Source: Desulfurivibrio alkaliphilus AHT 2 | Lineage (GTDB): Bacteria; Desulfobacterota; Desulfobulbia; Desulfobulbales; Desulfurivibrionaceae | Assembly: GCF_000092205.1 (NCBI RefSeq) | Contig: NC_014216.1 | Span: 682,001-746,000 of the forward strand | DNA length: 64,000 nucleotides | Direction: 5' to 3' | Shown: in pieces, positions 1 through 64,000 of the stretch | Numbering within the stretch: the stretch's first letter is position 1 | Layout of the letters: each line of letters starts with the position of its first letter | Position numbers and translations under genes: made by a program | The notes under the pieces: generated by a model | Database searches by the model: none | Told to the model about the DNA's origin: nothing | The model's input: the letters and a program-made list of their open reading frames with translations, nothing else

Positions 1-1209
1 GCAAACCTGGAGGTGCTGCATAAAGCCAATATCTCCAAAGCCCGTATGCTTATTGCGGTTACCGAGTCCGACGAGATTAATATCATCGCCTGCATGCTGG
101 CCAAAACCATGGGGATGAAATATACCGTGGCGCGGATACGGAACCCGGAGAGCGCCGGTGACATCGATATCGATACCAGGGGGCTGATTCAGGCGCAAGT
201 GGGGATTGATGTGATCATCAGCCCGGAAAAAGCGGTGGCGCAGGAAATTGCCAAGGCGATCCACTGGCCGGAAGCCTCGGAGGTGGAGTATTACGCCGAT
301 GGCAGGGTGATGCTGATGGCGGTTTATCTTGCGGCGCTGGCGGAGAGTGAGCAGCAGCCCCTGCAGGATTTTGCCCTGCCCGCCGGCTGCTCGGTGGTGG
401 GCCTGATGAAGACCGACGGGAAATTCATCCTGCCCGAGGCAGATACCATGCTAAGCGGCGGCGACAAGGTCTATCTGGCAGGTCGGGTCGCTGCGGTGGG
501 CAAGGCGGGAAGAATGTTGCACGGATCGAAAACCAGCATTAAGCGGGTCATTATCCTTGGTGGTGGGCTGATCGGCTACACCCTGGCCTCCATCCTGGAA
601 GGGGAAAAAGAGCATTCCTATACCGTTAAGATCATCGAAAAAGACGAAAAAAGGGTTGATGAGCTGAACCGCAAGCTGGGAAAGAGCATTGTTTTGCAGG
701 GAGACGGCAGCGATATCTCTTATTTTAACGAGGAGGAGATTGCCGAGGCCGACGTGCTGGTGGCCGCCACCGGAGATGATCGGACCAACATGGTGGCCTC
801 GGTGATGGGGCTGAAACGGGGGGTGGCAAAGGTGATCTCCGAGGTGACCAGGATCGGTTACGGCCCCATTTACGAGGCGATCGGCATCACCGACACCATT
901 AATCCGCATCTGATCACGGCTTCGCGCATCCTTAAATTTTCCCGCGGGGAGGATGTCCTGGTCCTGGACCTGTTAAAGGATGAAGTGGCTGAAAGCATGG
1001 AACTGGTGCTGCCGGCCGGAGCCGAGGTGCTGGGCAAAAACATTACCCAGGCCGGGTTTCCCAAAGGGTTACGGGTGGCCGCCATCGTTCGCGACGACGA
1101 GGTCATCATCCCGGACGACGACATCACGCTCACCGCCGGCGACCACCTGATCATCTTTGCCGTGCCCAAGGTCTGCTCCCGCCTGGGCAGCTACTTCGTG
1201 TGCGAGTAA
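1..1209 (+). CDS. trkA: Trk system potassium uptake regulatory protein TrkA (5' partial)
   Basis: Cytoplasmic nucleotide-binding subunit that gates a TrkH/KtrB-type potassium channel. The frame is open at base 1, so about 50 N-terminal residues, including the first Rossmann glycine loop, lie outside the window; 402 codons remain. The visible part holds the rest of the first RCK_N domain, an RCK_C domain, a second Rossmann start with the glycine loop GGGLIG near bases 559-576, and a C-terminal RCK_C domain. Two RCK_N/RCK_C units in about 450 residues is the normal TrkA plan. The GTG at base 13 is internal, not the start. The channel subunit is not in view. Identification is secure. Confidence 0.93.
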   Translation, partial: ANLEVLHKANISKARMLIAVTESDEINIIACMLAKTMGMKYTVARIRNPESAGDIDIDTRGLIQAQVGIDVIISPEKAVAQEIAKAIHWPEASEVEYYADGRVMLMAVYLAALAESEQQPLQDFALPAGCSVVGLMKTDGKFILPEADTMLSGGDKVYLAGRVAAVGKAGRMLHGSKTSIKRVIILGGGLIGYTLASILEGEKEHSYTVKIIEKDEKRVDELNRKLGKSIVLQGDGSDISYFNEEEIAEADVLVAATGDDRTNMVASVMGLKRGVAKVISEVTRIGYGPIYEAIGITDTINPHLITASRILKFSRGEDVLVLDLLKDEVAESMELVLPAGAEVLGKNITQAGFPKGLRVAAIVRDDEVIIPDDDITLTAGDHLIIFAVPKVCSRLGSYFVCE

Positions 1210-1225
1210 TCGTGAACGCTTTTTC

Positions 1226-2107
1226 TTACAACTCGACCCCGGGGGCGCTCCAGTCGTGGAAACGTTCCGGTTCCGGGACTTCGGTGGAAACCTGTAGTTG
1301 ATGCTCTTCCCCGTTTTGCCAGTACCTGATGCTCACCTTCTGCCCTTCCGGGGTGGTGCGCACCAGTTCCAGAAATTCCATGGGGGTGGTGGGGGTGCCT
1401 TCGTTGACCTGCAGGATCAGGGCGCCGGGCCGCAAGCCGGCTTGCCGGGCCGGGCCGGTCACGTTGCTGACCAGCACCCCATCCATTTCGGGTAATGCCA
1501 GGGCCTTGCGCAAATCCCCGGTGAGCCGGTTGACGGTGATGCCCACCGCGGTGACCACTTCATCCTCAAGGCCCTGGTATTCAATGGCCTGGGCGGCCTT
1601 CAGCACCTCGGGGGAGATAAAGATTCCGGCCCCGGCCCGGACGGCCAGGGCCAGGGCGTCGCTGGGGCGGCTGTCGACCCGCACCGGCTCATCGCGCCCC
1701 GGCACGGTCAACTCCAGCATGCCGTAAAAGGTCCGGCCCCGCAAATCATCCACGTAGACCCGCTGCAATTCGGCTTGCAGGGCGCCGATGACGTTGATCA
1801 GCAGATCGTGGGTCATGGGGCGGGGCATCCTGGTGGAGCGCAGGGCATGGCTGATGGCCATGGCCTGTTCCGGGCCGATGAAGATCGGTACCACCTTGTT
1901 AGCGTTTGGTTCGCGGAGCAGCACCACCGGCGAACCGTTGCTGGCGATGGCCACGGTGGCGATCTCCACCTCCACCAGCTGCTCCGGCTCAACGGCCAGT
2001 TCACGCTGGGCCAGGGCCGGCCCGGCGGCGGCCAGAATCAGGCCCAGGCCCACCAAAAGCCCGCCAAGCTTGCTTAACTGAAGTTGCACCGGTTTGCTCA
2101 AAGACAT
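1226..2107 (-). CDS. Exported bifunctional nuclease (DUF151) domain protein with C-terminal PDZ domain
   Basis: A 293-residue protein starting with a hydrophobic signal segment (about residues 10-33, ending at an ALAQ-like cleavage site). Residues about 45-180 match the bifunctional nuclease (BFN/DUF151) family, with the typical IFIGPEQA, PRPMTHDLL and SRPSDALALAVR blocks. Residues about 190-285 look like a PDZ domain (the LRPGALILQVNEG stretch). A good ribosome site (GGAGG) lies 6 bases before the ATG. BFN domains have RNase/DNase activity in plants, but in bacteria the role is unclear. Fusion to a signal peptide and a PDZ domain suggests a periplasmic role, which is inference. It is convergent with trkA. 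Confidence 0.85.
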   Translation of the reverse strand: MSLSKPVQLQLSKLGGLLVGLGLILAAAGPALAQRELAVEPEQLVEVEIATVAIASNGSPVVLLREPNANKVVPIFIGPEQAMAISHALRSTRMPRPMTHDLLINVIGALQAELQRVYVDDLRGRTFYGMLELTVPGRDEPVRVDSRPSDALALAVRAGAGIFISPEVLKAAQAIEYQGLEDEVVTAVGITVNRLTGDLRKALALPEMDGVLVSNVTGPARQAGLRPGALILQVNEGTPTTPMEFLELVRTTPEGQKVSIRYWQNGEEHQLQVSTEVPEPERFHDWSAPGVEL

Positions 2108-2231
2108 AAATCCTCCGCCTGACTATTTTTGCAAAACTTTTTTCCTGCCATTACCGATTATGGGCGATGGCTGAAAATTGTCAAGGGAAGTCTCTGCCGG
2201 TTTACCGCCACTCGTTTTTGGCCTGCTGATA

Positions 2232-2274
2232 GTAACCGTTCACCAGGGGTACTAAACTGTCGGTCTAACGGGCC
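2232..2274 (-). repeat. 43-bp linker element, copy 1
   Basis: Read on the minus strand this begins GGCCCGTTAGACCG and ends CCTGGTGAACGGTTAC. Near-identical copies occur at 12598-12640, 15012-15056, 16580-16621, 16841-16886 and 38672-38714. It abuts the 3' side of the palindromic element at 2275-2382, the same order seen for the other full composites. Confidence 0.8.
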
Positions 2275-2382
2275 GTAAGCGAACAGCCGTGCCGCAGGTT
2301 CGGGCAAGCAGCCAGGCGCAGCGTCCCCCCTGTACGTAAGCCTGGCTGATCGCCCGAAGATGCGGTGCGGCTGTTCGCTTAC
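2275..2382 (-). repeat. 108-bp palindromic element, copy 1
   Basis: Arms GTAAGCGAACAGC and GCTGTTCGCTTAC pair at the ends. The interior follows the family pattern of short stems separated by roughly 3x3 internal loops and a small apical loop. The outer arms differ from the common GTAATCGTTCAGCAG version on both sides in a matched way. The element overlaps the stop codon of acr3 (2379-2381) and lies in the sense direction of that gene. Confidence 0.85.
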
Positions 2383-3485
2383 AGCTGGTAGAAACGGCGC
2401 AGGAAGTAGAGGCTGACATGGACCAGGCCGATGAGCACCGGCACTTCCACCAGCGGGCCGATGACCGTGGCAAAGGCGATGGGCGAACCGATGCCGAACA
2501 CCGCGATGGCCACCGCAATGGCCAACTCGAAATTGTTACCCGAAGCGGTAAAGGCCAGCGAGGCACTGCGGGGGTAATCGGCTCCCAGCCGATGGGCCAT
2601 GAAAAAGCTGAACAAAAACATCAGGGCGAAGTAGGCCGCCAGCGGTATGGCGATCCAGATCACATCCAGCGGGCGCAGCAAGATTTGCTCCCCCTGGGTG
2701 CTGAACATCACCACAATGGTGAAGAGCAACGCCCCCAGGGTGATGGGCGAGATCCAGGGAATGAAGACCTGGTCGTACCACTGCTCCCCCATGGCCCGGG
2801 CCAGCAGCACTCGGCTTAAAACCCCGGCGGTGAAGGGGATGCCAAGGTAAATCATGACACTGACGAAGATATCGCCGATACTCACCGCCACCACCACCCC
2901 TTCCAGGCCGAACAACGGCGGCAGCACGGTGACGAAGATCCAGGCATAGAAACTGAAAGTAACAATCTGGAAAATGCTGTTCAAAGCCACCAGGCCGGCG
3001 GCGTACTCACTGCTGCCCCGGGCCAGTTGGTTCCAGACCAGCACCATGGCAATGCAGCGGGCGATCCCCACCAGGATCAACCCCACCATATATGAACCCC
3101 AGCGAGGATCGGGGCCGAGCACGGCCGGGGCGAGAAAGCCGAAGAAACCCACCGCCAGCACGAACATCAGCAAAGGACCGGCCAGCCAGTTTAAAAACAA
3201 CGACAGGCTCACCACCCGCAAGTCGGCAAACACCCTGGGCATCAGGTGATACTTGACCTTGGCCAGGGGAGGGTACATCATCAGGATCAAGCCGACGGCG
3301 ATCAGCAGGTTGGTATGCTCGCCCACGGTCAGGGATTGATTGAAGCGGCTTACCCCCTCGGGAAAGAGAAAGCCAAGCCCCACCCCCAGAGCCATGGCGC
3401 TGAAGATCCAGAGCGTGAGGTAGCGGTCGAGCAATGAGAGCTTACCGCCCATGCTCGGCTTTAAAGTGGAGGGACATTGAGACAT
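2379..3485 (-). CDS. acr3: Arsenite efflux permease, ACR3 family
   Basis: Inner-membrane arsenite exporter of the ACR3 (bile acid/arsenite/riboflavin) family, about 368 residues with ten hydrophobic segments. Matching sequence includes [15 protein letters not shown] and the [18 protein letters not shown] stretch typical of ACR3 helix 9, which carries family glutamate and asparagine residues. An upstream in-frame extension to 3707 lies inside the arsA gene; I chose the ATG at 3483-3485, which begins [10 protein letters not shown]. It is the last gene of the arsR-C-D-A-acr3 operon, so efflux can be coupled to the ArsA ATPase. Its stop codon TAA lies inside the palindromic element. Confidence 0.92.
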
Positions 3486-3532
3486 TGCTGATTCCTTAAC
3501 TGTTTGCTTGCTTTGAAAAGTGCTGGACGGGC

Positions 3533-5305
3533 TTAAATGGTGCTCAGCAGACGGCGTAACGGTTCGTCGCCCTTGAGTTCCGTCGCCAGCCATGGCGAGG
3601 CGGCCACCGGACCTGAGCAGAGCTGTAGTACCTCTTTGATAAAGCCAAGCTCCATCACCCCCCGAGCGGCCAATTGCGGATCGCGAGTGCCGGAAAGGGA
3701 AAAACATTGATTGATTGCCCAGCCCCAGGGCTCGATCCCGGCTCGGCGCAGATCTTCCTGCAGGCTGGCGGCCTCGTGCACCGGGGTCGCCTCGGGCAGG
3801 GTGACCAGCAGTAGCTTGGTGTATTGCGGGTCGCGCAGGCGGGGCAGCAGTTCCTTTACCGCTTCGCTGGCCCCGGTGTTGTTTTTGGCCACCTCCCGGT
3901 GGTAGGATTCGGTGGCGTCCAGCAGTAGCAGGGTGTGGCCGGTGGGGGCGGTGTCCAGCACCAGGAATTGCTCGCGGGCACTGGCCACCTCCCGGGCGAA
4001 GGCCTGAAAGACAGCGATCTCTTCGATGCAGGGAGAGCGCAGTTCCTCTCGCAGCAACTCCAGATCCTCGGGCGACAACTCCGCTTCCCGGTCCGCCAGT
4101 ACCTGGGCGGTGTAGGCACGGGTTTCAGCCTTGGGGTCGATCCGGCTTACCGTCAGGTTGGTGGGTGCTTCCGGCAGCATTGCAGCCACATGGGCCGCCG
4201 GGTCGGTGGTGGAAAGACACACCCGGTGTCCCCGGCGGGCAAGCTCCACGGCGATGGCGGCGGCGGTGGCGGTTTTGCCCACTCCGCCCTTGCCCATGGT
4301 CATGATCAGGCCTTTGCCGGGGGCGGCCAGTTGCGCCATGATTTCGGGCCAGGGCGTGAGGCGCGAAATGATTGGTTGCAGATCGGTGGCCAATTCCCTG
4401 ATTTCGCCCTGCTGAGCCTGGTCCGGGGTCTCTGCCAGGGCCCGGTCGATGGCCCCCATGCCCACCAGGCCATGGGGTCGAAATGCCATGCTGCTGCGGG
4501 GCAGTCGGGCCAGGATGGGAGGAAGGTTGGCCAGGGCTTGCTCGGCTTTGGCCTCTAAAGCCTTGGCCACCGGGTCGTCGGAGGCAGCCTGAAAAAGGCC
4601 GTTGATAAAAAGATGCTGATTTTTCATGCCTTGGCCGGCCAGTTCGGTGGCGGCCCGGGCCGCTTCTTCCAGGGCAAAGAGCTCCGGCCGGCTGACCAGC
4701 ACCAGCAGGGTCAAGGCGGGGTCGGTGAGAGAGGCCACCGCCCCTTCATAGATCAGGCGCTGCTTTTTGAGGCCGGCCAGCGGACCAAGGCAGGAGGAGC
4801 CGCTTTTGTTTTCCAGCACAAAGTCGTTCCAGGCCGCCGGCAGGCTCAGCAATCGCAGGGTATGACCGGTGGGGGCGGTGTCCAGGACAACATGGTGATA
4901 ATCGGCCACGGTCGTTGGCTGGCCGATTACCTGGGAAAATTCGTTGAAGGCGGCAATTTCCACCGTGCAGGCGCCGGAAAGTTGCTCTTCGATTTTTTGC
5001 ACCGCCTCGTCCGGCAATACTCCGCGATATGGGGCCACCATCCGTTCCCGGTAGGCGGCGGCCGCCTCTTCCGGGTCGATGTTCATGGCCAGCAGGCCGG
5101 GGCAGCCCACCACCGGCGTGGGGGCTCCGGAAAGCTCGGTCTCCAGCACCTCATCCAGGTTGGAGGCCGGATCGGTGCTGATCAGCAACACCTTTTTGCC
5201 GCGGCGGGCCAGGGCGGTGGCGACCATACAGGAGATGCTGGTCTTGCCCACACCGCCCTTGCCGGTAAAAAAGAGATAGCGAGGGGCCTGATCGATCAGC
5301 AGCAT
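3533..5305 (-). CDS. arsA: Arsenite-stimulated ATPase ArsA (two nucleotide-binding halves)
   Basis: Soluble ATPase that energises arsenite export. It is 590 residues with two homologous halves, as in classical ArsA. Each half has a deviant Walker A GKGGVGKT (residues 15-22 and 338-345) and a [10 protein letters not shown]-type signature (first copy from residue 142, second in the C half). The start ATG at 5303-5305 overlaps the 3' end of arsD by 10 bases, which implies translational coupling. In plasmid operons ArsA pairs with ArsB; here the only permease is ACR3, a less common pairing. ArsD next door would deliver arsenite to it. Confidence 0.95.
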
Positions 5306-5709
5306 TGCTCACCTCCGTTGCTTTTATCCCCTGCCAGGGGCAGGGAAGCGAGAGTGGGGGCGGTTTCCGGGCTGGCCGGTGGGGCGTCGTGGGCCGGGTC
5401 ATAGCTGACTTGCGCCATTTCGGCCAGTTGTTGGCGGGTTGGGTAACCGGCGGTGCTTTTCAGCACCCCGTTCACCAGAATCAGGGGCAAACAGGAGGTG
5501 GAGTCGGTGGCCAGTTTATCCCGCACCAACTGGTTTTCGGCGAAGGCCGCCGGTTCCTGGGACAGGTTATAACGGCGGACCTCAACTCCTTTTTGCCGCA
5601 GCCACTGCAGATCGGCGGCAAAACGGACCAAGGCGGGGTCCACGGAGGGGCCGCAGATCCCGGTGGAACAACACATGGCCGGATCAAAAATTTCCATTTT
5701 CTTAGGCAT
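5296..5709 (-). CDS. arsD: Arsenic metallochaperone ArsD
   Basis: Cytoplasmic chaperone that hands As(III) to ArsA, also a weak repressor in some operons. With the ATG at 5707-5709 the protein has 137 residues and a conserved CC pair at 13-14 plus C19 (CCSTGICG), the arsenite-binding triad of the family. It ends in a further vicinal CC pair, also usual in ArsD. The 3-codon longer GTG start (5718) lies within the ribosome site AAGGTG, so the ATG is preferred. Overlaps arsA by 10 bases. Confidence 0.93.
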   Translation of the reverse strand: MPKKMEIFDPAMCCSTGICGPSVDPALVRFAADLQWLRQKGVEVRRYNLSQEPAAFAENQLVRDKLATDSTSCLPLILVNGVLKSTAGYPTRQQLAEMAQVSYDPAHDAPPASPETAPTLASLPLAGDKSNGGEQCC

Positions 5710-5732
5710 ATCGTTCACCTTGTTGCTTTCGG

Positions 5733-5760
5733 GTTAACCGTTCACCAGGGGCGCTAACCT
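5733..5760 (-). repeat. Partial 43-bp linker element
   Basis: On the minus strand this reads GTTAGCGCCCCTGGTGAACGGTTAAC directly after the arsC stop codon (5759-5761). It matches the 3' half of the linker element found elsewhere. No palindromic partner is present here. Confidence 0.6.
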
Positions 5761-6187
5761 ACTGCCGCTGGGCCAGTTCGCGGGGCAGCTTTTTAATAAA
5801 ACTGCCAATCTCATCCCGTACCCGGCGGTAGTGAACCAGGGCCTCCTCCTCGTCGGCGGCCCCGGCCGCCAGGGCGGGTGGGTCATCAAAACCATGGTGA
5901 ATGACCGGGCCGGGGAAATAGGGGCAGGTCTCGTTGGCGTGGCCGCAAAGGGTAATGACATGGTCGAAACGCTGTTGCGGCAATTCATCCACGGTTTTCG
6001 AGTAGTGGTTGCCGATATCTACCCCGGCTTCGGCCATTACCTTGACGGCCAGCGGGTTGACGCCGTGTTTGGCAATGCCGGCGGAAAAAAAGTCAAACCG
6101 CTCCCCCAGCAGGTGCCGCCCCCAGCCCTCGGCCATTTGACTGCGGCAGGAGTTGCCGGTGCAGAGAAATAAAATGGAAGGTTTCAT
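5759..6187 (-). CDS. arsC: Arsenate reductase, thioredoxin-linked (low-molecular-weight phosphatase fold)
   Basis: Reduces arsenate to arsenite in the cytoplasm so that it can be exported. The 142-residue protein has the P-loop CTGNSCR (C9 to R15) of the low-molecular-weight tyrosine phosphatase fold and the resolving pair in CGHANETC (C81 and C88). These match the C10/C82/C89 relay of the thioredoxin-dependent class, not the glutaredoxin class. Its start overlaps the end of arsR by 4 bases. No frameshift or missing catalytic residue is visible. Confidence 0.94.
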   Translation of the reverse strand: MKPSILFLCTGNSCRSQMAEGWGRHLLGERFDFFSAGIAKHGVNPLAVKVMAEAGVDIGNHYSKTVDELPQQRFDHVITLCGHANETCPYFPGPVIHHGFDDPPALAAGAADEEEALVHYRRVRDEIGSFIKKLPRELAQRQ

Positions 6188-6537
6188 CGGCAGCGCTCCT
6201 GATTGGTTTTGTTTTGCAGGTAAAGAGCCAGGTTGACCTCGTCCTGCTGCACTTCAGCCCGGTTTTTCGCTTCTCCGGCCAGGGCGCTGAGTATTTCCCG
6301 CCTCAGCGGCTCGGGGTTTGGCGCCAGCCGGTAATGCATCCAGGCACCCCGTCGTGACCCCGTTACCCAGCCGCTGTGCTTCAAGTAGGCCAGGTGCCGG
6401 GAGATGGTTGACTGGGGTAACCCGAGTGCCCCGATTAGCTCACAGACGCACAACTCGCCATGGCGATGCAGCAAGAGCAGCAGGCGCAGGCGAACCTCTT
6501 CGGACAGCCCCTTGAGAATATCGGCAATATCTTTCAT
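6184..6537 (-). CDS. arsR: ArsR-family arsenic-responsive repressor
   Basis: Winged-helix repressor of the ars operon. From the ATG at 6535-6537 it is 117 residues, beginning MKDIADILKG as in many ArsR proteins. The metal site ELCVCEL (C30, C32) and the recognition helix LPQSTISRHL are present. A 7-codon longer start at 6558 is possible, but it would sit inside the predicted -10 box and the operator dyad, so the shorter form fits better. It overlaps arsC by 4 bases and is first in the operon. Confidence 0.9.
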   Translation of the reverse strand: MKDIADILKGLSEEVRLRLLLLLHRHGELCVCELIGALGLPQSTISRHLAYLKHSGWVTGSRRGAWMHYRLAPNPEPLRREILSALAGEAKNRAEVQQDEVNLALYLQNKTNQERCR

Positions 6538-6545
6538 GACTAAAT

Positions 6546-6574
6546 CGTATATCCGCATAGGCGGATACTGTCAA
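6546..6574 (-). promoter_or_regulatory. ars operon promoter with ArsR operator dyad
   Basis: On the minus strand TTGACA (6574-6569), a 17-base spacer and TATACG (6551-6546) form a good sigma-70 promoter. The spacer and -10 edge contain the perfect dyad ATCCGC-N4-GCGGAT (6551-6566), well placed for an ArsR operator. The predicted start site is only 2-4 bases before the arsR ATG. Confidence 0.75.
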
Positions 6575-6591
6575 GGGGGTTTTTCATGCTC

Positions 6592-6621
6592 CCCGTTGCT
6601 CAAGTGCAATTGAGCAACGGG
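6592..6621. other. Perfect 12-bp inverted repeat
   Basis: CCCGTTGCTCAA and TTGAGCAACGGG flank a 6-base loop. It lies upstream of the ars promoter and downstream of the 6780-7223 gene. There is no clear U-tract on either side, so it may be a regulatory site or a weak terminator. Confidence 0.5.
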
Positions 6622-6692
6622 CTTGCTTGACTATCTTGCCATGGAGCAAGTGGCGATGGGATTTTGTAAGCGCAGCCGATTAGGTGATCGGT

Positions 6693-6741
6693 AAAAAAAG
6701 AGGCAGCAGGGGAGGTTGGCCAAAGCCATCTTTGGCCAACC
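6693..6741 (-). terminator. Possible terminator of the DUF3617 gene
   Basis: A perfect 12-bp stem (6714-6725 with 6730-6741, loop CCAT). On the minus strand a run of seven T follows at 6699-6693, about 14 bases beyond the stem, farther than in a standard intrinsic terminator. Confidence 0.5.
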
Positions 6742-6779
6742 GACATTGAAGAGTCAGGGATGGTTTGCGCCAAGGACTG

Positions 6780-7223
6780 TTAAGGGCAATCTCCGATGCG
6801 ACGCCCTTCAATTTCCATCTTGATCTTCATCGGCCCCATGGGGGTTTCCATGCTGCTGTAAAGGATGGCCAGGGAACGGTCGCCCATGAACTGCATCTCG
6901 GCCTGCATGGACATGGTGGTACCCGTTTCATCGATACAACTCATGGTGTACTCAGCCCCGCCGGCGTGCATGTTCAAATTCTCAAGGGTGCAGCCCTCTG
7001 GCACTTCCACCACCTTGTAAGCCTCTTGCAGATCGGCCTGGGTGATGCATTCCTGGTTCTTATGGACCTGAGGCGGCATCTGCGGCCCGCCTTCAATGGT
7101 CATGGTGTGGGTATATTCCCACAGTCCGGGGTTGATGTTGGGGGTTTCGGCAAGGGCGGCAAGGGGCAGCAGGAGCAGCGCGCCTGCGAGCAGCAGGGGT
7201 GAGAGGGCGACTTTGAGAATCAT
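6780..7223 (-). CDS. DUF3617 family periplasmic protein
   Basis: A 147-residue secreted protein with a clear signal peptide (residues 1-25, cleavage after ALA). The mature part opens with the PGLWEYTHTM block and has the paired cysteines and MPPQV motif of DUF3617. Function is unknown for the family. The ribosome site GGAG is 6 bases before the ATG. It stands alone: 165 bp separate it from the gene upstream, and a hairpin follows the stop. Confidence 0.8.
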   Translation of the reverse strand: MILKVALSPLLLAGALLLLPLAALAETPNINPGLWEYTHTMTIEGGPQMPPQVHKNQECITQADLQEAYKVVEVPEGCTLENLNMHAGGAEYTMSCIDETGTTMSMQAEMQFMGDRSLAILYSSMETPMGPMKIKMEIEGRRIGDCP

Positions 7224-7387
7224 GGTTTTCTCCGTTAGTATGAAGGTTTGCTTTTTTGAACTGAGATCAACGGCGACGGTATTCTGCAGTTGCTGTCTCA
7301 GGTTTTAAGTTGCATCTTTTGGTGTGGTCGCACCCGCCGCTAGAGACTGTTTATCCGCCGGGCTTTCTGGCCGACAGGCGCGACGGC

Positions 7388-7993
7388 TTAGTGGATGATC
7401 TCTACCACCTTGCCATCTTCGAAGCGGACCAGTTTGGTGCCGAAGCGGTGCTCCCAGTAGCGCCACTGGTCCATCTCCAGGTTCGGGGTTTCATGGCCCG
7501 GCGGATAGCCGCGGGTGGCGATCACTTCGTCGCGGGTCATGCCCGGTTTAACCTCGCCCCGCCGGATAAACTGCAGCATCTCGGGGTTAAAGCGGTCAAG
7601 GTCCACCGGCTGACGGCCAAAGGTACGTTCCTGCAGTTCCTGGTTGTTAACCTGAGTATGATTGGGCACGTTGACCAGTTGGATCCGCTGGTCGCTTAAG
7701 GCCGGGACGGTAAACTCGATGGCCCGTCTGGTCACCCGGTTGATCTTCACCTCGCTGTTGACGGGAATAAAGGTGCCCCGCTTGTAATTGGTGCCCATCA
7801 CCCGGACCCCCTGATCGGCCCACATGCCCACCTGGGTGTAGTAAACCTCATCATCGGCCCAAGCCGCCGGGGCGGCCAGCAGCAGGGCCAGCAGGAAAAC
7901 CGCGCCGGCCAAAAGCAGCCGTCGGGGTTGGTTGAGGCAGTAACTTGCCCTGGCGGCAAACAGTGCTCTACGGTTTTTTGACGTGTTAGTCAT
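7388..7993 (-). CDS. Exported protein with SmpA/BamE-like C-terminal domain
   Basis: 201 residues with a long basic N-region and a hydrophobic signal segment (about 25-46, ending AWA). The C-terminal 60 residues (VKPGMTRDEVIATRGYP, then a WRYW stretch and VRFEDGKVVEI) resemble the SmpA/OmlA/BamE fold, in which a short helix pair is followed by three strands. There is no lipobox cysteine, so it is probably periplasmic and not a lipoprotein. The ribosome site AAGGAGG is strong. The domain call is moderate; the role is unknown. Confidence 0.65.
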   Translation of the reverse strand: MTNTSKNRRALFAARASYCLNQPRRLLLAGAVFLLALLLAAPAAWADDEVYYTQVGMWADQGVRVMGTNYKRGTFIPVNSEVKINRVTRRAIEFTVPALSDQRIQLVNVPNHTQVNNQELQERTFGRQPVDLDRFNPEMLQFIRRGEVKPGMTRDEVIATRGYPPGHETPNLEMDQWRYWEHRFGTKLVRFEDGKVVEIIH

Positions 7994-8169
7994 GTTGTCC
8001 TCCTTGTCCTTGTTTTGCTGGCTTATATTATTTGCTATAGCTGTTTTTGCTCCCGTTTGTCAACCGCGAAGGCCTGACCGGTAAAAGGGTTGCCGCAGCC
8101 GGTGGAAAGCAAAAGCAGCTTGCAATCGTTTGCGGCATGCTCTATTGCAAGGACAGAATCATGCAGGAG

Positions 8170-8205
8170 GTAACAGTTCACCTGGAATACTAACCTACAG
8201 GTATA
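8170..8205 (-). repeat. Degenerate linker-like element
   Basis: The plus strand reads GTAACAGTTCACCTGG then ACTAACCT, resembling the 43-bp linker in reverse. It lies just before the start codon of the RND adaptor. The match is weaker than in other copies. Confidence 0.35.
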
Positions 8206-8218
8206 AGGATCATGAAGC

Positions 8219-9397
8219 ATGCCAATTAAAGCGCCTTATCGCCGCTTACTGGGCGGCTTGTTGCCGGCCTTTTTACTGTTTCTACTGGTGGCGGTGCTGG
8301 TTTTCAAACCGGGAGCGCCGCTTTCCCCGCCCTCGGCGACCTTATCGCCGGGCCAGCAACCGCAGCCGGTGAAGGTGGCGGAGGTGGAGGCGGGCAGCAG
8401 TATTCGGGAGTTGCGCCTGTCGGGATTGCTCAGGGCCGCGCAAACAACGGAATTGGCCTTTGAGGGCGGCGGCCGCCTGCTGGCGCGGCCGGTTAAGGTG
8501 GGAGATGGTTTTGCCGCCGGCCAGGTGCTGGCAACTCTCGACCCCGAGCCCTGGCAAAATACCGTGGCGGCGGCGCAGGCCCGGCTGGAAGAGTTGGAGG
8601 TCCGCTGGCGGCAGGCCGACAACGAGCGCCGGCGGTTGGCCCGCCTGGCCGAGGCCGGCGCGGTCAGCCAGGATGAGTTCGAGCGGGCCGAGTCGGCCGC
8701 CGCAGCCCTGAAGGCCGCCCGTCGGACGGTCGCCGAAGAGTTGCGGGAGGCTTCCCGGATGCTTGCGGCAACCGAGCTTGCGGCGCCCTTTGCCGGTTCG
8801 GTGGCCGAGGTGCTGGCCGAACCGGGGGAGTACCTGGCGGCGGGCCGGCCGGTGTTGCGTCTTAACGCCGACGGCGCCACCGCTGCCCGGGGCGGGGATG
8901 ACCGGGAAAAGCGGCGGTTGGCCGGCTTTGAGTTAATGGTCGAGGTGCCGGAGTCCCTGCTCAGCCTGCTGCCGCCGGCCCAAAGTGTCGCGGTTGCACT
9001 GCCCCGGGCCGGGCTGGAGTTGCCGGGAACGGTCCGGTCGGTGGCCGATGCCTCGCCGCTGGCGCCGTCTTTGTTCCCGGTCCTGGTGGAAATTCCCGCC
9101 GCGCCGGGGTTGCGGCCGGGGCAGCTGGCCGAAATACGGCTGCAGGTGGAGGAGCAAGGTGCCTGGCTGGTGCCGCCGGCGGCGGTGATCAACCCCGGTG
9201 GCGACCGGCCGGCCCTGATGCGATTGGGGCCGGACGGCGGGGTGGAAAGAGTTACGGTAAAACTCGGGAGCCTGACCGGTGAGCGGTTGGCGGTTTTTGG
9301 CCCCCTGCGCCCCGGTGATCGGGTGCTGGTGTCCGGCTTCAGCACCCTGGCCGCCGGGGCCGTGGTGGAGGCGATTGCGGAGGAGCCAGGGCCGTGA
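8219..9397 (+). CDS. RND efflux periplasmic adaptor (HlyD/AcrA family)
   Basis: 392-residue membrane-fusion protein that links an RND pump to an outer-membrane channel. It has one N-terminal membrane anchor (residues about 10-30), a barrel-sandwich lipoyl half (GGGRLLARPVKVGDGFAAGQVLATLD), a coiled-coil hairpin (about 115-185), the second lipoyl half, and a beta-barrel/membrane-proximal region. There is no lipobox. AAGGA lies 9 bases before the ATG. It overlaps the pump gene by 4 bases, so the two form an operon. No regulator or outer-membrane factor lies next to it. Confidence 0.88.
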   Translation: MPIKAPYRRLLGGLLPAFLLFLLVAVLVFKPGAPLSPPSATLSPGQQPQPVKVAEVEAGSSIRELRLSGLLRAAQTTELAFEGGGRLLARPVKVGDGFAAGQVLATLDPEPWQNTVAAAQARLEELEVRWRQADNERRRLARLAEAGAVSQDEFERAESAAAALKAARRTVAEELREASRMLAATELAAPFAGSVAEVLAEPGEYLAAGRPVLRLNADGATAARGGDDREKRRLAGFELMVEVPESLLSLLPPAQSVAVALPRAGLELPGTVRSVADASPLAPSLFPVLVEIPAAPGLRPGQLAEIRLQVEEQGAWLVPPAAVINPGGDRPALMRLGPDGGVERVTVKLGSLTGERLAVFGPLRPGDRVLVSGFSTLAAGAVVEAIAEEPGP

Positions 9398-12300
9398 AGC
9401 CGGGGGTGCTAGACAAATTGCACTCCCGCCCTCGGATCACCCTGGCGGCGGTGGTGCTGGTCGCCCTTATCGGGATGCTGGCCGGCAGCCAGATGCCCCG
9501 CCAGGAAGACCCCACCCTGCGCGATTACTGGGGCCAGATCCTGGTGGAGTTTCCCGGGGCCGACGCCGAAACCGTGGAGCGGCTGGTCACCGACGTATAT
9601 GAGCAGTACCTGCAGGAGGTGGAGCAGGTCAGCCGGCTGTATTCGACCTCGCGGGCCGAGCTGGCGGTGCTCAACCTAGAGCTGGCCGACGGCACCAGGG
9701 ATATCGAACAGGCCTGGGACGATGTCCGCCTGGCCCTGGAGCGGGCCGAACCCCGCCTGCCCTCTGGTGTTGCCCGCCCCCAGTTGAATCGCGATCTCAA
9801 CGAGCAGGATTCGGTGGTACTGGCGGTGGCGGGCGACAACGACCTTCTGGTGCTGCGGCAAGCGGCCCGGCAGTTGCAACGGCGGCTGCTGCAACTGCCG
9901 GAGGTTGGCAAGGTCCACCTGGTGGGGGATCCCGGGGAACAGATCACCATCACCTGGGATGAGGAAGCGGTGCGGCGGCTGGGGCTGGACGGCCGGCAAC
10001 TGGCGGCCCTGCTGGCCGCCCGCAACCGGGTACAGGGGGGCGGCGACCTGGCCGTGGCCGACAGCCGGCTGATGCTGCGGCCGTTGAGTGAATTTCAGTC
10101 GGTGGCCGAGATTAAGCAAACCCCTTTGCTGCTGCCGTCGGGGGGCACCCTGCCGCTGGCCGAGCTGGCTGAGGTCCGCCACGGCCCCGCCCGGCCGGCG
10201 GAAACCCTGATGCGGCTCGACGGTCGGCCGGTGGTGGGGCTGGGGGTGGTGCCGGTAAGCGGCGGCAATATCATGGCCTTCGGGGAGGCGGTACGGGAGC
10301 TGGTGGCGGCCGGGGCGCCGGAGTTCGCCCCGCTGGAAATCCGGGAGATGGCCTTTCAGCCCGACTGGGTGCGGCTGCGTTTGAGTCAGCTTGCCACTTC
10401 GCTGCTGCTGGGTATTGTAATCGTGGCCACGGTCCTGATTATCGCCCTGGGGCGGCGGCCCGGTCTGGTGGTGGCGGCGGTGGTGCCCATGGTAACCCTG
10501 ACGGCGCTGGGGATTTATGCCCTGGGTGGCGGGGTGCTGCACCAGATATCCATTGCCGCGCTGGTCATCGCGCTGGGGATGCTGGTGGATAATGCCATCG
10601 TCGTAACGGAAAATATTCAGACCCGGCTGGATGAAGGTAAGCCGCCGGCGCTGGCGATGCGGTCGGCGGTGCGGGAAGTGGCCGCCCCTCTGGCCGCGGC
10701 CACCGGCACCACCCTGGCGGCCTTTACCCCGATGCTGATTGCCCAGGGGCCAACCGCCGATTTTACCCGGAGTATCCCCCTGGTGATCATCCTCACCCTG
10801 GGGTTGAGCTATCTCTTTGCCATCCTGGTGACACCGCTGCTGTGTTACTACTTCCTCCGCCCCCGGGCGGTTGCCGGCGGGGCGGGTAGGCAATGGCGGC
10901 GCCTGGCCGATGGGCTGGGGCGGGTGGCGGTGAGCCGGCCCCGGCCGGTGCTGGCGGGTGCGGCCCTGCTGATTCTGGTGATGATTGTGCTCACTCCTTG
11001 GGTGGCCCGGCAGTTTTTCCCGGAGTCCGATCGCAACCAGTTTACGGTGGTAATCAAGCTGCCGGAAGGCAGCCGGCTGGAAGCCACTTCCGCCGCCGCT
11101 GGCCGCCTGGAACGAGAGCTGCTGGCCTTGCCCGAGGTGGCGGCGGTGGCGACTTTCGTTGGGCGCAGCGCCCCGCCTTTTTATTACAACCTGCCCCGCA
11201 TCCCCCGCAGCCCCAACCTGGCCCAGTTGGCCGTCACCGCCGCCGCCCCCGGTTCCCCGGACCAACTGGTCGCCTGGACCCGGGAGTGGGCCCGGCAACA
11301 GTTGCCGGGCACCGAAGTGGTGGTGCGGAAGCTGGAGCAGGGGCCGCCGGTGATCGCTCCCATCGAAATCCGTCTGTTTGGCACCGCCCCGGTGGAAGTA
11401 ACACGGCGTTTGGACACCGCCAACGGGCCGGGTCGCCCCGGGGCCTATGGCCAGCCGGCTCTGGCCGAGCTGGAAAACGCCGCCCTCCAGGTGATGGCCC
11501 AGCTTAACCAGATTCCCGGCGTCAGGGATTTGCGCCATGAGCTGAGCACCGGAGCGCCCACCAAGGTCTTTGCCGTGGACGATGCCGCCGCCGCCCGGCA
11601 CGGCTTGAGCCGCGAGGATGTGGCCCTGTCCCTGTACGGCCTGAGCCGGGGGATTGCCGCCGGTCAGTTCAGGGGCGGGGATGAACCGGTGCCGATTCTG
11701 GTCCGTTCCCCGGAGGGGGAAGATTACCCGGCGGCGGATCTGGAAAATATTTTATTGCTGACGGAAAGATCGGGCCGGCCGGTGCCGGTACCCCTGAGCC
11801 TGGTGGCCACCGCTGAACTGCAGTGGCGTCCGGCGGCCATCGAGCGCCAGGACCGGCGGCGGGTGGCCAAGGTGCTGGCCCAACTGGCCGACGGTACCAC
11901 CTACAGCCAGGTGCTGGATGAGTTGCGACCCCGGCTGGAGAAGCTGACCCTGCCGGAAGGAGTTTACTGGGAGCTGGGCGGCGATCTGGAGGGCACCGGC
12001 GAGGCCAACGCCGCCATGGCCGCCGCCGCTCCCCTGGGGTTGCTGCTGCTGCTGGCCATCCTGCTGTTGCAGTTCAACTCTTTCCGTAAGGTGGGGATTG
12101 TGCTGGTCACCGTGCCCCTGGCCGCCGCCGGGGTGGTGCCGGGGCTGCTGCTGGGGGGGCAGCCTTTCGGCTTTATGTCGTTGCTGGGCACCATCGCCCT
12201 GGTGGGGGTGGTGGTCAACAACGCCATCGTCCTGCTGGCCGTGGCCGAGCAGCGCCAGGCCGCCGGCCTGCCCACCGCCGCGGCCCTGCAGGTGGCGGTG

Positions 12301-12486
12301 AGCCGCCGGGCCCGGCCGATTCTGCTGACCACCGCCACCACCATTGCCGGGATGCTGCCCCTGGCTTTCTCGCCCTCATCCCTGTGGCCGCCGCTGGCCT
12401 GGGCCCTGATTTCCGGCCTGGCCGCTTCCACCATGCTGACCCTGCTGGTGGTGCCGGCTCTATACCTGCTGCTGTGCAAGCGATAG
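9394..12486 (+). CDS. RND-family efflux transporter permease (AcrB-like)
   Basis: 1030-residue inner-membrane pump with twelve predicted helices and two large periplasmic loops, the usual RND length and layout. The TM4 proton-relay segment reads GMLVDNAIVVTENI, so the first of the two AcrB relay aspartates (D407) is kept and the second (D408) is Asn, as in many members. The N-terminus KLHSRPRITLAAVVLVALIG places TM1 directly after a short cytoplasmic stretch. The substrate cannot be read from sequence; RND subfamilies exporting drugs and those exporting lipids or metals are both possible. The palindromic element begins 3 bp after its stop codon. Confidence 0.9.
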   Translation: MKPGVLDKLHSRPRITLAAVVLVALIGMLAGSQMPRQEDPTLRDYWGQILVEFPGADAETVERLVTDVYEQYLQEVEQVSRLYSTSRAELAVLNLELADGTRDIEQAWDDVRLALERAEPRLPSGVARPQLNRDLNEQDSVVLAVAGDNDLLVLRQAARQLQRRLLQLPEVGKVHLVGDPGEQITITWDEEAVRRLGLDGRQLAALLAARNRVQGGGDLAVADSRLMLRPLSEFQSVAEIKQTPLLLPSGGTLPLAELAEVRHGPARPAETLMRLDGRPVVGLGVVPVSGGNIMAFGEAVRELVAAGAPEFAPLEIREMAFQPDWVRLRLSQLATSLLLGIVIVATVLIIALGRRPGLVVAAVVPMVTLTALGIYALGGGVLHQISIAALVIALGMLVDNAIVVTENIQTRLDEGKPPALAMRSAVREVAAPLAAATGTTLAAFTPMLIAQGPTADFTRSIPLVIILTLGLSYLFAILVTPLLCYYFLRPRAVAGGAGRQWRRLADGLGRVAVSRPRPVLAGAALLILVMIVLTPWVARQFFPESDRNQFTVVIKLPEGSRLEATSAAAGRLERELLALPEVAAVATFVGRSAPPFYYNLPRIPRSPNLAQLAVTAAAPGSPDQLVAWTREWARQQLPGTEVVVRKLEQGPPVIAPIEIRLFGTAPVEVTRRLDTANGPGRPGAYGQPALAELENAALQVMAQLNQIPGVRDLRHELSTGAPTKVFAVDDAAAARHGLSREDVALSLYGLSRGIAAGQFRGGDEPVPILVRSPEGEDYPAADLENILLLTERSGRPVPVPLSLVATAELQWRPAAIERQDRRRVAKVLAQLADGTTYSQVLDELRPRLEKLTLPEGVYWELGGDLEGTGEANAAMAAAAPLGLLLLLAILLLQFNSFRKVGIVLVTVPLAAAGVVPGLLLGGQPFGFMSLLGTIALVGVVVNNAIVLLAVAEQRQAAGLPTAAALQVAVSRRARPILLTTATTIAGMLPLAFSPSSLWPPLAWALISGLAASTMLTLLVVPALYLLLCKR

Positions 12487-12489
12487 CCG

Positions 12490-12597
12490 GTAATCGTTCA
12501 GCAGCACCGCATCTTCGGGCGATCAGCCAGGCTTACGTACCGGGGGTACGCTGCGCCTGGCTGCTTGCCCGAACCTGCGGCACTGCTGAACGATTAC
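12490..12597 (+). repeat. 108-bp palindromic element, copy 2
   Basis: Best exemplar of the family. Outer arms GTAATCGTTCAGCAG and CTGCTGAACGATTAC are perfectly complementary. Inside, stems of 4, 6, 9 and 6 bp are separated by internal loops of about 3x3 nt, closing on a GGG loop. It starts 3 bp after the RND pump stop codon, in sense orientation. Confidence 0.9.
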
Positions 12598-12640
12598 CGC
12601 CCGTTAAACAGTCAGGTTATCCCCCTTGGTGAACGGTTAC
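12598..12640 (+). repeat. 43-bp linker element, copy 2
   Basis: Begins CGCCCGTTAAACAG and ends TTGGTGAACGGTTAC, directly following palindromic copy 2. The next bases to 12671 resemble an isolated palindrome arm (GGCTGTTCGGTTAC), and the stop codon of the JAMM gene (12667-12669) falls in that arm. Confidence 0.75.
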
Positions 12641-12666
12641 GACAGCTGCTTCAGGCGGCTGTTCGG

Positions 12667-13071
12667 TTACGGTTTTTTCAGGATCTGCAGGGGGATGTCG
12701 CGATAGTCGTTCTCTTCGATCTTGAAGGCCTTGACCGGCTCCACGCCCGCCATCAGGCTGACGATGACATAGATCATATTGGGGTCGTTGGCCAGGCGGA
12801 TGTCTTCCAGTGAGGGCCGGGCCGGGGTTTCCGGGTGGCTGTGGTAGGCCGCGACCAGTTGCAGCCCCTCCTCCCGCATCTTGCGCATGGCGGCAAACTG
12901 TTCCGCCGGGTCCATGGAGTAATGGTCCGGGGCGGCGTCGATGTTGGTTAACTCGAAGTGACGGCAAATGACCCCGTCTTTGGCGGCCAGGTAGCCGCAG
13001 GCTTCGTTGGGCTCTTCCCGGCGGCCATGGGCCAGCAGGGCGGTGACAATCTGTTCTTCGATCTGCAGCAT
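12667..13071 (-). CDS. JAMM/MPN+ family metalloprotease (M67)
   Basis: 134-residue stand-alone JAMM domain. The full zinc signature is present: E23, then H77-S-H79, S87 and D90 (HxHx7Sx2D). Bacterial stand-alone JAMM proteins such as Mec cleave ubiquitin-like sulfur carriers after the C-terminal Gly-Gly, releasing for example cysteine. It lies 12 bp downstream of the YcaO-TPR gene on the same strand, so the two are probably cotranscribed. No ThiS/MoaD-like carrier or E1-like enzyme is in view. The stop codon TAA falls in a repeat-like arm. Confidence 0.87.
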   Translation of the reverse strand: MLQIEEQIVTALLAHGRREEPNEACGYLAAKDGVICRHFELTNIDAAPDHYSMDPAEQFAAMRKMREEGLQLVAAYHSHPETPARPSLEDIRLANDPNMIYVIVSLMAGVEPVKAFKIEENDYRDIPLQILKKP

Positions 13072-13083
13072 GGCGGTAATCCT

Positions 13084-14886
13084 TTAACCGATGGATGCTC
13101 CAACAGTATTCTGTTTCTTCTCCTCAAGCATTTCGTCCAGGTGGGTGCGGGCCAGTTCCAGGTAGGGGTCCATGGTGATGGCGATTTTTAAATTGTGCGC
13201 CGCCTCCTCGTGGCGCCCAAGTTTGCGCAGGTTGATCCCCAGGTTGGCGAAATCGATGGCCGAGCCCGGCTCCAGCTCGATGGCCCGGGCAAAATGGCTG
13301 ACCGCACTCTGGTAATCGGCCAGCTTGTAGTGGCAGAAACCCAGCATGTTGTGGATGTCCTGCCGCTCCTCGTCGTGCTCGATGCCCCGGCGCAGCACTT
13401 CGATGGCCTGCTGGTAATCGCCCATGTCTTTCAGGCTCTCCCCCATATAGGCGTAAATGTAGGGAAAATCTTCTTCCTCCGGGTTCAGGCTCAGCGAGCG
13501 CTGGAAATGTTCATTGGCTTCCTGGAACAGGCCCATGGCCGCCTTTTTCTTGCCCAGGAAAAATTCAATGAAGTAGGCCTCGGGCATGATCCTGGCCATT
13601 TGCATTAGTTGCTCGATCTGGGCCGAAGCAGGGCTGATCTGCTCGTGGGCCAGCTTGGCGGCGAACAGGCCGACGTTGCGGCTGTTGGAGCGTTCCCGGA
13701 AATCGGCGCCGGGGATGATGGTGTAGATGGCGGGGATCTGCAAATCCTGGTGCATGGTATTAACCACAAAGACCTCCATATCCAGCCTGCTCAGGGCCGC
13801 CAGGCAGCGGTCGATCTCCACCTTCATATTGTTGTCGCTCAGGTCGGGCAGGTCGCTTATTTTTACCGTGCGGCCCGGGTGAGTGATGTAATCCATCTCC
13901 TCCAGCGACAGGGGTTTGGGCAGCCCGCTGGCCTCGTAGTTGGACTGGCTGTGGAAATCGCCGGACATCTGGGCCACTTCGGTGAGCGCCCGGATTAAAG
14001 CCTTGTTGGGTTCGGGGGTGGTGCCGGCGGTGTAAACAATTTCGCTGGTGGCGGGGAAGGTGGAAGGGTCCATGGCCATGGCGGATACGGTGGGAATGCC
14101 GGTATCCAGGGTGAAATCGTTTAGAAATACCCGGATGCCGTGGCGGGTGAACTTGTGCAGCAACTCCTTGGCCACCGGGTCGGTGATTGATTCGGGGTCG
14201 ATGCTGGGGGCCTTGAGGCGCCGGCGGGTCACCACCGCCGAGACGTGGCGCTCCACCACCTCGCAGAGCCCTTGCAAAATGGCCTCTTCAAAGGAATTGC
14301 CGGCGGAAGGGCCGTTGAATTCGTTGATGGCGTAAAACCAGGAATAGGGGATCAGCACCATCTCGCCCCGGTTGAGGTGGGTGGCCCAGGTCCAGCGGAT
14401 GGGGATATCGTTGATCAGCCGGGCCAGGGTCTCTTCCGAGGTCTTTTCATCGTGGACCGACTGCAGCAAATACCTAAGCGGCAGCAGCGGCAGCCCCTGA
14501 TCCTTGAGCTCGCCGTAGGTGGCTCGCAGGAAGTTGGCCGGTTTCTGGTTGAAATCAAAGAAGCTGAAACGCTCGATCAGCTCCATGCAGGCGCTGGCCT
14601 GGGACTGTTCCGGGGTGCAGCCTTTGCCCAGTTGCTTTTTGTTGCGGATAACCTCAAACGCTTCCCGGCCGCAGACACTGAAATAAACCGGAATATCCAG
14701 CCGGCCGGTATCAACCCGGCGGATATCGTTTAAGATATCAAGCTTAACTTCAGCCAGTTTCCGTTTCAGTTTGGCAATGGTCTCCTCCGGGGTGCAGAGC
14801 TTGTCCTGGTCGTAGGTGTAGCTTTTCAGGCAATCCCCGTAGGTAATGGGGGCGGGAGTAGGCAGTTGCCGGTTGATCTTGTTCAT
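13084..14886 (-). CDS. YcaO-domain protein with C-terminal TPR repeats
   Basis: 600 residues. Residues about 60-400 form a YcaO domain with the ATP-binding signature pieces SACMELIERF, EEAILQGLCEVVERH and ALIRALTEVAQ. YcaO enzymes phosphorylate a peptide amide and install azoline or thioamide bonds. Residues about 430-590 are at least four tetratricopeptide repeats ending in long helices, likely a partner-binding surface. There is no N-terminal precursor peptide gene or TfuA partner next to it. The start MNKINRQLP is the only reasonable ATG. The substrate is unknown, and the JAMM protease downstream is the only obvious partner. Confidence 0.9.
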   Translation of the reverse strand: MNKINRQLPTPAPITYGDCLKSYTYDQDKLCTPEETIAKLKRKLAEVKLDILNDIRRVDTGRLDIPVYFSVCGREAFEVIRNKKQLGKGCTPEQSQASACMELIERFSFFDFNQKPANFLRATYGELKDQGLPLLPLRYLLQSVHDEKTSEETLARLINDIPIRWTWATHLNRGEMVLIPYSWFYAINEFNGPSAGNSFEEAILQGLCEVVERHVSAVVTRRRLKAPSIDPESITDPVAKELLHKFTRHGIRVFLNDFTLDTGIPTVSAMAMDPSTFPATSEIVYTAGTTPEPNKALIRALTEVAQMSGDFHSQSNYEASGLPKPLSLEEMDYITHPGRTVKISDLPDLSDNNMKVEIDRCLAALSRLDMEVFVVNTMHQDLQIPAIYTIIPGADFRERSNSRNVGLFAAKLAHEQISPASAQIEQLMQMARIMPEAYFIEFFLGKKKAAMGLFQEANEHFQRSLSLNPEEEDFPYIYAYMGESLKDMGDYQQAIEVLRRGIEHDEERQDIHNMLGFCHYKLADYQSAVSHFARAIELEPGSAIDFANLGINLRKLGRHEEAAHNLKIAITMDPYLELARTHLDEMLEEKKQNTVGASIG

Positions 14887-14991
14887 GCTGTTCCTCTGGT
14901 TTCCGGTGATCTATAAAATAAATGGTGTTTTTTTATCTGGCCGACGCAGCAGGAATATGCCCAAGGCCTTTGGGGTTGTCAAGTGTTCCAT

Positions 14992-15056
14992 CGGCACGGC
15001 TGTTCGCTTACGGCCCGTTATGCCGGCAGGTTAGTACCCCTGGTGAGAACGCTTAC
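14992..15056 (+). repeat. Partial palindrome arm followed by 43-bp linker element
   Basis: The isolated right arm (GCACGGCTGTTCGCTTAC, 14994-15011) runs straight into GGCCCGTTATGCCGGCAGG and the rest of the linker, ending GCTTAC at 15056. Its orientation is plus, opposite to both flanking genes. The lpxL stop codon is the adjacent triplet. Confidence 0.7.
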
Positions 15057-16025
15057 TTACCGGTAAAGATCCGGTTCGCCGGGCGGCCTGGTCTTGAACC
15101 TTTGGTGGATCCACAGGTACTGTTCCGGCGCGCGGCGCACCTGCTTTTCAATGACCTGGTTCACCGTGGTGGCATCGGCCACATCGTCGCCGCTGGGAAA
15201 ATTCTCCAGGGCCGGTTCAATGCGGACCAGATAACGGCCGTCGGGCAGCCGTTGGGAGTAGAAAGGCAGCACCTTGGCTCGGCCCAGCTTGGCCAGCCGG
15301 GCGGTGGCCACCAGGGAGGCGGCGGGCACGCCCATGAAGGGGGCAAAGACCGTGTCCCGGCGGCCGAAATCCTGGTCCGGGGCATACCAGGTGGCATTGC
15401 CCCGGCGCAGTTGTCGCACCACCCCGCGCAGATCGGTGTTGGGCAGCAGGTCGTCGAAATAGCGTTTGCGGGCCTGAACCATCAGCCGCTCCACCACCGG
15501 GTTTTTGGCCGGCTTGTAGATGGGGTAGATCCCCTGGACGTGGGGGCCGAAAAGGCGGCCGCTGATCTCCAGCGTGGTGTAGTGGCCACCCAGCAGAATC
15601 ACCCCGCTGCCGTCGGCCCTGGCCGCCGCCAGGTTTTCTTCGCCTTCCACCGTGTAGAGGGCGGCAATCCGCCTGTCGCTGCCCCACCAGCCCAGCAGGG
15701 CCTCGAAGATGGCCATGGCGCTGGAGGCGAAGTTCTCCCGCACCAGATGTTCACGTTCCCGGTCGGTTAATTCCGGGAAACATAGTTGCAGGTTGGTGCG
15801 GGCGATCTGCCTGCGCCCCGGCAGCAGGGTGTAAAGAACTAACCCCAGCCCCCGGCCCAGCCGCTGCAGCCAGCGGGTGGGCAACTGGATGAGCAGCCAG
15901 AACAGGCCCATCCCGAGCCAGCTCAGCCAGCTCAGCGGGGTCCAGGGCGAACTTTGCTGGCCACGCTTAAAGCGTTTCCAGCGTTTTTTCCACAGTTTTT
16001 TTTTCTTCTTTTTCTTTTCTTTCAT
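15057..16025 (-). CDS. lpxL: Lauroyl/myristoyl acyltransferase (LpxL/HtrB family)
   Basis: Inner-membrane acyltransferase that adds a secondary acyl chain to lipid A. The catalytic HX4E (HYTTLE) sits about residue 147-152. YAPDQDFG and FAPFMGVPA blocks are family hallmarks. A hydrophobic anchor (about residues 30-50) precedes the domain. The N-terminus carries an unusual run of lysines, encoded by an A-rich tract. There is no clear ribosome site before the ATG, so a downstream start is possible. It could be LpxL or LpxM type; sequence alone does not settle it. The stop codon is in a repeat-derived GTAAG edge. Confidence 0.87.
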   Translation of the reverse strand: MKEKKKKKKKLWKKRWKRFKRGQQSSPWTPLSWLSWLGMGLFWLLIQLPTRWLQRLGRGLGLVLYTLLPGRRQIARTNLQLCFPELTDREREHLVRENFASSAMAIFEALLGWWGSDRRIAALYTVEGEENLAAARADGSGVILLGGHYTTLEISGRLFGPHVQGIYPIYKPAKNPVVERLMVQARKRYFDDLLPNTDLRGVVRQLRRGNATWYAPDQDFGRRDTVFAPFMGVPAASLVATARLAKLGRAKVLPFYSQRLPDGRYLVRIEPALENFPSGDDVADATTVNQVIEKQVRRAPEQYLWIHQRFKTRPPGEPDLYR

Positions 16026-16061
16026 TGGCGGACTGCACGAAGCGGGAGTGCAAGCGATATT

Positions 16062-16559
16062 TTAAGGGCAACTCTCCCTTACTTCGGTGGTAAAGCCCAC
16101 CACCTTGTCCGTTTGGGGGATGGTAATAAGCCGGTAGGGCTGGGTAGAGATTTCCGTGACCTGGCAACCGTCGTCCGGCACGGTAAAGCGTACGGTGACC
16201 ATCAGGCTGTGCTCCCGTTCCCGCACCTCCACCACCTCCACCCGGTAGCCGTCGGTGTCGCGCCGGCCAAGAAAGGTTGCCACCACCATATGCTGGTTGA
16301 AATCCACCGCCGGCTGGGCCGGCGGAGTGACAAAGGCGGTTTCATGTTCCTGCCACAACTGGTTGTAGGCCGCCTGCTTTCGTAGCGCCGTCAGCCGTTC
16401 GCCGTCAATTCCGCTGGTCTGGCCGGAGGTCAACAACAAAGATGCCACCGGATCGCCGGGGTCATCGTTGTCGTTCTTGTCATTGTCGTCGGCGATACAG
16501 CCGCCAAGGCTCCAGGCAAGCAAAAGCATCGCGGCCAGTAAGGCAAAACCACTTTTCAT
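16062..16559 (-). CDS. PrcB-like lipoprotein
   Basis: About 165 residues with a lipobox LGGC at the end of the signal peptide, so membrane-anchored on the periplasmic side. The C-terminal part (NQHMVVATFLGRR, then PYRLITIP) resembles the PrcB_C domain found in protease-complex subunits of spirochaetes and other phyla. The ATG at 16557-16559 has GAGG at 6 bases; the ATG four codons upstream (16571) has no ribosome site and lies at the edge of a repeat. The lipobox is followed by an Asp/Asn-rich linker (DDNDKNDNDDPGD). Function is unknown. Confidence 0.75.
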   Translation of the reverse strand: MKSGFALLAAMLLLAWSLGGCIADDNDKNDNDDPGDPVASLLLTSGQTSGIDGERLTALRKQAAYNQLWQEHETAFVTPPAQPAVDFNQHMVVATFLGRRDTDGYRVEVVEVREREHSLMVTVRFTVPDDGCQVTEISTQPYRLITIPQTDKVVGFTTEVRESCP

Positions 16560-16579
16560 CTTGTGCCTCATAAATATTC

Positions 16580-16621
16580 GTAACCGTTCACCAGAGTACT
16601 AACCTGCCGGTCTAACGGGCC
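16580..16621 (-). repeat. 43-bp linker element, copy 4
   Basis: The plus strand begins GTAACCGTTCACCAGAG and ends CTAACGGGCC, joining palindromic copy 3. Its outer end, extended to AATATTCGTAACCGTTCA (16573-16590), is repeated inverted at 16718-16735, so the whole composite is flanked by 18-bp inverted ends. Confidence 0.8.
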
Positions 16622-16728
16622 GTAACCGTTCAGCAGTGCCGCAGGTTTGGTCTTGCAGCCAGGCGCAGCGTACCCCTGTACGTAAGCCTGGCTGCTCGCC
16701 CGAAGATGCGGTGCTGCTGAACGGTTAC
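16622..16728 (-). repeat. 107-bp palindromic element, copy 3
   Basis: Arms GTAACCGTTCAGCAG and CTGCTGAACGGTTAC: the T-to-C change relative to copy 2 is matched by A-to-G on the other arm. It lies between the alpha/beta hydrolase and the PrcB-like gene in the sense of both. This copy is not next to a stop codon. Confidence 0.88.
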
Positions 16729-16790
16729 GAATATTTTGCTGCTTTGCAAACAAAGGCGTATCCTAATTAATTGCCGCCGGGAAAGCAATC

Positions 16791-16820
16791 AAACAGTTGG
16801 CCGTTAAGCGGCAACTGTTT
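16791..16820 (-). terminator. Possible terminator hairpin after the hydrolase gene
   Basis: AAACAGTTG (16791-16799) and CAACTGTTT (16812-16820) form a stem with a partly paired GC interior, about 65 bp past the hydrolase stop. Only a short T-rich stretch follows on the minus strand, so support is weak. Confidence 0.35.
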
Positions 16821-16840
16821 AACCTGTCGCAAGATTGCTA

Positions 16841-16886
16841 CCCGTTAAACCCGCAGGTCAGTACTCCTGGTGACGCTTACGGTTAC
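16841..16886 (+). repeat. 43-bp linker element, copy 5
   Basis: Begins CCCGTTAAACCCGCAGG and ends GACGCTTACGGTTAC. The hydrolase stop codon (16883-16885) is the TAA of the terminal GGTTAC on the opposite strand. Orientation is opposite to the gene. Confidence 0.7.
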
Positions 16887-18298
16887 AGCGGGGCGTCGGG
16901 CAGCAGCCGGTGTTCCCCGTGGAGGAAATAGCGGCCATGGCTGCTTTCAGAGCGACTGACGGAGAAGAGCAGCAGTGAAGGTGCTTCAGCCAGCGCGGCG
17001 GTATCATGCCCGACCAGTTCGACCCCCGCCAGGTCGAGGCGGCTGCCGGATGCCACCAGGGCGGTTTCGCCTTCCACCCGTAAACCGGTGGCCTTGACCG
17101 CTGAATTGGTTACCTGCATGGCAATACCGGTGCTGGTCAGTCGGCTTTGCTCGATGGTGACCTGGGAATCCCGGATGGTCAGCGATGCGGCCTCAACCCG
17201 GCGTAACCGGACATTGCGGCAGCCGCTGATGATCAGCCGATCATAGCGGCCGCTGAAGATCAGGCCATGCTGGTCCTGGCAACTGCCCACCCGCTCGGCC
17301 TGGCTTGCGGTGTTTTCTGCAACACCGGGCCATGGTTTTGCCTTGGCGGCCGGGGTAGGGGCGGTAAGGGCCTGTTGCAGGGCGCTCCGGAACAGCTCCG
17401 GCTGTTCCCGCATGGGCACGTGGCCGGCCTCGGGAATAACCTGCAGTTGGGCCTTGGGCAGCAGGGTTTCCAGCAGCAGGCCGGTGCGCAGGGGGGTAAC
17501 ATGATCTTCGGCGCCCCAGATGATGAAGGCCGGGGTTGCCAACCCCCGCAGGTCGCGGTTGAAATTCTCCTCCGCCACGGCCAGGGCGGCGATTTTGGCG
17601 GGGTCGCCGCCAAGCAGCCTGGCCCGCAGGGTGTCGTTGTTGAGCACCTGGTTAATATCCAGGGGCAGGTCCGGTAAACCGGCGATGATCCCGCTCAGCC
17701 AGTTGTCGAGCCGGCTCAGCGGGGCGGCGGGCAGGCCGGGCAGGCGTTGCTGTAAATCCGGCTCCAGCAGTTCCTGGGTAATCACCTTTCGGTGCAGCAC
17801 CCCGGCCACATTCGCCAGCACCAGTCGTTTAACCTGTTGCGGCCAGTCGGCGGCAAAGCGCAGGGCCACGGTGCCGCCCATGGAATGCCCGACCACCAGC
17901 ATGGGACCGCTGCTGAAGGATTCCGCCAACCAGTTGAGGTAAGCCGCGTAGTTCTGCGGCGAGTAAAGGGCGTTCAGCTTGTCTGAGCGGCCAAAGCCGG
18001 GCAGGTCAACCGCCAGCACGTGGTACTCGACCGCCAGTTCCGGGAGCAGGTCGTGCCAGATGCCCGAGGCCTGCTCCCCCAGGCCGTGCACCAGCAGCAG
18101 GGTTGGGGAGTTACCCCGGCCGGCCTCCAGCAGGTAAGCCTGGCCGCCGAAAATCGGCTCTTCGAGCCGGTGCTCCTTGATCGTCATGGCCTCGGGTCCC
18201 TCGGCCTCGGGTTTCATATCGGCTAAGGCCGGAGTGGTGAGCGCAACCAGCCCCATCACCGCCAGTACCCTGAAGATCATCGCCAACCATCGCTGCAT
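16883..18298 (-). CDS. Secreted alpha/beta hydrolase with C-terminal beta-helix-like domain
   Basis: 471 residues. The signal peptide (1-26, cleaved after ALA) is followed by an alpha/beta hydrolase of about 270 residues: oxyanion strand LLLVHGLGE, nucleophile elbow GHSMGG, acid in WGAEDHVTP, catalytic His in EAGHVPM. After about residue 330 a second region has short regularly spaced hydrophobic rungs (LIISGCRNVRLRRVEAASLTI onward), resembling a right-handed parallel beta-helix. This fusion is unusual. The 3' end, including the stop codon, abuts a repeat. The next gene upstream on the minus strand encodes an outer-membrane protease-like protein, so an envelope role is plausible. Confidence 0.82.
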   Translation of the reverse strand: MQRWLAMIFRVLAVMGLVALTTPALADMKPEAEGPEAMTIKEHRLEEPIFGGQAYLLEAGRGNSPTLLLVHGLGEQASGIWHDLLPELAVEYHVLAVDLPGFGRSDKLNALYSPQNYAAYLNWLAESFSSGPMLVVGHSMGGTVALRFAADWPQQVKRLVLANVAGVLHRKVITQELLEPDLQQRLPGLPAAPLSRLDNWLSGIIAGLPDLPLDINQVLNNDTLRARLLGGDPAKIAALAVAEENFNRDLRGLATPAFIIWGAEDHVTPLRTGLLLETLLPKAQLQVIPEAGHVPMREQPELFRSALQQALTAPTPAAKAKPWPGVAENTASQAERVGSCQDQHGLIFSGRYDRLIISGCRNVRLRRVEAASLTIRDSQVTIEQSRLTSTGIAMQVTNSAVKATGLRVEGETALVASGSRLDLAGVELVGHDTAALAEAPSLLLFSVSRSESSHGRYFLHGEHRLLPDAPL

Positions 18299-18341
18299 AA
18301 AACAAATCCCTATGTTGGTTTTTTTAAAAGTCCGCCAAGAC

Positions 18342-18450
18342 GTAAGCGGTCACGGGGTGTCCCACCTTGCGGCAAGCAGACCAGCGCCGCGTACCTCAGT
18401 ACGCAAGCCGGGCTGATCGCCGCAAGGTGGGGTGCCCGGTTTAACGGGCC
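18342..18450 (-). repeat. Variant palindromic element (type 2) with linker fragment
   Basis: Starts GTAAGCGGTCACGGGG and has inner arms CCACCTTGCGGC and GCCGCAAGGTGG plus a CGTAC/GTACG tip like type 1. The right outer arm is missing and is replaced by GGTTTAACGGGCC, a fragment of the linker element, which joins palindromic copy 4. Confidence 0.7.
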
Positions 18451-18558
18451 GTAATCGTTCAGCAGTGCCGCAGGTTCGGGCAAGCAGCCAGGCGCAGCGT
18501 ACCCCCGGTACGTAAGCTTGGCTGATCGCCCGAAGATGCGGTGCTGCTGAACGATTAC
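18451..18558 (-). repeat. 108-bp palindromic element, copy 4
   Basis: Perfect outer arms GTAATCGTTCAGCAG and CTGCTGAACGATTAC. One base pair separates it from the stop codon of the 18560-21535 gene, and it is in the sense orientation of that gene. It stands in tandem with the type 2 variant. Confidence 0.88.
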
Positions 18559-18559
18559 G

Positions 18560-21535
18560 TTAAAATTGGTGGCCCAGGGCCAGATATAGCATGGTCCGGT
18601 CTTCCCGGGGGCGGGCGGAATCCAGCCGCTGGGCCAGCCCCAGCCGCATATCCAGATGAAGCAGGTGCCCCAGCACCAGGTTCAGTTTGTATTCGGTGCC
18701 CACCGAAGATTTGATCCGGTTGTCGCTCTCCCAGGAGCCGTCCCAGGCGGCGCCGGCCTCAGCGAACAGGGTAAGATGACTGCGGTCCAGAAAGAGGGGG
18801 AAAACGGACGGTCCGGCTTCATGATAGATCAGCGGGAAGCGGTATTCCAGGGTGGTGCGCACGATGCGGTCGCCGCGTTGCACCGCCTGGGGGTAACCGC
18901 GCAGGGGAAAACCGCCGCCGCTCTCTCCCAGCAGCGCCTCGGGGGGCATGAAGCCGCCCAGTTGAAAGCGCCTTTGCAGCAGCCGATCTCCTTCCGCCAA
19001 ACCTCCTTTGAGCCACCAGGCCAGCACGTGGCGCCGCAGGAAAGGCACGCGCGTAAAGACCCGGGTATCCAGCACCAGCTCGTCAATGTTGAAATCCCCC
19101 CAGGAGTCGGTGAAATGGTTCCACTGGAGGGCCGCCAGCAGGCCTCTTTCCGGCGAGATTGCCAGCCCCGGCTGCTCGCGGTTGTCGAAGCTGAGGCCCA
19201 CCACCGTGCCCCGGAGCCGGCCCTGGGCCGGGGCCTCTTCGGCCGCCGGCCAGCCGCTTAAAGCCTCCAGCCGCTGTTCGCGCACCCCGAGCCGGCCGAC
19301 CAGGCCCCAGCGGAGCCGCAACAGGGGAACCAGCAGCGAGGCCTGCAGGTTGCGGCGCCGCTCCCAGTAGCTGGGCAGCGAGCGGTAGCCTTCCTCGTCG
19401 GCTGGCGGGGCCCACAGGTAGCCGTGTTTGGCGGCGAAATCGCTGGCGTGCAGTTCCAGTACCGGGAAAAACCAGTGATTCTGGTAAGTGGCGGCCCAGG
19501 CCCAGCGGTTGCTGGCCGAGCCGTACAGGGCCGTGCCTTGCAGGGAATGGCGTTGCAATGGGTCGGCAGCGTACACCGACAAGCCGTAATTGCTGCCTTC
19601 CTCGTCCACCGCAAAGGCGGGCAGCCAGGCCCGGGGCAACAGGGTGGAGCCGGCCAGGTAGCGGCGGCGGGAAAGTTCGGCCGGGTGGTCTTCTTCAGGC
19701 CGGTGCCGAACTGGCGCGGTTATCCGGTTGCTTTCGCTGGGGTCCGCGGCCGCTTGCGGCAGGGCCGGGGCGGTGGGCTGGGGTGGGGGTACCGCAATCG
19801 CGGGGTACTCCTCCAGCAGCATCAGGTCGTAACCCCTGGCCGAATAATCGGCAAAGACCAGGCGGCCGCTTTGCGGGCATAGGGCCGGTTCAAAGGCGCC
19901 GCCCACCACGTTGGTTACCTGCTCAAGGTCGCCGGAGGCCGGTTGCAGGCGGTAAATATTGTGAATGCCGTTGCGGTCGTAGGTGAAGTAGAGGTGATCA
20001 CCATCCCGGCTCCAGACCGGCCAGGCCAGGGTGGCGCCGGCAACTGCCAGTAAGCTTGCCGTTTCTCCGCTGTCGGCGGCAATCACTTCCAGGCCCGGTC
20101 GGCCCTGGCGCCAGGCCACCACCGCCAGGGAGCGGCCGTCGGGGGACCAGCGGGGCCGGCCGTAAATCACCGGGTCGGTTTCGTTGGGCCGCAAGGGTTG
20201 CAACTCGCCGCTGTCCGGGTTCACCAGCATCAGGGCGGTGGTGCCTTCCCCCTCGCGGACGGCGACCAGCAGGTGGTCCCGGGGGTGAAAATCCGGGTCG
20301 CGCAGGCGGGCGCCGGTGGTCAGCCGTTTAGTTTCGCCTTTGGCCAGATTGTAGAGGTAAAGGTCGCTGTACAGTTCATAGGAGCGAACCCGCTCCCAGC
20401 GGGAAAAGGCCAGCCACCGATCATCGGGGGAAAAGCTCAGGCCGCCGGTGCCCAGGGCCTTGGTCAGCTCACGATCCTTGCCGTCGGCCAGGTTCAGCAG
20501 GCGGACGGCAGGGTAGGCCCGGGCGCCGCTTTCGGTGTAGGCCAGCCAGCGGCCATCGTTGGAAAAGCGGGGGGCGCCGATCCGGTAACCGCGTCGGGTA
20601 AGTTGTTGCCCCCTGGTCTCGCCCTGCTCGGCTACCTGCTGCTGCAGGGCGGAGGCCTGCTGCGCCACCGTTTGCTTCCATTCCCGCCACAAAGAGCCGG
20701 GGCGTTCGCCGATGGTTTGCCCAAAAGAGGCGTTGAGGCGGAAGGGCAGGAGGCGGCCGGCATAATCTTGGGTCTGCTCGTAAAGTCCGCCCTCGCCATG
20801 CTTGCCGGCAATATAGTCGGTGAACTCGGCCCCGAAGACGTAGCGGTTTTTGCCCCCCGGCCAACTGGCGTGAAAACCCTGCATCTGGGCCAGGGTGGGG
20901 AACTGCTCTGCCAGCGCCGCCATGCGGACAATCATGGTAAAGTAGCTGCCGCCGGTGCGGCCGTAACCGGTGATCCTGGTCTCCTCGTAGGTGGCCAGCC
21001 CTTCCACCTGCCACTTGGGGGAAAACCAGTTGGGAAAACTCCAGGGCGAAAGAATGCGCCCAAAGGTACCGCGCACCAGCCGGTTGGGGCCCCGGACCTG
21101 GTCCAGGTGGACGATATGGGCATACTCATGGGCAAAGAGCAGGTGCAGCCAGTCACGATAATTGGCCAGCTCTTCCCCCGGGGCGGCGGGGCGCAGCAGC
21201 AGCACCACCCGGTTGTAGGGAAAGGAGGAGGCCAGGGCGTTGGACAAGTCCATATGATCGGCAAGCACCACCTGGGTGCGGCCCCAGGGCGTCCAGTCGA
21301 AACGGCCGGTAAGTTCCTGGTGCACCTGCTCGGCAATTTGCGCCGTATGCCGGGCCTGCACTTCCAGGTGGCGGGGGTAGTGAATGGCGAAATTTTCCGT
21401 GCGCAGGGTGTACCAGCGATAATGGGAAGGATAGGGGGCAAAGGCTTCCCCCGGCGGCGGGCAGCACAGCAAAGCCAGCACGGCGAGCAGGCCGGTGCTG
21501 AAGAAGGCCAGTAAGCGTCGGCGGGGCGGCAGCAT
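18560..21535 (-). CDS. Outer-membrane protein: gluzincin-like protease domain, PD40/TolB-like propeller and C-terminal barrel
   Basis: 991 residues. After a signal segment (about 8-31) comes a peptidase-like domain with HEYAH (H136, E137, H140) and a downstream WQVEGLATYEE (E178), the ligand set of a gluzincin zinc protease. Residues about 310-600 contain repeated PRFSNDGRWLAY / SFSPDDRWLAF / RWSPDGRSLAV blades typical of PD40/TolB-like propellers. The last 300 residues alternate aromatic and polar strands, contain GFPLRGYPQ, and end in F, as in BamA/surface-antigen barrels. The combination suggests a surface- or periplasm-facing protease in the outer membrane. The ribosome site AGGAG is 9 bases before the ATG. 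Confidence 0.8.
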   Translation of the reverse strand: MLPPRRRLLAFFSTGLLAVLALLCCPPPGEAFAPYPSHYRWYTLRTENFAIHYPRHLEVQARHTAQIAEQVHQELTGRFDWTPWGRTQVVLADHMDLSNALASSFPYNRVVLLLRPAAPGEELANYRDWLHLLFAHEYAHIVHLDQVRGPNRLVRGTFGRILSPWSFPNWFSPKWQVEGLATYEETRITGYGRTGGSYFTMIVRMAALAEQFPTLAQMQGFHASWPGGKNRYVFGAEFTDYIAGKHGEGGLYEQTQDYAGRLLPFRLNASFGQTIGERPGSLWREWKQTVAQQASALQQQVAEQGETRGQQLTRRGYRIGAPRFSNDGRWLAYTESGARAYPAVRLLNLADGKDRELTKALGTGGLSFSPDDRWLAFSRWERVRSYELYSDLYLYNLAKGETKRLTTGARLRDPDFHPRDHLLVAVREGEGTTALMLVNPDSGELQPLRPNETDPVIYGRPRWSPDGRSLAVVAWRQGRPGLEVIAADSGETASLLAVAGATLAWPVWSRDGDHLYFTYDRNGIHNIYRLQPASGDLEQVTNVVGGAFEPALCPQSGRLVFADYSARGYDLMLLEEYPAIAVPPPQPTAPALPQAAADPSESNRITAPVRHRPEEDHPAELSRRRYLAGSTLLPRAWLPAFAVDEEGSNYGLSVYAADPLQRHSLQGTALYGSASNRWAWAATYQNHWFFPVLELHASDFAAKHGYLWAPPADEEGYRSLPSYWERRRNLQASLLVPLLRLRWGLVGRLGVREQRLEALSGWPAAEEAPAQGRLRGTVVGLSFDNREQPGLAISPERGLLAALQWNHFTDSWGDFNIDELVLDTRVFTRVPFLRRHVLAWWLKGGLAEGDRLLQRRFQLGGFMPPEALLGESGGGFPLRGYPQAVQRGDRIVRTTLEYRFPLIYHEAGPSVFPLFLDRSHLTLFAEAGAAWDGSWESDNRIKSSVGTEYKLNLVLGHLLHLDMRLGLAQRLDSARPREDRTMLYLALGHQF

Positions 21536-21942
21536 GGAGCAAGCTCCTTGAGATCCTTGTCAGTTAAGAGGACAGGCAGGCAAAAGGTGAACTGATTGCC
21601 GACGCCTTACCCAACAGCAAACCATAAAAAAATATTTTACGCCATAATGTGTTGCCGGCGCTCACCGTTAAGCATGGCCAGGCAATTTTCGGCAGCAGGC
21701 AAAATCACTCATTTGGGTGATGACGCTATCGCCTGGTTATGCTAGCATAGCCGGAAAAAGGTGCATTTGTGTCGGTAGCTTTTTTCGTTTTTGCATTTGA
21801 CAATCGTTATTGCCAAAAGCTAGGATGGTGAGTAAATGGCCATCATGTTGAGCAGCCCATGGCTGCCGGTTGGCCGGAGATAAACGGGTGGATGCCCGCA
21901 ATGGAGAGTTGGTAAACCATTTACCTGGAAGGAGGGTAAGAA
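21536..21942 (+). other. Intergenic region between divergent genes
   Basis: 407 bp without a gene. It contains the promoter at 21797-21826 for the downstream lipoprotein and an AT-rich stretch around 21620-21650. No other convincing element is seen. Confidence 0.6.
21797..21826 (+). promoter_or_regulatory. Sigma-70-like promoter of the lipoprotein gene
   Basis: TTGACA, an 18-base spacer and TAGGAT, about 116 bp before the start codon. Confidence 0.55.
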
Positions 21943-23115
21943 ATGAAGAAACTAACCATGTTGGTGGCCGGTGTTATGCTGCTGGCCTTTGTCGGTTGCA
22001 GCAGCAGTTCCTCCAGCAGCAAGAAGAAAGATGATGATGACAATGGCAATGGCGCAGATCCGATCGTAACCGGCGAGGTGCTCAGCGGGGTGCTGTATGC
22101 CCCCAACGGATCAACCCCGATCCCCAATGCCACGGTCTACATTCCTTCTTCCGGCTCCACCAGCAGCCTGGCGGCGCGGCAGGCAGCAACCTGCCCCGAG
22201 CCCACCGAAGCCTGGGTGGCCTGGACCTGCACCGACGAAGAAGGGAGCTATGAACTGACGGTGCCGGCGGATTATGCCCAGACCGGCGAGGAGGTGACCA
22301 TCAAGGCCACCAAGGATGCCTGGTCGGTCCAGACCACCCTGGTAATTGGGCAAAGCGCAGATATGGTCTTTTCGGCCACGGTGGCTGAGGGGGCCGCTAA
22401 TATTGCGGTAATTCAGGGTGCATACGACAGCATTGAAAACGTGCTGGCCAAGCTGGGTTTGGGTGAGGTCAATGATGTCGGTCAACTGGTGACAGGTACA
22501 CAAACTTTTGATCTGTACGCCTCCAATGCAGCCTCCGAGCTTTTTGAGGAGGTGACGCCGGGAGTATATAAAATCGATGAATATGACATTGTTTATGTAA
22601 ATTGTGGTGCCTCCTCTGCGGGTGTTAACAACGAAGTTTTGAGAGACTACGTGGCGCAGGGTGGCCGGCTGTATGCCACTGATTTGGCCAGCCCTTTTGT
22701 GATTCAGCCCTTTGAAGAGTATGTCGAGCGAATCGCGTCTGGTCCTGGTGGTGCTCAGCCGGAATCGGAGGTGGTCTACGCCCCTCTGGCCAAGTGGCTG
22801 GCCAGCGTAACCTGCACCGATGGTGCCTGCATCGCGCCGGATCACGGCATTTTCCTCACCGGTTTTGCCGGTGGCTGGCACCTGCTGAATCCGGTTGATT
22901 CGGCCCAGGGTGCTACGGTGACCACCTTGGTACAGGGTGACCTTGAGGGTATTATCACCTTGGATGAGCCGATTCAGCCCCTTACCATGCGCTTTTTCCA
23001 CGGCGACGGGGTGGTGGTTTACAGCTCCTACCACACGGTGTCTGGTACCACCGGCACCGAATACCTGCCCCAGGAGCGGGTGCTTGAATATCTCTTCTAT
23101 AACGCCAAAGACTGA
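21943..23115 (+). CDS. Lipoprotein with carboxypeptidase-regulatory-like and amidotransferase-like domains
   Basis: 390 residues. The signal peptide ends in a lipobox FVGC followed by a serine run and an acidic Asp/Asn linker, so the protein is tethered to a membrane. Residues about 45-135 look like a CarboxypepD_reg-like beta-sandwich (VLYAPNGSTPIPNATVYI, then DEEGSYELTVP). Residues about 150-385 look like a class I glutamine-amidotransferase/ThuA-like Rossmann fold (IAVIQGAYDSIENVL, YDIVYVNCG, LRDYVAQGGRLYATD, a late FHGDGVVVYSSYH). Catalytic residues are not obvious. The ribosome site GGAGG is strong, and a terminator follows. Function is unknown. Confidence 0.7.
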   Translation: MKKLTMLVAGVMLLAFVGCSSSSSSSKKKDDDDNGNGADPIVTGEVLSGVLYAPNGSTPIPNATVYIPSSGSTSSLAARQAATCPEPTEAWVAWTCTDEEGSYELTVPADYAQTGEEVTIKATKDAWSVQTTLVIGQSADMVFSATVAEGAANIAVIQGAYDSIENVLAKLGLGEVNDVGQLVTGTQTFDLYASNAASELFEEVTPGVYKIDEYDIVYVNCGASSAGVNNEVLRDYVAQGGRLYATDLASPFVIQPFEEYVERIASGPGGAQPESEVVYAPLAKWLASVTCTDGACIAPDHGIFLTGFAGGWHLLNPVDSAQGATVTTLVQGDLEGIITLDEPIQPLTMRFFHGDGVVVYSSYHTVSGTTGTEYLPQERVLEYLFYNAKD

Positions 23116-23139
23116 TCACCTGAGTTGATCAACCCCTGC

Positions 23140-23192
23140 GTTCCCGGCGCCGGCCGCCCAGGCCGGCGCCGGGAACGTACCCCCTGCTTTTT
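23140..23192 (+). terminator. Intrinsic terminator after the lipoprotein gene
   Basis: A 15-bp GC-rich stem (23140-23154 with 23162-23176, 7-nt loop) followed by a T5 run at 23188-23192. Confidence 0.75.
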
Positions 23193-23273
23193 ATTCCTGT
23201 TTTATGGGTTCGTGGCTGTCGACTGTTTTCTTCACCTGTATCTTTCCGTAACCGGCCTGCATTTATTACGTGA

Positions 23274-24758
23274 TCAACTCTGCTGCTCCTGTAATACTTC
23301 CCATTTGGTGCCATCCGGACCATCCTTGATTACAATCCGCTGCTGGAGCAACTGGTCGCGGATGCGGTCGGCTTCCGCCCAGTCTTTGTCGCGGCGTGCC
23401 TGCTCTCGCTGTTCCAGCAGGGCCTCGATCTCCGCCGGCTTGATGCTGAGCTGAGCCAGCAGCCGCTGCTGGCGTTTTTCCAGCCAGGACACCGGCTCTT
23501 CCTGGGCCAGGCCGAAAACAGCGGTCAGGTCCCGGATGGTGGCGGCTGTCTGTTGCAGCAGCTGCAGGTCCTGCGGGGCCGGATTGGCGGGCAGGGCCTG
23601 GCGGACCTTGTTGATTATTTTGATGGCGTCGAAGATCCGTCCCAGGGCCAGGGCAGAGTTGAAATCGATATCCATGGCCTGGTGGAAGCTTTGCTCAAGC
23701 TTGGCCAGCTTGTCCCGGTCTTTCTCGCCGACCACCGATGCCGACGGCGAGGGATCGCCGGCGGCGCCCGGCAACTGTGCTGTCGCCGCCAAAGCGCTGT
23801 AGATCCTAGTCAGGGCGGCTTCGGCGTCTTGCAGGGCGGTCTCCGAGTAGTCCAAGGGGTTGCGGTAATGGGTGGAGAAGACAAAGAGCCGCAGCGCTTC
23901 GGCCGGGTGGCGCTCCAACACCTCGCGGATGGTTAAAAAGTTGCCCAGAGATTTGGACATCTTTTCATCTTTGATGGTCACAAAACCATGGTGGACCCAC
24001 AGGTTGGCAAAAGATTTGCCGCTGGCCCCCTCGCTCTGGGCGATCTCGTTTTCATGGTGGGGGAAAACCAGATCCTTGCCGCCGCCATGGATGTCGAAGG
24101 TTTCCCCCAGGTACTTTTTGCCCATGGCCGAGCATTCGATGTGCCAGCCCGGCCGCCCCGGCCCCCAGGGGCTGTCCCAGGCCGGCTCACCGGGCTTGCT
24201 GGCCTTCCAGAGCACAAAATCCATGGGGTGTTCCTTGTTGTCGTTGACCGCCACCCGGGCCCCGGCCTGCATGTCTTCCAGGCCGCGGCCGGACAGGACC
24301 CCGTAGCCGGCGAAACGCTGCACCCGGTAGTAAACATCTCCCTGGGCCTCATAGGCCAGGTCCTTGGCAACCAGTTCTTCGATCATGGCGATCATCTCCG
24401 GCAGATGCTCGGTGGCCAGGGGCTCCAGGGTGGGCGGCAGGGTGTTCAAGGCCGTCATATCCTCATGGAACTTGGCGATGAAACGCTGGGAGAGTTCGGT
24501 ACAAGTGGTGCCCTGTTCCTGCGCCCGCTTGATGATCTTGTCGTCGATATCAGTAAAATTGCGGACAAAGGTAACACGATAGCCGCGGTGCTGCAGGTAG
24601 CGGTAAATCATGTCGAAGACCAGCACCGAGCGGGCGTGGCCGATATGGCAATAGTCGTAGGCGGTAATCCCGCAGACGTACATCTTTACATGACCTTCTT
24701 CCAGGGGGGCCAGTTTTTCTTTGCGAGCGGTTTTGGTGTTGTGGATGAGAATGGGCAT
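23274..24758 (-). CDS. cysS: Cysteinyl-tRNA synthetase
   Basis: Charges tRNA-Cys with cysteine in the cytoplasm. The 494-residue class I synthetase has HIGH (residues 38-41), KMSKS, the zinc cysteine in YVCG near residue 29 and the C-terminal helical DALR-type region. Length is normal (460-500). It is convergent with the lipoprotein gene and divergent from the 25100 gene. Confidence 0.97.
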   Translation of the reverse strand: MPILIHNTKTARKEKLAPLEEGHVKMYVCGITAYDYCHIGHARSVLVFDMIYRYLQHRGYRVTFVRNFTDIDDKIIKRAQEQGTTCTELSQRFIAKFHEDMTALNTLPPTLEPLATEHLPEMIAMIEELVAKDLAYEAQGDVYYRVQRFAGYGVLSGRGLEDMQAGARVAVNDNKEHPMDFVLWKASKPGEPAWDSPWGPGRPGWHIECSAMGKKYLGETFDIHGGGKDLVFPHHENEIAQSEGASGKSFANLWVHHGFVTIKDEKMSKSLGNFLTIREVLERHPAEALRLFVFSTHYRNPLDYSETALQDAEAALTRIYSALAATAQLPGAAGDPSPSASVVGEKDRDKLAKLEQSFHQAMDIDFNSALALGRIFDAIKIINKVRQALPANPAPQDLQLLQQTAATIRDLTAVFGLAQEEPVSWLEKRQQRLLAQLSIKPAEIEALLEQREQARRDKDWAEADRIRDQLLQQRIVIKDGPDGTKWEVLQEQQS

Positions 24759-25099
24759 TGATTAACCGTATATGTGCTGAGTTTGGTTGAGGGTTGCTGC
24801 GGCATCGGTAACCGATCACGGGGGCCGCAGGCTGCTGCCGGGATTTATGTTTGTCGTCGTTGCCGGAATAAATTATGATGAACCGGCAAAAAGAAAAAGA
24901 GCCGCACCCATATATACTTCTTTTGCTGTCTGGTATCAACCTGGCAGGCCGGGGAAAAAGCCGACCCTGCTTTTTTTGCCTGGTGTTTGCTCTGAAAACG
25001 GCTTTGCTCGGCCTCATGAAGTCCAAGGTCACCTGCAGCACCTTTAATGATTTCGGCGGGCCAAAGATCGATTTTAATCACTGGGAGCATTTTAATTTG
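24759..25099. other. Divergent intergenic region upstream of cysS
   Basis: 341 bp. An open frame crosses most of it and joins the downstream gene (from 24875), but its composition and lack of a ribosome site argue against translation. No clear promoter boxes were found. Confidence 0.5.
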
Positions 25100-25570
25100 A
25101 TGGATTTTCTGGAAAAAAATACCCTGCCCAATGGCCTGCGCCTGACTTTCTACGACAAATCCCGTCGGCTGGCCGGTGACCGCTGGCTGGTGGAATTGCA
25201 ATGCGCCGCGGAATGCCCGCTAACGGCCGAGCTGGCGGCGCAATTTACCGAGCCCGATGATCGGCTGCGCGCAGAGATCATGAGCCGCCTGGGCGACAAG
25301 CTGGAGTTCAGCGTAAATCGTACCCGTCATTTCATTGATGAACAGGAAAAAGAGCAGGTGCTGGCCGAGCTGTTGGCCGGCATCCGGGAGCATGTGCTGA
25401 TCTATTTTGTCAAGCCTGATTTCCCGCGGCGGCTGCTGCTGGATACCTGTGCCAAACTGCGGGAAGATTGCCTGCTTGACCGGCATCGCGACCAAGAGCA
25501 GCAGCAGCAACCGGAGGATGATGGCCCGGCGGATTTTTCCGCCCTCTTTCGCGATCAGCCCGGCCGTTAA
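25100..25570 (+). CDS. Conserved hypothetical protein
   Basis: 156 residues from the ATG at 25100, which begins MDFLEKNTLPNGLRLTFYD and has GGGAG about 12 bases upstream. The protein is soluble, with no signal peptide or membrane segment, and is rich in charged helices. A middle stretch (FSVNRTRHFIDEQEKEQVLAEL) and a C-terminal low-complexity tail with a run of Gln and acidic residues are visible. I do not recognise the family. The frame is open for 75 codons further upstream, but that stretch looks non-coding. Confidence 0.65.
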   Translation: MDFLEKNTLPNGLRLTFYDKSRRLAGDRWLVELQCAAECPLTAELAAQFTEPDDRLRAEIMSRLGDKLEFSVNRTRHFIDEQEKEQVLAELLAGIREHVLIYFVKPDFPRRLLLDTCAKLREDCLLDRHRDQEQQQQPEDDGPADFSALFRDQPGR

Positions 25571-25610
25571 ACAGAAACCGGGGGCGGCCGGCGGTGGTTG
25601 CGTTTACCGC

Positions 25611-25639
25611 TTGACAAAACAGGGCGATGGCATCATAGT
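25611..25639 (+). promoter_or_regulatory. serA promoter
   Basis: TTGACA (25611-25616), a 17-base spacer and CATAGT (25634-25639). The predicted leader before serA is about 134 nt and contains two small inverted repeats. Confidence 0.55.
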
Positions 25640-25779
25640 CGATCTTTTTTTAATTTAACGGTACGCGCCTGTTTATATCCTGGGGCGTGGCGGGCATAAC
25701 AGTCTGCTCCTCAGCGGTGGCGACTGCCCGGTGAAGCCGGAATCGGCCGGCTAAACAGTCAACAACTGGAGTGAATTTG

Positions 25780-27366
25780 ATGAAGGTATTAATCAGTGAC
25801 AACCTCGCCTCGGTGGGCGAGACCATCCTGCGTGAGGCCGGGCTTGAAGTTGATGTACGCACCGGTCTGAGCCCCGAGGAACTGCGGGCCATTATTGCCG
25901 ATTACGACGGCCTGGTGATTCGCAGCGCCACCAAAGTCACCGCCGAGATCATCGAGGCGGCGGACAACCTCAAGGTGGTGGGGCGGGCCGGTATCGGGCT
26001 GGATAATGTCGATGTGGCCGCCGCCAGCCAGAAGGGTATCGTGGTGATGAACGCCCCGGACGGCAACGCCACCACCGCCGCCGAGCACGCCGTGGCCATG
26101 ATGATGGCCCTGACCCGCAATGTTCCCCAGGCCACCGCCTCGATGAAGGAAGGCAAGTGGGAGAAAAAGAAGTTCCAGGGTCGCGAGGTTACCGGCAAAA
26201 CCATGGGCGTGGTGGGTATCGGCCGGATCGGCCGGATCTTTGCCGAGCGGGCCATGGGGTTGCGGATGAAGGTCATTGCCTTTGACCCCCACATGCCCAA
26301 GGAGCAGGTGGAAAAGCTCGGCGCCGAACTGGTTTCCCTGGATGAACTCTGCCGCCGGGCCGACTACATTTCGGTGCATGTGCCGCTGACCCCCGAGACC
26401 AAGCATGTGCTGGGGGCCGAGCAGTTTGCCCTGATGAAGCCCGAAGCGATGCTGATCGACTGTGCCCGGGGCGGGGTGGTGGAAGAGAAAGCGCTTTACG
26501 AGGCCCTGAAGAACGGCACCATTCGCGGCGCGGCCCTGGATGTCTTCGAGGTGGAACCCACCACCAAGGAAAATTGCCCCCTGCTGGGGCTGGACAACTT
26601 CATCTGCACCCCCCATCTGGGTGCTTCCACCGCCGAGGCCCAGGAAAACGTGGCCGTGGCCATCGCCGAGCAGATGAGCAATTACCTGCTGCATGGCACG
26701 GTGGTCAATGCGGTTAACGTACCCTCGGTGAGCGCCGACGTAATGGCCAAGGTTGGCCCCTACGTGAAACTGGCGGAGATGATCGGTGCATTGCACATGC
26801 AGATTGCCAAGGGCGGAGTGGAAGAAGTGGTGGTGGAGTTCAGCGGTGATTTGGCCCAGCAGACCACCACCCCCATCACCGTGGCCCTGCTCAAGGGGCT
26901 CTTTACCCCCATCCTGCGGGAGGCGGTCAACTATGTCAACGCCCCCCTGATTGCCAAAGAGCGCGGCATCCGGGTGGTGGAATCCAAAACCGGGCAGTCC
27001 GACGATTTCCTCAACCTGATGAGTGTGCGGGTTAAGACCAGCGAGGGTGAGAACGTACTGGCCGGCACCGTGTTCGGCAAAAAAGAGCCCCGTCTGGTGC
27101 GCTTCAACACCTTCCGCCTGGAGGCCTTGCCCGAAGGTCCCATGCTGTTTGTGCACAACAACGACGTGCCCGGCGTGATCGGCAAACTGGCCAGCACCAT
27201 CGGTGATGCCGGGGTCAATATCGCCCGGATGACCGTGGGGCGGGAACAGGATTCGGGGCGCAACATCATTCTGCTGAACACCGATTCCCTGCTGGATCGT
27301 GAGTTGCTCAAAAAGGTCAAGGCCCTGGATAATATCCACGACGCCATGGTACTCGACCTGCCATAA
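25780..27366 (+). CDS. serA: D-3-phosphoglycerate dehydrogenase
   Basis: First step of serine synthesis: 3-phosphoglycerate to 3-phosphohydroxypyruvate with NAD. 528 residues, the long form with a catalytic/NAD domain (MGVVGIGRIGRIFAERA), an intervening domain and a C-terminal ACT domain (VHNNDVPGVIGKLASTIGDAGVNIA). Catalytic Arg, Glu and His lie in DCARGGVV, DVFEVEP and TPHLGAST. The ATG at 25780 has GGAG 8 bases upstream; the GTG three codons earlier overlaps that ribosome site. The ACT domain suggests serine feedback control. Confidence 0.97.
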   Translation: MKVLISDNLASVGETILREAGLEVDVRTGLSPEELRAIIADYDGLVIRSATKVTAEIIEAADNLKVVGRAGIGLDNVDVAAASQKGIVVMNAPDGNATTAAEHAVAMMMALTRNVPQATASMKEGKWEKKKFQGREVTGKTMGVVGIGRIGRIFAERAMGLRMKVIAFDPHMPKEQVEKLGAELVSLDELCRRADYISVHVPLTPETKHVLGAEQFALMKPEAMLIDCARGGVVEEKALYEALKNGTIRGAALDVFEVEPTTKENCPLLGLDNFICTPHLGASTAEAQENVAVAIAEQMSNYLLHGTVVNAVNVPSVSADVMAKVGPYVKLAEMIGALHMQIAKGGVEEVVVEFSGDLAQQTTTPITVALLKGLFTPILREAVNYVNAPLIAKERGIRVVESKTGQSDDFLNLMSVRVKTSEGENVLAGTVFGKKEPRLVRFNTFRLEALPEGPMLFVHNNDVPGVIGKLASTIGDAGVNIARMTVGREQDSGRNIILLNTDSLLDRELLKKVKALDNIHDAMVLDLP

Positions 27367-27400
27367 ACGACGACTTTTGCGGCCGGGAGAGGAGGTTGGC

Positions 27401-27712
27401 ATGGATAATGGTAAGCGGGAAAAGTGCTGCCCTCCGGGGCAGGTGTTGAAGGACGGCAAGTGTGTGCTGCCCGAGGTTACCTTTACCACCCTGGTGCTCT
27501 CTTTAAACACCTCCGCCTTGCTGCACCTGGGGGAGTTGGAAGATCCTGAGACCGGGGCCAAGCAGCGGGACCTGGCCCTGGCCAAACACACCATCGATAC
27601 CCTGCGCCTGCTGGAAGAAAAGACCGCCGGCAATCTTACCGACCAGGAAAAGGAGTTGCTGGGCAACATGCTGTACGACCTGCGGATGCGCTATGTCCAG
27701 CTCACCCGCTGA
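27401..27712 (+). CDS. DUF1844 domain protein
   Basis: 103 residues from the ATG at 27401 behind a strong GGAGG. A short Cys-containing N-terminal segment (CCPPGQVLKDGKC) is followed by the DUF1844 core (TFTTLVLSLNTSALLHLGE, then LLEEKTAGNLTDQEKELL). Such proteins are common in Desulfobacterota and some other phyla near housekeeping genes; no biochemical role is known to me. It overlaps ispE by 20 bases, so translational coupling is likely. Confidence 0.87.
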   Translation: MDNGKREKCCPPGQVLKDGKCVLPEVTFTTLVLSLNTSALLHLGELEDPETGAKQRDLALAKHTIDTLRLLEEKTAGNLTDQEKELLGNMLYDLRMRYVQLTR

Positions 27713-28565
27713 GCGTAAACTGGCAATCCAGGCGCCGGCCAAGATCAACTACTATCTGCGTATTCTGGGCAAACGGCCCGATGGGTACCACGAGCTTGAT
27801 TCCCTGATGATCAAGCTGGAACTGGCCGATGATCTGGTATTGCGGCGCCGGTCGACCGCCGGGATTGAAGTGCGCTGCCCGGGCAAAGAAGTGCCGACCG
27901 GGCCGGCTAACCTGGTGTATCAGGCGGCGGCGGCCTTTTTTGCCCATTGCCGTCTTGACCCGGCCCTTGAAATCACTTTAACCAAGCGAATCCCGGTGGC
28001 CGCCGGTCTGGGCGGGGGCAGCAGTGATGCCGCCGCCGTGCTGCGGGGGCTGGACCAGCTTTATGGCACCGGTTTGGGGCTGGAGCAGTTGCAGGCCCTG
28101 GCCCGGCCGCTGGGGGCCGATGTGCCTTTCTTTGTTCAGCCGGAACCGGCGGCCCGGGCCCGGGGCATCGGTGAGCAGTTGACGCCGGTGCCGGTGCCGG
28201 CCGGGGTCAACTGGATCGTGCTGGTCAATCCCGGCTTCGGGGTCTCCACCAAGTGGGTTTATGACAACTTTCCATTGACAAAACAGAGCGATCCCGCTAA
28301 CTTTACCGGCTCTTCAGCGGCGGAGGCTTTGCCCCCCCATAACGACCTGGAGGCCGTGACCCTGGCCGGTTATCCCGAGTTGGCGACCATTCGTCGGCAA
28401 CTGTTGGCGGCGGGGGCTTCAGCGGCCCTGATGTCCGGCAGCGGCCCCACCATGTTCGCCGTTTTTGCTGAAGAGCCGGCGGCCCGGGCCTGCGCTGCCG
28501 GCATGGCTCGGCAATACCGAAAAGTTTATGTAACCAGACCCTGCTGGGGCGTCGTCAAGCGGTAA
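27693..28565 (+). CDS. ispE: 4-diphosphocytidyl-2-C-methyl-D-erythritol kinase
   Basis: GHMP kinase of the MEP isoprenoid pathway. 290 residues with the N-terminal [24 protein letters not shown] block, the ATP-binding [20 protein letters not shown] motif and the C-terminal [12 protein letters not shown] motif. The start overlaps the DUF1844 gene by 20 bases. The last seven codons and stop lie inside tRNA-Gln (28545-28565), so the C-terminal CWGVVKR is encoded by the 5' acceptor and D-arm region of the tRNA. Confidence 0.95.
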
Positions 28566-28619
28566 GACACAAGACTTTGACTCTTGCATTCGCAGGTTCG
28601 AATCCTGCCGCCCCAGCCA
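28545..28619 (+). tRNA. tRNA-Gln (anticodon TTG)
   Basis: Acceptor arms TGGGGCG and CGCCCCA pair fully, with discriminator G and an encoded CCA (28617-28619). The D arm is GTC...GAC, the anticodon loop is CTTTGAC with anticodon TTG, and the T arm is GCAGG-TTCGAAT-CCTGC. The 5' part overlaps the last 21 bases of ispE. Confidence 0.95.
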
Positions 28620-28647
28620 TTTCAGCAATTTTAAGGAGCCCTGTCCC

Positions 28648-29595
28648 TTGCCTGTCAACGAGATGAAAATCCTTGCCGGTAATGCCAACCCGGCTCTGGC
28701 GGAAAGTATTTGCAACCAGTTGCAGACTCCACTTACCAAAGCCGAGGTGCGGCGCTTCAGCGACGGCGAGATTTTCGTCGAAATCGGAGAAAATGTCCGG
28801 GGGCGGGATGTCTTCATTATCCAGTCCACCTGCCCTCCGGTTAACGATAACCTGATGGAACTGATGATCATCACCGACGCCCTGCGCCGGGCCTCGGCCA
28901 GGCGGATTACCGCGGTGATGCCCTACTACGGCTATGCCCGACAGGATCGCAAGGTGGCGCCGCGGGTGCCCATCACCGCCAAGGTGGTGGCCGAGATGCT
29001 GATGGTGGTGGGGGTGCGCCGGGTGCTGACCATGGACCTCCACGCCGGTCAAATTCAGGGTTTTTTCAATATCCCGGTGGACAACCTCTTTGCCGCCCCG
29101 GTTCTGCTTGATTACCTGAAGGGGCAGGTTGACCCGTCGCGGGTGGTGATGGTCTCCCCCGATGCCGGCGGGGTGGAGCGAACCCGGGCCTTTGCCAAGC
29201 GGCTCAACACCACCCTGGCCATTGTCGACAAGCGCCGGGAACGGGCCAATGAGTGCGAAGCGATGAACGTGATCGGCGATGTCAAAGGCAAGATCGCCGT
29301 GCTCCTCGATGACATGGTGGACACCGCCGGCACTCTATGTTCGGCGGCCAATGTGCTGATGGAGGCCGGGGCCACCGAGGTGATCGCCTGTTGTTCGCAC
29401 GGGGTGCTCTCCGGCCCGGCCATCGACCGGTTGGAGCAGTCCAGGCTCAGCCGGCTGGTCATTACCGACAGTGTGCCCCTGCGTGGCGCCGCCAAGGATT
29501 GCGCCAAGATCAAAGTGTTATCGGTTAACAAGTTGCTGGCCCAGGCGATTCACCGGATTCACGCCGATGACTCGGTAAGCTCGCTTTTTGTTTAA
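28648..29595 (+). CDS. prs: Ribose-phosphate pyrophosphokinase
   Basis: Makes PRPP from ribose 5-phosphate and ATP. 315 residues with the flexible loop [11 protein letters not shown], the PRPP loop [10 protein letters not shown] and the ATP-site [10 protein letters not shown] motif. Start: TTG at 28648 lies 9 bases after AAGGAG, while the ATG at 28663 is 24 bases away, so the TTG is favoured. It follows tRNA-Gln by 28 bp with no terminator in between and is likely cotranscribed. Confidence 0.96.
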
Positions 29596-29668
29596 TATTT
29601 TTTTGCCGTCAATCCGGGAAGTCGGGGCGGCCTTGAGTCAGTTGTTTTAATTCAGGAGGAAGAAGATC

Positions 29669-30238
29669 ATGTTGCAAGTAGACGTTAAAGCCGCCAAACG
29701 CGATCAGCGTGGCAAAGGTGCGGCCCGCAGCCTGCGTCGTGCCGGCCGGACCCCGGCGGTGTTGTACGGCCCGCAAATGGAGCCCCAGGCCCTGAGCCTG
29801 GATACCCACACCTTTACCAAGGCCCTTTTTTCGGTACATCGCCGTAATTCGGTGATCAACCTGGAGGTGTCCGACGACGGCGGGGAGAAGATTCATCACG
29901 TGGTGACCCGCGAGATCCAGACCGATCCCATCCTGGACCAGGTGCTCCATGCCGATTTTTACGTGATCTCCCTGGATGAACCGCTGGTTTTTCAGGTGCC
30001 TCTCCGCTATCGCGGCAAGGCCAAAGGGGTGGACATGGGCGGTGACCTGGTCACCTCGCTGCACAAGGTGAGCCTCAAGGGCAAGGCCCTGGATATTCCC
30101 GATGATATCGAGGTCGATGTCTCCGGCCTTGGTCCCAACAGCGAGCTGACTTGCGGCGAGCTGTCCCTGCCCGCAGGTGTTGAGCTGGTGCAGGGCAAAG
30201 ACGAGGTCTGTGTGGCGGTTGCCGGCGGCACCGAGTAA
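29669..30238 (+). CDS. rplY: 50S ribosomal protein L25, long (CTC) form
   Basis: Binds 5S rRNA in the large subunit. 189 residues: the N-terminal L25 domain (about 1-92, beginning with the KGAARSLRRAGRTPAVLYG block) plus the C-terminal beta domain of the general-stress CTC form. The ribosome site AGGAGGA lies just upstream. It precedes pth, as in many bacteria. Confidence 0.95.
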   Translation: MLQVDVKAAKRDQRGKGAARSLRRAGRTPAVLYGPQMEPQALSLDTHTFTKALFSVHRRNSVINLEVSDDGGEKIHHVVTREIQTDPILDQVLHADFYVISLDEPLVFQVPLRYRGKAKGVDMGGDLVTSLHKVSLKGKALDIPDDIEVDVSGLGPNSELTCGELSLPAGVELVQGKDEVCVAVAGGTE

Positions 30239-30243
30239 AGCCC

Positions 30244-30837
30244 ATGCGTCTTTTGGTTGGGCTGGGTAACCCGGGTGGCGAGTATGAACTTACTCGCCAC
30301 AACGTCGGTTTTATTTTCACGGACTACCTGGCCGACCGGCACGGCATCAGTCTTAAAAACGAAAAAAAGTGGGACGCCGAGGTCGGGCGCGGAACGCTCT
30401 GGGGGCAACCGGTAATGCTGGTAAAGCCCCTTACCTATATGAACCGCAGCGGTCTGGCGGTGGGGAAAATCGCCCGTTTTTTCCAGCTTGAGCCAACCTC
30501 GGTGGTGGTGTTCCAGGATGAACTGGACCTTCCTCTGGGCGCCTGTCGCCTGGTGCAGGGGCGGGGGGCCGGCGGCCATAACGGAATCAAGTCGCTGATG
30601 GATCACTTGGCCAGCCGCGATTTTGTGCGCTTTCGCATCGGGGTCGGGCGGCCGCCGGCGGCCAGAGCGGCCGCCGGTTTTGTGCTGGCTCGCTTTTCCC
30701 CGGCCGAACTGCAAGTGGTGGACAAGTTGCTGCCCTTTCTCGAAGAAGGGGTGGAAATGTTGCTCAAACGCGACCTCCAGGCGGCCATGAACCTGGTCAA
30801 TGCCTCTACTGGCGCGGATTTGCAAGAGAGTGTTTGA
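30244..30837 (+). CDS. pth: Peptidyl-tRNA hydrolase
   Basis: Rescues tRNAs from dropped-off peptidyl-tRNA. 197 residues with LLVGLGNPGGEYELTRHNVGF (catalytic His in TRHN), PLTYMNRSG, and the QDELDLPLG and GAGGHNGIKS motifs. Five bases separate it from rplY. The stop codon overlaps the predicted -35 box of carD. Confidence 0.96.
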   Translation: MRLLVGLGNPGGEYELTRHNVGFIFTDYLADRHGISLKNEKKWDAEVGRGTLWGQPVMLVKPLTYMNRSGLAVGKIARFFQLEPTSVVVFQDELDLPLGACRLVQGRGAGGHNGIKSLMDHLASRDFVRFRIGVGRPPAARAAAGFVLARFSPAELQVVDKLLPFLEEGVEMLLKRDLQAAMNLVNASTGADLQESV

Positions 30838-30862
30838 TAATTGCCGGTGGGCATGGTATAGT
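30834..30862 (+). promoter_or_regulatory. carD promoter
   Basis: TTGATA, a 17-base spacer and TATAGT, about 38 bp before the carD start codon. The -35 overlaps the end of pth. Confidence 0.65.
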
Positions 30863-30900
30863 TAAGCTTCGTTAATTCCTTGGTAGTGGGGGAGAAGCTT

Positions 30901-31398
30901 ATGAGTGCAACACTGGAAATGTTTCGCGTTGGTGATATGGCCGTGTATCCGGCTCATGGCGTGGGTAAGATAGAGTCCATCGAGTCACGCAAAGTTGGCG
31001 AGCTAGAACAGTCATTCTATGTGATGCGGTTCATCGAGTCCAACATGACCGTGATGATCCCCACCACCACCTGCGATACGGTGGGTCTGCGCAACATCAT
31101 CTCCGCCGACGATGTGCAGCAGGTTTTTGCCATTCTCAACCAGCGGGATGTGGAAACCGAATCCCAGCCCTGGAATCAGCGCTACCGCGAATACACCAAC
31201 AAGATCAAAACCGGCTCCATCTTCGAAATCGCCGCAGTACTGCGCGATTTGCTGCTGCTGCGGGGAGACAAGGATCTCTCGTTTGGCGAGCGCAAGATGG
31301 TGGATACCGCCAAAACCCTGCTGGTCAAGGAAATTGCCCTGGCCAAGCAAATCCAGGAAGAGCAGGTGGCGGAACACATCGACCGGATCTTTTCCTGA
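30901..31398 (+). CDS. carD: CarD/CdnL family transcription regulator
   Basis: 165 residues. The N-terminal RNA polymerase-interacting domain (FRVGDMAVYPAHGVGKIESIESR) and the helical C-terminal domain (GERKMVDTAKTLLVKEIALAKQI) match CarD/CdnL, which stabilises open complexes at many promoters. The ATG at 30901 has GGGGGAGA 6 bases upstream; an in-frame GTG at 30880 is less likely. Confidence 0.93.
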   Translation: MSATLEMFRVGDMAVYPAHGVGKIESIESRKVGELEQSFYVMRFIESNMTVMIPTTTCDTVGLRNIISADDVQQVFAILNQRDVETESQPWNQRYREYTNKIKTGSIFEIAAVLRDLLLLRGDKDLSFGERKMVDTAKTLLVKEIALAKQIQEEQVAEHIDRIFS

Positions 31399-31431
31399 TT
31401 TTTCCCACCGACTGCCCTGCCCCCATTTTAA

Positions 31432-32406
31432 GTGACCTTGGCTGAAACTTCATCCTTTGCCTTCGTTGTCGCCCCCCACGAGGCGGGCCGGCGCCTGGAC
31501 TTGGTGCTGGCTACACGAGCGGCAGGGTCTGCTGAGCTGACCCGTTCCCGGCTGCAGTCCCTGATCCGTCAAGGCCGGGTGAGGGTGGAATCGGCCGGTG
31601 TCGAAGCCGGTCCGTTGAAACCCGGGATGCTGCTTAAGGCTGGTGACCGGGTTGATCTGCAGGTGCCGCCACCCGAAGCCACCGAGCTGGTGGCCGAAGA
31701 AGTCGAATTTACCCCGCTCTATGAAGATGAAGATATTCTGGTGTTGGTCAAGCCGCCGGGGCTGGTGGTGCATCCTGCCGACGGGCATCGGCAGGGAACA
31801 CTGGTGCATGGGTTGCTCCACCACTGCCGGAACCTGTCCGGAATCAGCGGCCAGTTGCGACCGGGGATAGTACACCGGCTGGACAAAGATACCTCCGGCT
31901 GCCTGGTGGTGGCTAAAAATGACCTGGCCCACCACAATCTGGTGCAGCAATTCAAGGGGCGGGAAGTGGAGAAAACTTATCAGGCCCTGCTGCGCGGCAT
32001 TCTGGCCGAAGATACCGGCCAGGTCGTGCTGCCCATCGGCCGCCATCCCGTGCACCGGAAAAAGATGGCGGTGCGGCGGGAAGGGGGGCGGGAGGCGGTG
32101 ACCCACTGGCGGGTGCGGCAGCGTTTCAGCGCCGGTTACACCCTGGTGGAACTGCTCCTGGAAACCGGCCGCACCCATCAAATCAGGGTTCACATGGCCG
32201 CTTTGGGGCATCCTCTGGCCGGCGATCGGCTTTATGGTCGCAACCCTGAAAAAGATATGCCGTACGGCATTGACAGGCAGTGGCTTCATGCCTGGCGGCT
32301 GGCCTTCAACCATCCCCGCAGTGGCCGCCGGTTAACCTTTACTGCCCCGCTGTGGGTCGACCTGCAGGCCAGTCTGGACAGGCTGCGGGAAATTGAAGCT
32401 GTTTAA
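31432..32406 (+). CDS. rluD: 23S rRNA pseudouridine synthase, RluD family
   Basis: 324 residues: an N-terminal S4 RNA-binding domain (about 15-80) and the RluA/RluD catalytic domain with the signature GIVHRLDKDTSG holding the catalytic Asp. The GTG start (31432) has no strong ribosome site, so the exact start is uncertain by a few codons. RluD modifies helix 69 of 23S rRNA; I favour RluD over RluC from the LETGRTHQIRVH and TFTAPLW stretches, with moderate certainty. Confidence 0.9.
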   Translation: MTLAETSSFAFVVAPHEAGRRLDLVLATRAAGSAELTRSRLQSLIRQGRVRVESAGVEAGPLKPGMLLKAGDRVDLQVPPPEATELVAEEVEFTPLYEDEDILVLVKPPGLVVHPADGHRQGTLVHGLLHHCRNLSGISGQLRPGIVHRLDKDTSGCLVVAKNDLAHHNLVQQFKGREVEKTYQALLRGILAEDTGQVVLPIGRHPVHRKKMAVRREGGREAVTHWRVRQRFSAGYTLVELLLETGRTHQIRVHMAALGHPLAGDRLYGRNPEKDMPYGIDRQWLHAWRLAFNHPRSGRRLTFTAPLWVDLQASLDRLREIEAV

Positions 32407-32421
32407 AGATGGGGGCTGGAG

Positions 32422-33120
32422 ATGGCCGCTGAAGATCGCGCTGGCTCTTTGAGGCCCGTAAAGCCATTAGAGCAGCGGGGAGCCGCTGTGCTGGTCGGTA
32501 TTACCGGCGGGATTGCCGCCGGCAAGAGCCGGGTGGCGGCATACCTGGCTAAACAGGGGGGCTTTCCCCGCCTTGATGTCGACGACTTGGCCCGCGAGCT
32601 TATGGCCCAGGGGAAGGAAGGCTGGCAGGCCCTGCGACGCCATTACGGTGAGCGCTTTTTGAAGCCCGACGGCGAGCTTGATCGTCCCGGCCTGCGGCGG
32701 GCAATCTTCGCCGATCCCGCCTTGCGGACGGAGGTTGATCGCCTGCTGCACCCGCTGATCCGCCGGGCCATGCAGAGCCGTGCCGCCCAACTGTCGGCGG
32801 CCGGTAGCGGGCCGATCATGGTGGAGGTGCCTTTGCTTTACGAAGCGGGCTGGCAGGATGATTTTGCCCTGGTGCTGGTGGTGCAGGCGCCGGCTGATGA
32901 GTGCCGGCGGCGCTTGCAGGCCAGAGACAGGGTCGGCCGCGATGAGGCCCTGGCGGCCCTGGCGGCACAACTGCCGCCGGAAGAGAAGGCCCGCCGGGCC
33001 GATCTGCTGATCAGCAATGCCGGCGACTGGGAACAGACCCGGCGCCGGCTCGACGATTTGCTGCCGCGCCTGCAACGGTTGCGCCCCTCCAGGCCTTGCC
33101 TGGCCGGCAAAAAAAGTTGA
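32422..33120 (+). CDS. coaE: Dephospho-CoA kinase
   Basis: Final step of coenzyme A synthesis. 232 residues with the P-loop GGIAAGKS preceded by a short non-conserved N-terminal extension of about 25 residues, the DVDDLARELM segment and the LLYEAGW lid region. An alternative start at the Val or Leu nearer the P-loop cannot be excluded. It follows rluD by 15 bp. Confidence 0.93.
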   Translation: MAAEDRAGSLRPVKPLEQRGAAVLVGITGGIAAGKSRVAAYLAKQGGFPRLDVDDLARELMAQGKEGWQALRRHYGERFLKPDGELDRPGLRRAIFADPALRTEVDRLLHPLIRRAMQSRAAQLSAAGSGPIMVEVPLLYEAGWQDDFALVLVVQAPADECRRRLQARDRVGRDEALAALAAQLPPEEKARRADLLISNAGDWEQTRRRLDDLLPRLQRLRPSRPCLAGKKS

Positions 33121-33601
33121 AAAAGGATTAAAAACGAAGAAAAAATGAGGAAAAGCCTTGACAGTGTGATGCCAAGTCAATACTATCCTCGAAATTCCGC
33201 TGGCCAGTGGAATTTATTCCCATCATTCCCTCGGGCAAAGATGACAATCATTTTATAAGTTGAAGCGTATTTAAAGTATATGAAGGAAGCAGGGGAAACC
33301 CCCGGCGATCGTGCTCGTTTTTCCTTTCCTGATTTACACCTTTGTTTTCATGCGGATAATTCTGCCCTTCTGATCTCTGGATTACTTTGTTTCGTGACAA
33401 CGTCCGCTCTGCGCTGCTGACCCTCGTGCGGTGTTGCCGGCAATTTATTCCGAGGGTGCGCTTTTGATTTAAACTGCCAGGCCAAAACTGAAAAATATAA
33501 ATAATTCTGTTGGGTTTGCCGGTCATTTCCTGCCGTTCTGCGCCGGTGCGGGAACTCCGGTAAGTCCTGTCGTTATCATGCAGCAAGGAGAGTATACATT
33601 C
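33121..33601 (+). other. Long rho leader region
   Basis: 481 bp without a gene. It contains the promoter at 33158-33186 and a predicted untranslated leader of about 410 nt. A C/T-rich, G-poor tract (about 33311-33430) resembles a Rho utilisation site, and CCCTCG/CGAGGG (about 33420-33457) can pair. Confidence 0.55.
33158..33186 (+). promoter_or_regulatory. rho promoter
   Basis: TTGACA (33158-33163), a 17-base spacer and TACTAT (33181-33186). The distance to the rho start codon is 415 bp. Confidence 0.65.
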
Positions 33602-34867
33602 ATGAACATTGGGGAGTTGAAAAGAAAAAAGATTGCCGAGCTTACCAGTATCGCCAAATCGATGAATATCGAAGGCTATGCCGGCATGCGCAAGCAGGAA
33701 CTTATTTTTGCCATTTTGCAGCACCAGAGCGCCGCTCAGGGCAAAAACGGGGATAACTACGGGGGTGGGGTGCTGGAGGTGCTGCCGGATGGTTTCGGTT
33801 TTCTGCGGGCGCCGGACTATAACTACCTGCCCGGCCCCGACGATATCTACGTTTCCCCCTCCCAGATCCGTCGCCTGAACCTGCGTACCGGTGATACCGT
33901 GGAAGGGCCGGTCCGCTTCCCCAAGGAGGGCGAACGCTATTTTGCCCTGCTCAAAGTGGACCGGGTCAACTTCGACCCCCCTGAGAAGTCCCGCGACAAA
34001 ACCCTTTTTTCCAACCTCACCCCGCTGCATCCCAATGAACGGCTCAACCTGGAGCGGGATCCGGCCAACTTTTCCACCCGCATCATGGACATGATGGCCC
34101 CCATCGGCAAGGGCCAGCGCGGGCTGATCGTGGCCCCGCCCCGCACCGGTAAAACCGTGCTGATCACCGATATCGCCAACAGTATCACCAAAAACCACCC
34201 GGAGGTCATCCTCATCGTGCTGCTCATCGATGAGCGGCCCGAGGAGGTCACCGACATGGCCCGCAGCGTCAACGCCGAGGTGATCAGTTCCACCTTCGAT
34301 GAGCCGCCCCAGCGCCATATCCAGGTGGCGGAGATGGTCCTGGACAAAGCTCGCCGGCTGGTGGAGCACCAGAAAGATGTGGTTATTCTGCTGGACAGCA
34401 TCACCCGCCTGGCCCGGGCCTACAATACCGTGGTGCCGCCCAGCGGTAAGATCCTCTCCGGCGGGGTGGACTCCAATGCTTTGCACCGGCCCAAACGTTT
34501 TTTCGGGGCGGCCCGCAACATAGAGGAAGGCGGCAGCCTCACCATCATCGCCTCGGCCCTGATCGAAACCGGCAGCCGCATGGACGATGTGATCTTTGAA
34601 GAGTTCAAGGGCACCGGCAATATGGAGTTGGTGCTTGATCGCAAGCTGGCCGACCGGCGGATCTTTCCCTCCATCGATATCACCAAATCCGGCACCCGCA
34701 AGGAAGATTTGCTGCTGAGCGCCGAAGATATGAACAAGATCTGGATTCTCCGCAAATTGCTCTCCTCCATGAACCCCGTTGATGCCATGGAGTTTTTGCT
34801 GGACAAGATGAAGCGGACCAAGACCAATGAGGATTTTTTTGCCTCCATGGTAAGCAGCAGCCAGTAA
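33602..34867 (+). CDS. rho: Transcription termination factor Rho
   Basis: Hexameric RNA helicase that ends transcription. 421 residues: an N-terminal Rho_N helical domain (about 1-45), a cold-shock-like RNA-binding domain ([23 protein letters not shown]) and a RecA-type ATPase with Walker A APPRTGKT and Walker B ILLDSITR. The ATG at 33602 follows AAGGAGAG; the in-frame ATG at 33578 lacks a ribosome site. No insertion is seen between the domains. Confidence 0.97.
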
Positions 34868-34892
34868 CGACCGGATCGGTCGGTGGTTTTTT
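34866..34892 (+). terminator. Terminator after rho
   Basis: CGACCG-GAT-CGGTCG directly after the stop codon, followed by GTGG and a T6 run. Confidence 0.6.
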
Positions 34893-34972
34893 GCTTGCAT
34901 CATTGGGGAAAAAGGTTATAATTTCCCGTTTTAATATTGCCATTTGCTCATTTTATTTGGAGGTTGACGGTC

Positions 34973-35182
34973 ATGAAGGAAGGTATCCATCCGGAATATC
35001 ATAAAATCAAGGCATCCTGCGCCTGCGGCAACGAAGTGGAAATCGGTTCGACCATTGAGGAGGTCAAGGTGGAAATCTGTTCCGCCTGTCATCCCTTCTT
35101 TACCGGTAAACAGAAGCTGATCGACTCCGCCGGGCGGGTGGAGAAGTTTCTTAAGAAGTACGGTCGGACCATGGAAAAATAG
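34973..35182 (+). CDS. rpmE: 50S ribosomal protein L31
   Basis: 69 residues, the zinc-binding (C+) form with cysteines in CACG and CSACHPF. The ATG at 34973 lies behind GGAGG; a longer in-frame ATG at 34937 would add 12 hydrophobic residues not found in the family. A strong terminator follows. Confidence 0.95.
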
Positions 35183-35204
35183 TTTTCTTTGCTCCTCCTC
35201 TTAA

Positions 35205-35259
35205 CGCCCCAGGTGGTGCGCCGTAATGCAGCAATCGGCGCGGTCCTGGGGCGTTTTTT
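35205..35259 (+). terminator. Intrinsic terminator after rpmE
   Basis: CGCCCCAGG (35205-35213) pairs with CCTGGGGCG (35245-35253), an inner GCGCCG/CGGCGC stem sits within the 31-nt loop, and T6 follows at 35254-35259. Confidence 0.85.
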
Positions 35260-35297
35260 GTATTTGCCTAGGTAATCCTTAGTTTCTCTACCGTGCC

Positions 35298-36371
35298 ATG
35301 TTTGAACAGCTAGCCGACATTAAAGACCGCAAAAAAAACCTTGAAGACCGGCTGTCGGACCCTGATCTGATGCAGGATCCGGCGCGCTTTAAAGGCCTGG
35401 CCAAGGAACACGCCCAGGTCAGTAAGCTGGATGATCTTTACGCCCGCTACCTTAAGGCCCAGCATGACTTTGCCGCCAATCGCCAGCTCATCGAGGAAGA
35501 GGAAGACGAAGAGATGCTGGCCCTGGCCCGGGCGGAAAACGGGGAGCTGCGGGAAAGCATCGCTGTACTTGAAAAAGAGTTGCGCCTGGCCCTGTTGCCC
35601 AAAGATCCCAACGATGAAAAGAATGTGCTGCTGGAAATCCGGGCCGGCACCGGCGGAGATGAAGCCGCCCTGTTTGTCGCCGACCTGTTTCGCATGTACA
35701 GCCGTTACGCCGAACAACTGGGCTGGAAGGTGGAGACTCTAAGCAGCAACCCCATCGGGATCGGCGGTTACAAGGAGATCATCGCCCTGATCAGCGGCGA
35801 GCATGTCTACTCCCGGCTCAAGTATGAATCGGGGGTACACCGGGTGCAGCGGGTGCCGGCCACCGAAACCCAGGGGCGGGTCCATACCTCGGCGGTTACC
35901 GTGGCGGTGCTGCCCGAGGCCGAAGAGGTGGAGCTCAAGATTAACCCCTCCGAGCTCAAATTCGATGTCTTCCGCTCTTCCGGCCCCGGCGGGCAGAGTG
36001 TCAACACCACCGATTCTGCGGTGCGGGTCACCCACCTGCCCACCGGCCTGGTGGTCAGCTGCCAGGACGAAAAATCCCAACACAAAAACAAGGCCAAGGC
36101 CCTGCAGGTTCTGCGGGCCCGGCTGCTGGACAAGCTGCAGCAGGAACAGCACGACCAGATCTCCAGTGATCGTAAAAGCCAGGTGGGCAGCGGTGATCGC
36201 AGTGAGCGTGTCCGGACCTACAACTTTCCCCAGAACCGTCTCACCGAGCATCGCATCAACCTTACCATCTATCGCCTGGATGATGTGATGATGGGTCACC
36301 TGGATGAGGTGGTTGAACCCTTGATGCTGCACTTCCAAACCGAAGCCCTCAAGAGCGAACACCGTGCTTAA
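35298..36371 (+). CDS. prfA: Peptide chain release factor 1
   Basis: Recognises UAA and UAG stop codons and triggers peptide release. 357 residues with the GGQ motif at 231-233 in the [10 protein letters not shown] block. The tripeptide region fits PxT recognition of RF1 ([12 protein letters not shown]). The prfA-prmC order is typical, since PrmC methylates the GGQ glutamine. Confidence 0.96.
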
Positions 36372-36385
36372 TCTTTCAACATTCA

Positions 36386-37306
36386 ATGCCTTCTGCTGAG
36401 CGCTCGGTGGTTGAACTGCCCGCCGGGGCCCGGATCGGGGAGCTCAGAGTGGTGCTCATCGACCGGTTGCGCCGGGCCGGGATCGAAGAGGCCGCCATTG
36501 AGGCCGATCTGCTGCTGGGTTGGGTACTGAATTGTGATCGGGCCGGACTGGTGCTGGCCGCCGAGCAGCCCTTGGCCGAGCCGTTACGGCAGCGGCTGCA
36601 GGCCGCCCTGAAGCGCCGGGAAAGCCGTGAACCGCTGGCCTATATCATGGGGGAGTGGGAGTTCTGGTCGCTGCCTTTTGCCGTGGGGCCGGCAGTATTG
36701 ATTCCCCGGCCGGAGACCGAACTGCTGGTGGAACAGGCCCTGGCCTTTGTCCGCCAGCTGCAGCGGCCGCCCGGCGGCCGTTACCCTTGGCGGATTCTCG
36801 ACCTTGGCACCGGCAGTGGTATTCTGGCGGTGGTGCTGGCCCGGGAAATCGCTTCCGCCCAAGTGGTGGCGCTGGATCGCTCACCCGCCGCCCTGGCTAT
36901 GGCCCGGGCCAACGCCCGCCGGCACGGGGTGGCGGAAAAGATCACTTTTGTCGGCAGCGACTGGTTGTCGGCGCTGGCGGCGCGTCCCGCTTTCGATCTG
37001 GTGGTGGCCAACCCCCCCTACGTGTGCCGCTCTGCCATGTTGACCCTGCAGCCGGAAGTGCGCGAGCATGAACCGCACACGGCCCTGGATGGCGGCCGGC
37101 AGGGACTGGATGACATCAAAATCATCTGCCGCGATTTGCCGGCGGTGCTGCGGCCCGATGGGCTTCTGCTGCTGGAAATCGGGTGGGATCAAAAAACGGC
37201 GGCAGCCGAGCTTTTCAACCGTAATCCCGCCTACCGGCAAACGGAAATCATTAATGATCTTGCTGGGTTGCCGCGGGTGCTGCGGTGCCGTAAAGAGGAG
37301 TGCTGA
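36386..37306 (+). CDS. prmC: Release factor glutamine methyltransferase
   Basis: SAM-dependent N5-glutamine methyltransferase acting on release factors. 306 residues: an N-terminal helical substrate-binding domain and a Rossmann domain with [11 protein letters not shown] and the catalytic NPPY. It lies 14 bp after prfA, and its stop codon overlaps the murA start. Confidence 0.95.
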
Positions 37307-38562
37307 TGGATAAAATTATTATCGAAGGCGGCCACCCTTTGCAGGGGGAAATCGTGATCAGCGGGGCCAAAAATGCCGCTTTGCCGCTGATCTGCGCCAC
37401 TCTGCTGGCCCCTGGTCCCCATGTGCTGGAAAATGTTCCCGACCTGCGTGATACCCGCACCATGCTGGCCCTGCTGGAAGCCCTTGGCGCTTCCTGGCAG
37501 CGGGAGGGGACTACCCTGACCATTGATACCGCCGGTCTGCACAGTTATGAAGCCTCCTACGATCTGGTCAAGACCATGCGGGCCTCGGTGCTGGTGCTGG
37601 GGCCGCTGCTGGCCAGAATGGGAAAGGCCCGGGTCTCGCTGCCCGGTGGCTGTGCCATCGGAGCCCGGCCCATCAACTTTCATCTGCAGGGTTTCCAGCA
37701 GCTTGGGGTGCGGCATCAACTTGATCAGGGTTATGTCGAGGCGGAGGTGGACGGCCGTTTGCGTGGCAACACCGTCTGTTTCGATATCCCTTCGGTGACC
37801 GCCACGGAAAATATCCTGATGGGGGCGGTACTGGCCAAAGGGGAAACGGTGATCAAAAACGCCGCCCGGGAGCCGGAGATCGGTAACCTGGTGGATATGC
37901 TCAACGGCATGGGGGCCAAAATCAAAGGCCGGGGCAGCGATACCCTGCAGATCGAAGGGGTCACCCGGCTCCGGCCGGCCCGGATCAGCATTGTACCCGA
38001 TCGCATTGAAACCGGCACTTTCCTGATTGCCGTGGGGGCCACCGGCGGTGAGCTGACCTTGAGCAATTGCGACCCCTCCCTGCTGCCCTCGCTTTATGAA
38101 AAGCTGCGGGCCGCCGGGGTGGAGGTGCGGGAAGAGCAGGACCGGTTGCATGTTGCCCGCCGCGGTCCCTTGCGGGCGGTGGATGTAAAAACCATGCCTT
38201 ACCCCGGTTTTCCCACCGATCTGCAGGCGCAGATCATGGCCCTGATGTGCCTTAGCAACGGCCTGAGCCTGATCACCGAAACCATTTTTGAAAATCGCTT
38301 CATGCATGTGGCGGAGCTGCAACGGATGGGGGCCGATATCCGCATAGACGGCCACAGCGCCATTGTCAGCGGCACCGGCAAGCTCCGTGGGGCGCCGGTG
38401 ATGGCCACCGATCTGCGGGCCAGTGCATCGCTGGTAATTGCCGGCCTGGCCGCCGAGGGGATTACCCAGATCTCCCGGGTCTACCACCTGGACCGGGGTT
38501 ACGATGACCTGGTAGGCAAACTGAGCCGAGTAGGGGCGGTCATCCACCGGGAACGGGAATAG
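37306..38562 (+). CDS. murA: UDP-N-acetylglucosamine 1-carboxyvinyltransferase
   Basis: First committed step of peptidoglycan synthesis. 418 residues with the N-terminal [11 protein letters not shown] block, the active-site loop around [12 protein letters not shown] (the Cys target of fosfomycin is present) and the C-terminal [10 protein letters not shown]. The ATG at 37306 shares its A with the prmC stop, with GAGGAG 5 bases upstream. The palindromic element begins 2 bp after the stop. Confidence 0.96.
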
Positions 38563-38564
38563 AC

Positions 38565-38671
38565 GTAATCGCTCAGCAGCACCGCATCTTCGGGCGATCA
38601 GACAAGCTTACGTACAGGGGTACGCTGCGCCTGTCTGCTTGCCCGAACCTGCGGCACTGCTGAACGATTAC
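38565..38671 (+). repeat. 107-bp palindromic element, copy 5
   Basis: Arms GTAATCGCTCAGCAG and CTGCTGAACGATTAC (one mismatch). It follows the murA stop by 2 bp in sense. The inner arm has CAGACAAGC against GCCTGTCTG, so the C-to-A change at the fourth base is compensated on the other side. Confidence 0.88.
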
Positions 38672-38714
38672 GGCCCGTTAAACCGGTGAGTTAGTACCCC
38701 TGGTGAACGGTTAC
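38672..38714 (+). repeat. 43-bp linker element, copy 6
   Basis: Begins GGCCCGTTAAACCGG and ends CCTGGTGAACGGTTAC, directly after palindromic copy 5. Together they form a full composite unit of 150 bp between convergent murA and zraS. Confidence 0.8.
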
Positions 38715-38746
38715 GAATAACCATAAACAGTGCAGTCCATAAAATC

Positions 38747-40552
38747 TCAGGAGATTGGCAGGGTTATGGTTACGGTGGTACCCTGGTCGGGTTGGCTGGT
38801 AAACTCCATTTTCCCGCCGTGGTCGTCGATGATTTTTTGCACCAGGGCCAGGCCCAGGCCCGAGCCTTCCGGCTTGGTGGTGAAGTAGGGGTCGGTGATT
38901 CTGGGTAAAATTTCCGGAGCGATTCCCTGGCCGGTATCGCTGACTTTGATCCTGACGACCTGCTGCTCCGGCCGGTACTCCAGATTGGCTTCCAGGCGGC
39001 CGCCGGTCGGCATGGCCTGCAGGCTGTTAAGGTAGAGGTTGAGCAGCACCTGGGTGAGGCGATCGGCGTCAACAGGTACCGGGGGGAACTCGGTGGCCGG
39101 GGGCTGCAGTTTCAGCTCAACCCCCAGGCTTTGGGCGTCGGCGGCCACCAATTGCAAAGAGTTGCCCAGCAGCGTCGGTAAATCCACCGGCCGGCGGTTT
39201 AAAGGCTGCGGCCGGGCAAAGTCCAGCAGCTCACTGATGCTGCGGTTGACCCTTTCCACCTCGCCCACCAGCAGTCGGGCGGTTTCGCTCTCCGGCGGGT
39301 TTTGGCCGGCCCGGGAAGCCAGCAGGGTGGCCAGCCCTTTGATGGAACTCAAGGGGTTGCGGATCTCATGGGCCACTCCCGCCGCCATTTTTCCTAAAGC
39401 CACCAGGCGTTCGTGTCTTTGTACCTCCTTTTCCATGGCCTGCAGTTTGGTGACATCATGGAGCAGCACCACCCGGCCCACGATCTGCTGAGCCCGGTCG
39501 CGGATCGGCACGGCGCTTAGCATCACGGTCAACCGGACATCGTCACCGTGGGCCGGTGCTCCGGCCAGGTGGATCTCCCGGTCGATCACTTCTTCCTCGG
39601 ACTGGGGTTGCCGCAACTGGCTGGCGATCAATTCCGGCAGCGCCCTGGTCGCCGCCCGGCCGATCACCTCGGCCGGGCTTACGGCACACATTTCCGCCGC
39701 CACTTCGTTACAGGTTTCAATCCTTCCTTGCCGGTCCACGGCGATAACCCCCAACGGCAGGCGGGAGATCAGCAGGCCGGTGAAGGCCTGAATGTAGTTG
39801 AGGGTGCCGGCGGCGGTGCGGTAACCCTGGGCGCCCAGCAGGGCCAGCCAGCCGCCGATACCCACCAGCAGCAGGGCCAGCGAGATGAAGAAGATGTGGC
39901 GGCGGTTCTGGCTGATTACCTTTTCCGCCTCGCTCATGTCCAGGCCCACCAGAATCAGCAGTTCTCCCGCGGCGGCGGCCTGCCACAACTCACCGGACCC
40001 TTCATTGACCACCGGATCCGAGCCGGGGTAACGCATGCGGGGGCGATGTTCCATGCGTTCATGTCCGTGTCTGCCGCCCCGGCCGGTGAAGGGAGTGAAG
40101 AAAGCGCCGACCTCGAAGATCCGGGCATCCAGTTGGGGTTCATGGTGCACACGCTGAAACAGGGCCGGTGGCGAATCGGTTTCAGCAACTGGAGGGAGGG
40201 ATGAGGGCAGGGCGTTCTCAAGCCGGTCGGCGTCGCTGTGGAGCACAACGGTGCCTTGCCGGTTGACCAGGGCGATATAGACGATTTCCGGCTCCGCCGC
40301 CGCTTGTTCGATCAGTTGCTGCAAATGAGCGGTATCCCGGCCGCCCATCCGCATGTTGGCGGCCCGGGTGCCGGCCTCCAGCATGCGGATGATGCCCTGC
40401 CCCTGGCGTAACAGGTTTTCCTCGGCCAGACGCTGTTCCCGTTGCAGGTTGTTGACCGCAAAGACCAGCACAATGGCCAGCAGCAATCCCACCGCGGTAA
40501 TCAGAATCCAGGGTGAGGCAAAAACGATTTTTTTACCGGGTAGCTTTTCCAT
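38747..40552 (-). CDS. zraS: Two-component sensor histidine kinase, ZraS-like
   Basis: Membrane sensor kinase of about 601 residues. TM1 is at about 10-32, followed by a periplasmic region of about 200 residues with a His/Met/Arg-rich patch (RGGRHGHERMEHRPRM) matching the metal-binding loop of E. coli ZraS. TM2 is near 225-245, then come a PAS-like domain, HisKA with HEIRNPLSS, and HATPase_c with NLYLNSLQAM and GSGLGLALVQ. The start at 40552 places TM1 as in ZraS; a TTG at 40621 would add 23 residues. The cognate response regulator is not in the window. It is divergent from a ZraP-like gene. Confidence 0.85.
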   Translation of the reverse strand: MEKLPGKKIVFASPWILITAVGLLLAIVLVFAVNNLQREQRLAEENLLRQGQGIIRMLEAGTRAANMRMGGRDTAHLQQLIEQAAAEPEIVYIALVNRQGTVVLHSDADRLENALPSSLPPVAETDSPPALFQRVHHEPQLDARIFEVGAFFTPFTGRGGRHGHERMEHRPRMRYPGSDPVVNEGSGELWQAAAAGELLILVGLDMSEAEKVISQNRRHIFFISLALLLVGIGGWLALLGAQGYRTAAGTLNYIQAFTGLLISRLPLGVIAVDRQGRIETCNEVAAEMCAVSPAEVIGRAATRALPELIASQLRQPQSEEEVIDREIHLAGAPAHGDDVRLTVMLSAVPIRDRAQQIVGRVVLLHDVTKLQAMEKEVQRHERLVALGKMAAGVAHEIRNPLSSIKGLATLLASRAGQNPPESETARLLVGEVERVNRSISELLDFARPQPLNRRPVDLPTLLGNSLQLVAADAQSLGVELKLQPPATEFPPVPVDADRLTQVLLNLYLNSLQAMPTGGRLEANLEYRPEQQVVRIKVSDTGQGIAPEILPRITDPYFTTKPEGSGLGLALVQKIIDDHGGKMEFTSQPDQGTTVTITLPIS

Positions 40553-40659
40553 CTCCGCATTCACTTTCCATTCTGTATTTAGTCGCCGGCAGTTAAACCG
40601 GCGGGCCGCCTTGACGACCAATTCTCTTTTGTCACGATAACCCGATTAACGATGGAATC

Positions 40660-40805
40660 GCAAAAAGTCCGTCCATGGACTTTTTGCTCCCCGGAATGCG
40701 AAAACGCGGTTTCCGCATTCCTTACAAATCAATAGATTACAAAGCAAGCTATTGATTTGCGCGCCCATCCTTGGGCGCGATGATGACTTCTTGCGAAGTC
40801 ATCAT
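40660..40805. repeat. Array of five consecutive inverted repeats
   Basis: Stems: GCAAAAAGTCC (40660-40670/40677-40687), GGAATGCG plus an inner stem (40693-40700/40714-40721), CAAATCAATAG (40725-40735/40749-40759), CGCGCCCA (40760-40767/40772-40779) and ATGATGACTTC (40780-40790/40795-40805). The listed arms are perfect, unrelated in sequence to each other, and nearly contiguous. Confidence 0.85.
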
Positions 40806-41066
40806 TAACACCATTACAATTACACGATTTGTGCCGCCGGGCATAAAAAAATAAAACCCGCCTCCCACCCTGTGTTGCAAAGACATCCCGCCGCGGCAAG
40901 AGGGAGTGGGCAAACTTTATCCGAGTAAAATATATCCGCTTTGACCCGCAGGTGGATAAAAAGTAGTCGGTTGCAAGGCGAGACGAAAGCATGGCTACAA
41001 TGTGGTAATTATTTGAAGAGTTTGATTTCGTTGTTTTGGCGAAGGTTTTTTGGTTGGTTCAGTACG

Positions 41067-41083
41067 TTGGCATGCATATTGCT
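41067..41083 (+). promoter_or_regulatory. Sigma-54 promoter of the zraP-like gene
   Basis: TTGGCATGCATATTGCT matches the -24/-12 consensus with GG-N10-GC spacing. It lies about 143 bp before the start codon. E. coli zraP is also sigma-54 dependent. Confidence 0.75.
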
Positions 41084-41225
41084 CAGCACACCGGTTACTC
41101 TCGGTTGCCCTGGCGACATGGCAACAAAGTTAGCCGTCGCACCTTGTTGTAAGTGCAGTTTCATAACTGCTGACAGTTTGGTTGAGTCGGCCGGTTTTTA
41201 ACCCCATTAAACAGGAGGTAGATAG

Positions 41226-41723
41226 ATGAAAAAAGTAATTTTAAGCCTTGCCCTGGTTGCCGCCGTGGTCATTGTTGGTACTCAAAACGTTCATGCCCGT
41301 GCGGGCATGGGTCCGGAGGTCAGGGCCGGGGCTGGTCAGTCAGCAGAGACCATCAAGGCCAGGCAACAGTTTCACGATGAAACCGTGGAACTGCGCCGCC
41401 AGATCGTCGGCAAACAAACCGCTTTACAAGCCGTTTTGGCGGGGGACCGGCCCGATCCGGAAGTCGCCGCCGCCTTGGCAACAGAACTGTTCGACCTGCG
41501 GACGGAGAAGCACCTTAAAGCCAGGGAGCTGGGGGTTGATCTTCCTGCAGCCGGGATGGGAATGGGCAGGATGGCTCACGGCAAGCGGGGCATGATGAGT
41601 GGGCGTGGCCAAATGGGGCCGGGGGCTGGTCAGATGTCATGCCCGATGATGGGTGCCGGCTCCGATGCTGCCGCCAGCGATGAAGAGGCCGCCGCCGACG
41701 GGAACGCTCACAGTCACCACTGA
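41226..41723 (+). CDS. zraP: ZraP/Spy-like periplasmic metal-binding protein
   Basis: 165 residues with a signal peptide (1-25, ending VHA). The mature part is helical with the Spy/CpxP/ZraP core (QQFHDETVELRRQIVGKQTALQAVLA). The C-terminal third is rich in Met, Gly and His (GMGMGRMAHGKRGMM, ending HSHH), suited to binding soft or transition metals. In enterobacteria ZraP is a zinc-binding chaperone that also damps ZraS. The ribosome site AGGAGG is strong. It has its own sigma-54 promoter and is divergent from the ZraS-like kinase. Confidence 0.85.
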   Translation: MKKVILSLALVAAVVIVGTQNVHARAGMGPEVRAGAGQSAETIKARQQFHDETVELRRQIVGKQTALQAVLAGDRPDPEVAAALATELFDLRTEKHLKARELGVDLPAAGMGMGRMAHGKRGMMSGRGQMGPGAGQMSCPMMGAGSDAAASDEEAAADGNAHSHH

Positions 41724-41786
41724 GCATCGCGGCACTTTGGTCAACGGAAAGTCCCTTGCAAAGGGGGCTGGGAAGTAAAACTGGGT

Positions 41787-41833
41787 TTAACCGGCTGTTG
41801 CACACCAGAGCCGTGGTGGCAACAGTCGGTTAA
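41787..41833. terminator. Inverted repeat between convergent genes
   Basis: TTAACCGGCTGTTGC (41787-41801) and GCAACAGTCGGTTAA (41819-41833) pair with one mismatch. It lies after zraP and overlaps the stop codon of the MORN gene. The U-tract is poor. Confidence 0.4.
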
Positions 41834-42255
41834 ATCGTTTCAAATTTGCCGTTTTTAAAACGGCCGGGAATCTGCTGGCCGTCGGGCATGGTGATGGTGC
41901 CCAGGCCGTTGATGGCGCCTTCGGTGAATTCACCCTCCCATTTGCTGCCGTCGGCCTGCACCAGCCTGCCCAGGCCATTGAAGCGGTTACGGGCAAACTC
42001 GCCGTCGTAGCGGCAGTTGTCGGGTTGAATCAAGGTGCCTTTGCCATGGAACATGTTATCCTTGAACTCACCCTGGTAAACCATGCCATCGACCTGGGTC
42101 AGGGTGCCCTTGCCGTCCATTTTACCTTCTTTGAACTCCCCCTCGTAACGATTGCCGGAACCGTCGACCAGGGTTCCCCAGCCGTGGGGCTTGTCGTTTT
42201 GCATTTCGCCGCTGTATTCGGTGCCGTTTGGCAGGCAGATGGTATCAGAGCCCAT
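41830..42255 (-). CDS. MORN-repeat protein
   Basis: 141 residues made almost entirely of six MORN repeats of about 23 residues (YSGEMQNDKPHGWGTL, YEGEFKEGKMDGKGTL, YQGEFKDNMFHGKGTL and so on). MORN repeats form a flat beta sheet used for protein or lipid contacts. No signal peptide or enzyme domain is present. The ATG at 42253-42255 follows AAGGAG by 9 bases; the frame is open further upstream but without support. Its role here is unknown. Confidence 0.85.
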   Translation of the reverse strand: MGSDTICLPNGTEYSGEMQNDKPHGWGTLVDGSGNRYEGEFKEGKMDGKGTLTQVDGMVYQGEFKDNMFHGKGTLIQPDNCRYDGEFARNRFNGLGRLVQADGSKWEGEFTEGAINGLGTITMPDGQQIPGRFKNGKFETI

Positions 42256-42511
42256 AACCCTTGTCTCCTTGATTAAATTTACTCTCATCAGCCTAGCAAG
42301 ATTAACTTGGGTCGGCAAGTGTTCTCGTTTTGGCCGAGCCATGAATGTTGTTTCACTGCCGGGGTTTTCGTTGCCGCCGCCGGCCGGGTGAGTTAAGCTG
42401 ACCGTCAGGCCGTTGGCCCGGTAGATTGTTGACCTTGCTGAATTGTTGACCTTGCTGATTTTTTGAGTGGATGTCTGCGATGACTAATAAAATCCAGGTT
42501 AGAGAATAACT

Positions 42512-43318
42512 ATGCGTTTGCTGCCTCTTCTTTGTACGGCAAAAGGGCTGCTCTTAAGCCTGTTGTTATGGGGGCTGGTGCCCCAGGCGGCACTGGCGGC
42601 CAAGATGACCGCGCCGGTTAAAGAGTTGCTGGCCACCGCCTATCCCGTGGGTGAGGTTTTGCGTTATGAGGTAACCTGGATGGGGATCCGGGCCGGTGAG
42701 TTGACCTTTGAGGTTAAACAGCTTGATGAACAGGGGGAGTTGCTGGCCATTACCATCCGGGCCAGAACCGTCGGCATGCTGGGCCGGCTCTATCCGGTGC
42801 AGGATGATTACCGGGTGGTGGTGGAAGGGGAGGCGCGGCTGCCCAGCCACTATCGGATATCTGAAACCAAACGGGGCAAGCGCCAGATCAGAAGCACCGT
42901 TTACGACCAGCAACGGGGCCGTATTGTTTACCAGCGCCGGCCGGATTCGGTGCGGGAGTATCGGGTTGATGGCCCGGTACACAACGAATTTTCCGCCTTT
43001 TACGCCACCCGGGTGATGCCCCTGCTGGGCGATGAGGTTATCATGATCCCCACCTTTGCCGATGAGCGGCGCAACGAGGTCAAGGTGGAGGTGGGTCAGG
43101 GAGGTACCTTCCAAAGCCTCGTCGGGCGCCAGGAGTACCTGCGGGTCCAGCCCCGGCTTGATTTTGTCGGCCTCTATGAAAAGGCGGGGGACCCCGAAAT
43201 CTGGCTGACCAAAGACCATTACCGGATTCCGGTACGGGTCCGCTCCCAGATCGCCATCGGCTCGCTGGTGGCTACCCTCACTTACTATAAGGGACCGGCG
43301 GGAGAGTTCGGGGAATAG
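42512..43318 (+). CDS. DUF3108 domain exported protein
   Basis: 268 residues with a signal peptide (about 1-30, ending ALAA). The mature part has the DUF3108 features: EVLRYEVTWMGIRAGELTFEV near the start, then YPVQDDYRVVVE and the IPVRVRSQIAIGSLVATL end. The family is periplasmic or outer-membrane linked and of unknown function. It is convergent with the alcohol dehydrogenase gene; the frameshifted version of that gene overlaps its 3' end by 41 bases. Confidence 0.82.
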   Translation: MRLLPLLCTAKGLLLSLLLWGLVPQAALAAKMTAPVKELLATAYPVGEVLRYEVTWMGIRAGELTFEVKQLDEQGELLAITIRARTVGMLGRLYPVQDDYRVVVEGEARLPSHYRISETKRGKRQIRSTVYDQQRGRIVYQRRPDSVREYRVDGPVHNEFSAFYATRVMPLLGDEVIMIPTFADERRNEVKVEVGQGGTFQSLVGRQEYLRVQPRLDFVGLYEKAGDPEIWLTKDHYRIPVRVRSQIAIGSLVATLTYYKGPAGEFGE

Positions 43319-44423
43319 TGGGACTCGGCGGAGGCTTAGCGGGCGTTGTGCAGAATCTGCAATAAATCCTGGTGGCGGTAATTAAGACGCCAAAGGCGGG
43401 CCTGGGGCAGGGCATGGTCGACCAGGGCGGCCAGTTCATCCGGGCCGGGCTGCTTGGGTCCTGTTGCCCCTCCGCCGGGGTGGCGGGGAATAAACCCCGG
43501 CACCAGGCGGCGATTCGTTGCGGCTGGCGGGCGGCGATGAAACGCAGCCAGGCGGGCAGTATCACCGCCAGCAAGGCCCCGTGCGGCAGATCATAGCGCC
43601 CTCCCAGGGCGTGGGCCAGGGCATGGGCCGGCATGTTGACCCGCCCCCGGCCGGCGCTGTTGAGCCCGCTTAGGGCCAGGGCTGAAGCCCAGAGCAACTC
43701 CGCCCGGCTTTGGTAATCGGTGGGGTGCTGGCGCAGTTTTTCACAGCAGGCCATAATATTGCCGCCCAGAGCGGTGGCCAGCCGATCCTGCAGCGGCGCA
43801 GGGTCGGCGGTGCAGAAAATTTCCAGCAGGTGGCTGATGGTGTCCACGGCGCCGTACAAGGTTTGGCGCCAACCCACGCTGCCGGTCAACTCCGGGTCCA
43901 TCAGGGCCACCGCCGGCAGCAGGTGGCGGTTGCCCAGGCCGATCTTTTGCCCGTTGCCTTCGTTGGTCAGCACCATGCCGTGGTTGCATTCCGAACCGGA
44001 ACCGGCCACCGTCGGCACGCAGAGCAGCGGCAGGGCCTGGCGAATGCTTTTCTTGCCGCGGAAAAAAAGCCAGACATCATGGGCCACGCAGGCCCCCGCC
44101 GCCACCGCCTTGGCGCTGTCCATCACACTGCCCCCGCCCACCGCCACCACCGCCTGTACACCGTTTTGGCGGGCCAGGGCAATGCCGTCGCGGACCTGGT
44201 TCAGGGTGGGGTTGGGGCGAACCCCGCCGTACTCAACCCAACTTACTCCGGCGGTGGCCAGAGCCTGGGTGATTCGTCGATGCAAGCCGCTGGCGTGCAG
44301 GTGGTGCCGGCCGTACAGCAACAGCACTTTCTTGCCCAGGCCGGCGCATTCCGTTCCCAACCGAGCCAGGGCCGTGCGGCCAAAAAATATTTTGGTGTTA
44401 TGGTGAAAGACAAAGGGTTGCAT
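43278..44423 (-). CDS. Iron-containing alcohol dehydrogenase, apparent 3' frameshift
   Basis: Group III (Fe-dependent) dehydrogenase with an NAD-binding GGGSVMDSAKAVA stretch, the TVAGSGSE motif and metal ligands in GAVDTISHLLE, PAHALAHALGG and LPHGALL. As read, the frame ends in a non-homologous, proline-rich tail of about 60 residues at 43278. In the next frame a natural end (DELAALVDHALPQARLWRLNY, stop at 43336-43338) is visible. One extra G in the G4 run at 43467-43470 (C on the plus strand) would restore it to about 362 residues. This is a recent mutation or a sequencing error. It lies 5 bp after rsmA. Confidence 0.8.
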   Translation of the reverse strand: MQPFVFHHNTKIFFGRTALARLGTECAGLGKKVLLLYGRHHLHASGLHRRITQALATAGVSWVEYGGVRPNPTLNQVRDGIALARQNGVQAVVAVGGGSVMDSAKAVAAGACVAHDVWLFFRGKKSIRQALPLLCVPTVAGSGSECNHGMVLTNEGNGQKIGLGNRHLLPAVALMDPELTGSVGWRQTLYGAVDTISHLLEIFCTADPAPLQDRLATALGGNIMACCEKLRQHPTDYQSRAELLWASALALSGLNSAGRGRVNMPAHALAHALGGRYDLPHGALLAVILPAWLRFIAARQPQRIAAWCRGLFPATPAEGQQDPSSPARMNWPPWSTMPCPRPAFGVLITATRIYCRFCTTPAKPPPSPTIPRTLPPVPYSK

Positions 44424-44428
44424 GCCGG

Positions 44429-45292
44429 TTATGCGGGTTTTTGCAGCTGCTCGGACACCGCCTTGGTCAGGCGCAGAAAATCTTCGGTGTCCAAGTTTTC
44501 CGCCCGGAAGCGCGGGTCGATACCGGCTGCGGCCAGGGCTGCCGCCGTCTGGTTGCGATCCAGGCCCAGGCCGGCGCCGGCGCTGAGGCTGTTGAGCAGG
44601 GTTTTGCGGCGCTGCCTGAAAGCACTGTCCACCACCCGGCGCAACAGGGCAAAGTCGACCTCGGTCAGGGCGGCCGGTTGCTCATGGAAGTTGATGGCGA
44701 TCACCACCGAGTCCACTTTGGGCCGGGGATAAAAGTTGCCCGGCCCTACCTCCAGCAAGCGCTGAACGGTGGCGCAGGTGCCCAGCAGTACCGTGAGCAC
44801 CCCGTACTCCTTGCTGCCCGGCCTGGCCGTCAGGCGCTGGGCCACTTCTTTCTGGATCATCAGCACCGCCTGCCTGATGGCTCGGCGCTGTTCCACCAGT
44901 TTGAAGAGCAACGGATTGGTCACGGCGTAGGGCAGATTGGCCATGATCTTGAGGCGCGTTCCCACCTCCGCCGCCAAGGCCGCAAAGTCGGCGCGCAGCA
45001 GATCCTGGTGTCGCAACTCCACGTTGGCCGGCAGCCCCTGGTGCTCGCGGTGATACTTGATGATCCCGGCGTCGATCTCAAGACCGATGACCCTGGCGGC
45101 AGTGGCGGCCAGCGGCCTGGTCAGGGCCCCCAGGCCGACCCCCAGTTCGACCACGGTATCATCGGGGGTGATCCCGCCGGCGGTCACGATCCGTTCCGCC
45201 AGGACCGGTTGGATCAGAAAGTTCTGGCCCAGTTGTTTGCTGGGGGCCAACCCGCGCTCGGTTAACAGCTTTTTGATTTCGCTTTGGTTCAT
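44429..45292 (-). CDS. rsmA: 16S rRNA (adenine1518/1519-N6)-dimethyltransferase
   Basis: KsgA-type methyltransferase acting on helix 45 of 16S rRNA. 287 residues with the LGQNFLIQP start, the SAM motif VVELGVGLGALTRPL and the catalytic NLPYAVTNPL. The start overlaps the DUF2062 gene by 4 bases. Confidence 0.95.
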   Translation of the reverse strand: MNQSEIKKLLTERGLAPSKQLGQNFLIQPVLAERIVTAGGITPDDTVVELGVGLGALTRPLAATAARVIGLEIDAGIIKYHREHQGLPANVELRHQDLLRADFAALAAEVGTRLKIMANLPYAVTNPLLFKLVEQRRAIRQAVLMIQKEVAQRLTARPGSKEYGVLTVLLGTCATVQRLLEVGPGNFYPRPKVDSVVIAINFHEQPAALTEVDFALLRRVVDSAFRQRRKTLLNSLSAGAGLGLDRNQTAAALAAAGIDPRFRAENLDTEDFLRLTKAVSEQLQKPA

Positions 45293-45798
45293 GAAAGAAT
45301 GTGTTTTTCCCGCCGTTTACGGTTAATGGTAAGAAACAGCCGCAAGGAGAGCGGATAGGCAAGTAAAACCAGGGGAATGGCCAGAATCAGGCCGCCCAGG
45401 ATCAAAATGGCGATTGCTTCGTACCCCAAATGGCCGAAGGCCGCCAGCCGGTCGCCGAAGGTGGCGGAATTGCCGCCGGCAAACGCAAACTCCAGGGTTT
45501 CCTGCACCCGGCTCCAGCTAACTTCCACCGGGTAGATCAATTTGCCCACCTTCCAGGCCAGGTAGTACTGCGGCAGCAGGGTGAAGGGGTTGCTGATCAG
45601 CAGGCCGGCCAGAATGCCGGCAATACTGTTGCCCCGCAGCAACGGGGCCAGAATCAGGATGATCAGGGTCTGCAACGGTACGATGGGGATAATGCCCACC
45701 CCGACTCCCACCGCCACCCCCCGGGCCAGACTGTATGGGTCTCCTTTCAGGCGCAGCAGTTTCAGATAGTAATAACGGGCGGTGCGCTGTGGTTCCAT
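45289..45798 (-). CDS. DUF2062 membrane protein
   Basis: 169 residues with three to four hydrophobic helices. The family block DPYSLARGVAVGVGVGIIPIVPLQT and LLISNPFTLLPQYYLAWKVG mark DUF2062. The function is unknown; some members are fused to glycosyltransferases. It sits between tsaD and rsmA, coupled by a 4-base overlap. Confidence 0.87.
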   Translation of the reverse strand: MEPQRTARYYYLKLLRLKGDPYSLARGVAVGVGVGIIPIVPLQTLIILILAPLLRGNSIAGILAGLLISNPFTLLPQYYLAWKVGKLIYPVEVSWSRVQETLEFAFAGGNSATFGDRLAAFGHLGYEAIAILILGGLILAIPLVLLAYPLSLRLFLTINRKRREKHILS

Positions 45799-45803
45799 AT
45801 TAC

Positions 45804-46859
45804 TCAGGGGTAGGCCGGGGCGGCGCCGAAACGGGAGTAAACATCCATCGCCAGCAATCGACCGGCCCGGTGACGGTTAAAAAAGCCGGCCATGGCGATC
45901 ATGGCGGCGTTGTCGGTGCAGAAATCCGGTTCCGGCAGAAAGACCTCCATATCGCCCGCCCCGGCAGCAGCGGCGACCAGTTCTTGCCGCAGTCTGGGGT
46001 TGGCTGCCACCCCGCCGCTGAGCACCACCTGGCGGCAGGAAAAATGCCGGGCGGCGGCCAGGGTTTTGGCCACCAGAATTTCCACCACCGCCTCCTGGAA
46101 AGAGGCGCAGATATCGGCCTTGGCCTGTTCCGACCAGCTTGTGAGGCGATGCACTTGGTTGGCCACCGCCGTTTTCAGGCCGCTGAAACTGAAATCAAAG
46201 CTCTCACCCAGCCGGGCTCTTGGGAAGGCAAAGGCCTGCGGGTCGCCCTGAGCCGCCAATCGGCTGACCGCCGGGCCGCCGGGATACCCCAGGTGCAGCA
46301 GTTTGGCCACCTTGTCGAAGGCCTCTCCCGCGGCGTCATCCCGGGTTTGCCCCTGCAGGGTGAAGCGCGTAGGGCTTTCCACCACAAAAATACTGGAGTG
46401 CCCCCCGGATACCGTCAGGGCCAGGTAGGGAAAAGAGGGGCGGGGGCGGGATAGAAAGGCCGAGGCCAGGTGGCCGGCGATGTGGTCAACCCCTACACAG
46501 GGGATGCCGCTAACCAGGGACAGGGCCTTGGCGAAGTTGAGCCCCACCAGCAGGGAACCGACCAGGCCCGGCCCCTGGGTGACGGCCAGCAGGTCGATCC
46601 GCTCAAGTTCCACGCCGGCCCGGGCCAGGGCGGTGGCGGCCACCGGATGAATATTTTCCAGGTGGCGGCGGGAGGCCAATTCCGGCACCACCCCGCCGTA
46701 GGGGTTATGAACTTCGGTTTGCGACTGCACCAGGTTGGCCAGGATGCTGACCTCGGGGCACGGTTCTTCGCCCTCGGCGACACTCTCGGCGGGGTATTCC
46801 AGGCGCAGAACCGCTGCCGCGGTGTCGTCGCAGGATGTTTCCAGGCCCAGGATCAGCAT
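45804..46859 (-). CDS. tsaD: tRNA N6-threonylcarbamoyladenosine transferase TsaD
   Basis: Transfers the threonylcarbamoyl group to A37 of ANN-decoding tRNAs. 351 residues from the ATG at 46857-46859 (MLILGLETSCDDTAAAV). The metal-binding RRHLENIHPV, the VSGGHSS and LSGGVAANPRLR motifs, and the C-terminal DNAAMIAMAG are present. The frame extends 14 codons upstream into pheA, but that is not used by the family. Confidence 0.96.
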   Translation of the reverse strand: MLILGLETSCDDTAAAVLRLEYPAESVAEGEEPCPEVSILANLVQSQTEVHNPYGGVVPELASRRHLENIHPVAATALARAGVELERIDLLAVTQGPGLVGSLLVGLNFAKALSLVSGIPCVGVDHIAGHLASAFLSRPRPSFPYLALTVSGGHSSIFVVESPTRFTLQGQTRDDAAGEAFDKVAKLLHLGYPGGPAVSRLAAQGDPQAFAFPRARLGESFDFSFSGLKTAVANQVHRLTSWSEQAKADICASFQEAVVEILVAKTLAAARHFSCRQVVLSGGVAANPRLRQELVAAAAGAGDMEVFLPEPDFCTDNAAMIAMAGFFNRHRAGRLLAMDVYSRFGAAPAYP

Positions 46860-46867
46860 GGCAACGG

Positions 46868-47983
46868 CTATTCCCGGGAGCGGGGGTAAGAGCCCAGCCA
46901 TTGGTAGTGGCTGCAGAACTGGCGCAACTGCTCACACCCCTCGCGGACCTGGGGATCGTCCAGATGCCCCAGCATATCGATGAAAAACAGGTAGCGCCCG
47001 GGCTCGTCCTTAAAGGGCCGTGATTCAATCCGGGTCAGGTTGATATTGTGGTCGGCCAGGGTGCTGAGGGCCTCGTGCAGGGCGCCGGGACGGTCCAGCA
47101 GAGCCACCAGCAGCGAAGTTTTGTCATCACCGCTGGCCCTGGGGGGCTGGCTGCCGATCAGCAGAAAGCGGGTGGTGTTGCCCCGGTAATCTTCGATACC
47201 TTTTACCGCCACTTGCAACTGGTAGGTCTTTACCGCTAAAGAACTGGCGATGGCCCCCACCTGGGGGTCCGCCGCCGCCATGGCCGCCGCCGCCCCGGTA
47301 CTGCTGGCGTTGTGGCGGGGAATGTCCGGCAGGTTGCGTTGCAGCCACTGGCGGCACTGGGCCAGGGGCTGGGGGTGGGATACCACCAGCTTGACATCCT
47401 CCAGGCGGCCGCTTTGGTTGATCAGGTTGTGACTGATGGCCAGGTTCAACTCCCCGCAGATTTTGACCTGCGAGCGGGTGAAGGCATCCAGGGTGGAGGT
47501 TACCGCCCCTTCGATGGAGTTTTCCACCGGCACCACCCCGTATTCAACTCGCCCCCTTTCCACCTCGATGAAGGTGTCTTCAATGGTTTCCATGGGGCGG
47601 AAACTGGCGGAACTGCCGAACATGACAATGCCGGCCAGGTGGGAGAAGGTGGCTTCCGGTCCTAAGTAAGCGATTTCGATAGGTTTTTGGGAAAGTCGGC
47701 AGGCGGCGATGATTTCATACAAAACCGCTTTAAGGGCCGGTTCCGGAAACTCACCGGCATTGGCCCGCAGCAGGCGCCTGACCACCTCCCGCTCCCGTTT
47801 CGGGTCCCACTTGTCGCGATTGTGGTCTTTCTTGATTTTGCCGACTTGCTGCGCCAGCTGAATCCGCCGCCGCAGCAAGGAAAGTAATTGATCGTCGATC
47901 TCATCGATTTGTTGGCGAATGGAACCTAAGGCCTCTTCCTGGCCATGGCCGGGATGCTCTTTTTTTGGCGGCATTTTTATCAC
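46868..47983 (-). CDS. pheA: Bifunctional chorismate mutase / prephenate dehydratase
   Basis: Two steps to phenylpyruvate. 371 residues: an AroQ-type mutase helix bundle (about 18-100), a dehydratase with AYLGPEATFSHLA and NSIEGAVTSTLD, and a regulatory ACT domain (about 285-365, with the ESRPFKDEPGRYLFF stretch) that senses phenylalanine. It ends 8 bp before tsaD. Confidence 0.95.
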   Translation of the reverse strand: MIKMPPKKEHPGHGQEEALGSIRQQIDEIDDQLLSLLRRRIQLAQQVGKIKKDHNRDKWDPKREREVVRRLLRANAGEFPEPALKAVLYEIIAACRLSQKPIEIAYLGPEATFSHLAGIVMFGSSASFRPMETIEDTFIEVERGRVEYGVVPVENSIEGAVTSTLDAFTRSQVKICGELNLAISHNLINQSGRLEDVKLVVSHPQPLAQCRQWLQRNLPDIPRHNASSTGAAAAMAAADPQVGAIASSLAVKTYQLQVAVKGIEDYRGNTTRFLLIGSQPPRASGDDKTSLLVALLDRPGALHEALSTLADHNINLTRIESRPFKDEPGRYLFFIDMLGHLDDPQVREGCEQLRQFCSHYQWLGSYPRSRE

Positions 47984-48018
47984 TGGTTTTCGGGTTAAGA
48001 TAGGCTGCTTAACGTTTA

Positions 48019-48060
48019 CGGGCCATTATATAAGCAGTTATTGGCCTTGGTGAACGGTAT
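48019..48060 (+). repeat. Degenerate linker-like element
   Basis: GGGCCATTATATAAGCAG then TTGGTGAACGGTAT resembles the 43-bp linker but has diverged in the middle. It lies upstream of pheA and has no palindrome next to it. Confidence 0.4.
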
Positions 48061-48171
48061 CTCTCCGGCAGGCTGCCGATATCATCGGAAGATACCGATA
48101 AATTTGTGCATATTAAAGTAAAATTAACGGGCTGAAAAGAGTTTTCCGGCCACAATCGGGCCGGGTCTTGG

Positions 48172-48200
48172 TTGACAGTACCGAGGAAACTCGGTAAGAA
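48172..48200 (+). promoter_or_regulatory. Promoter of the CBS-ACT/larE operon with spacer dyad
   Basis: TTGACA (48172-48177), a 17-base spacer and TAAGAA (48195-48200). The spacer is largely filled by the perfect dyad TACCGAG-GAAA-CTCGGTA (48179-48196), a likely operator or a hairpin. Confidence 0.5.
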
Positions 48201-48266
48201 CGGTTAAGTGTTGAAGATGCCAAGATTTGCTTGCAATTATAAATAATACATCGTGGACGGATTTTA

Positions 48267-48875
48267 ATGAAAGTTAAACACTGTATGCAGGGGGCACGCA
48301 AAGAGTTGGTGACCATCGGTCGTGATGCTCTGCTCCAGGAAGCCGGCACCCTGATGAAAAAACACGGCATTCGCCACCTGCCGGTGATGGAAGATGGCCA
48401 GATGGTGGGCTTTATCACCGAAAGTGATATCCGCCACTACGCTTTTCCCTCCATGGAGCGGGATATTTTCGTCCACGAGGTGATGGTCCGTAATATCATC
48501 ACCATTAATATCAACGCCACCATCGAAAAGGCCGCCCGTCTGATTCATGATTATAAGATCGGCGGCTTGCCGGTGCTGGACAAAAAAAAGCTGGTGGGGA
48601 TCATCACCGCCACCGACCTGTTGTCCGCCCTGATTTCGGTTATGGGGCTGCTCCAGGCTTCAACCCGCATCGACGTACTGGTCGCCAAGAAGGGTGGGGT
48701 GGAGGACGTAACCCGGATCATCAAGGAACATGGCGGCGAGATCATCAGTGTTTCTTCCGAGCAGCACTCTTCCCGCAAAAAACTGTACGGATTTCGCTTG
48801 GAGAAGTGCGACTTTGACGAGGTCATCGAAGCCCTGGAGGAAGGGGGGCATAAAGTGGTGGCGGTGGTTGACTGA
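48267..48875 (+). CDS. CBS-pair protein with C-terminal ACT-like domain (AcuB-like)
   Basis: 202 residues: two CBS motifs (about 1-60, with MKKHGIRHLPVMEDGQMVGFIT, and 70-125, with YKIGGLPVLDKKKLVGIIT) that likely bind adenine nucleotides. A C-terminal ACT-like part (about 135-202) resembles AcuB of Firmicutes. It overlaps larE by one base (ATGA), so the two are translationally coupled. It may act as a cytosolic sensor for the operon; that is inference. Confidence 0.85.
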   Translation: MKVKHCMQGARKELVTIGRDALLQEAGTLMKKHGIRHLPVMEDGQMVGFITESDIRHYAFPSMERDIFVHEVMVRNIITININATIEKAARLIHDYKIGGLPVLDKKKLVGIITATDLLSALISVMGLLQASTRIDVLVAKKGGVEDVTRIIKEHGGEIISVSSEQHSSRKKLYGFRLEKCDFDEVIEALEEGGHKVVAVVD

Positions 48876-49675
48876 TGCCGGATCTGCCTGCCGCCAGTCC
48901 CGGGTTTGCCCGGCTTTGTGACCGTTTGGCTGATTTTTCCGGGGTGGCGGTGGCTTTTTCCGGCGGGGTGGACAGTTCGCTGCTGCTGGCCGCCGCACTG
49001 GCGGTACATGGCGAGCAAACCCTGGTGCTGCACGCCTGTTCTCCCATTCAGGCCCCCGGTGAACACCAGAAAGCGCTGGAGATGGCAGCCGCCTTGGGGT
49101 GCCGGCCCACGGTGGTGAATATTGATCCCTACAGCTGGCCGGAGTTTGTGGCCAACCCAGCTGATCGTTGCTATCGCTGCAAAATCAGGCTGTACAGCAT
49201 TTTTCAGGCCTGTGTCCGCCGGCACGGCCGGTCGGTGTTGCTGGACGGCACCAATGGTGATGACGTAAAAAGTGACGATCGCCCCGGCTTGCGGGCCTTA
49301 CAGGAGCTTCAGGTGGGCACCCCCCTGGCCGATCTCGGTTTCAGTAAAAATGAGGTGCGGCGGCTGGCCAAAGAGAGATCCCTGGCCAATTGGAACAAGC
49401 CATCCGCCTCCTGCCTGGCCACCCGGATCATGGCCGGGCAAAGCATAACCCCGGAGCGGCTCGCTGTGGTAGCTGAAGGGGAAAAAATGCTGGCCGGTTT
49501 CGGCTTTACCGGCAGCCGCTTCCGTCACTATGGCCGCAAATGTCTTTTGGAAGTCGCGCCTGATGACTATAAGCTTCTGGAAAATCGAGATTTTATGGCA
49601 TCCATCGAGTCCCGTTGCCGGGAGTTGGGATTTACCGTCGTTGAGCGGGGAACGCGCCCCCAGACTGGAATTTAA
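48875..49675 (+). CDS. larE: ATP-dependent sacrificial sulfur transferase, LarE family
   Basis: 266 residues of the PP-loop superfamily: the P-loop VAFSGGVDSSLLLAAAL, the DRCYRCK segment and PSASCLATRI with the sacrificial or Fe-S cysteine. LarE adds sulfur to the nickel-pincer cofactor precursor used by lactate racemase and other LarA-like enzymes. No larA, larB or larC is visible here. The DRCYRCK cysteine pair suggests the Fe-S subtype in place of the single sacrificial Cys; this is inferred from motif spacing. Confidence 0.88.
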   Translation: MPDLPAASPGFARLCDRLADFSGVAVAFSGGVDSSLLLAAALAVHGEQTLVLHACSPIQAPGEHQKALEMAAALGCRPTVVNIDPYSWPEFVANPADRCYRCKIRLYSIFQACVRRHGRSVLLDGTNGDDVKSDDRPGLRALQELQVGTPLADLGFSKNEVRRLAKERSLANWNKPSASCLATRIMAGQSITPERLAVVAEGEKMLAGFGFTGSRFRHYGRKCLLEVAPDDYKLLENRDFMASIESRCRELGFTVVERGTRPQTGI

Positions 49676-49718
49676 ACCGTAAACAGGGCTTTTTTGTTTG
49701 ACACGGGGCTTTTTTTTA

Positions 49719-49747
49719 TTGACAATCACATGACCTGCTATTAAAGC
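49719..49747 (+). promoter_or_regulatory. Putative HU promoter
   Basis: TTGACA at 49719-49724, a 17-base spacer and a weak TAAAGC -10. The start codon is at 49815. Confidence 0.4.
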
Positions 49748-49814
49748 CTTGTTGTGCCTGCGGATACGAGTTGGCAGGGGAAAAAACCAAATTTAGAAGC
49801 ACTAGGAGGAAGGA

Positions 49815-50087
49815 ATGAACAAAAGTGAACTGGTGGAACAGATGGCAAAGGCTGGTGGCATCAGTAAGGCTACCGCGGAAAAAGCTCTGGCCGGTGCCCT
49901 GGATGGCATCACCAAGGCCCTGAAAAAAGGGGACAAGGTCACCCTGGTCGGCTTCGGTACCTTTTCCGTGACCAAGCGGGCTGCTCGCCAAGGCCGCAAT
50001 CCCCAGACCGGCAAACCGATCACCATCAAGGCCCGTAAAGTTGCCCGCTTCAAGGCCGGCAGCAAGCTTTCCGATGCCGTGAAGTAG
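49815..50087 (+). CDS. HU family DNA-binding protein
   Basis: 90 residues, the standard length for HU. The N-terminal helix pair (MNKSELVEQMAKAGGISKATAEKA) and the DNA-binding arm with GRNPQTGKPITI are typical. HU or IHF-like cannot be separated from sequence alone, but single-gene HU is likeliest. Strong ribosome site GGAGGA and a clear terminator. Confidence 0.93.
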   Translation: MNKSELVEQMAKAGGISKATAEKALAGALDGITKALKKGDKVTLVGFGTFSVTKRAARQGRNPQTGKPITIKARKVARFKAGSKLSDAVK

Positions 50088-50121
50088 TTGTAAAGTTTGC
50101 CAGGTTCCTTCTGAGCCTGTC

Positions 50122-50163
50122 CGGCCGGTACCCAGCTGCCAAGGGTGCCGGCCTTCTTTTTCT
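50122..50163 (+). terminator. Terminator after HU
   Basis: GGCCGGTACCC (50123-50133) pairs with GGGTGCCGGCC (50143-50153), then TTCTTTTTC. Confidence 0.75.
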
Positions 50164-50307
50164 GCGCCGCCAGTCACGGTGGCGGCTTTGTCGGCCACTG
50201 CCCATTTTTTGCTTGCATAATCATGGGAAGTTGAGCATTATGGGCGCCGCCGTTGCTTTTTTTGTTTTTAGAGTTACGGGATCGGCGGTAAAAGCAATCA
50301 TTGATGT

Positions 50308-50384
50308 CGGGACGTGGCTCAGCCTGGTAGAGCACATGCTTCGGGAGCATGGGGTCGGAGGTTCAAATCCTCTCGTCCCGACCA
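50308..50384 (+). tRNA. tRNA-Pro (anticodon CGG)
   Basis: Acceptor CGGGACG/CGTCCCG, D arm GCTC...GAGC, anticodon stem CATGC/GCATG with loop TTCGGGA (anticodon CGG), T arm GGAGG-TTCAAAT-CCTCT, discriminator A and an encoded CCA (50382-50384). Confidence 0.95.
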
Positions 50385-50592
50385 GTATTTTTTGATCTGT
50401 GATCTGTTGCAAATTGCCGGCCGGCAAGTAAATAATCGTCAAGCCGGTACATAGTCAGAATTTTTGGTGGTCAGGTATTTTTATAAGTAAACTCCATATC
50501 GTTAAGTGTTAAGGTGTTAACCAGGCCTCAAGGTCCTGGTTTTTTTGTTTGTAGAGTTATGTTTAGCGGAAAGAAAAGCCACAACGGGGGAA
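50385..50592 (+). other. Region between tRNA-Pro and the FKBP gene
   Basis: 208 bp with no gene. A terminator-like hairpin AACCAGG/CCTGGTT with an eight-T run (50519-50547) ends the tRNA transcript or lies in the leader of the FKBP gene. Confidence 0.5.
50519..50547 (+). terminator. Terminator-like hairpin upstream of the FKBP gene
   Basis: AACCAGG (50519-50525) pairs with CCTGGTT (50535-50541), with a run of T from 50540 to 50547. Confidence 0.6.
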
Positions 50593-51312
50593 ATGATGAT
50601 GCGCAAAACGTTTGCCAGCTTAGTGCTGCTTGCCGGTCTGGTCCTGGCTTTGGGGCTATATGGTTGCAATAATCGTGACGACCAGCGGCCCGCCCTGGAA
50701 ACCGTCAATGATCGGGTGAGCTACAGTATCGGTTTGAATATCGGTGAGGATTTTGTGGCCCAGGAACTGGATATCGATCCCGATCTGCTGGCCCTGGGGA
50801 TCAAGCATGCCCTGGCGGGCCATGAGCCTTTGCTCAGCGAACAGCAGATGCACGAGGCGATCACGGCCTTCCAGGAAGACATGCTGGGCCGGCAGGAGGC
50901 CAAATTCAGCGCCCAGCAAGAGGAGAACCTTCGACTGGGCCGGCAGTTCCTGGCGGAAAACGCCGACCGCGAGGATGTAATGGTCACCGACAGCGGCCTG
51001 CAGTACCGGGTGTTTGTTGAGGGTGAAGGGGCCAGCCCCGGGGTTGATGATGTGGTGTCGGTTCACTACGAAGGGCGCCTGGTGGACGGTACGGTCTTCG
51101 ACAGCTCTCTGGAGCGGGGGGAGCCTGCGGTTTTCCCGGTTGCCGGCGTGATTCCCGGCTGGACCGAAGCCCTGCAGCTGATGCAGGAGGGCGACAAGTG
51201 GGAAATTGCCTTGCCGGCCGACCTGGCTTATGGCGAGCAAGGGGTGCCGCCGGTGATCGGTCCCAACGCAGTGCTGGTGTTCGAGGTTGAACTGCTGGAA
51301 GTAAACCCGTAA
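50593..51312 (+). CDS. FKBP-type peptidyl-prolyl isomerase lipoprotein
   Basis: About 239 residues. The signal peptide ends in a lipobox YGC, so it is anchored in a membrane. An N-terminal dimerisation helix region (about 40-130, FKBP_N) is followed by an FKBP domain (about 145-238) with SVHYEGRLVDGTVFDSS, VIPGWTEALQLM and LAYGEQGVPPVIGPNAVLVFEVEL. It resembles Mip/FkpA. Three consecutive ATG codons begin at 50593 behind GGGGG; any could be the start. Confidence 0.9.
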   Translation: MMMRKTFASLVLLAGLVLALGLYGCNNRDDQRPALETVNDRVSYSIGLNIGEDFVAQELDIDPDLLALGIKHALAGHEPLLSEQQMHEAITAFQEDMLGRQEAKFSAQQEENLRLGRQFLAENADREDVMVTDSGLQYRVFVEGEGASPGVDDVVSVHYEGRLVDGTVFDSSLERGEPAVFPVAGVIPGWTEALQLMQEGDKWEIALPADLAYGEQGVPPVIGPNAVLVFEVELLEVNP

Positions 51313-51324
51313 ACGTTTAAAAAA

Positions 51325-52158
51325 ATGGCCGGCTTTGAATTATCCGCCATAATCTTTGCCTTCAGCCTGACCCTGCTGGCCGGGCTTTCCACCGCCATCG
51401 GTGGCGTGGTGAGTATGTTTGTCAGGCCCCACAACACCGTGGGGCTTTCTCTGGGGTTGGGTTTTTCCGCCGGGGTGATGATCTATGTTTCCCTGGTGGA
51501 GCTGCTGCCCGAGGCCATGGAATCATTTTCCCTGGTGCATGGTGATGAGTGGGGCTATGCGCTGGCCACGGGTGCTTTTTTTGCCGGTATTGCCGTCGCC
51601 GCTCTGGTGGATCTACTGATCCCCGGAGATGTAAATCCGCACGAGTACCGGGCGGCGTCGGAGTTCAGCGCCACGGCGGATATGCATGCCGATCGGGCCC
51701 GCTCCCTGAAGCGCACCGGGATGTTCACCGCCCTGGCCGTAGCCCTGCATAATTTCCCCGAAGGTTTTGCCACCTTCAGCGTGGCCCTGCTTGATCCCGC
51801 CCTGGGAATTCCCATCGCCATCGCCATTGCCATCCACAATATTCCCGAAGGGGTGGCGGTGGCTCTGCCGATCTACCATGGCAGCGGCAGCCGGGGGAAA
51901 GGCTTTGTAGGCTCTCTGCTGTCCGGTTTGGCTCAGCCCTTGGGGGCGGTGGTGGGGTTCCTGCTGCTGGCCCCCTTTTTGGGAGAGGGCAGCCTGGGGT
52001 TAATCTTTGCCATGGTGGCCGGGATCATGGTGTATATTTCCTTTGACGAACTCTTTCCCGCCGCCCGCCTGTACGGCAACTCCCACACCCCGATCATCGG
52101 CCTGCTCTCCGGCATGCTGGTGATGGCGCTCAGCCTGGTACTATTTGAATTTTTTTAA
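51325..52158 (+). CDS. zupT: ZIP-family metal transporter (ZupT-like)
   Basis: 277 residues with eight predicted helices. The metal-binding motifs HNFPEGFATF and HNIPEGVAVAL in helices 4 and 5 are intact, and the His/Asp loop between helices 3 and 4 is short. Such carriers import zinc or iron. It lies 12 bp after the FKBP gene. The palindromic element begins 2 bp past its stop codon. Confidence 0.9.
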   Translation: MAGFELSAIIFAFSLTLLAGLSTAIGGVVSMFVRPHNTVGLSLGLGFSAGVMIYVSLVELLPEAMESFSLVHGDEWGYALATGAFFAGIAVAALVDLLIPGDVNPHEYRAASEFSATADMHADRARSLKRTGMFTALAVALHNFPEGFATFSVALLDPALGIPIAIAIAIHNIPEGVAVALPIYHGSGSRGKGFVGSLLSGLAQPLGAVVGFLLLAPFLGEGSLGLIFAMVAGIMVYISFDELFPAARLYGNSHTPIIGLLSGMLVMALSLVLFEFF

Positions 52159-52160
52159 TC

Positions 52161-52268
52161 GTAATCGTCCAGCAGCACCGCATCTTCGGGCGATCAGCCA
52201 AGCTTGCGTACCTGGGGTACGCGGCGCTTGGCTGCTTGCCCGAATCTGCGGCACTGCTGAACGATTAC
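52161..52268 (+). repeat. 108-bp palindromic element, copy 6
   Basis: Arms GTAATCGTCCAGCAG and CTGCTGAACGATTAC with one mismatch. Inner arms CAGCCAAGC and GCTTGGCTG vary together relative to the CAGCCAGGC/GCCTGGCTG of copy 2. It is 2 bp after the zupT stop, in sense. No linker follows, only GGGGTCTGTTAAACC. Confidence 0.88.
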
Positions 52269-52301
52269 GGGGTCTGTTAAACCAACGGGTTGTTGGTTTT
52301 T

Positions 52302-53717
52302 TTAATTTTGAACGCTGTCCCAGCCGCCGCCCAGGGCCTTGATCAGGGCTATATTGGCCTGCAGTTGCTGGTTGCTGGTCTGCAGTGCTGCCCGTTCCTG
52401 GGTCAGGGCTGACCTTTCGCTTTCAATGATTTCCAGGTAGCTGACCAGGCCGGCCCGGTAGCGCTGGTGGGCCAGGCCCACCGTTTCCCGGGCGTGGCGC
52501 AGGGCCCGTTGCTGGGCCTGTTGCTGCTGGTGGAGCAGGGCCAGTGTGGCCAGGGCGTCTTCCACTTCCTGCATGGCCTGCAGCAAGGTTTGCTGGTAAT
52601 CGGCCAAAGCTTCCTCATGGGCGGCCCTGGCCTGCTCCAGCTGGGCCCGGTTGCGGCCGCCGTCGAAGATGGGCAGGCTGATTTGGGGGCCGAAATTCCA
52701 GAAACGATTGCCGCTGGCCAGCAGGCTGGATAGTTCGTTGCTGCCGAACCCTGCCGCCCCGGTTAAACGAATGGATGGAAAGAAGGCGGCCTTGGCCGCT
52801 CCGATCCGGGCGTTGGCGGCCATCAGCCGGCGTTCCGCCGCGGCCACATCGGGGCGGCGCTGCAGCAGCTCCGCCGGCAGTCCCGGTTTTACCTCCGGTA
52901 CTTGAAACTCCTCGGCCTCGTTGGCGGCATGGGCGAAGTTGGAGGCCGGCTCACCCAGCAGCAGGGCCAGGGCGTGCTCCACTTCGCTGCGCCGCTGTCG
53001 GAGCATGATCACCTCCGCTTCAGCGGCGGCCAATTCCGTTTCCGCCCGGCTCAAATCAAGCTTGTCGCTTAAACCGTGCTGGTAGCGGCTGCTGATCAGC
53101 CGTTGGTTTTGCCTCCGCAGTTGGGCGGTTTTTTCCAGTAAAGCCGTTTCCCGATCCAGGGTCAGCAGGGTAAAATAGGTTCTTGCCACCTCACTGTGCA
53201 GGGTTAAACGGAAACTTTCCATCTCGGCTGCGCTTGCGTCCACTTCGGCGGCAGCGGCTTCGTTGAGCCGGCGCAGTCTCCCGCGAATATCCAACTCATA
53301 GCCCAGGTCCAGGGGCAGGTTGATGGTGGTGGTGGTCTGGCCCTCCCCTAAAGGAGAGAGGTCATCGGCGGTGCGACCCCGTTGCGCGCTTGGCTGCAGA
53401 TCGAGCCGGGGAAACAGGTCGGCCCGGCTCAGCCCCGCCACCGCCCGGGCCTGGTCCAGGCGGGCCACCGCAGCTCGCAGCTGCTGGTTGTTGGCGGCCG
53501 CCCGCTCCTGCAGTTCGTTCAGCGCCGGATCCTGGTAAATCCGCCACCACTGGCCTTTGGGCAGCTCATCGGCGGGTTCGCCCTGTTGCCAGATTTCCTC
53601 ATATCCCTCGGCATAGCGGTATTCAACGGGGGCGGCAACCTCGGGGCGATGATACTCCGGCCCCAGCGAACAACCCGCCAGCAGAATGGCAAACAGCATC
53701 AGACTGTATCTGAACAT
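52302..53717 (-). CDS. Outer-membrane efflux factor (NodT/OprM family)
   Basis: 471-residue outer-membrane channel of a tripartite pump. It has a lipoprotein signal ending LLAGC, two copies of the OEP domain with long helical hairpins (about 60-250 and 270-465), and the RRPDVAAAERRL and FFPSIRLTG motifs. It is the last gene of the tetR-adaptor-pump-channel operon, 82 bp after the pump gene. Confidence 0.92.
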   Translation of the reverse strand: MFRYSLMLFAILLAGCSLGPEYHRPEVAAPVEYRYAEGYEEIWQQGEPADELPKGQWWRIYQDPALNELQERAAANNQQLRAAVARLDQARAVAGLSRADLFPRLDLQPSAQRGRTADDLSPLGEGQTTTTINLPLDLGYELDIRGRLRRLNEAAAAEVDASAAEMESFRLTLHSEVARTYFTLLTLDRETALLEKTAQLRRQNQRLISSRYQHGLSDKLDLSRAETELAAAEAEVIMLRQRRSEVEHALALLLGEPASNFAHAANEAEEFQVPEVKPGLPAELLQRRPDVAAAERRLMAANARIGAAKAAFFPSIRLTGAAGFGSNELSSLLASGNRFWNFGPQISLPIFDGGRNRAQLEQARAAHEEALADYQQTLLQAMQEVEDALATLALLHQQQQAQQRALRHARETVGLAHQRYRAGLVSYLEIIESERSALTQERAALQTSNQQLQANIALIKALGGGWDSVQN

Positions 53718-53791
53718 CGTATCCTCTCCAATCTTCTCAAAATTGCCTAAAAAAAACTTTTATCGCTTACCATCCGGTAATTGATCACAGA

Positions 53792-53825
53792 GTAAGCGGT
53801 CATGGGGTGCCCCGTGACCGCTTAC
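53792..53825. repeat. Short type 2 palindrome (arms only)
   Basis: GTAAGCGGTCATGGGG and CCCCGTGACCGCTTAC with a TG centre. The left arm matches the outer arm of the type 2 element at 18342, the right arm is its complement, and the central part is absent. It supplies the last codons (RSRGTP) and TGA stop of the pump gene. Confidence 0.75.
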
Positions 53826-56800
53826 CGGCCAGGCTTTCCAGCAGGCTGTAGAACAGTGGGACAAAGAGCAGGGCCAGGGTACTGGCGGCCAGCATCCCGC
53901 CCAGCACCACGGTGCCGATCTCCTGGCGGGAAGCGGCGCCGGCGCCACTGGCGAACACCAGCGGCAGGGTGCCGATGATAAAGGTCATGGCGGTCATGAC
54001 GATGGCCCGGAACCGTTGCCGGGCGGCGGCCATGGCTGCCTCCGGCGGGCTCATGCCCTGCCGGCGGTTCTGGGCCGCGAACTCGACAATCAGGATGGCG
54101 TTTTTGGCCGCCAGACCAATTAGTACCAGCAGACCGACCTGAAAGTAAATATCATTGGGCAGGCCCCGGACCAGGGCGGCCAGCGCCGCCCCGAAAACCG
54201 CCACCGGCACGGCGGAGGCCACCGCCAGCGGCAGGGTCCAGCGTTCGTACTGGGCGGCCAGGATCAAAAAGACCATCAGCAGGCCCAGGCCGAAGGCCAG
54301 GCCGCCGGCCCCGGCGGCGACATCCAGCTGGTAGGCTTCGCCGATCCAGCCCATCAGGGTTTCACTGCCGGCAGCCTCCCTTGCCATTTCGGCCACCACC
54401 GCTTCCAGGGCCTCTTTGGCCTGGCCCGAGGTGTAGCCCGGCGCCGGGTCGGCCATGAGCTTGGCGGCCGGATAGAGGTTGAAACGGTTGATGATATCCG
54501 CCCCGGTGACCAGCTCCAGTTGCAGCAGCGAGCTTAAAGGGATCATCTCGCCGTGGCTGGAACGGACGAACACATGGCGCAAATCTTCGGGTTGACTGCG
54601 AAATTCGCCTTCCGCCTGCATGTTGACCTGCCACAGACGGCCCAGATAACTGAAGTCGTTAACGTAATTGGCCCCAAAAGTGCTCTGCATGGCCTCGAAA
54701 ATGGTGTTGATCGGCACCCCCAGGTCGCGGGCCTTTTCCCGGTCCACTTCCGCCCGGTAACGGGGAATACCGGCATCCAGGGTGGTCCGCACCTGCCCCA
54801 GTTCCGGCCGCTGGTTGGCCTTGGCCACCACCTGCTGGGCCATGGCCTCCATGGCCGTGGCTGTGGTCTCGCCTCTCACCTGCAGATAACCTTCCACCCC
54901 GCCGGTCAGTGACATGCCCATGATGGGTGGCGGGATAAAGGCAAAGATATTGGCCTCCTGAATGCCGAAACCCATGCCCATCACCCGTTGGGCCACCGCT
55001 CCGGCATGCTGTTCCGGGGCCCGGCGTTCAGACCAGTCGGTAAGGTTGGCAAAGCCGATCAGGGCGCTGGTGCGCAGAGATGAGGCCAGTATATCGAAGC
55101 CGGCAAAGCCGGTGAATTCGGCGATTTCCGGCTGGGCCACCAGCATCTGGGTAAGAGTGTCGCGCACCTCGCTGGTGCGCGACAGCGAGGCCGAGGGCGG
55201 CAGATTGCCCACCACCAGGGCCACCCCTTGGTCCTCCTGGGGCACCAGGCCGGTGGGCATCCTCTCCAGCATGACCACGGTAACTCCCAACAGCCCGGCA
55301 AAGAGCAGCAGGCCCAGGGCCCAGCGGCGAATGAGAAAGCCGGCGCAGGCCACAAAAAAGCTGGTGGCATGGGCAAAAAGCCGGTTGAACAGCTTGAAAG
55401 GAGCCAGGACGGTGCTTTTCTGCCCATCCAGCAACTTGGCACACATGGCCGGGGTCAGGGTCAGGGCCACCACCCCCGAGACCACCACCGAAACCGCGAT
55501 GGTAATGGCAAACTGCCGGTAGAGTTCACCGCTGAGTCCACCCAGAAAAGATACCGGCACAAACACCGCCACCAGCACCAGGGTGGAGGCCACCACCGCG
55601 CCGGCCACCTGATCCATGGTGGCAAAGGCCGCCTCTTTGGCCTTCAGGCCCTGTTCCTTCATCAGCCGCTCAACGTTTTCCATCACGATGATGGCGTTGT
55701 CCACCACGATCCCGATGGAAAGCACCAGGCCGAACAGGGTGAGCAGATTAATGGAAAACCCGAACAACTGCATGCCGGCAAAGGTGCCGATCAAAGAAAC
55801 AGGAATGGCCGCCACCGGAATCATGGTGGCCCGGAAGCGTTGGAGAAACAAAAAGGTGACCAGGATAACCAGGACGGCGGCGACAAAAATGGTTTTCACC
55901 ACCTCCTGGATGGAGATCTCCACAAATTCGGTGGTGTCGAAGGGTACGGTGTAGGCAATACCTTCGGGGAACCGCTGGCTGATTTCAGCCAGGGTGTTGT
56001 GAACCCGCTCGGCGGTGGCCAGGGCATTGGCGCCGGGTTGCAGATAAACGCCGATGGGTACCGTGGGCCGGCCGTTGTAGGTGGCGGAGAAATCATAACG
56101 CTGGGAACCCAGTTCCACCCGGGCGACATCCCCCAGGCGCAGGATGGCGCCGTCCGGGCCGCTGCGCACAATGATATCGGCAAACTCCTCAGGGGCGCTG
56201 AGTTGCCCTCGGGTGGCAACGGTATAGGTAAAGGCCTGATCTTGGGGGGCAGGCTCCGCCCCGATCTGGCCGGCGGCAAACTGGGTGTTCTGTTCCCGCA
56301 GGGCGGCGGCGATATCGCTGGGGGTCAGTTGATACTGGGCCAGGCGGTCGGGTTGCAGCCAGATGCGCATGGAGTAGTCCTGGCTGACAAACAGTGAAGC
56401 ATCGCCCACCCCCGGCAGGCGGGCCAGTTCATCGATCACGTTGAGCAGGGCGTAGTTGCTTAAGCCCAGGGTGTCGTGGCTGCCGTCGGGTGAAGTCAGC
56501 ACCCCCACCATCAGCAGGTTGGTCGAGCGCGATTCCACCCGCACCCCCAGGTCGCGCACCCGTTGCGGCAGGCGAGGCAGCGCCGCCTGCACCCGGTTGT
56601 TGACGTTGATCGCCGCCTGGTCCGGATCGGTGCCCATGGCAAAGGAAACGGTGATCATCAGGGTCCCGGCATCGGTGCTGGTGGACTCCTGGTAGATCAT
56701 GTTTTCCACCCCGTTGATCTCCTGTTCCAGCGGGGCGGCCACCGAAGCGGCCAGGGTTTCGGCATCGGCACCGGGGTAAGCGGCCTGGACCACCACCTGG

Positions 56801-56922
56801 GGCGGCACCACATCCGGGTATTGCTCCACCGGCAGGGTGTAAGCGGCGACCCCGCCGGCCAGGATGATAATGATGGAAATGACCGAGGCGAAAATCGGCC
56901 GCTCAATAAAAAAACGAAACAT
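53800..56922 (-). CDS. RND multidrug efflux pump, HAE1/AcrB family
   Basis: 1040-residue inner-membrane proton-drug antiporter. Family features are the [21 protein letters not shown] start, [16 protein letters not shown]4 [14 protein letters not shown] (first relay Asp present, second is Asn) and [12 protein letters not shown]-like loops. Twelve helices and two large loops are clear. The last six residues and the stop codon come from a repeat palindrome. Only 2 bases separate it from the adaptor gene. The substrate is probably hydrophobic drugs or bile-like compounds, by family. Confidence 0.94.
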
Positions 56923-56924
56923 GC

Positions 56925-58133
56925 CTATTCTCCCGCCTGCTCCGCAGGCTGCGGGTCTACCGGCATGCCGTCACGCAGAACCGCCAGGCCGTTGACCACC
57001 AGTTGGTCGCCTTCATTTAAACCACTTAAAATCACCTGCTTTGCCCCGATCAGCGGTCCCGTTTCAACCTCGCGGGCCCGGGCGGTCTTATCGTCTCCCA
57101 CCACGTAAACCAGGCTGCCGTTGCGCCCCCTGGTGATGGCGTCGGCGGGAATCAGGAAAACCTCTTCCAGCACCTCAAGGGTCAGGCGGATGCGGACAAA
57201 CCGGCCGGGAACCAGTTGCCGGTCGGGATTGGCAAACACCGCCCGGGCGGTGACCGTGCCGGTGCCGGGGTCAATGGTGCCGGCGGTGAAGTCAAGCTGC
57301 CCGGAATACTGATAGCTGCTGCCGTCCGGCAGCAGCAGGGTGATTGCCGGGGAAGTGCCGGGGCTGTCTGCCGGCTGGCGCTGTTGCCGCTGGCCGGCTT
57401 GCAGGGCCGCCGCGTCATCTTCCGGCAGGGCGAAGCGGATATGGACCGGGTCCAGGCTGGTGATGGTGGTCAGCAGGGTGCCGGGCTCCAGCAGGCTGCC
57501 TTCGGCAAAGGCCTCCAGCTCGGTGATCCCGGCGATGGGAGCGGTTACTTTGGTGTAACGCAGATTGCGGGCAGCATCAGCCAGGACGGCCTGGGCCAGG
57601 GCCAGGCGGGCCCGGGCCAGTTCCTGGTTGGTCAAAGCCTGATCCCGTTCCCGTTCGCTGATCGCCTGTTTTTGCCAAAGGGTGTCGGCCCGGCGCCATT
57701 CACGCTCGGCCTGGGCCAGGTTGGCCTCGGCGTTGCTTAGTTCGGCCTTGGCTTGCTGCCAGGCTATTTCATAGGGTTCACGATCGAGATGAAAAAGCGG
57801 GTCATCCTTGGCCACCATCGCCCCTTCCCGGTAAAGCCTTTGCTCAAGAATCCCGCCAACCCGGGCGCGCACCTCCACCCGGCGGGAGCCGTGCACCCGG
57901 GCTGGGTATTCACCTTCCAGGGTGACCTGCTGGGGGCTGACGCTTTGCAAAGTGACCGGCGGCGGGGGCATCTCCTGGCCGGGAGGACCTTGCTGCTCAT
58001 TGGCCTCGCAAGCGGCCAGCAGCAATACAAGCAAAATCAGCAACCACAGCGGTAAGGAAAAGGCGTTGCGCTTGCCGGTCGCGGCCTTGCTTGCCGGTGC
58101 GGTGGTCGAGTTGGTGACTGGTGAGGTACCCAT
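56925..58133 (-). CDS. RND periplasmic adaptor lipoprotein (AcrA family)
   Basis: 402 residues from the ATG at 58131-58133, which has GGAG 8 bases upstream. The signal ends in a LAAC lipobox. Lipoyl halves ([32 protein letters not shown] and the second half), a coiled-coil hairpin and beta-barrel domains follow. A longer reading frame (to 58160) overlaps the tetR stop. Operon partner of the AcrB-like pump. Confidence 0.93.
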
Positions 58134-58156
58134 AATGTTTACTCCATCAAAATAAA

Positions 58157-58735
58157 TCAATGCCGCCGCAGGGCGTCCCAGGCGGCCAGGGCGGTTTGGT
58201 TGATGATTTGGTCACTGACGGGCAGGCGACGAATACTGTTTTCTTTGGCCAGCGCCACCAGCGGCCCCCAGGCCATGGCTTCCAGCACTTTCATGGGGAC
58301 ATCCTTGCAACAGCCTTGATCTTTGGCTTCCCGTAAAATCGTGTAAATAACTCCCTCGTCGTTGGGCAGGCGGGAGCTGGCCGCAGTAGCGTAAGGTGAA
58401 TAGTAATAGAGCTCCATGAAGCGAAACTCCGCCGGGCGGCTGATGAACATACGCAACAACTCGGCAAAAAGCTGTTGAAAGCGGTTTGGTAACGGGGCGG
58501 CGGGATCATAGTTAACCAGTAACTGCTGGTGGTAGCGCTGTTGCAAATCCTGAAAAAGTTCTTCGATTAAAGTATTTTTATCTTTGAAATAGCGATAAAT
58601 AGTGCCCACACCCACCTCTGCCTCCTGGGCAATGGCCGAGGTGGGGGAGCCATGAAAACCGCGCTGGGCAAAAAGCACCAGGGCCGCCTGCATGATTCGC
58701 TGCCGCTTATCGCTGATTGATTCCTTTGGGGCCAT
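58157..58735 (-). CDS. TetR/AcrR-family repressor
   Basis: 192 residues. The N-terminal helix-turn-helix (about 12-58, KRQRIMQAALVLFAQRGFHGSPTSAIAQEAEVGVGTIYRYF) is typical, and the C-terminal ligand domain is helical. It is first in the tetR-adaptor-pump-channel operon. The 24-bp perfect palindrome at 58830-58853 upstream is a good operator. Likely autoregulated and induced by pump substrates. Confidence 0.93.
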   Translation of the reverse strand: MAPKESISDKRQRIMQAALVLFAQRGFHGSPTSAIAQEAEVGVGTIYRYFKDKNTLIEELFQDLQQRYHQQLLVNYDPAAPLPNRFQQLFAELLRMFISRPAEFRFMELYYYSPYATAASSRLPNDEGVIYTILREAKDQGCCKDVPMKVLEAMAWGPLVALAKENSIRRLPVSDQIINQTALAAWDALRRH

Positions 58736-58829
58736 GTTATGGGATTCCGGTTTAAAAAAGTTCAGCGGGCCGGTTGGGTTGACCGCAGTTGGCGGCGCCG
58801 CAAATGTTTACGGGGGTAGAGAGGCAAAC

Positions 58830-58853
58830 AGCGGAGTGAGCGTTCACTCCGCT
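58830..58853. promoter_or_regulatory. TetR-type operator palindrome
   Basis: AGCGGAGTGA-N4-TCACTCCGCT, perfect. It lies about 95 bp upstream of the tetR gene, in the gap after the nitroreductase gene. Confidence 0.8.
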
Positions 58854-58931
58854 GCCCCAAAGTAAACCGGCGGCCCATGGTGAGTCAAGAAAAACAGCTT
58901 TCCTTGCCTGCACTAACGGGCGTTTGAGGGG

Positions 58932-59453
58932 TTACCGCACCTCGACAATGGCCTCGGAAACGGCAACCCGGGGTGGCGGGGTGGGGGTTTTGGCGGGAAA
59001 ACCCATGGGTACCAGAGCCACCGGGATCAGGTTGGCGGGCAGTTCCAGCAAGCGGCTGACTTCATCTTCGTGGAAGGCTCCCACCCAGCAACTGCCCAGG
59101 CCCTCGGCATGGGCCAGCAGCATCATCCCCATGATACTGGCGGCCACGTCCTGGATGGCGTAAAGATTGATGCCGCGGGCGCCGTAACGGGTTTCAATGG
59201 CCCGGTCGGCACAGGCCACGATAACCAGCGGGGCGGTGGCGACAAATTGCTGTTTTAAGGCCGCCGTGGCCAACTTGGCCTTAAGTTCGTCGTTATAGAC
59301 AAAAAAGAATCTGCGGGCCTGCAAGTTGCCGGCGCTGGGGGCCCAGATCAGGGCTTCCTGCAGTTTGGCCACCTTTTCGGCAGGCAATGGCTCGGGGCGG
59401 AATTTGCGGATGCTGCGCCGGTTTTTAATGGTCTCGAGAATGCTCATGCTCAC
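58932..59453 (-). CDS. Nitroreductase family protein
   Basis: 173-residue FMN-dependent oxidoreductase: SILETIKNRRSIRKFRPEP at the start, APSAGNLQARRFFFV (flavin site) and LGSCWVGAF. Short single-domain form. The first 4 bases overlap the small Cys gene upstream. The reduced substrate is unknown. Confidence 0.88.
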   Translation of the reverse strand: MSMSILETIKNRRSIRKFRPEPLPAEKVAKLQEALIWAPSAGNLQARRFFFVYNDELKAKLATAALKQQFVATAPLVIVACADRAIETRYGARGINLYAIQDVAASIMGMMLLAHAEGLGSCWVGAFHEDEVSRLLELPANLIPVALVPMGFPAKTPTPPPRVAVSEAIVEVR

Positions 59454-59650
59454 GACCTCCGTGCTTTTTTGCTTTTCCCTGCTCTTTGCCGTTGTTTTTT
59501 CTCCTCCAGCGCCGCCACTCTTTTTTCCAACTCTTCGCTCAGCTTGACCTTGCCTTCTAAAGCGCAGCCCCGGCGGCCGGGGATGCAGTCATCGTGCAGT
59601 TTGCGGCACTGGTCGAGGTTGAGGTCGTAGTTGCGGCAATGAAAGGTCAT
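59450..59650 (-). CDS. Small four-cysteine protein
   Basis: 66 residues. The N-terminal half has cysteines at 5, 15, 22 and 29 (spacing C-x9-C-x6-C-x6-C), a possible metal or Fe-S site. The C-terminal half is a charged coiled coil (LEKRVAALEEKKQRQRAG) ending in a basic tail. It overlaps both neighbours by 1-4 bases (mscS above, nitroreductase below), which strongly suggests real translation. I do not recognise the family. Confidence 0.7.
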   Translation of the reverse strand: MTFHCRNYDLNLDQCRKLHDDCIPGRRGCALEGKVKLSEELEKRVAALEEKKQRQRAGKSKKARRS

Positions 59651-61029
59651 CAGGCGCTCTCCTGGTTTTTCCCGTTGCCGGGGCCGGTGGTGGCGGTGGC
59701 GGTGAAAACCGGCTCGCTGAGCGACTGTTTCAACCGTTGGTTACCGCCGCCGGCCGGCAGGCTTTTCAAGTGCAGATCGCGCTGGGGGTAGGGGATGGTG
59801 ATCCCGGCTTCCTTGAAGGCCCGCCAGATCGCCAGGTTGACATCGGAGCGGACATTGCCGCTGCCGGCCTCCGGGTCGCCGATCCAGACCCTTAACTCCA
59901 GGCTGATGCCACTGTCGGCAAACTCCAGCAGACGAACCGCCGGGGCCGGATCTTTCAGTACCCGCGACGAGGTGGCGGCGGCTTTAAGCATCAGTTCCAT
60001 GGCCTCTTCGGGGTCGTCGTCGTAGCTGATCTGGACCGGAATTTTGATCCGCACATTGCGATCGCCATAACTCCAGTTGATCACCTGATTGGTGATCAGG
60101 GTTTCGTTGGGGATCAGGGTATCGACCCCGTCGCGGTTGCGGACCACGATGTAGCGGGCCCGCAGTTCCTCCACCCAGCCGTATTTATTGTCGACGGTAA
60201 TCACGTCGCCGGGCTTGATGGAACGATCCATGATCAGGATAAAACCGCTGATGAAGTTGGAGGCGATCCGCTGCAGGCCAAAACCCAAACCAACCCCCAG
60301 GGCGCCGCCGAAGACGGCGAAAGCGGTAAGGTCGATCCCCACCAGGTTCAGGGCCAGCAGCAGGGCGACGGTGATCAGGACAAACTTGACGACCTTGGCC
60401 AGCCCCACCTGGATGGTGGCGCTGACATAGCGGAAGGAGTGAAGTTGCCGCTCGATCAGGCCCGACAGCCAGACCGCCACCACAATGGCCAGGGCGATAA
60501 GTACCGTCAGTTCCAGGGCGGAAAGCAGGGAAATCCGGGTCTGGCCGATTTTCAGCGCCAGGGCGTCCAGGCCGCCGCGCACCGCCGGCAGCCAGCCCAC
60601 CAGGTGCAACCCCACCACCAGCCAGATGCCGGTGGCGACCATATTTTCTCCGGCCTTCAGGGCCGGCCCCGGGGCAAAACTCTTGCGCAGCATGTAGATC
60701 AGGATCCGGATCAGGGCCAGGGAAAGTAGCAAAGGCACGGCCAAGTTCAACAGGCCGTGGGGGTAGGCCAGAGATTCCAGGATCTCCCGGCCGATGAGCA
60801 TGAAAAAAAGCAGGCTCAAGGGCCAGACGATCCGCATGGCACTGCGCAGCGCCAGGTGGCGGAAACCCTCGCCGTCATCCACGGTGTGCAACTCCAGCCA
60901 GCGTTTCAGGCCGTGCTGAACCGCCCAGGAGGCGGCAAGGGCTGGAATGATCACCGCCAGTTGCCACCAGTTGTCGGCCTGCATCCCCCAGCCGGCGATG
61001 TTTGCCGCTAAATTGTAAATGGCATCCAT
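59650..61029 (-). CDS. MscS-family mechanosensitive channel
   Basis: 459 residues with about six N-terminal helices before the MscS core: the pore helix [34 protein letters not shown] with its Gly/Ala pattern, then PGDVITVDNKYGWVEELRARYIVVRNRDGVDTLIPN and a C-terminal alpha/beta domain. It opens on membrane tension to release solutes. Longer than E. coli MscS (286), closer to the YnaI type. ATGA overlap with the small Cys gene. Confidence 0.92.
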   Translation of the reverse strand: MDAIYNLAANIAGWGMQADNWWQLAVIIPALAASWAVQHGLKRWLELHTVDDGEGFRHLALRSAMRIVWPLSLLFFMLIGREILESLAYPHGLLNLAVPLLLSLALIRILIYMLRKSFAPGPALKAGENMVATGIWLVVGLHLVGWLPAVRGGLDALALKIGQTRISLLSALELTVLIALAIVVAVWLSGLIERQLHSFRYVSATIQVGLAKVVKFVLITVALLLALNLVGIDLTAFAVFGGALGVGLGFGLQRIASNFISGFILIMDRSIKPGDVITVDNKYGWVEELRARYIVVRNRDGVDTLIPNETLITNQVINWSYGDRNVRIKIPVQISYDDDPEEAMELMLKAAATSSRVLKDPAPAVRLLEFADSGISLELRVWIGDPEAGSGNVRSDVNLAIWRAFKEAGITIPYPQRDLHLKSLPAGGGNQRLKQSLSEPVFTATATTGPGNGKNQESA

Positions 61030-61085
61030 AAAACTTGTTCCCGGGAAACTTGTTCCTGAAAAAAGGTTGGGCTGATCATTATAAA

Positions 61086-61394
61086 TCAGCGGCGGGGAGA
61101 GAAATCAAAAAGAATTTCGTTTTCCTTGAGCAGGCCATACTCACGCCGGGCCACCTCTTCGATATATTCGGGGTCATGCTGCAGGCGGTCGATTTCTTCC
61201 CGTAATTGGCGTTGTTGGACCTCCAGGCTGTGGTTTTTCTGCTGCAATTCATTCAATTGCCGGGAAACTTTACCGTACTGCCACAAGCCGTAGGGGCTGG
61301 CCAGCAACCACAAGGCCAGGGCCGCCAGCAACAGCAGGGCCAGAATCCTGGTGGGATTTTTTTCTTTTTGCTTGTATTGATAAGCTCTAACCAT
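61086..61394 (-). CDS. ftsB: FtsB/DivIC-like septum formation protein
   Basis: 102 residues. One membrane helix (about 17-35) precedes a coiled coil (about 40-75, VSRQLNELQQKNHSLEVQQRQLREEI) and the VARREYGLLKENEILFDF end typical of FtsB/DivIC. It links FtsL and FtsQ in the divisome. There is no strong ribosome site, so the start is approximate. Confidence 0.85.
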   Translation of the reverse strand: MVRAYQYKQKEKNPTRILALLLLAALALWLLASPYGLWQYGKVSRQLNELQQKNHSLEVQQRQLREEIDRLQHDPEYIEEVARREYGLLKENEILFDFSPRR

Positions 61395-61538
61395 GATTAT
61401 ATATACCTTTGGCGGTTGCCTGAGGCAATGGTAAAACCGGCCCCCGGTGATCAGCTACGAGCCCATGGTGGGTCCCTCCAGGGGCGTGCTGGCAAGGCTG
61501 GATTTTTTTGAACCCCAGCGCAGGAACGGAGTGGTGGC

Positions 61539-61859
61539 ATGAAAAACGAGAAAAAACTGAAAATGGTAATTACCATCGTAACCACGGAAAAGACCGAAGA
61601 GGTGATCCAGGCCCTGCGCCGGGAAGGGGTGGACGGCTGGTCCATCACCCGGGGGCGGGGCACTTCACTGCAAAGTTATAAAGAGCTCTGGGGGATGCGG
61701 ATCGAGCCGGAAAAGGAGCTTATTCTTACCCTGGTCCCCGAGGAAATGGCACAAAAGGTGATGAACGCGGCGGTGGCGGCCGGTGAACTGGAAAAGCCGG
61801 GCAATGGTTTAAGCCTGATCATCGACGTGGAAAACGCCACCGGCAAGATTTTCGGCTGA
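61539..61859 (+). CDS. PII-like signalling protein
   Basis: 106 residues with the PII fold: MVITIVTTEKTEEVIQALRREGVDGWSITRGRG, then LVPEEMAQKVMNAAVAAG and GNGLSLIIDVENATGKIF. It lacks the canonical GlnB T-loop tyrosine block and uridylylation site, so it is a divergent PII-like protein, not GlnB/GlnK. Its ligand and partner are unknown. It is alone on the plus strand between two minus-strand operons. Confidence 0.82.
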   Translation: MKNEKKLKMVITIVTTEKTEEVIQALRREGVDGWSITRGRGTSLQSYKELWGMRIEPEKELILTLVPEEMAQKVMNAAVAAGELEKPGNGLSLIIDVENATGKIFG

Positions 61860-61862
61860 GCC

Positions 61863-62564
61863 TCAATCTATCTTCATCACTTTGATGATGATAATTCCCG
61901 ACTCGTACAGCAGATACATGGGCACCGCCATGAAGGAGAGGTTGACCACGTCCGGGGTGGGGGTGATCAGGGCGGCGACGATGGTGATGATCAGCACCGC
62001 GTACCCCCGGCCGCTTTCAAACTTGCGGCGCGGGCAAAGGCCGGTTTTGGCCCCGAAGATCATGAAGATCGGCAGCATGGCGATAAAGCCGAAGGCCAGC
62101 ACGAAGACGGTGACGAAGGTAACGAACTTGCCCACCGCGATCACCGCCTGCAACTGTTCCGACTGGTAACCCAGCAGAAAGTTGACCCCCAGGGGCAGGG
62201 TGACGAAAAAACAGAACATGGTGCCGCCGTAAAAGAGCAGGCAGCAGAAGAGGACAAACCAGGCCCGGGTGGCGCGGGTCAGGCCGAAGGGTCCGGCCAT
62301 GGCCTTCCAGAACCAGTAGACGAAAAAGGGCACCAGGGTGAACATGGCCAGGGCCAGCCCCAGTCGCACGTGGGCCAGAAAGGGGTCGGTGACGGTGAAA
62401 TAGGCCAGTTCCTGGCTTAAATGATTCTGCAGTAAGATCAGGGCCCGGGGCGAGACCACGGTGAAGGCGGCGGTGGCCGCCACCAGGCCCAACCCCAGGT
62501 AAAAAGAGGGTCCGCGCAGATCCCGGATGATCCGGGCCAGGGGATGACCTTGCCGGCGGACCAT
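61863..62564 (-). CDS. tatC: Divergent Sec-independent translocase subunit TatC
   Basis: 233 residues with six helices. The C-terminal half matches TatC (FVTVFVLAFGFIAMLPIF, TPTPDVVNLSFMAVPMYLLYE). The N-terminal HLxELR motif reads IIRDLR, and the conserved glutamate after TM2 (E103 in E. coli) is not obvious, so the signal-peptide recognition residues are altered. No tatA or tatB is adjacent. The operon continues with purQ downstream of ykgJ and ends here. Confidence 0.82.
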   Translation of the reverse strand: MVRRQGHPLARIIRDLRGPSFYLGLGLVAATAAFTVVSPRALILLQNHLSQELAYFTVTDPFLAHVRLGLALAMFTLVPFFVYWFWKAMAGPFGLTRATRAWFVLFCCLLFYGGTMFCFFVTLPLGVNFLLGYQSEQLQAVIAVGKFVTFVTVFVLAFGFIAMLPIFMIFGAKTGLCPRRKFESGRGYAVLIITIVAALITPTPDVVNLSFMAVPMYLLYESGIIIIKVMKID

Positions 62565-62567
62565 GGC

Positions 62568-63395
62568 CTAGAGCAGGTGGTCGCGAATAAAATTGATTCC
62601 GTTTTTAAACAGCAGCACCCCCTGACCCTCTTCCGGCAACTCTTCGCGGGTCCAGCGGGGGTGATTGGTGCGGTGAAGGTAGGCCTCCGGGTGCGGCATC
62701 AGGCCGAACAGCCGGCCGCTGGGATCGCAGATGCCGGCAATGCCGCCGGGGGAACCGTTGGGGTTGGCGGGATAGTTCATGGTGGCCTCGCCGCTTTCGG
62801 CCTCGGCGTAACGCAGCACCACCTGTTTGTTTTCCTGCAGCAGGCTGCAAACCCCTTCCCCGGCGCAGACGAACTTGCCCTCGCCATGGCGGACCGGAAA
62901 ATAAAGTTTTTCCAGCCCCCGGGTGAAAACGCAGGGGTTGTCCGGTTCCACCCTGAGGTGGACCCAGCGGTCTTCAAAACGGCTGGAGTCGTTGTGGGTG
63001 AGGCTGACCAGGCGATGGTCGTAGCGCCGCTCAAAGCCGGGCAGCAGACCCAGCTTGACCATGAGCTGAAAGCCGTTGCAGACCCCGATGATCAGCTTGC
63101 CGTCGTCGATGAAGCGGTAGAGCTGGTCTCTGAGCAGCTCACCACCGGGCTTGACGGTGGCGTAGCGCCAGCGGTGGGCCCCGGCCTGGCCGGCGCCCAG
63201 GTCGTCGCCGTCGAGAAACCCCCCGGCCAGATTGAGCAAATGGTAGTCATCCAGGCGGTACTCGCCATGCAGCAGTTCGCTCATGTGGACGATATCCACC
63301 CGGTCGGCGCCGCCCAGCCGGCAGGCATGGGCCATTTCCACCTCGCAGTTGGTGCCGTAGCCGGTAATCACAATGGCCTTAACCTGTTTACTCAT
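62568..63395 (-). CDS. purQ: Phosphoribosylformylglycinamidine synthase subunit PurQ-like amidotransferase
   Basis: 275-residue class I glutamine amidotransferase of purine synthesis: the nucleophile Cys in GVCNGFQLM and the C-terminal GLMPHPEAYL with His/Glu. It is longer than the about 230-residue PurQ of the three-subunit complex and resembles the glutaminase domain of the large PurL. The purL and purS genes are not in view. It stops 4 bp before tatC begins. Confidence 0.88.
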   Translation of the reverse strand: MSKQVKAIVITGYGTNCEVEMAHACRLGGADRVDIVHMSELLHGEYRLDDYHLLNLAGGFLDGDDLGAGQAGAHRWRYATVKPGGELLRDQLYRFIDDGKLIIGVCNGFQLMVKLGLLPGFERRYDHRLVSLTHNDSSRFEDRWVHLRVEPDNPCVFTRGLEKLYFPVRHGEGKFVCAGEGVCSLLQENKQVVLRYAEAESGEATMNYPANPNGSPGGIAGICDPSGRLFGLMPHPEAYLHRTNHPRWTREELPEEGQGVLLFKNGINFIRDHLL

Positions 63396-63413
63396 CTTGC
63401 TTGCCTCATATGT

Positions 63414-64000
63414 TTACTTGTCCAGCCGGCCGTCGCTTTTGTGCCCGGGCCAGGTGGTGGGCAGCCACTTGATGGCGGCCAGCAATAACTGGTAGTCGTC
63501 CAACTCGGCTGCCTCTTGCCCCTTTACTTCGGCCTCATCGGGCAGACTGATCTCACCTGCGGCCACCCGCCGGCGGAAATATTCCAACTGGTACAGCGTG
63601 TGCAGATATTCCTGCTGCTGTTCCGGGGTGGGTTGCCAGCCCTGGAGGATAATGGGATGCCGCAGCAGGGGCAGCATGGCCTCGCTGAAGCGGTTGTATG
63701 GTTCCAGCCCTTGGTCGGCCATCCAGTCTTCCGGGGTGATGGAGCGGTTTTCCTCGAAGCCCCGGCAGTGGTCTTCCCGCACCAAAACAAAAAGTTCCTG
63801 CAGGTGACTGCGGCAGGGGGTCAGGCGCAAACCGCGCCCAATGGGGTAGGCCCGGCAGGCAGCGGGACGGTCTTCATATACGGTGCAACCAGCAGGGCCG
63901 ACAAAGGGACAGCGCCGACGTTCATCCTCCAGCATGGCCAGGTAGACCAAAGAGAAGGCCTCGTCCTGGTGCTCCTCGATCACTGCGTAGCGCTCCAGAA
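63414..64000 (-). CDS. YkgJ-type cysteine-cluster protein (5' partial)
   Basis: The frame is open at the window edge; at least 194 codons are visible. The CxxxxxxxxC pattern (RRCPFVGPAGCTVYEDRPAACRAYP) and two more cysteines (TPCRS, DHCRGF) mark the YkgJ/Fe-S-cluster-like zinc or iron-binding family (UPF0153). The C-terminal half is helical with no recognised motif. It starts upstream of 64000 and ends 18 bp before purQ. Confidence 0.85.
   Translation of the reverse strand, partial: LERYAVIEEHQDEAFSLVYLAMLEDERRRCPFVGPAGCTVYEDRPAACRAYPIGRGLRLTPCRSHLQELFVLVREDHCRGFEENRSITPEDWMADQGLEPYNRFSEAMLPLLRHPIILQGWQPTPEQQQEYLHTLYQLEYFRRRVAAGEISLPDEAEVKGQEAAELDDYQLLLAAIKWLPTTWPGHKSDGRLDK

Follow-up and report, generated by a model that had tools for sequence, protein, structure and literature searches.

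A palindromic repeat family at stop codons in Desulfurivibrio alkaliphilus and its order, probably an IS66-type MITE with its conserved fold opposite to the upstream mRNA

Results

Copies of the element in the window

The window analysed here is the 64,000-nucleotide stretch comprising bases 682001-746000 of the 3,097,763-base single-contig genome of D. alkaliphilus AHT 2 (the own genome, G000). Genes were called with our own simple codon-usage caller, and gene starts are therefore approximate. Six 108-bp hairpins, which a preliminary description had placed at 2275, 12490, 16622, 18451, 38565 and 52161, were all found at these positions, three on the plus strand (12490, 38565 and 52161) and three on the minus strand (2275, 16622 and 18451). 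The length of 108 bp holds for the hairpin but not for the complete unit, which measures 151 bp and consists, in four of the six copies, of the hairpin and a 43-bp tail; the copies at 18451 and 52161 are hairpins without the tail. The last bases of the tail, TGAACGGTTAC, repeat the terminal motif GTAAnCGTTCA for a third time and in inverted form. The features are as follows:

2232..2382, minus strand: full-length copy, hairpin 2275-2382, tail 2232-2274; its GTAA is the stop codon of the gene 2379-3452 (minus)
12490..12640, plus strand: full-length copy, hairpin 12490-12597, tail 12598-12640; 3 nt past the stop of the gene 9394-12486 (plus)
about 16580..16728, minus strand: full-length copy, hairpin 16622-16728, tail 16580-16621; 154 nt past the stop of the gene 16883-18280 (minus), with a remnant in between
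18451..18558, minus strand: hairpin-only copy, 1 nt past the stop of the gene 18560-21535 (minus); adjoins a second palindrome, 18334-18435
38565..38714, plus strand: full-length copy, hairpin 38565-38671, tail 38672-38714; 2 nt past the stop of the gene 37300-38562 (plus)
52161..52268, plus strand: hairpin-only copy, 2 nt past the stop of the gene 51325-52158 (plus)
14990..15055, plus strand: remnant, end of the second arm and tail (model positions 87-150)
16824..16880, plus strand: remnant, arm end and tail; adjoins the stop of the gene 16883-18280
48005..48058, plus strand: remnant, arm end and tail
18334..18435, minus strand: related palindrome with a different outer stem (GTAAGCGGTCACGGGG...) and much of the core in common (GGCGATCAGCCCGGCTTGCGTAC)

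The gene calls agree with the earlier observation that all six copies point in the direction of the upstream gene and that five of them sit at its stop codon. The distances from the stop codon to the head of the element are −4 (2275), +3 (12490), +1 (18451), +2 (38565) and +2 (52161), the exception being +154 (16622). The flanks differ from copy to copy: the duplications around 2232..2382 (CTACCAGC/CTATCAGC) and 38565..38714 (GAATAGAC/GAATAACC) are imperfect, the copy 16580..16728 has AATATT on either flank, and the flanks of 12490..12640 (GATAGCCG/GACAGCTG) contain no exact duplication. Downstream of 52161..52268, where the tail would be, there is a separate terminator-like stem (AACCAACGGGTTGTTGGTTTTTTT).

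Palindromes with ends like GTAAGCGGTCACGGGG form a second family, which shares much of the core with the element and differs in the outer stem; it occurs in the window at 18334-18435 and 53792-53825 and elsewhere in the genome at G000:C1:260118 and 647595. Tail-only look-alikes were seen on the plus strand at 5734 (TTAACCGTTCACCAGGGGCGCTAACC) and 8170 (GTAACAGTTCACCTGGAATACTAACC); they are possibly remnants or a tail-derived mini-element. A different palindrome, GGGGACAGTTTT..AAAACTGTCCCC, takes the place of the apical loop in three further copies (G000:C1:2540613, 1317683 and 1318466; loci L124 and L121), which looks like the insertion of a second small element at the hairpin tip.

Copy number and distribution in the order

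A scan of the 3.10-Mb genome with a 22-base pattern from the first arm (up to three mismatches) gave 168 sites, 87 on the plus and 81 on the minus strand, whereas the reversed pattern used as a control gave none; the family is thus far beyond chance. The scan counts a few copies twice, where both arms match, and misses diverged copies, and the number of copies is about 160. The copy 12490..12640 served as the query of the genome search. The 113 hairpin-bearing copies that were read came from 131 profile matches in 94 blocks; they comprise copies listed by pattern or query and their neighbours and are neither a random sample nor the full set.

The covariance model of the element matched 33 of 38 genomes at E ≤ 1e-4, the own genome included, the matches being weaker and less certain in genomes with only one or two of them. 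Several relatives carry tens of copies (up to 81 candidates were scored per genome), and an exact pattern found at least 120 copies in 119 contig stretches of named genomes of the order. At least one match of that scan (L220) looks like a chance hit and drops out because it lies inside a gene. Copies behind one gene in different MAGs (L210, L213 and L229; L179 and L211; L173 and L235) have met with different fates: collapse or decay in some, and in others retention of the hairpin with altered pairs (ATAAACG/CGTTTAT, CGGTAAA/TTTACCG).

Excluded identities

The consensus behind the hairpin, GGCCCGTTAAACC (24 copies), contains no conserved T run, and the element was not assigned to the intrinsic terminators. 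Searching the window against Rfam yielded only two tRNAs above threshold, and the element itself gave five weak matches to microRNA hairpins, all below threshold. REPs are described as 20-40 bp long with an unpaired GTAG or CGTC tag (PMC3733652, the part consulted), whereas the present element has 108-151 bp and its GTAA is paired inside the stem; it was rejected as a REP element. The copies are not associated with a RAYT gene either. Of the two Y1_Tnp genes of the own genome, one has a copy about 3 kb away, and no copy was seen in the 9 kb that surround the other. Y1_Tnp was found in 34 of the 38 genomes, including all five without a match to the element (G011, G032, G034, G035 and G036), and is absent from G018, G024, G025 and G033, which have 20, 6, 1 and 6 matches, respectively.

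Mobility and the relation to IS66

The assumption that the element spread as a unit is supported by its end repeats, flanking duplications, a filled versus unfilled site and its copy number. The element begins with GTAAnCGTTCA and ends with TGAACGnTTAC. Exact flanking direct repeats of 7-10 bp are present in 45 of the 72 full-length copies having both ends and flanks (21 of 8 bp, 12 of 9 bp, 6 of 7 bp and 6 of 10 bp), the longer ones including chance bases because the comparison tolerated offsets of up to 2 bases. In two hairpin-only copies (1178147 and 2596328), 8-bp flanking repeats were recognized by eye. At site 535674, the element is present in the own genome and absent from the congeners G001, G002 and G003, though the sequences do not align to the exact base and a different palindrome occupies the place in G002. 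None of the three sites tried gave a base-exact empty site; at the other two, the relatives carry other sequence.

A target duplication of 8 bp is typical of IS66. Among 11 IS66 loci of the order, six have a facing pair of GTAA-type ends (the scan pattern itself required such ends), and in three of these six an exact 8-bp duplication was seen by eye (L277, ACTGCAAT; L285, ATAGAGCA; L286, ATTTTATT). The ends of these elements, starting with a GTAA(n)(n)G(n)(n)A-like sequence, and their duplications resemble those of the palindromic element, which is why we call it an IS66-type MITE; both features support a putative IS66-type mechanism. The own genome contains a single IS66 transposase locus with the ends GTAAGCGCTCAGCAAACCCC and GTAAGCGCTCAATGAACCCC. 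This IS66, the only one whose ends were folded, differs in having no such hairpin and no clear duplication, and only about 11-14 end bases are common to it and the element; no long homology between the element and an IS66 was found. Since IS66 transposase genes occur in 10 of the 38 genomes, as against 33 with the element model, and the IS66 of the own genome lacks the hairpin, both IS66 as the mobilizer and a need of the hairpin for transposition remain putative. The two ORFs that flank the own IS66 locus (L034:638-1702 and L034:11276-11965), sugar-nucleotide genes as judged by eye, end in near-identical protein sequence, a diverged duplication.

Position and orientation relative to genes

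The sense orientation after genes, described earlier for the window, proved to be a strong bias in the genome and not a rule. Four of the 113 hairpin copies lie inside a called gene, 79 behind a gene on the same strand and two have no called upstream gene, whereas the upstream gene is antisense for 28 (16 tandem and 12 divergent). Arranged by both neighbours, the 109 copies outside genes are 54 tandem sense, 16 tandem antisense, 24 convergent and 12 divergent, with one neighbour missing for three. In 66 of the 79 sense-gene copies the head falls between −4 and +8 nt relative to the stop codon; 23 of these 66 are at −4, where the element's own GTAA supplies the stop codon. When uniform insertion into the non-coding positions of the same blocks was simulated, 4.5% of insertions fell between −6 and +10 nt from a sense stop, as against 66 of 112 real copies. 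The distances to the downstream gene are broad.

The relatives show the same pattern. Among the matches listed, 88 copies outside genes have called genes on both flanks: 44 are tandem sense, 18 tandem antisense, 12 convergent and 14 divergent. For the 56 copies with a sense gene upstream, the head falls between −6 and +8 in 52. Not all of these copies are independent, because some represent one site in two MAGs. A subset of 80 of the 119 stretches gave a sense to antisense ratio of 33:9 with the more stable fold on the opposite strand in 56 of 57 hairpins; for all 119 stretches, these figures are 44:18 and 83 of 85.

Of the 45 copies with an exact duplication, 23 are located at a sense stop and 22 elsewhere. 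After removal of the element and one duplication in silico, a sense gene could be traced for 24 copies, and in 16 of these its original stop codon overlapped the duplicated target; six copies belong to an antisense gene and the gene end was untraceable for 15. A strict target motif was rejected, the targets being AT-rich 8-mers without a clear motif. Of the 37 copies with a missing or degenerate tail, 35 have a sense gene upstream, 32 of these with the head between −4 and +8; of the 71 full-length copies, 43 have one, 15 are antisense to the upstream gene and 12 lie between divergent genes. Single-copy stem changes are more frequent in the degenerate-tail copies (31 in 3605 sites) than in full-length ones (16 in 6855), and the former are therefore probably older. 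As the stop-codon bias is already present in the exact-duplication copies and stronger in the old ones, targeting and selective loss probably both act.

Conservation of the hairpin

Substitutions on one arm had been reported to be matched on the other, which is indeed seen in the pairs GTAAtCG/CGaTTAC, GTAAcCG/CGgTTAC and GTAAgCG/CGcTTAC. That the structure itself is kept was borne out by 55 distinct copies, in which 18 of the 45 pairs changed on both sides, compared with 6.0 in shuffled alignments; none of 500 shuffles reached 18 pairs and the slid controls gave 6 at most. Pair 5/104 occurs as all four Watson-Crick types. At one orthologous site in two genomes (L166 and L226; the upstream proteins are 95.5% identical), pair 5 is C-G in one and A-T in the other, compensated in place, and other bases of the second arm differ uncompensated. 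With pair 5/104 left out, the full-length copies have 16 single-copy changes in 6855 stem sites versus 32 in 3083 tail sites. The internal loops are conserved and recur in the relatives, several of which have loops that are G/A-rich on the strand opposite to the mRNA, with GCAGAUGC facing GCAGAUGC; this suggests tandem G.A pairs.

The strand that folds

The preliminary description proposed that the element acts in RNA at the 3' ends of mRNAs. If the hairpin worked in the upstream mRNA by stabilizing the transcript, slowing the terminating ribosome or marking the 3' end, the sense direction and the position right at the stop codon, both in this genome and in other genera, the retention of degenerate-tail copies almost only at sense stops and the precedents of REP and YPAL would fit well. 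Folding of the mRNA strand still yields about −72 kcal/mol, and 14 of the 31 single-copy stem changes of the degenerate-tail copies fall in pairs that are changed on both sides and can still pair (A.C counted as pairing). The type of stem changes and the folding stability nevertheless point to the other strand. An A.C on one strand is a G.U on the other. On the strand that in sense copies is equivalent to the upstream mRNA, one-sided stem changes in 112 copies comprised 102 A.C, only 10 G.U and 117 other mismatches, next to 177 paired double changes. The strand opposite to the mRNA folds more stably in 105 of the 112 copies with RNA parameters and in 107 of 112 with DNA parameters, as well as in 83 of 85 distinct hairpins of the relatives (RNA parameters, among the matches listed). 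Since both parameter sets favour the same strand, they do not distinguish RNA from DNA as the folded molecule. The maintained fold is thus probably not that of the upstream mRNA, and the proposed action in the mRNA was not upheld. With no conserved T run behind the hairpin, and with full-length copies also in antisense and divergent positions, we regard a function in the upstream mRNA as rather unlikely.

The asymmetry was also apparent in other counts. Counted by kind of change, there were 26 A.C, 7 G.U and 38 others; among changes private to one copy, there were 13, 6 and 21, respectively, and the asymmetry was weak there. The ratio of A.C to G.U was 57:2 in sense-at-stop copies and 45:8 in the others. 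In mirror alignments, 96.0% of the cells were paired on the opposite strand versus 91.9% on the mRNA strand, and one-sided changes that still pair amounted to 56 cells in 21 pairs in the opposite-strand alignment and to 4 cells in 3 pairs in the mRNA-sense alignment. The outer stem of the opposite-strand consensus has 22 bp, including two U.G wobbles that correspond to C.A mismatches on the mRNA strand. The second palindrome family (GTAAGCGGTCAC...) offers only two complete copies in the sampled DNA, too few to serve as a replicate; both fold better on the opposite strand and neither follows a sense stop.

Replication strand was rejected as the cause of the asymmetry, the ratio being alike in both directions (50:5 and 52:5, the origin assumed to be near base 1). 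A general mutation bias was rejected as well: C>T plus A>G changes outnumbered G>A plus T>C changes in the tail (130 vs 103) and in the loops (57 vs 39), which is, if anything, the reverse. Relative to the tail, the rates in all stems were about 0.28 for A.C, about 0.27 for transversion mismatches and 0.03 for G.U; in the inner stems they were about 0.40, 0.21 and 0.02 (74, 43 and 3 cells), A.C being the commoner class there. Over all stems, A.C and transversions are thus held down alike and G.U far more, and the signal is partly a special shortage of G.U on the mRNA strand.

This missing class is also what a neutral parasite that survives only at gene ends might show, its arms being kept alike by template switching or DNA-hairpin repair and not by selection; the strand bias would then stem from hairpins forming on the non-template strand with strong G.T repair there. 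The commonness of paired double changes (177 cells) and the weak asymmetry of the private changes are in line with this, whereas the conserved internal loops, recurrent in relatives, would be erased by such correction, the degenerate-tail copies are concentrated in one context, and the bias does not differ between the two replication directions. Taken together, we judge neutral survival of this kind to be unlikely.

A folded antisense RNA would account jointly for where the copies lie, which way they point and which strand keeps the fold: transcription entering the gene from its 3' side would be stopped or processed at the hairpin before reaching the stop codon, which would shield the gene. 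However, the next 8 bases on that strand show no more than a moderate content of U (A in 60 of 184 target positions of the sense-at-stop copies), and copies in other contexts share the asymmetry (45 to 8). We know of no antisense transcript at such copies, and as an explanation of the family as a whole this shielding appears distinctly unlikely.

The attC sites of integrons, bottom-strand hairpins behind stop codons that are moved by the integron integrase, resemble the element in folded strand and place. An integron integrase was found above the cut-off in 22 of the 38 genomes, including the own one, and in none of 14 controls. The own integrase is encoded at G000:C1:2830311-2831261 (L339:8311-9261) and scores well above the family cut-off; near it, the attC core pattern (RYYYAAC/GTTRRRY) finds one candidate, L339:14854-14969, which is not this element. 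An attC-like nature is nevertheless contradicted by the 8-bp duplications. Moreover, the 20 kb around the integrase contain one copy, about 8 kb off and missed by the core pattern, and the copies are spread over the genome with no array beside the integrase. We consider this identity highly improbable.

Discussion

The explanation that we find probable is that the element constitutes a non-autonomous IS66-type MITE family of this order, located mostly at stop codons and with a conserved fold opposite to the upstream mRNA. An IS66-family DDE transposase would move the elements, AT-rich 8-bp sites at gene 3' ends would be the preferred targets, and copies in other places or orientations would be lost sooner. 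The wobble pattern suggests that the maintained fold is that of the strand complementary to the upstream mRNA, either as RNA or as single-stranded DNA. The fold is perhaps needed for the element's own propagation, a role we put first while holding it to be short of probable. If it is needed there as a single strand, the asymmetry should be independent of the context of the copy, as was seen. A role as a folded antisense RNA at the gene end comes next within the same explanation and is a doubtful one.

Its nearest precedents are YPAL, ERIC and REP. YPAL is said, in work attributed to De Gregorio (2006), to lie just downstream of stop codons. Compared by description, the element shares with YPAL its palindromic nature, stop adjacency, co-orientation and target duplications. 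In the portion of the source consulted (PMC2229807), YPAL (RU-2) is described as a hairpin-forming intergenic repeat of Yersinia of about 168 bp that has target duplications and is co-expressed with the upstream gene, with a proposed effect on RNA stability. The same source gives duplications of 3 to 26 bp and internal inverted repeats for YPAL, whereas the element has mostly 8-bp duplications and terminal GTAA repeats. The Chunjie MITE of Geobacter uraniireducens is likewise a high-copy intergenic MITE, and the relevant section of a review of prokaryotic MITEs (PMC10969869) lists 38 copies with repeats and duplications and 57 partial ones; its length of 178-235 bp differs from the 151 bp of the element. 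It sits in an operon without disturbing it, to go by the title of the original paper. REP and BIME elements are also palindromes after genes, whereas ours is a 108-bp hairpin with GTAA paired in the stem and does not track Y1_Tnp. Ribosome stalling is ascribed to REPs that lie within 15 nt of a stop codon (PMC12306157, in a passage citing earlier work), and the RepRanger paper counts short palindromes (up to 32 nt by default) in Desulfotalea psychrophila.

The preliminary description knew of no family with this layout, and none was found in the literature searched, in which subscription journals are poorly covered. Its kind is not new: with repeats at its ends and 8-bp duplications it qualifies as a MITE, and palindromic elements of this class that lie near gene ends, such as YPAL, are known. 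A search of the same literature for IS66 MITEs, GTAA-type IS66 ends, palindromic repeats of Desulfobulb* and antisense-strand palindromic MITEs gave nothing relevant, and a word search of the available text of the review PMC10969869 met with neither IS66 nor stop codons. We would suggest, tentatively, that the novelty lies in an order-wide mobile element that is aimed at stop codons with a fixed polarity and has a GA-loop-rich fold antisense to the host gene, serving as a guarding antisense RNA or as a single-stranded DNA form in propagation. To our knowledge, neither an antisense RNA guarding gene ends nor a strand-specific single-stranded DNA form of a DDE-type element has been described for MITEs, REPs or IS66.

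With about 160 copies in D. alkaliphilus and tens in several of its relatives, the family represents a natural experiment. It makes testable how a DDE-type element ends up on stop codons with one polarity, what effect such insertions have on the expression of the host genes, and on which of its two strands a bacterial palindromic repeat is functional. The comparison of G.U and A.C between the strands is applicable to REP, ERIC and YPAL as well.
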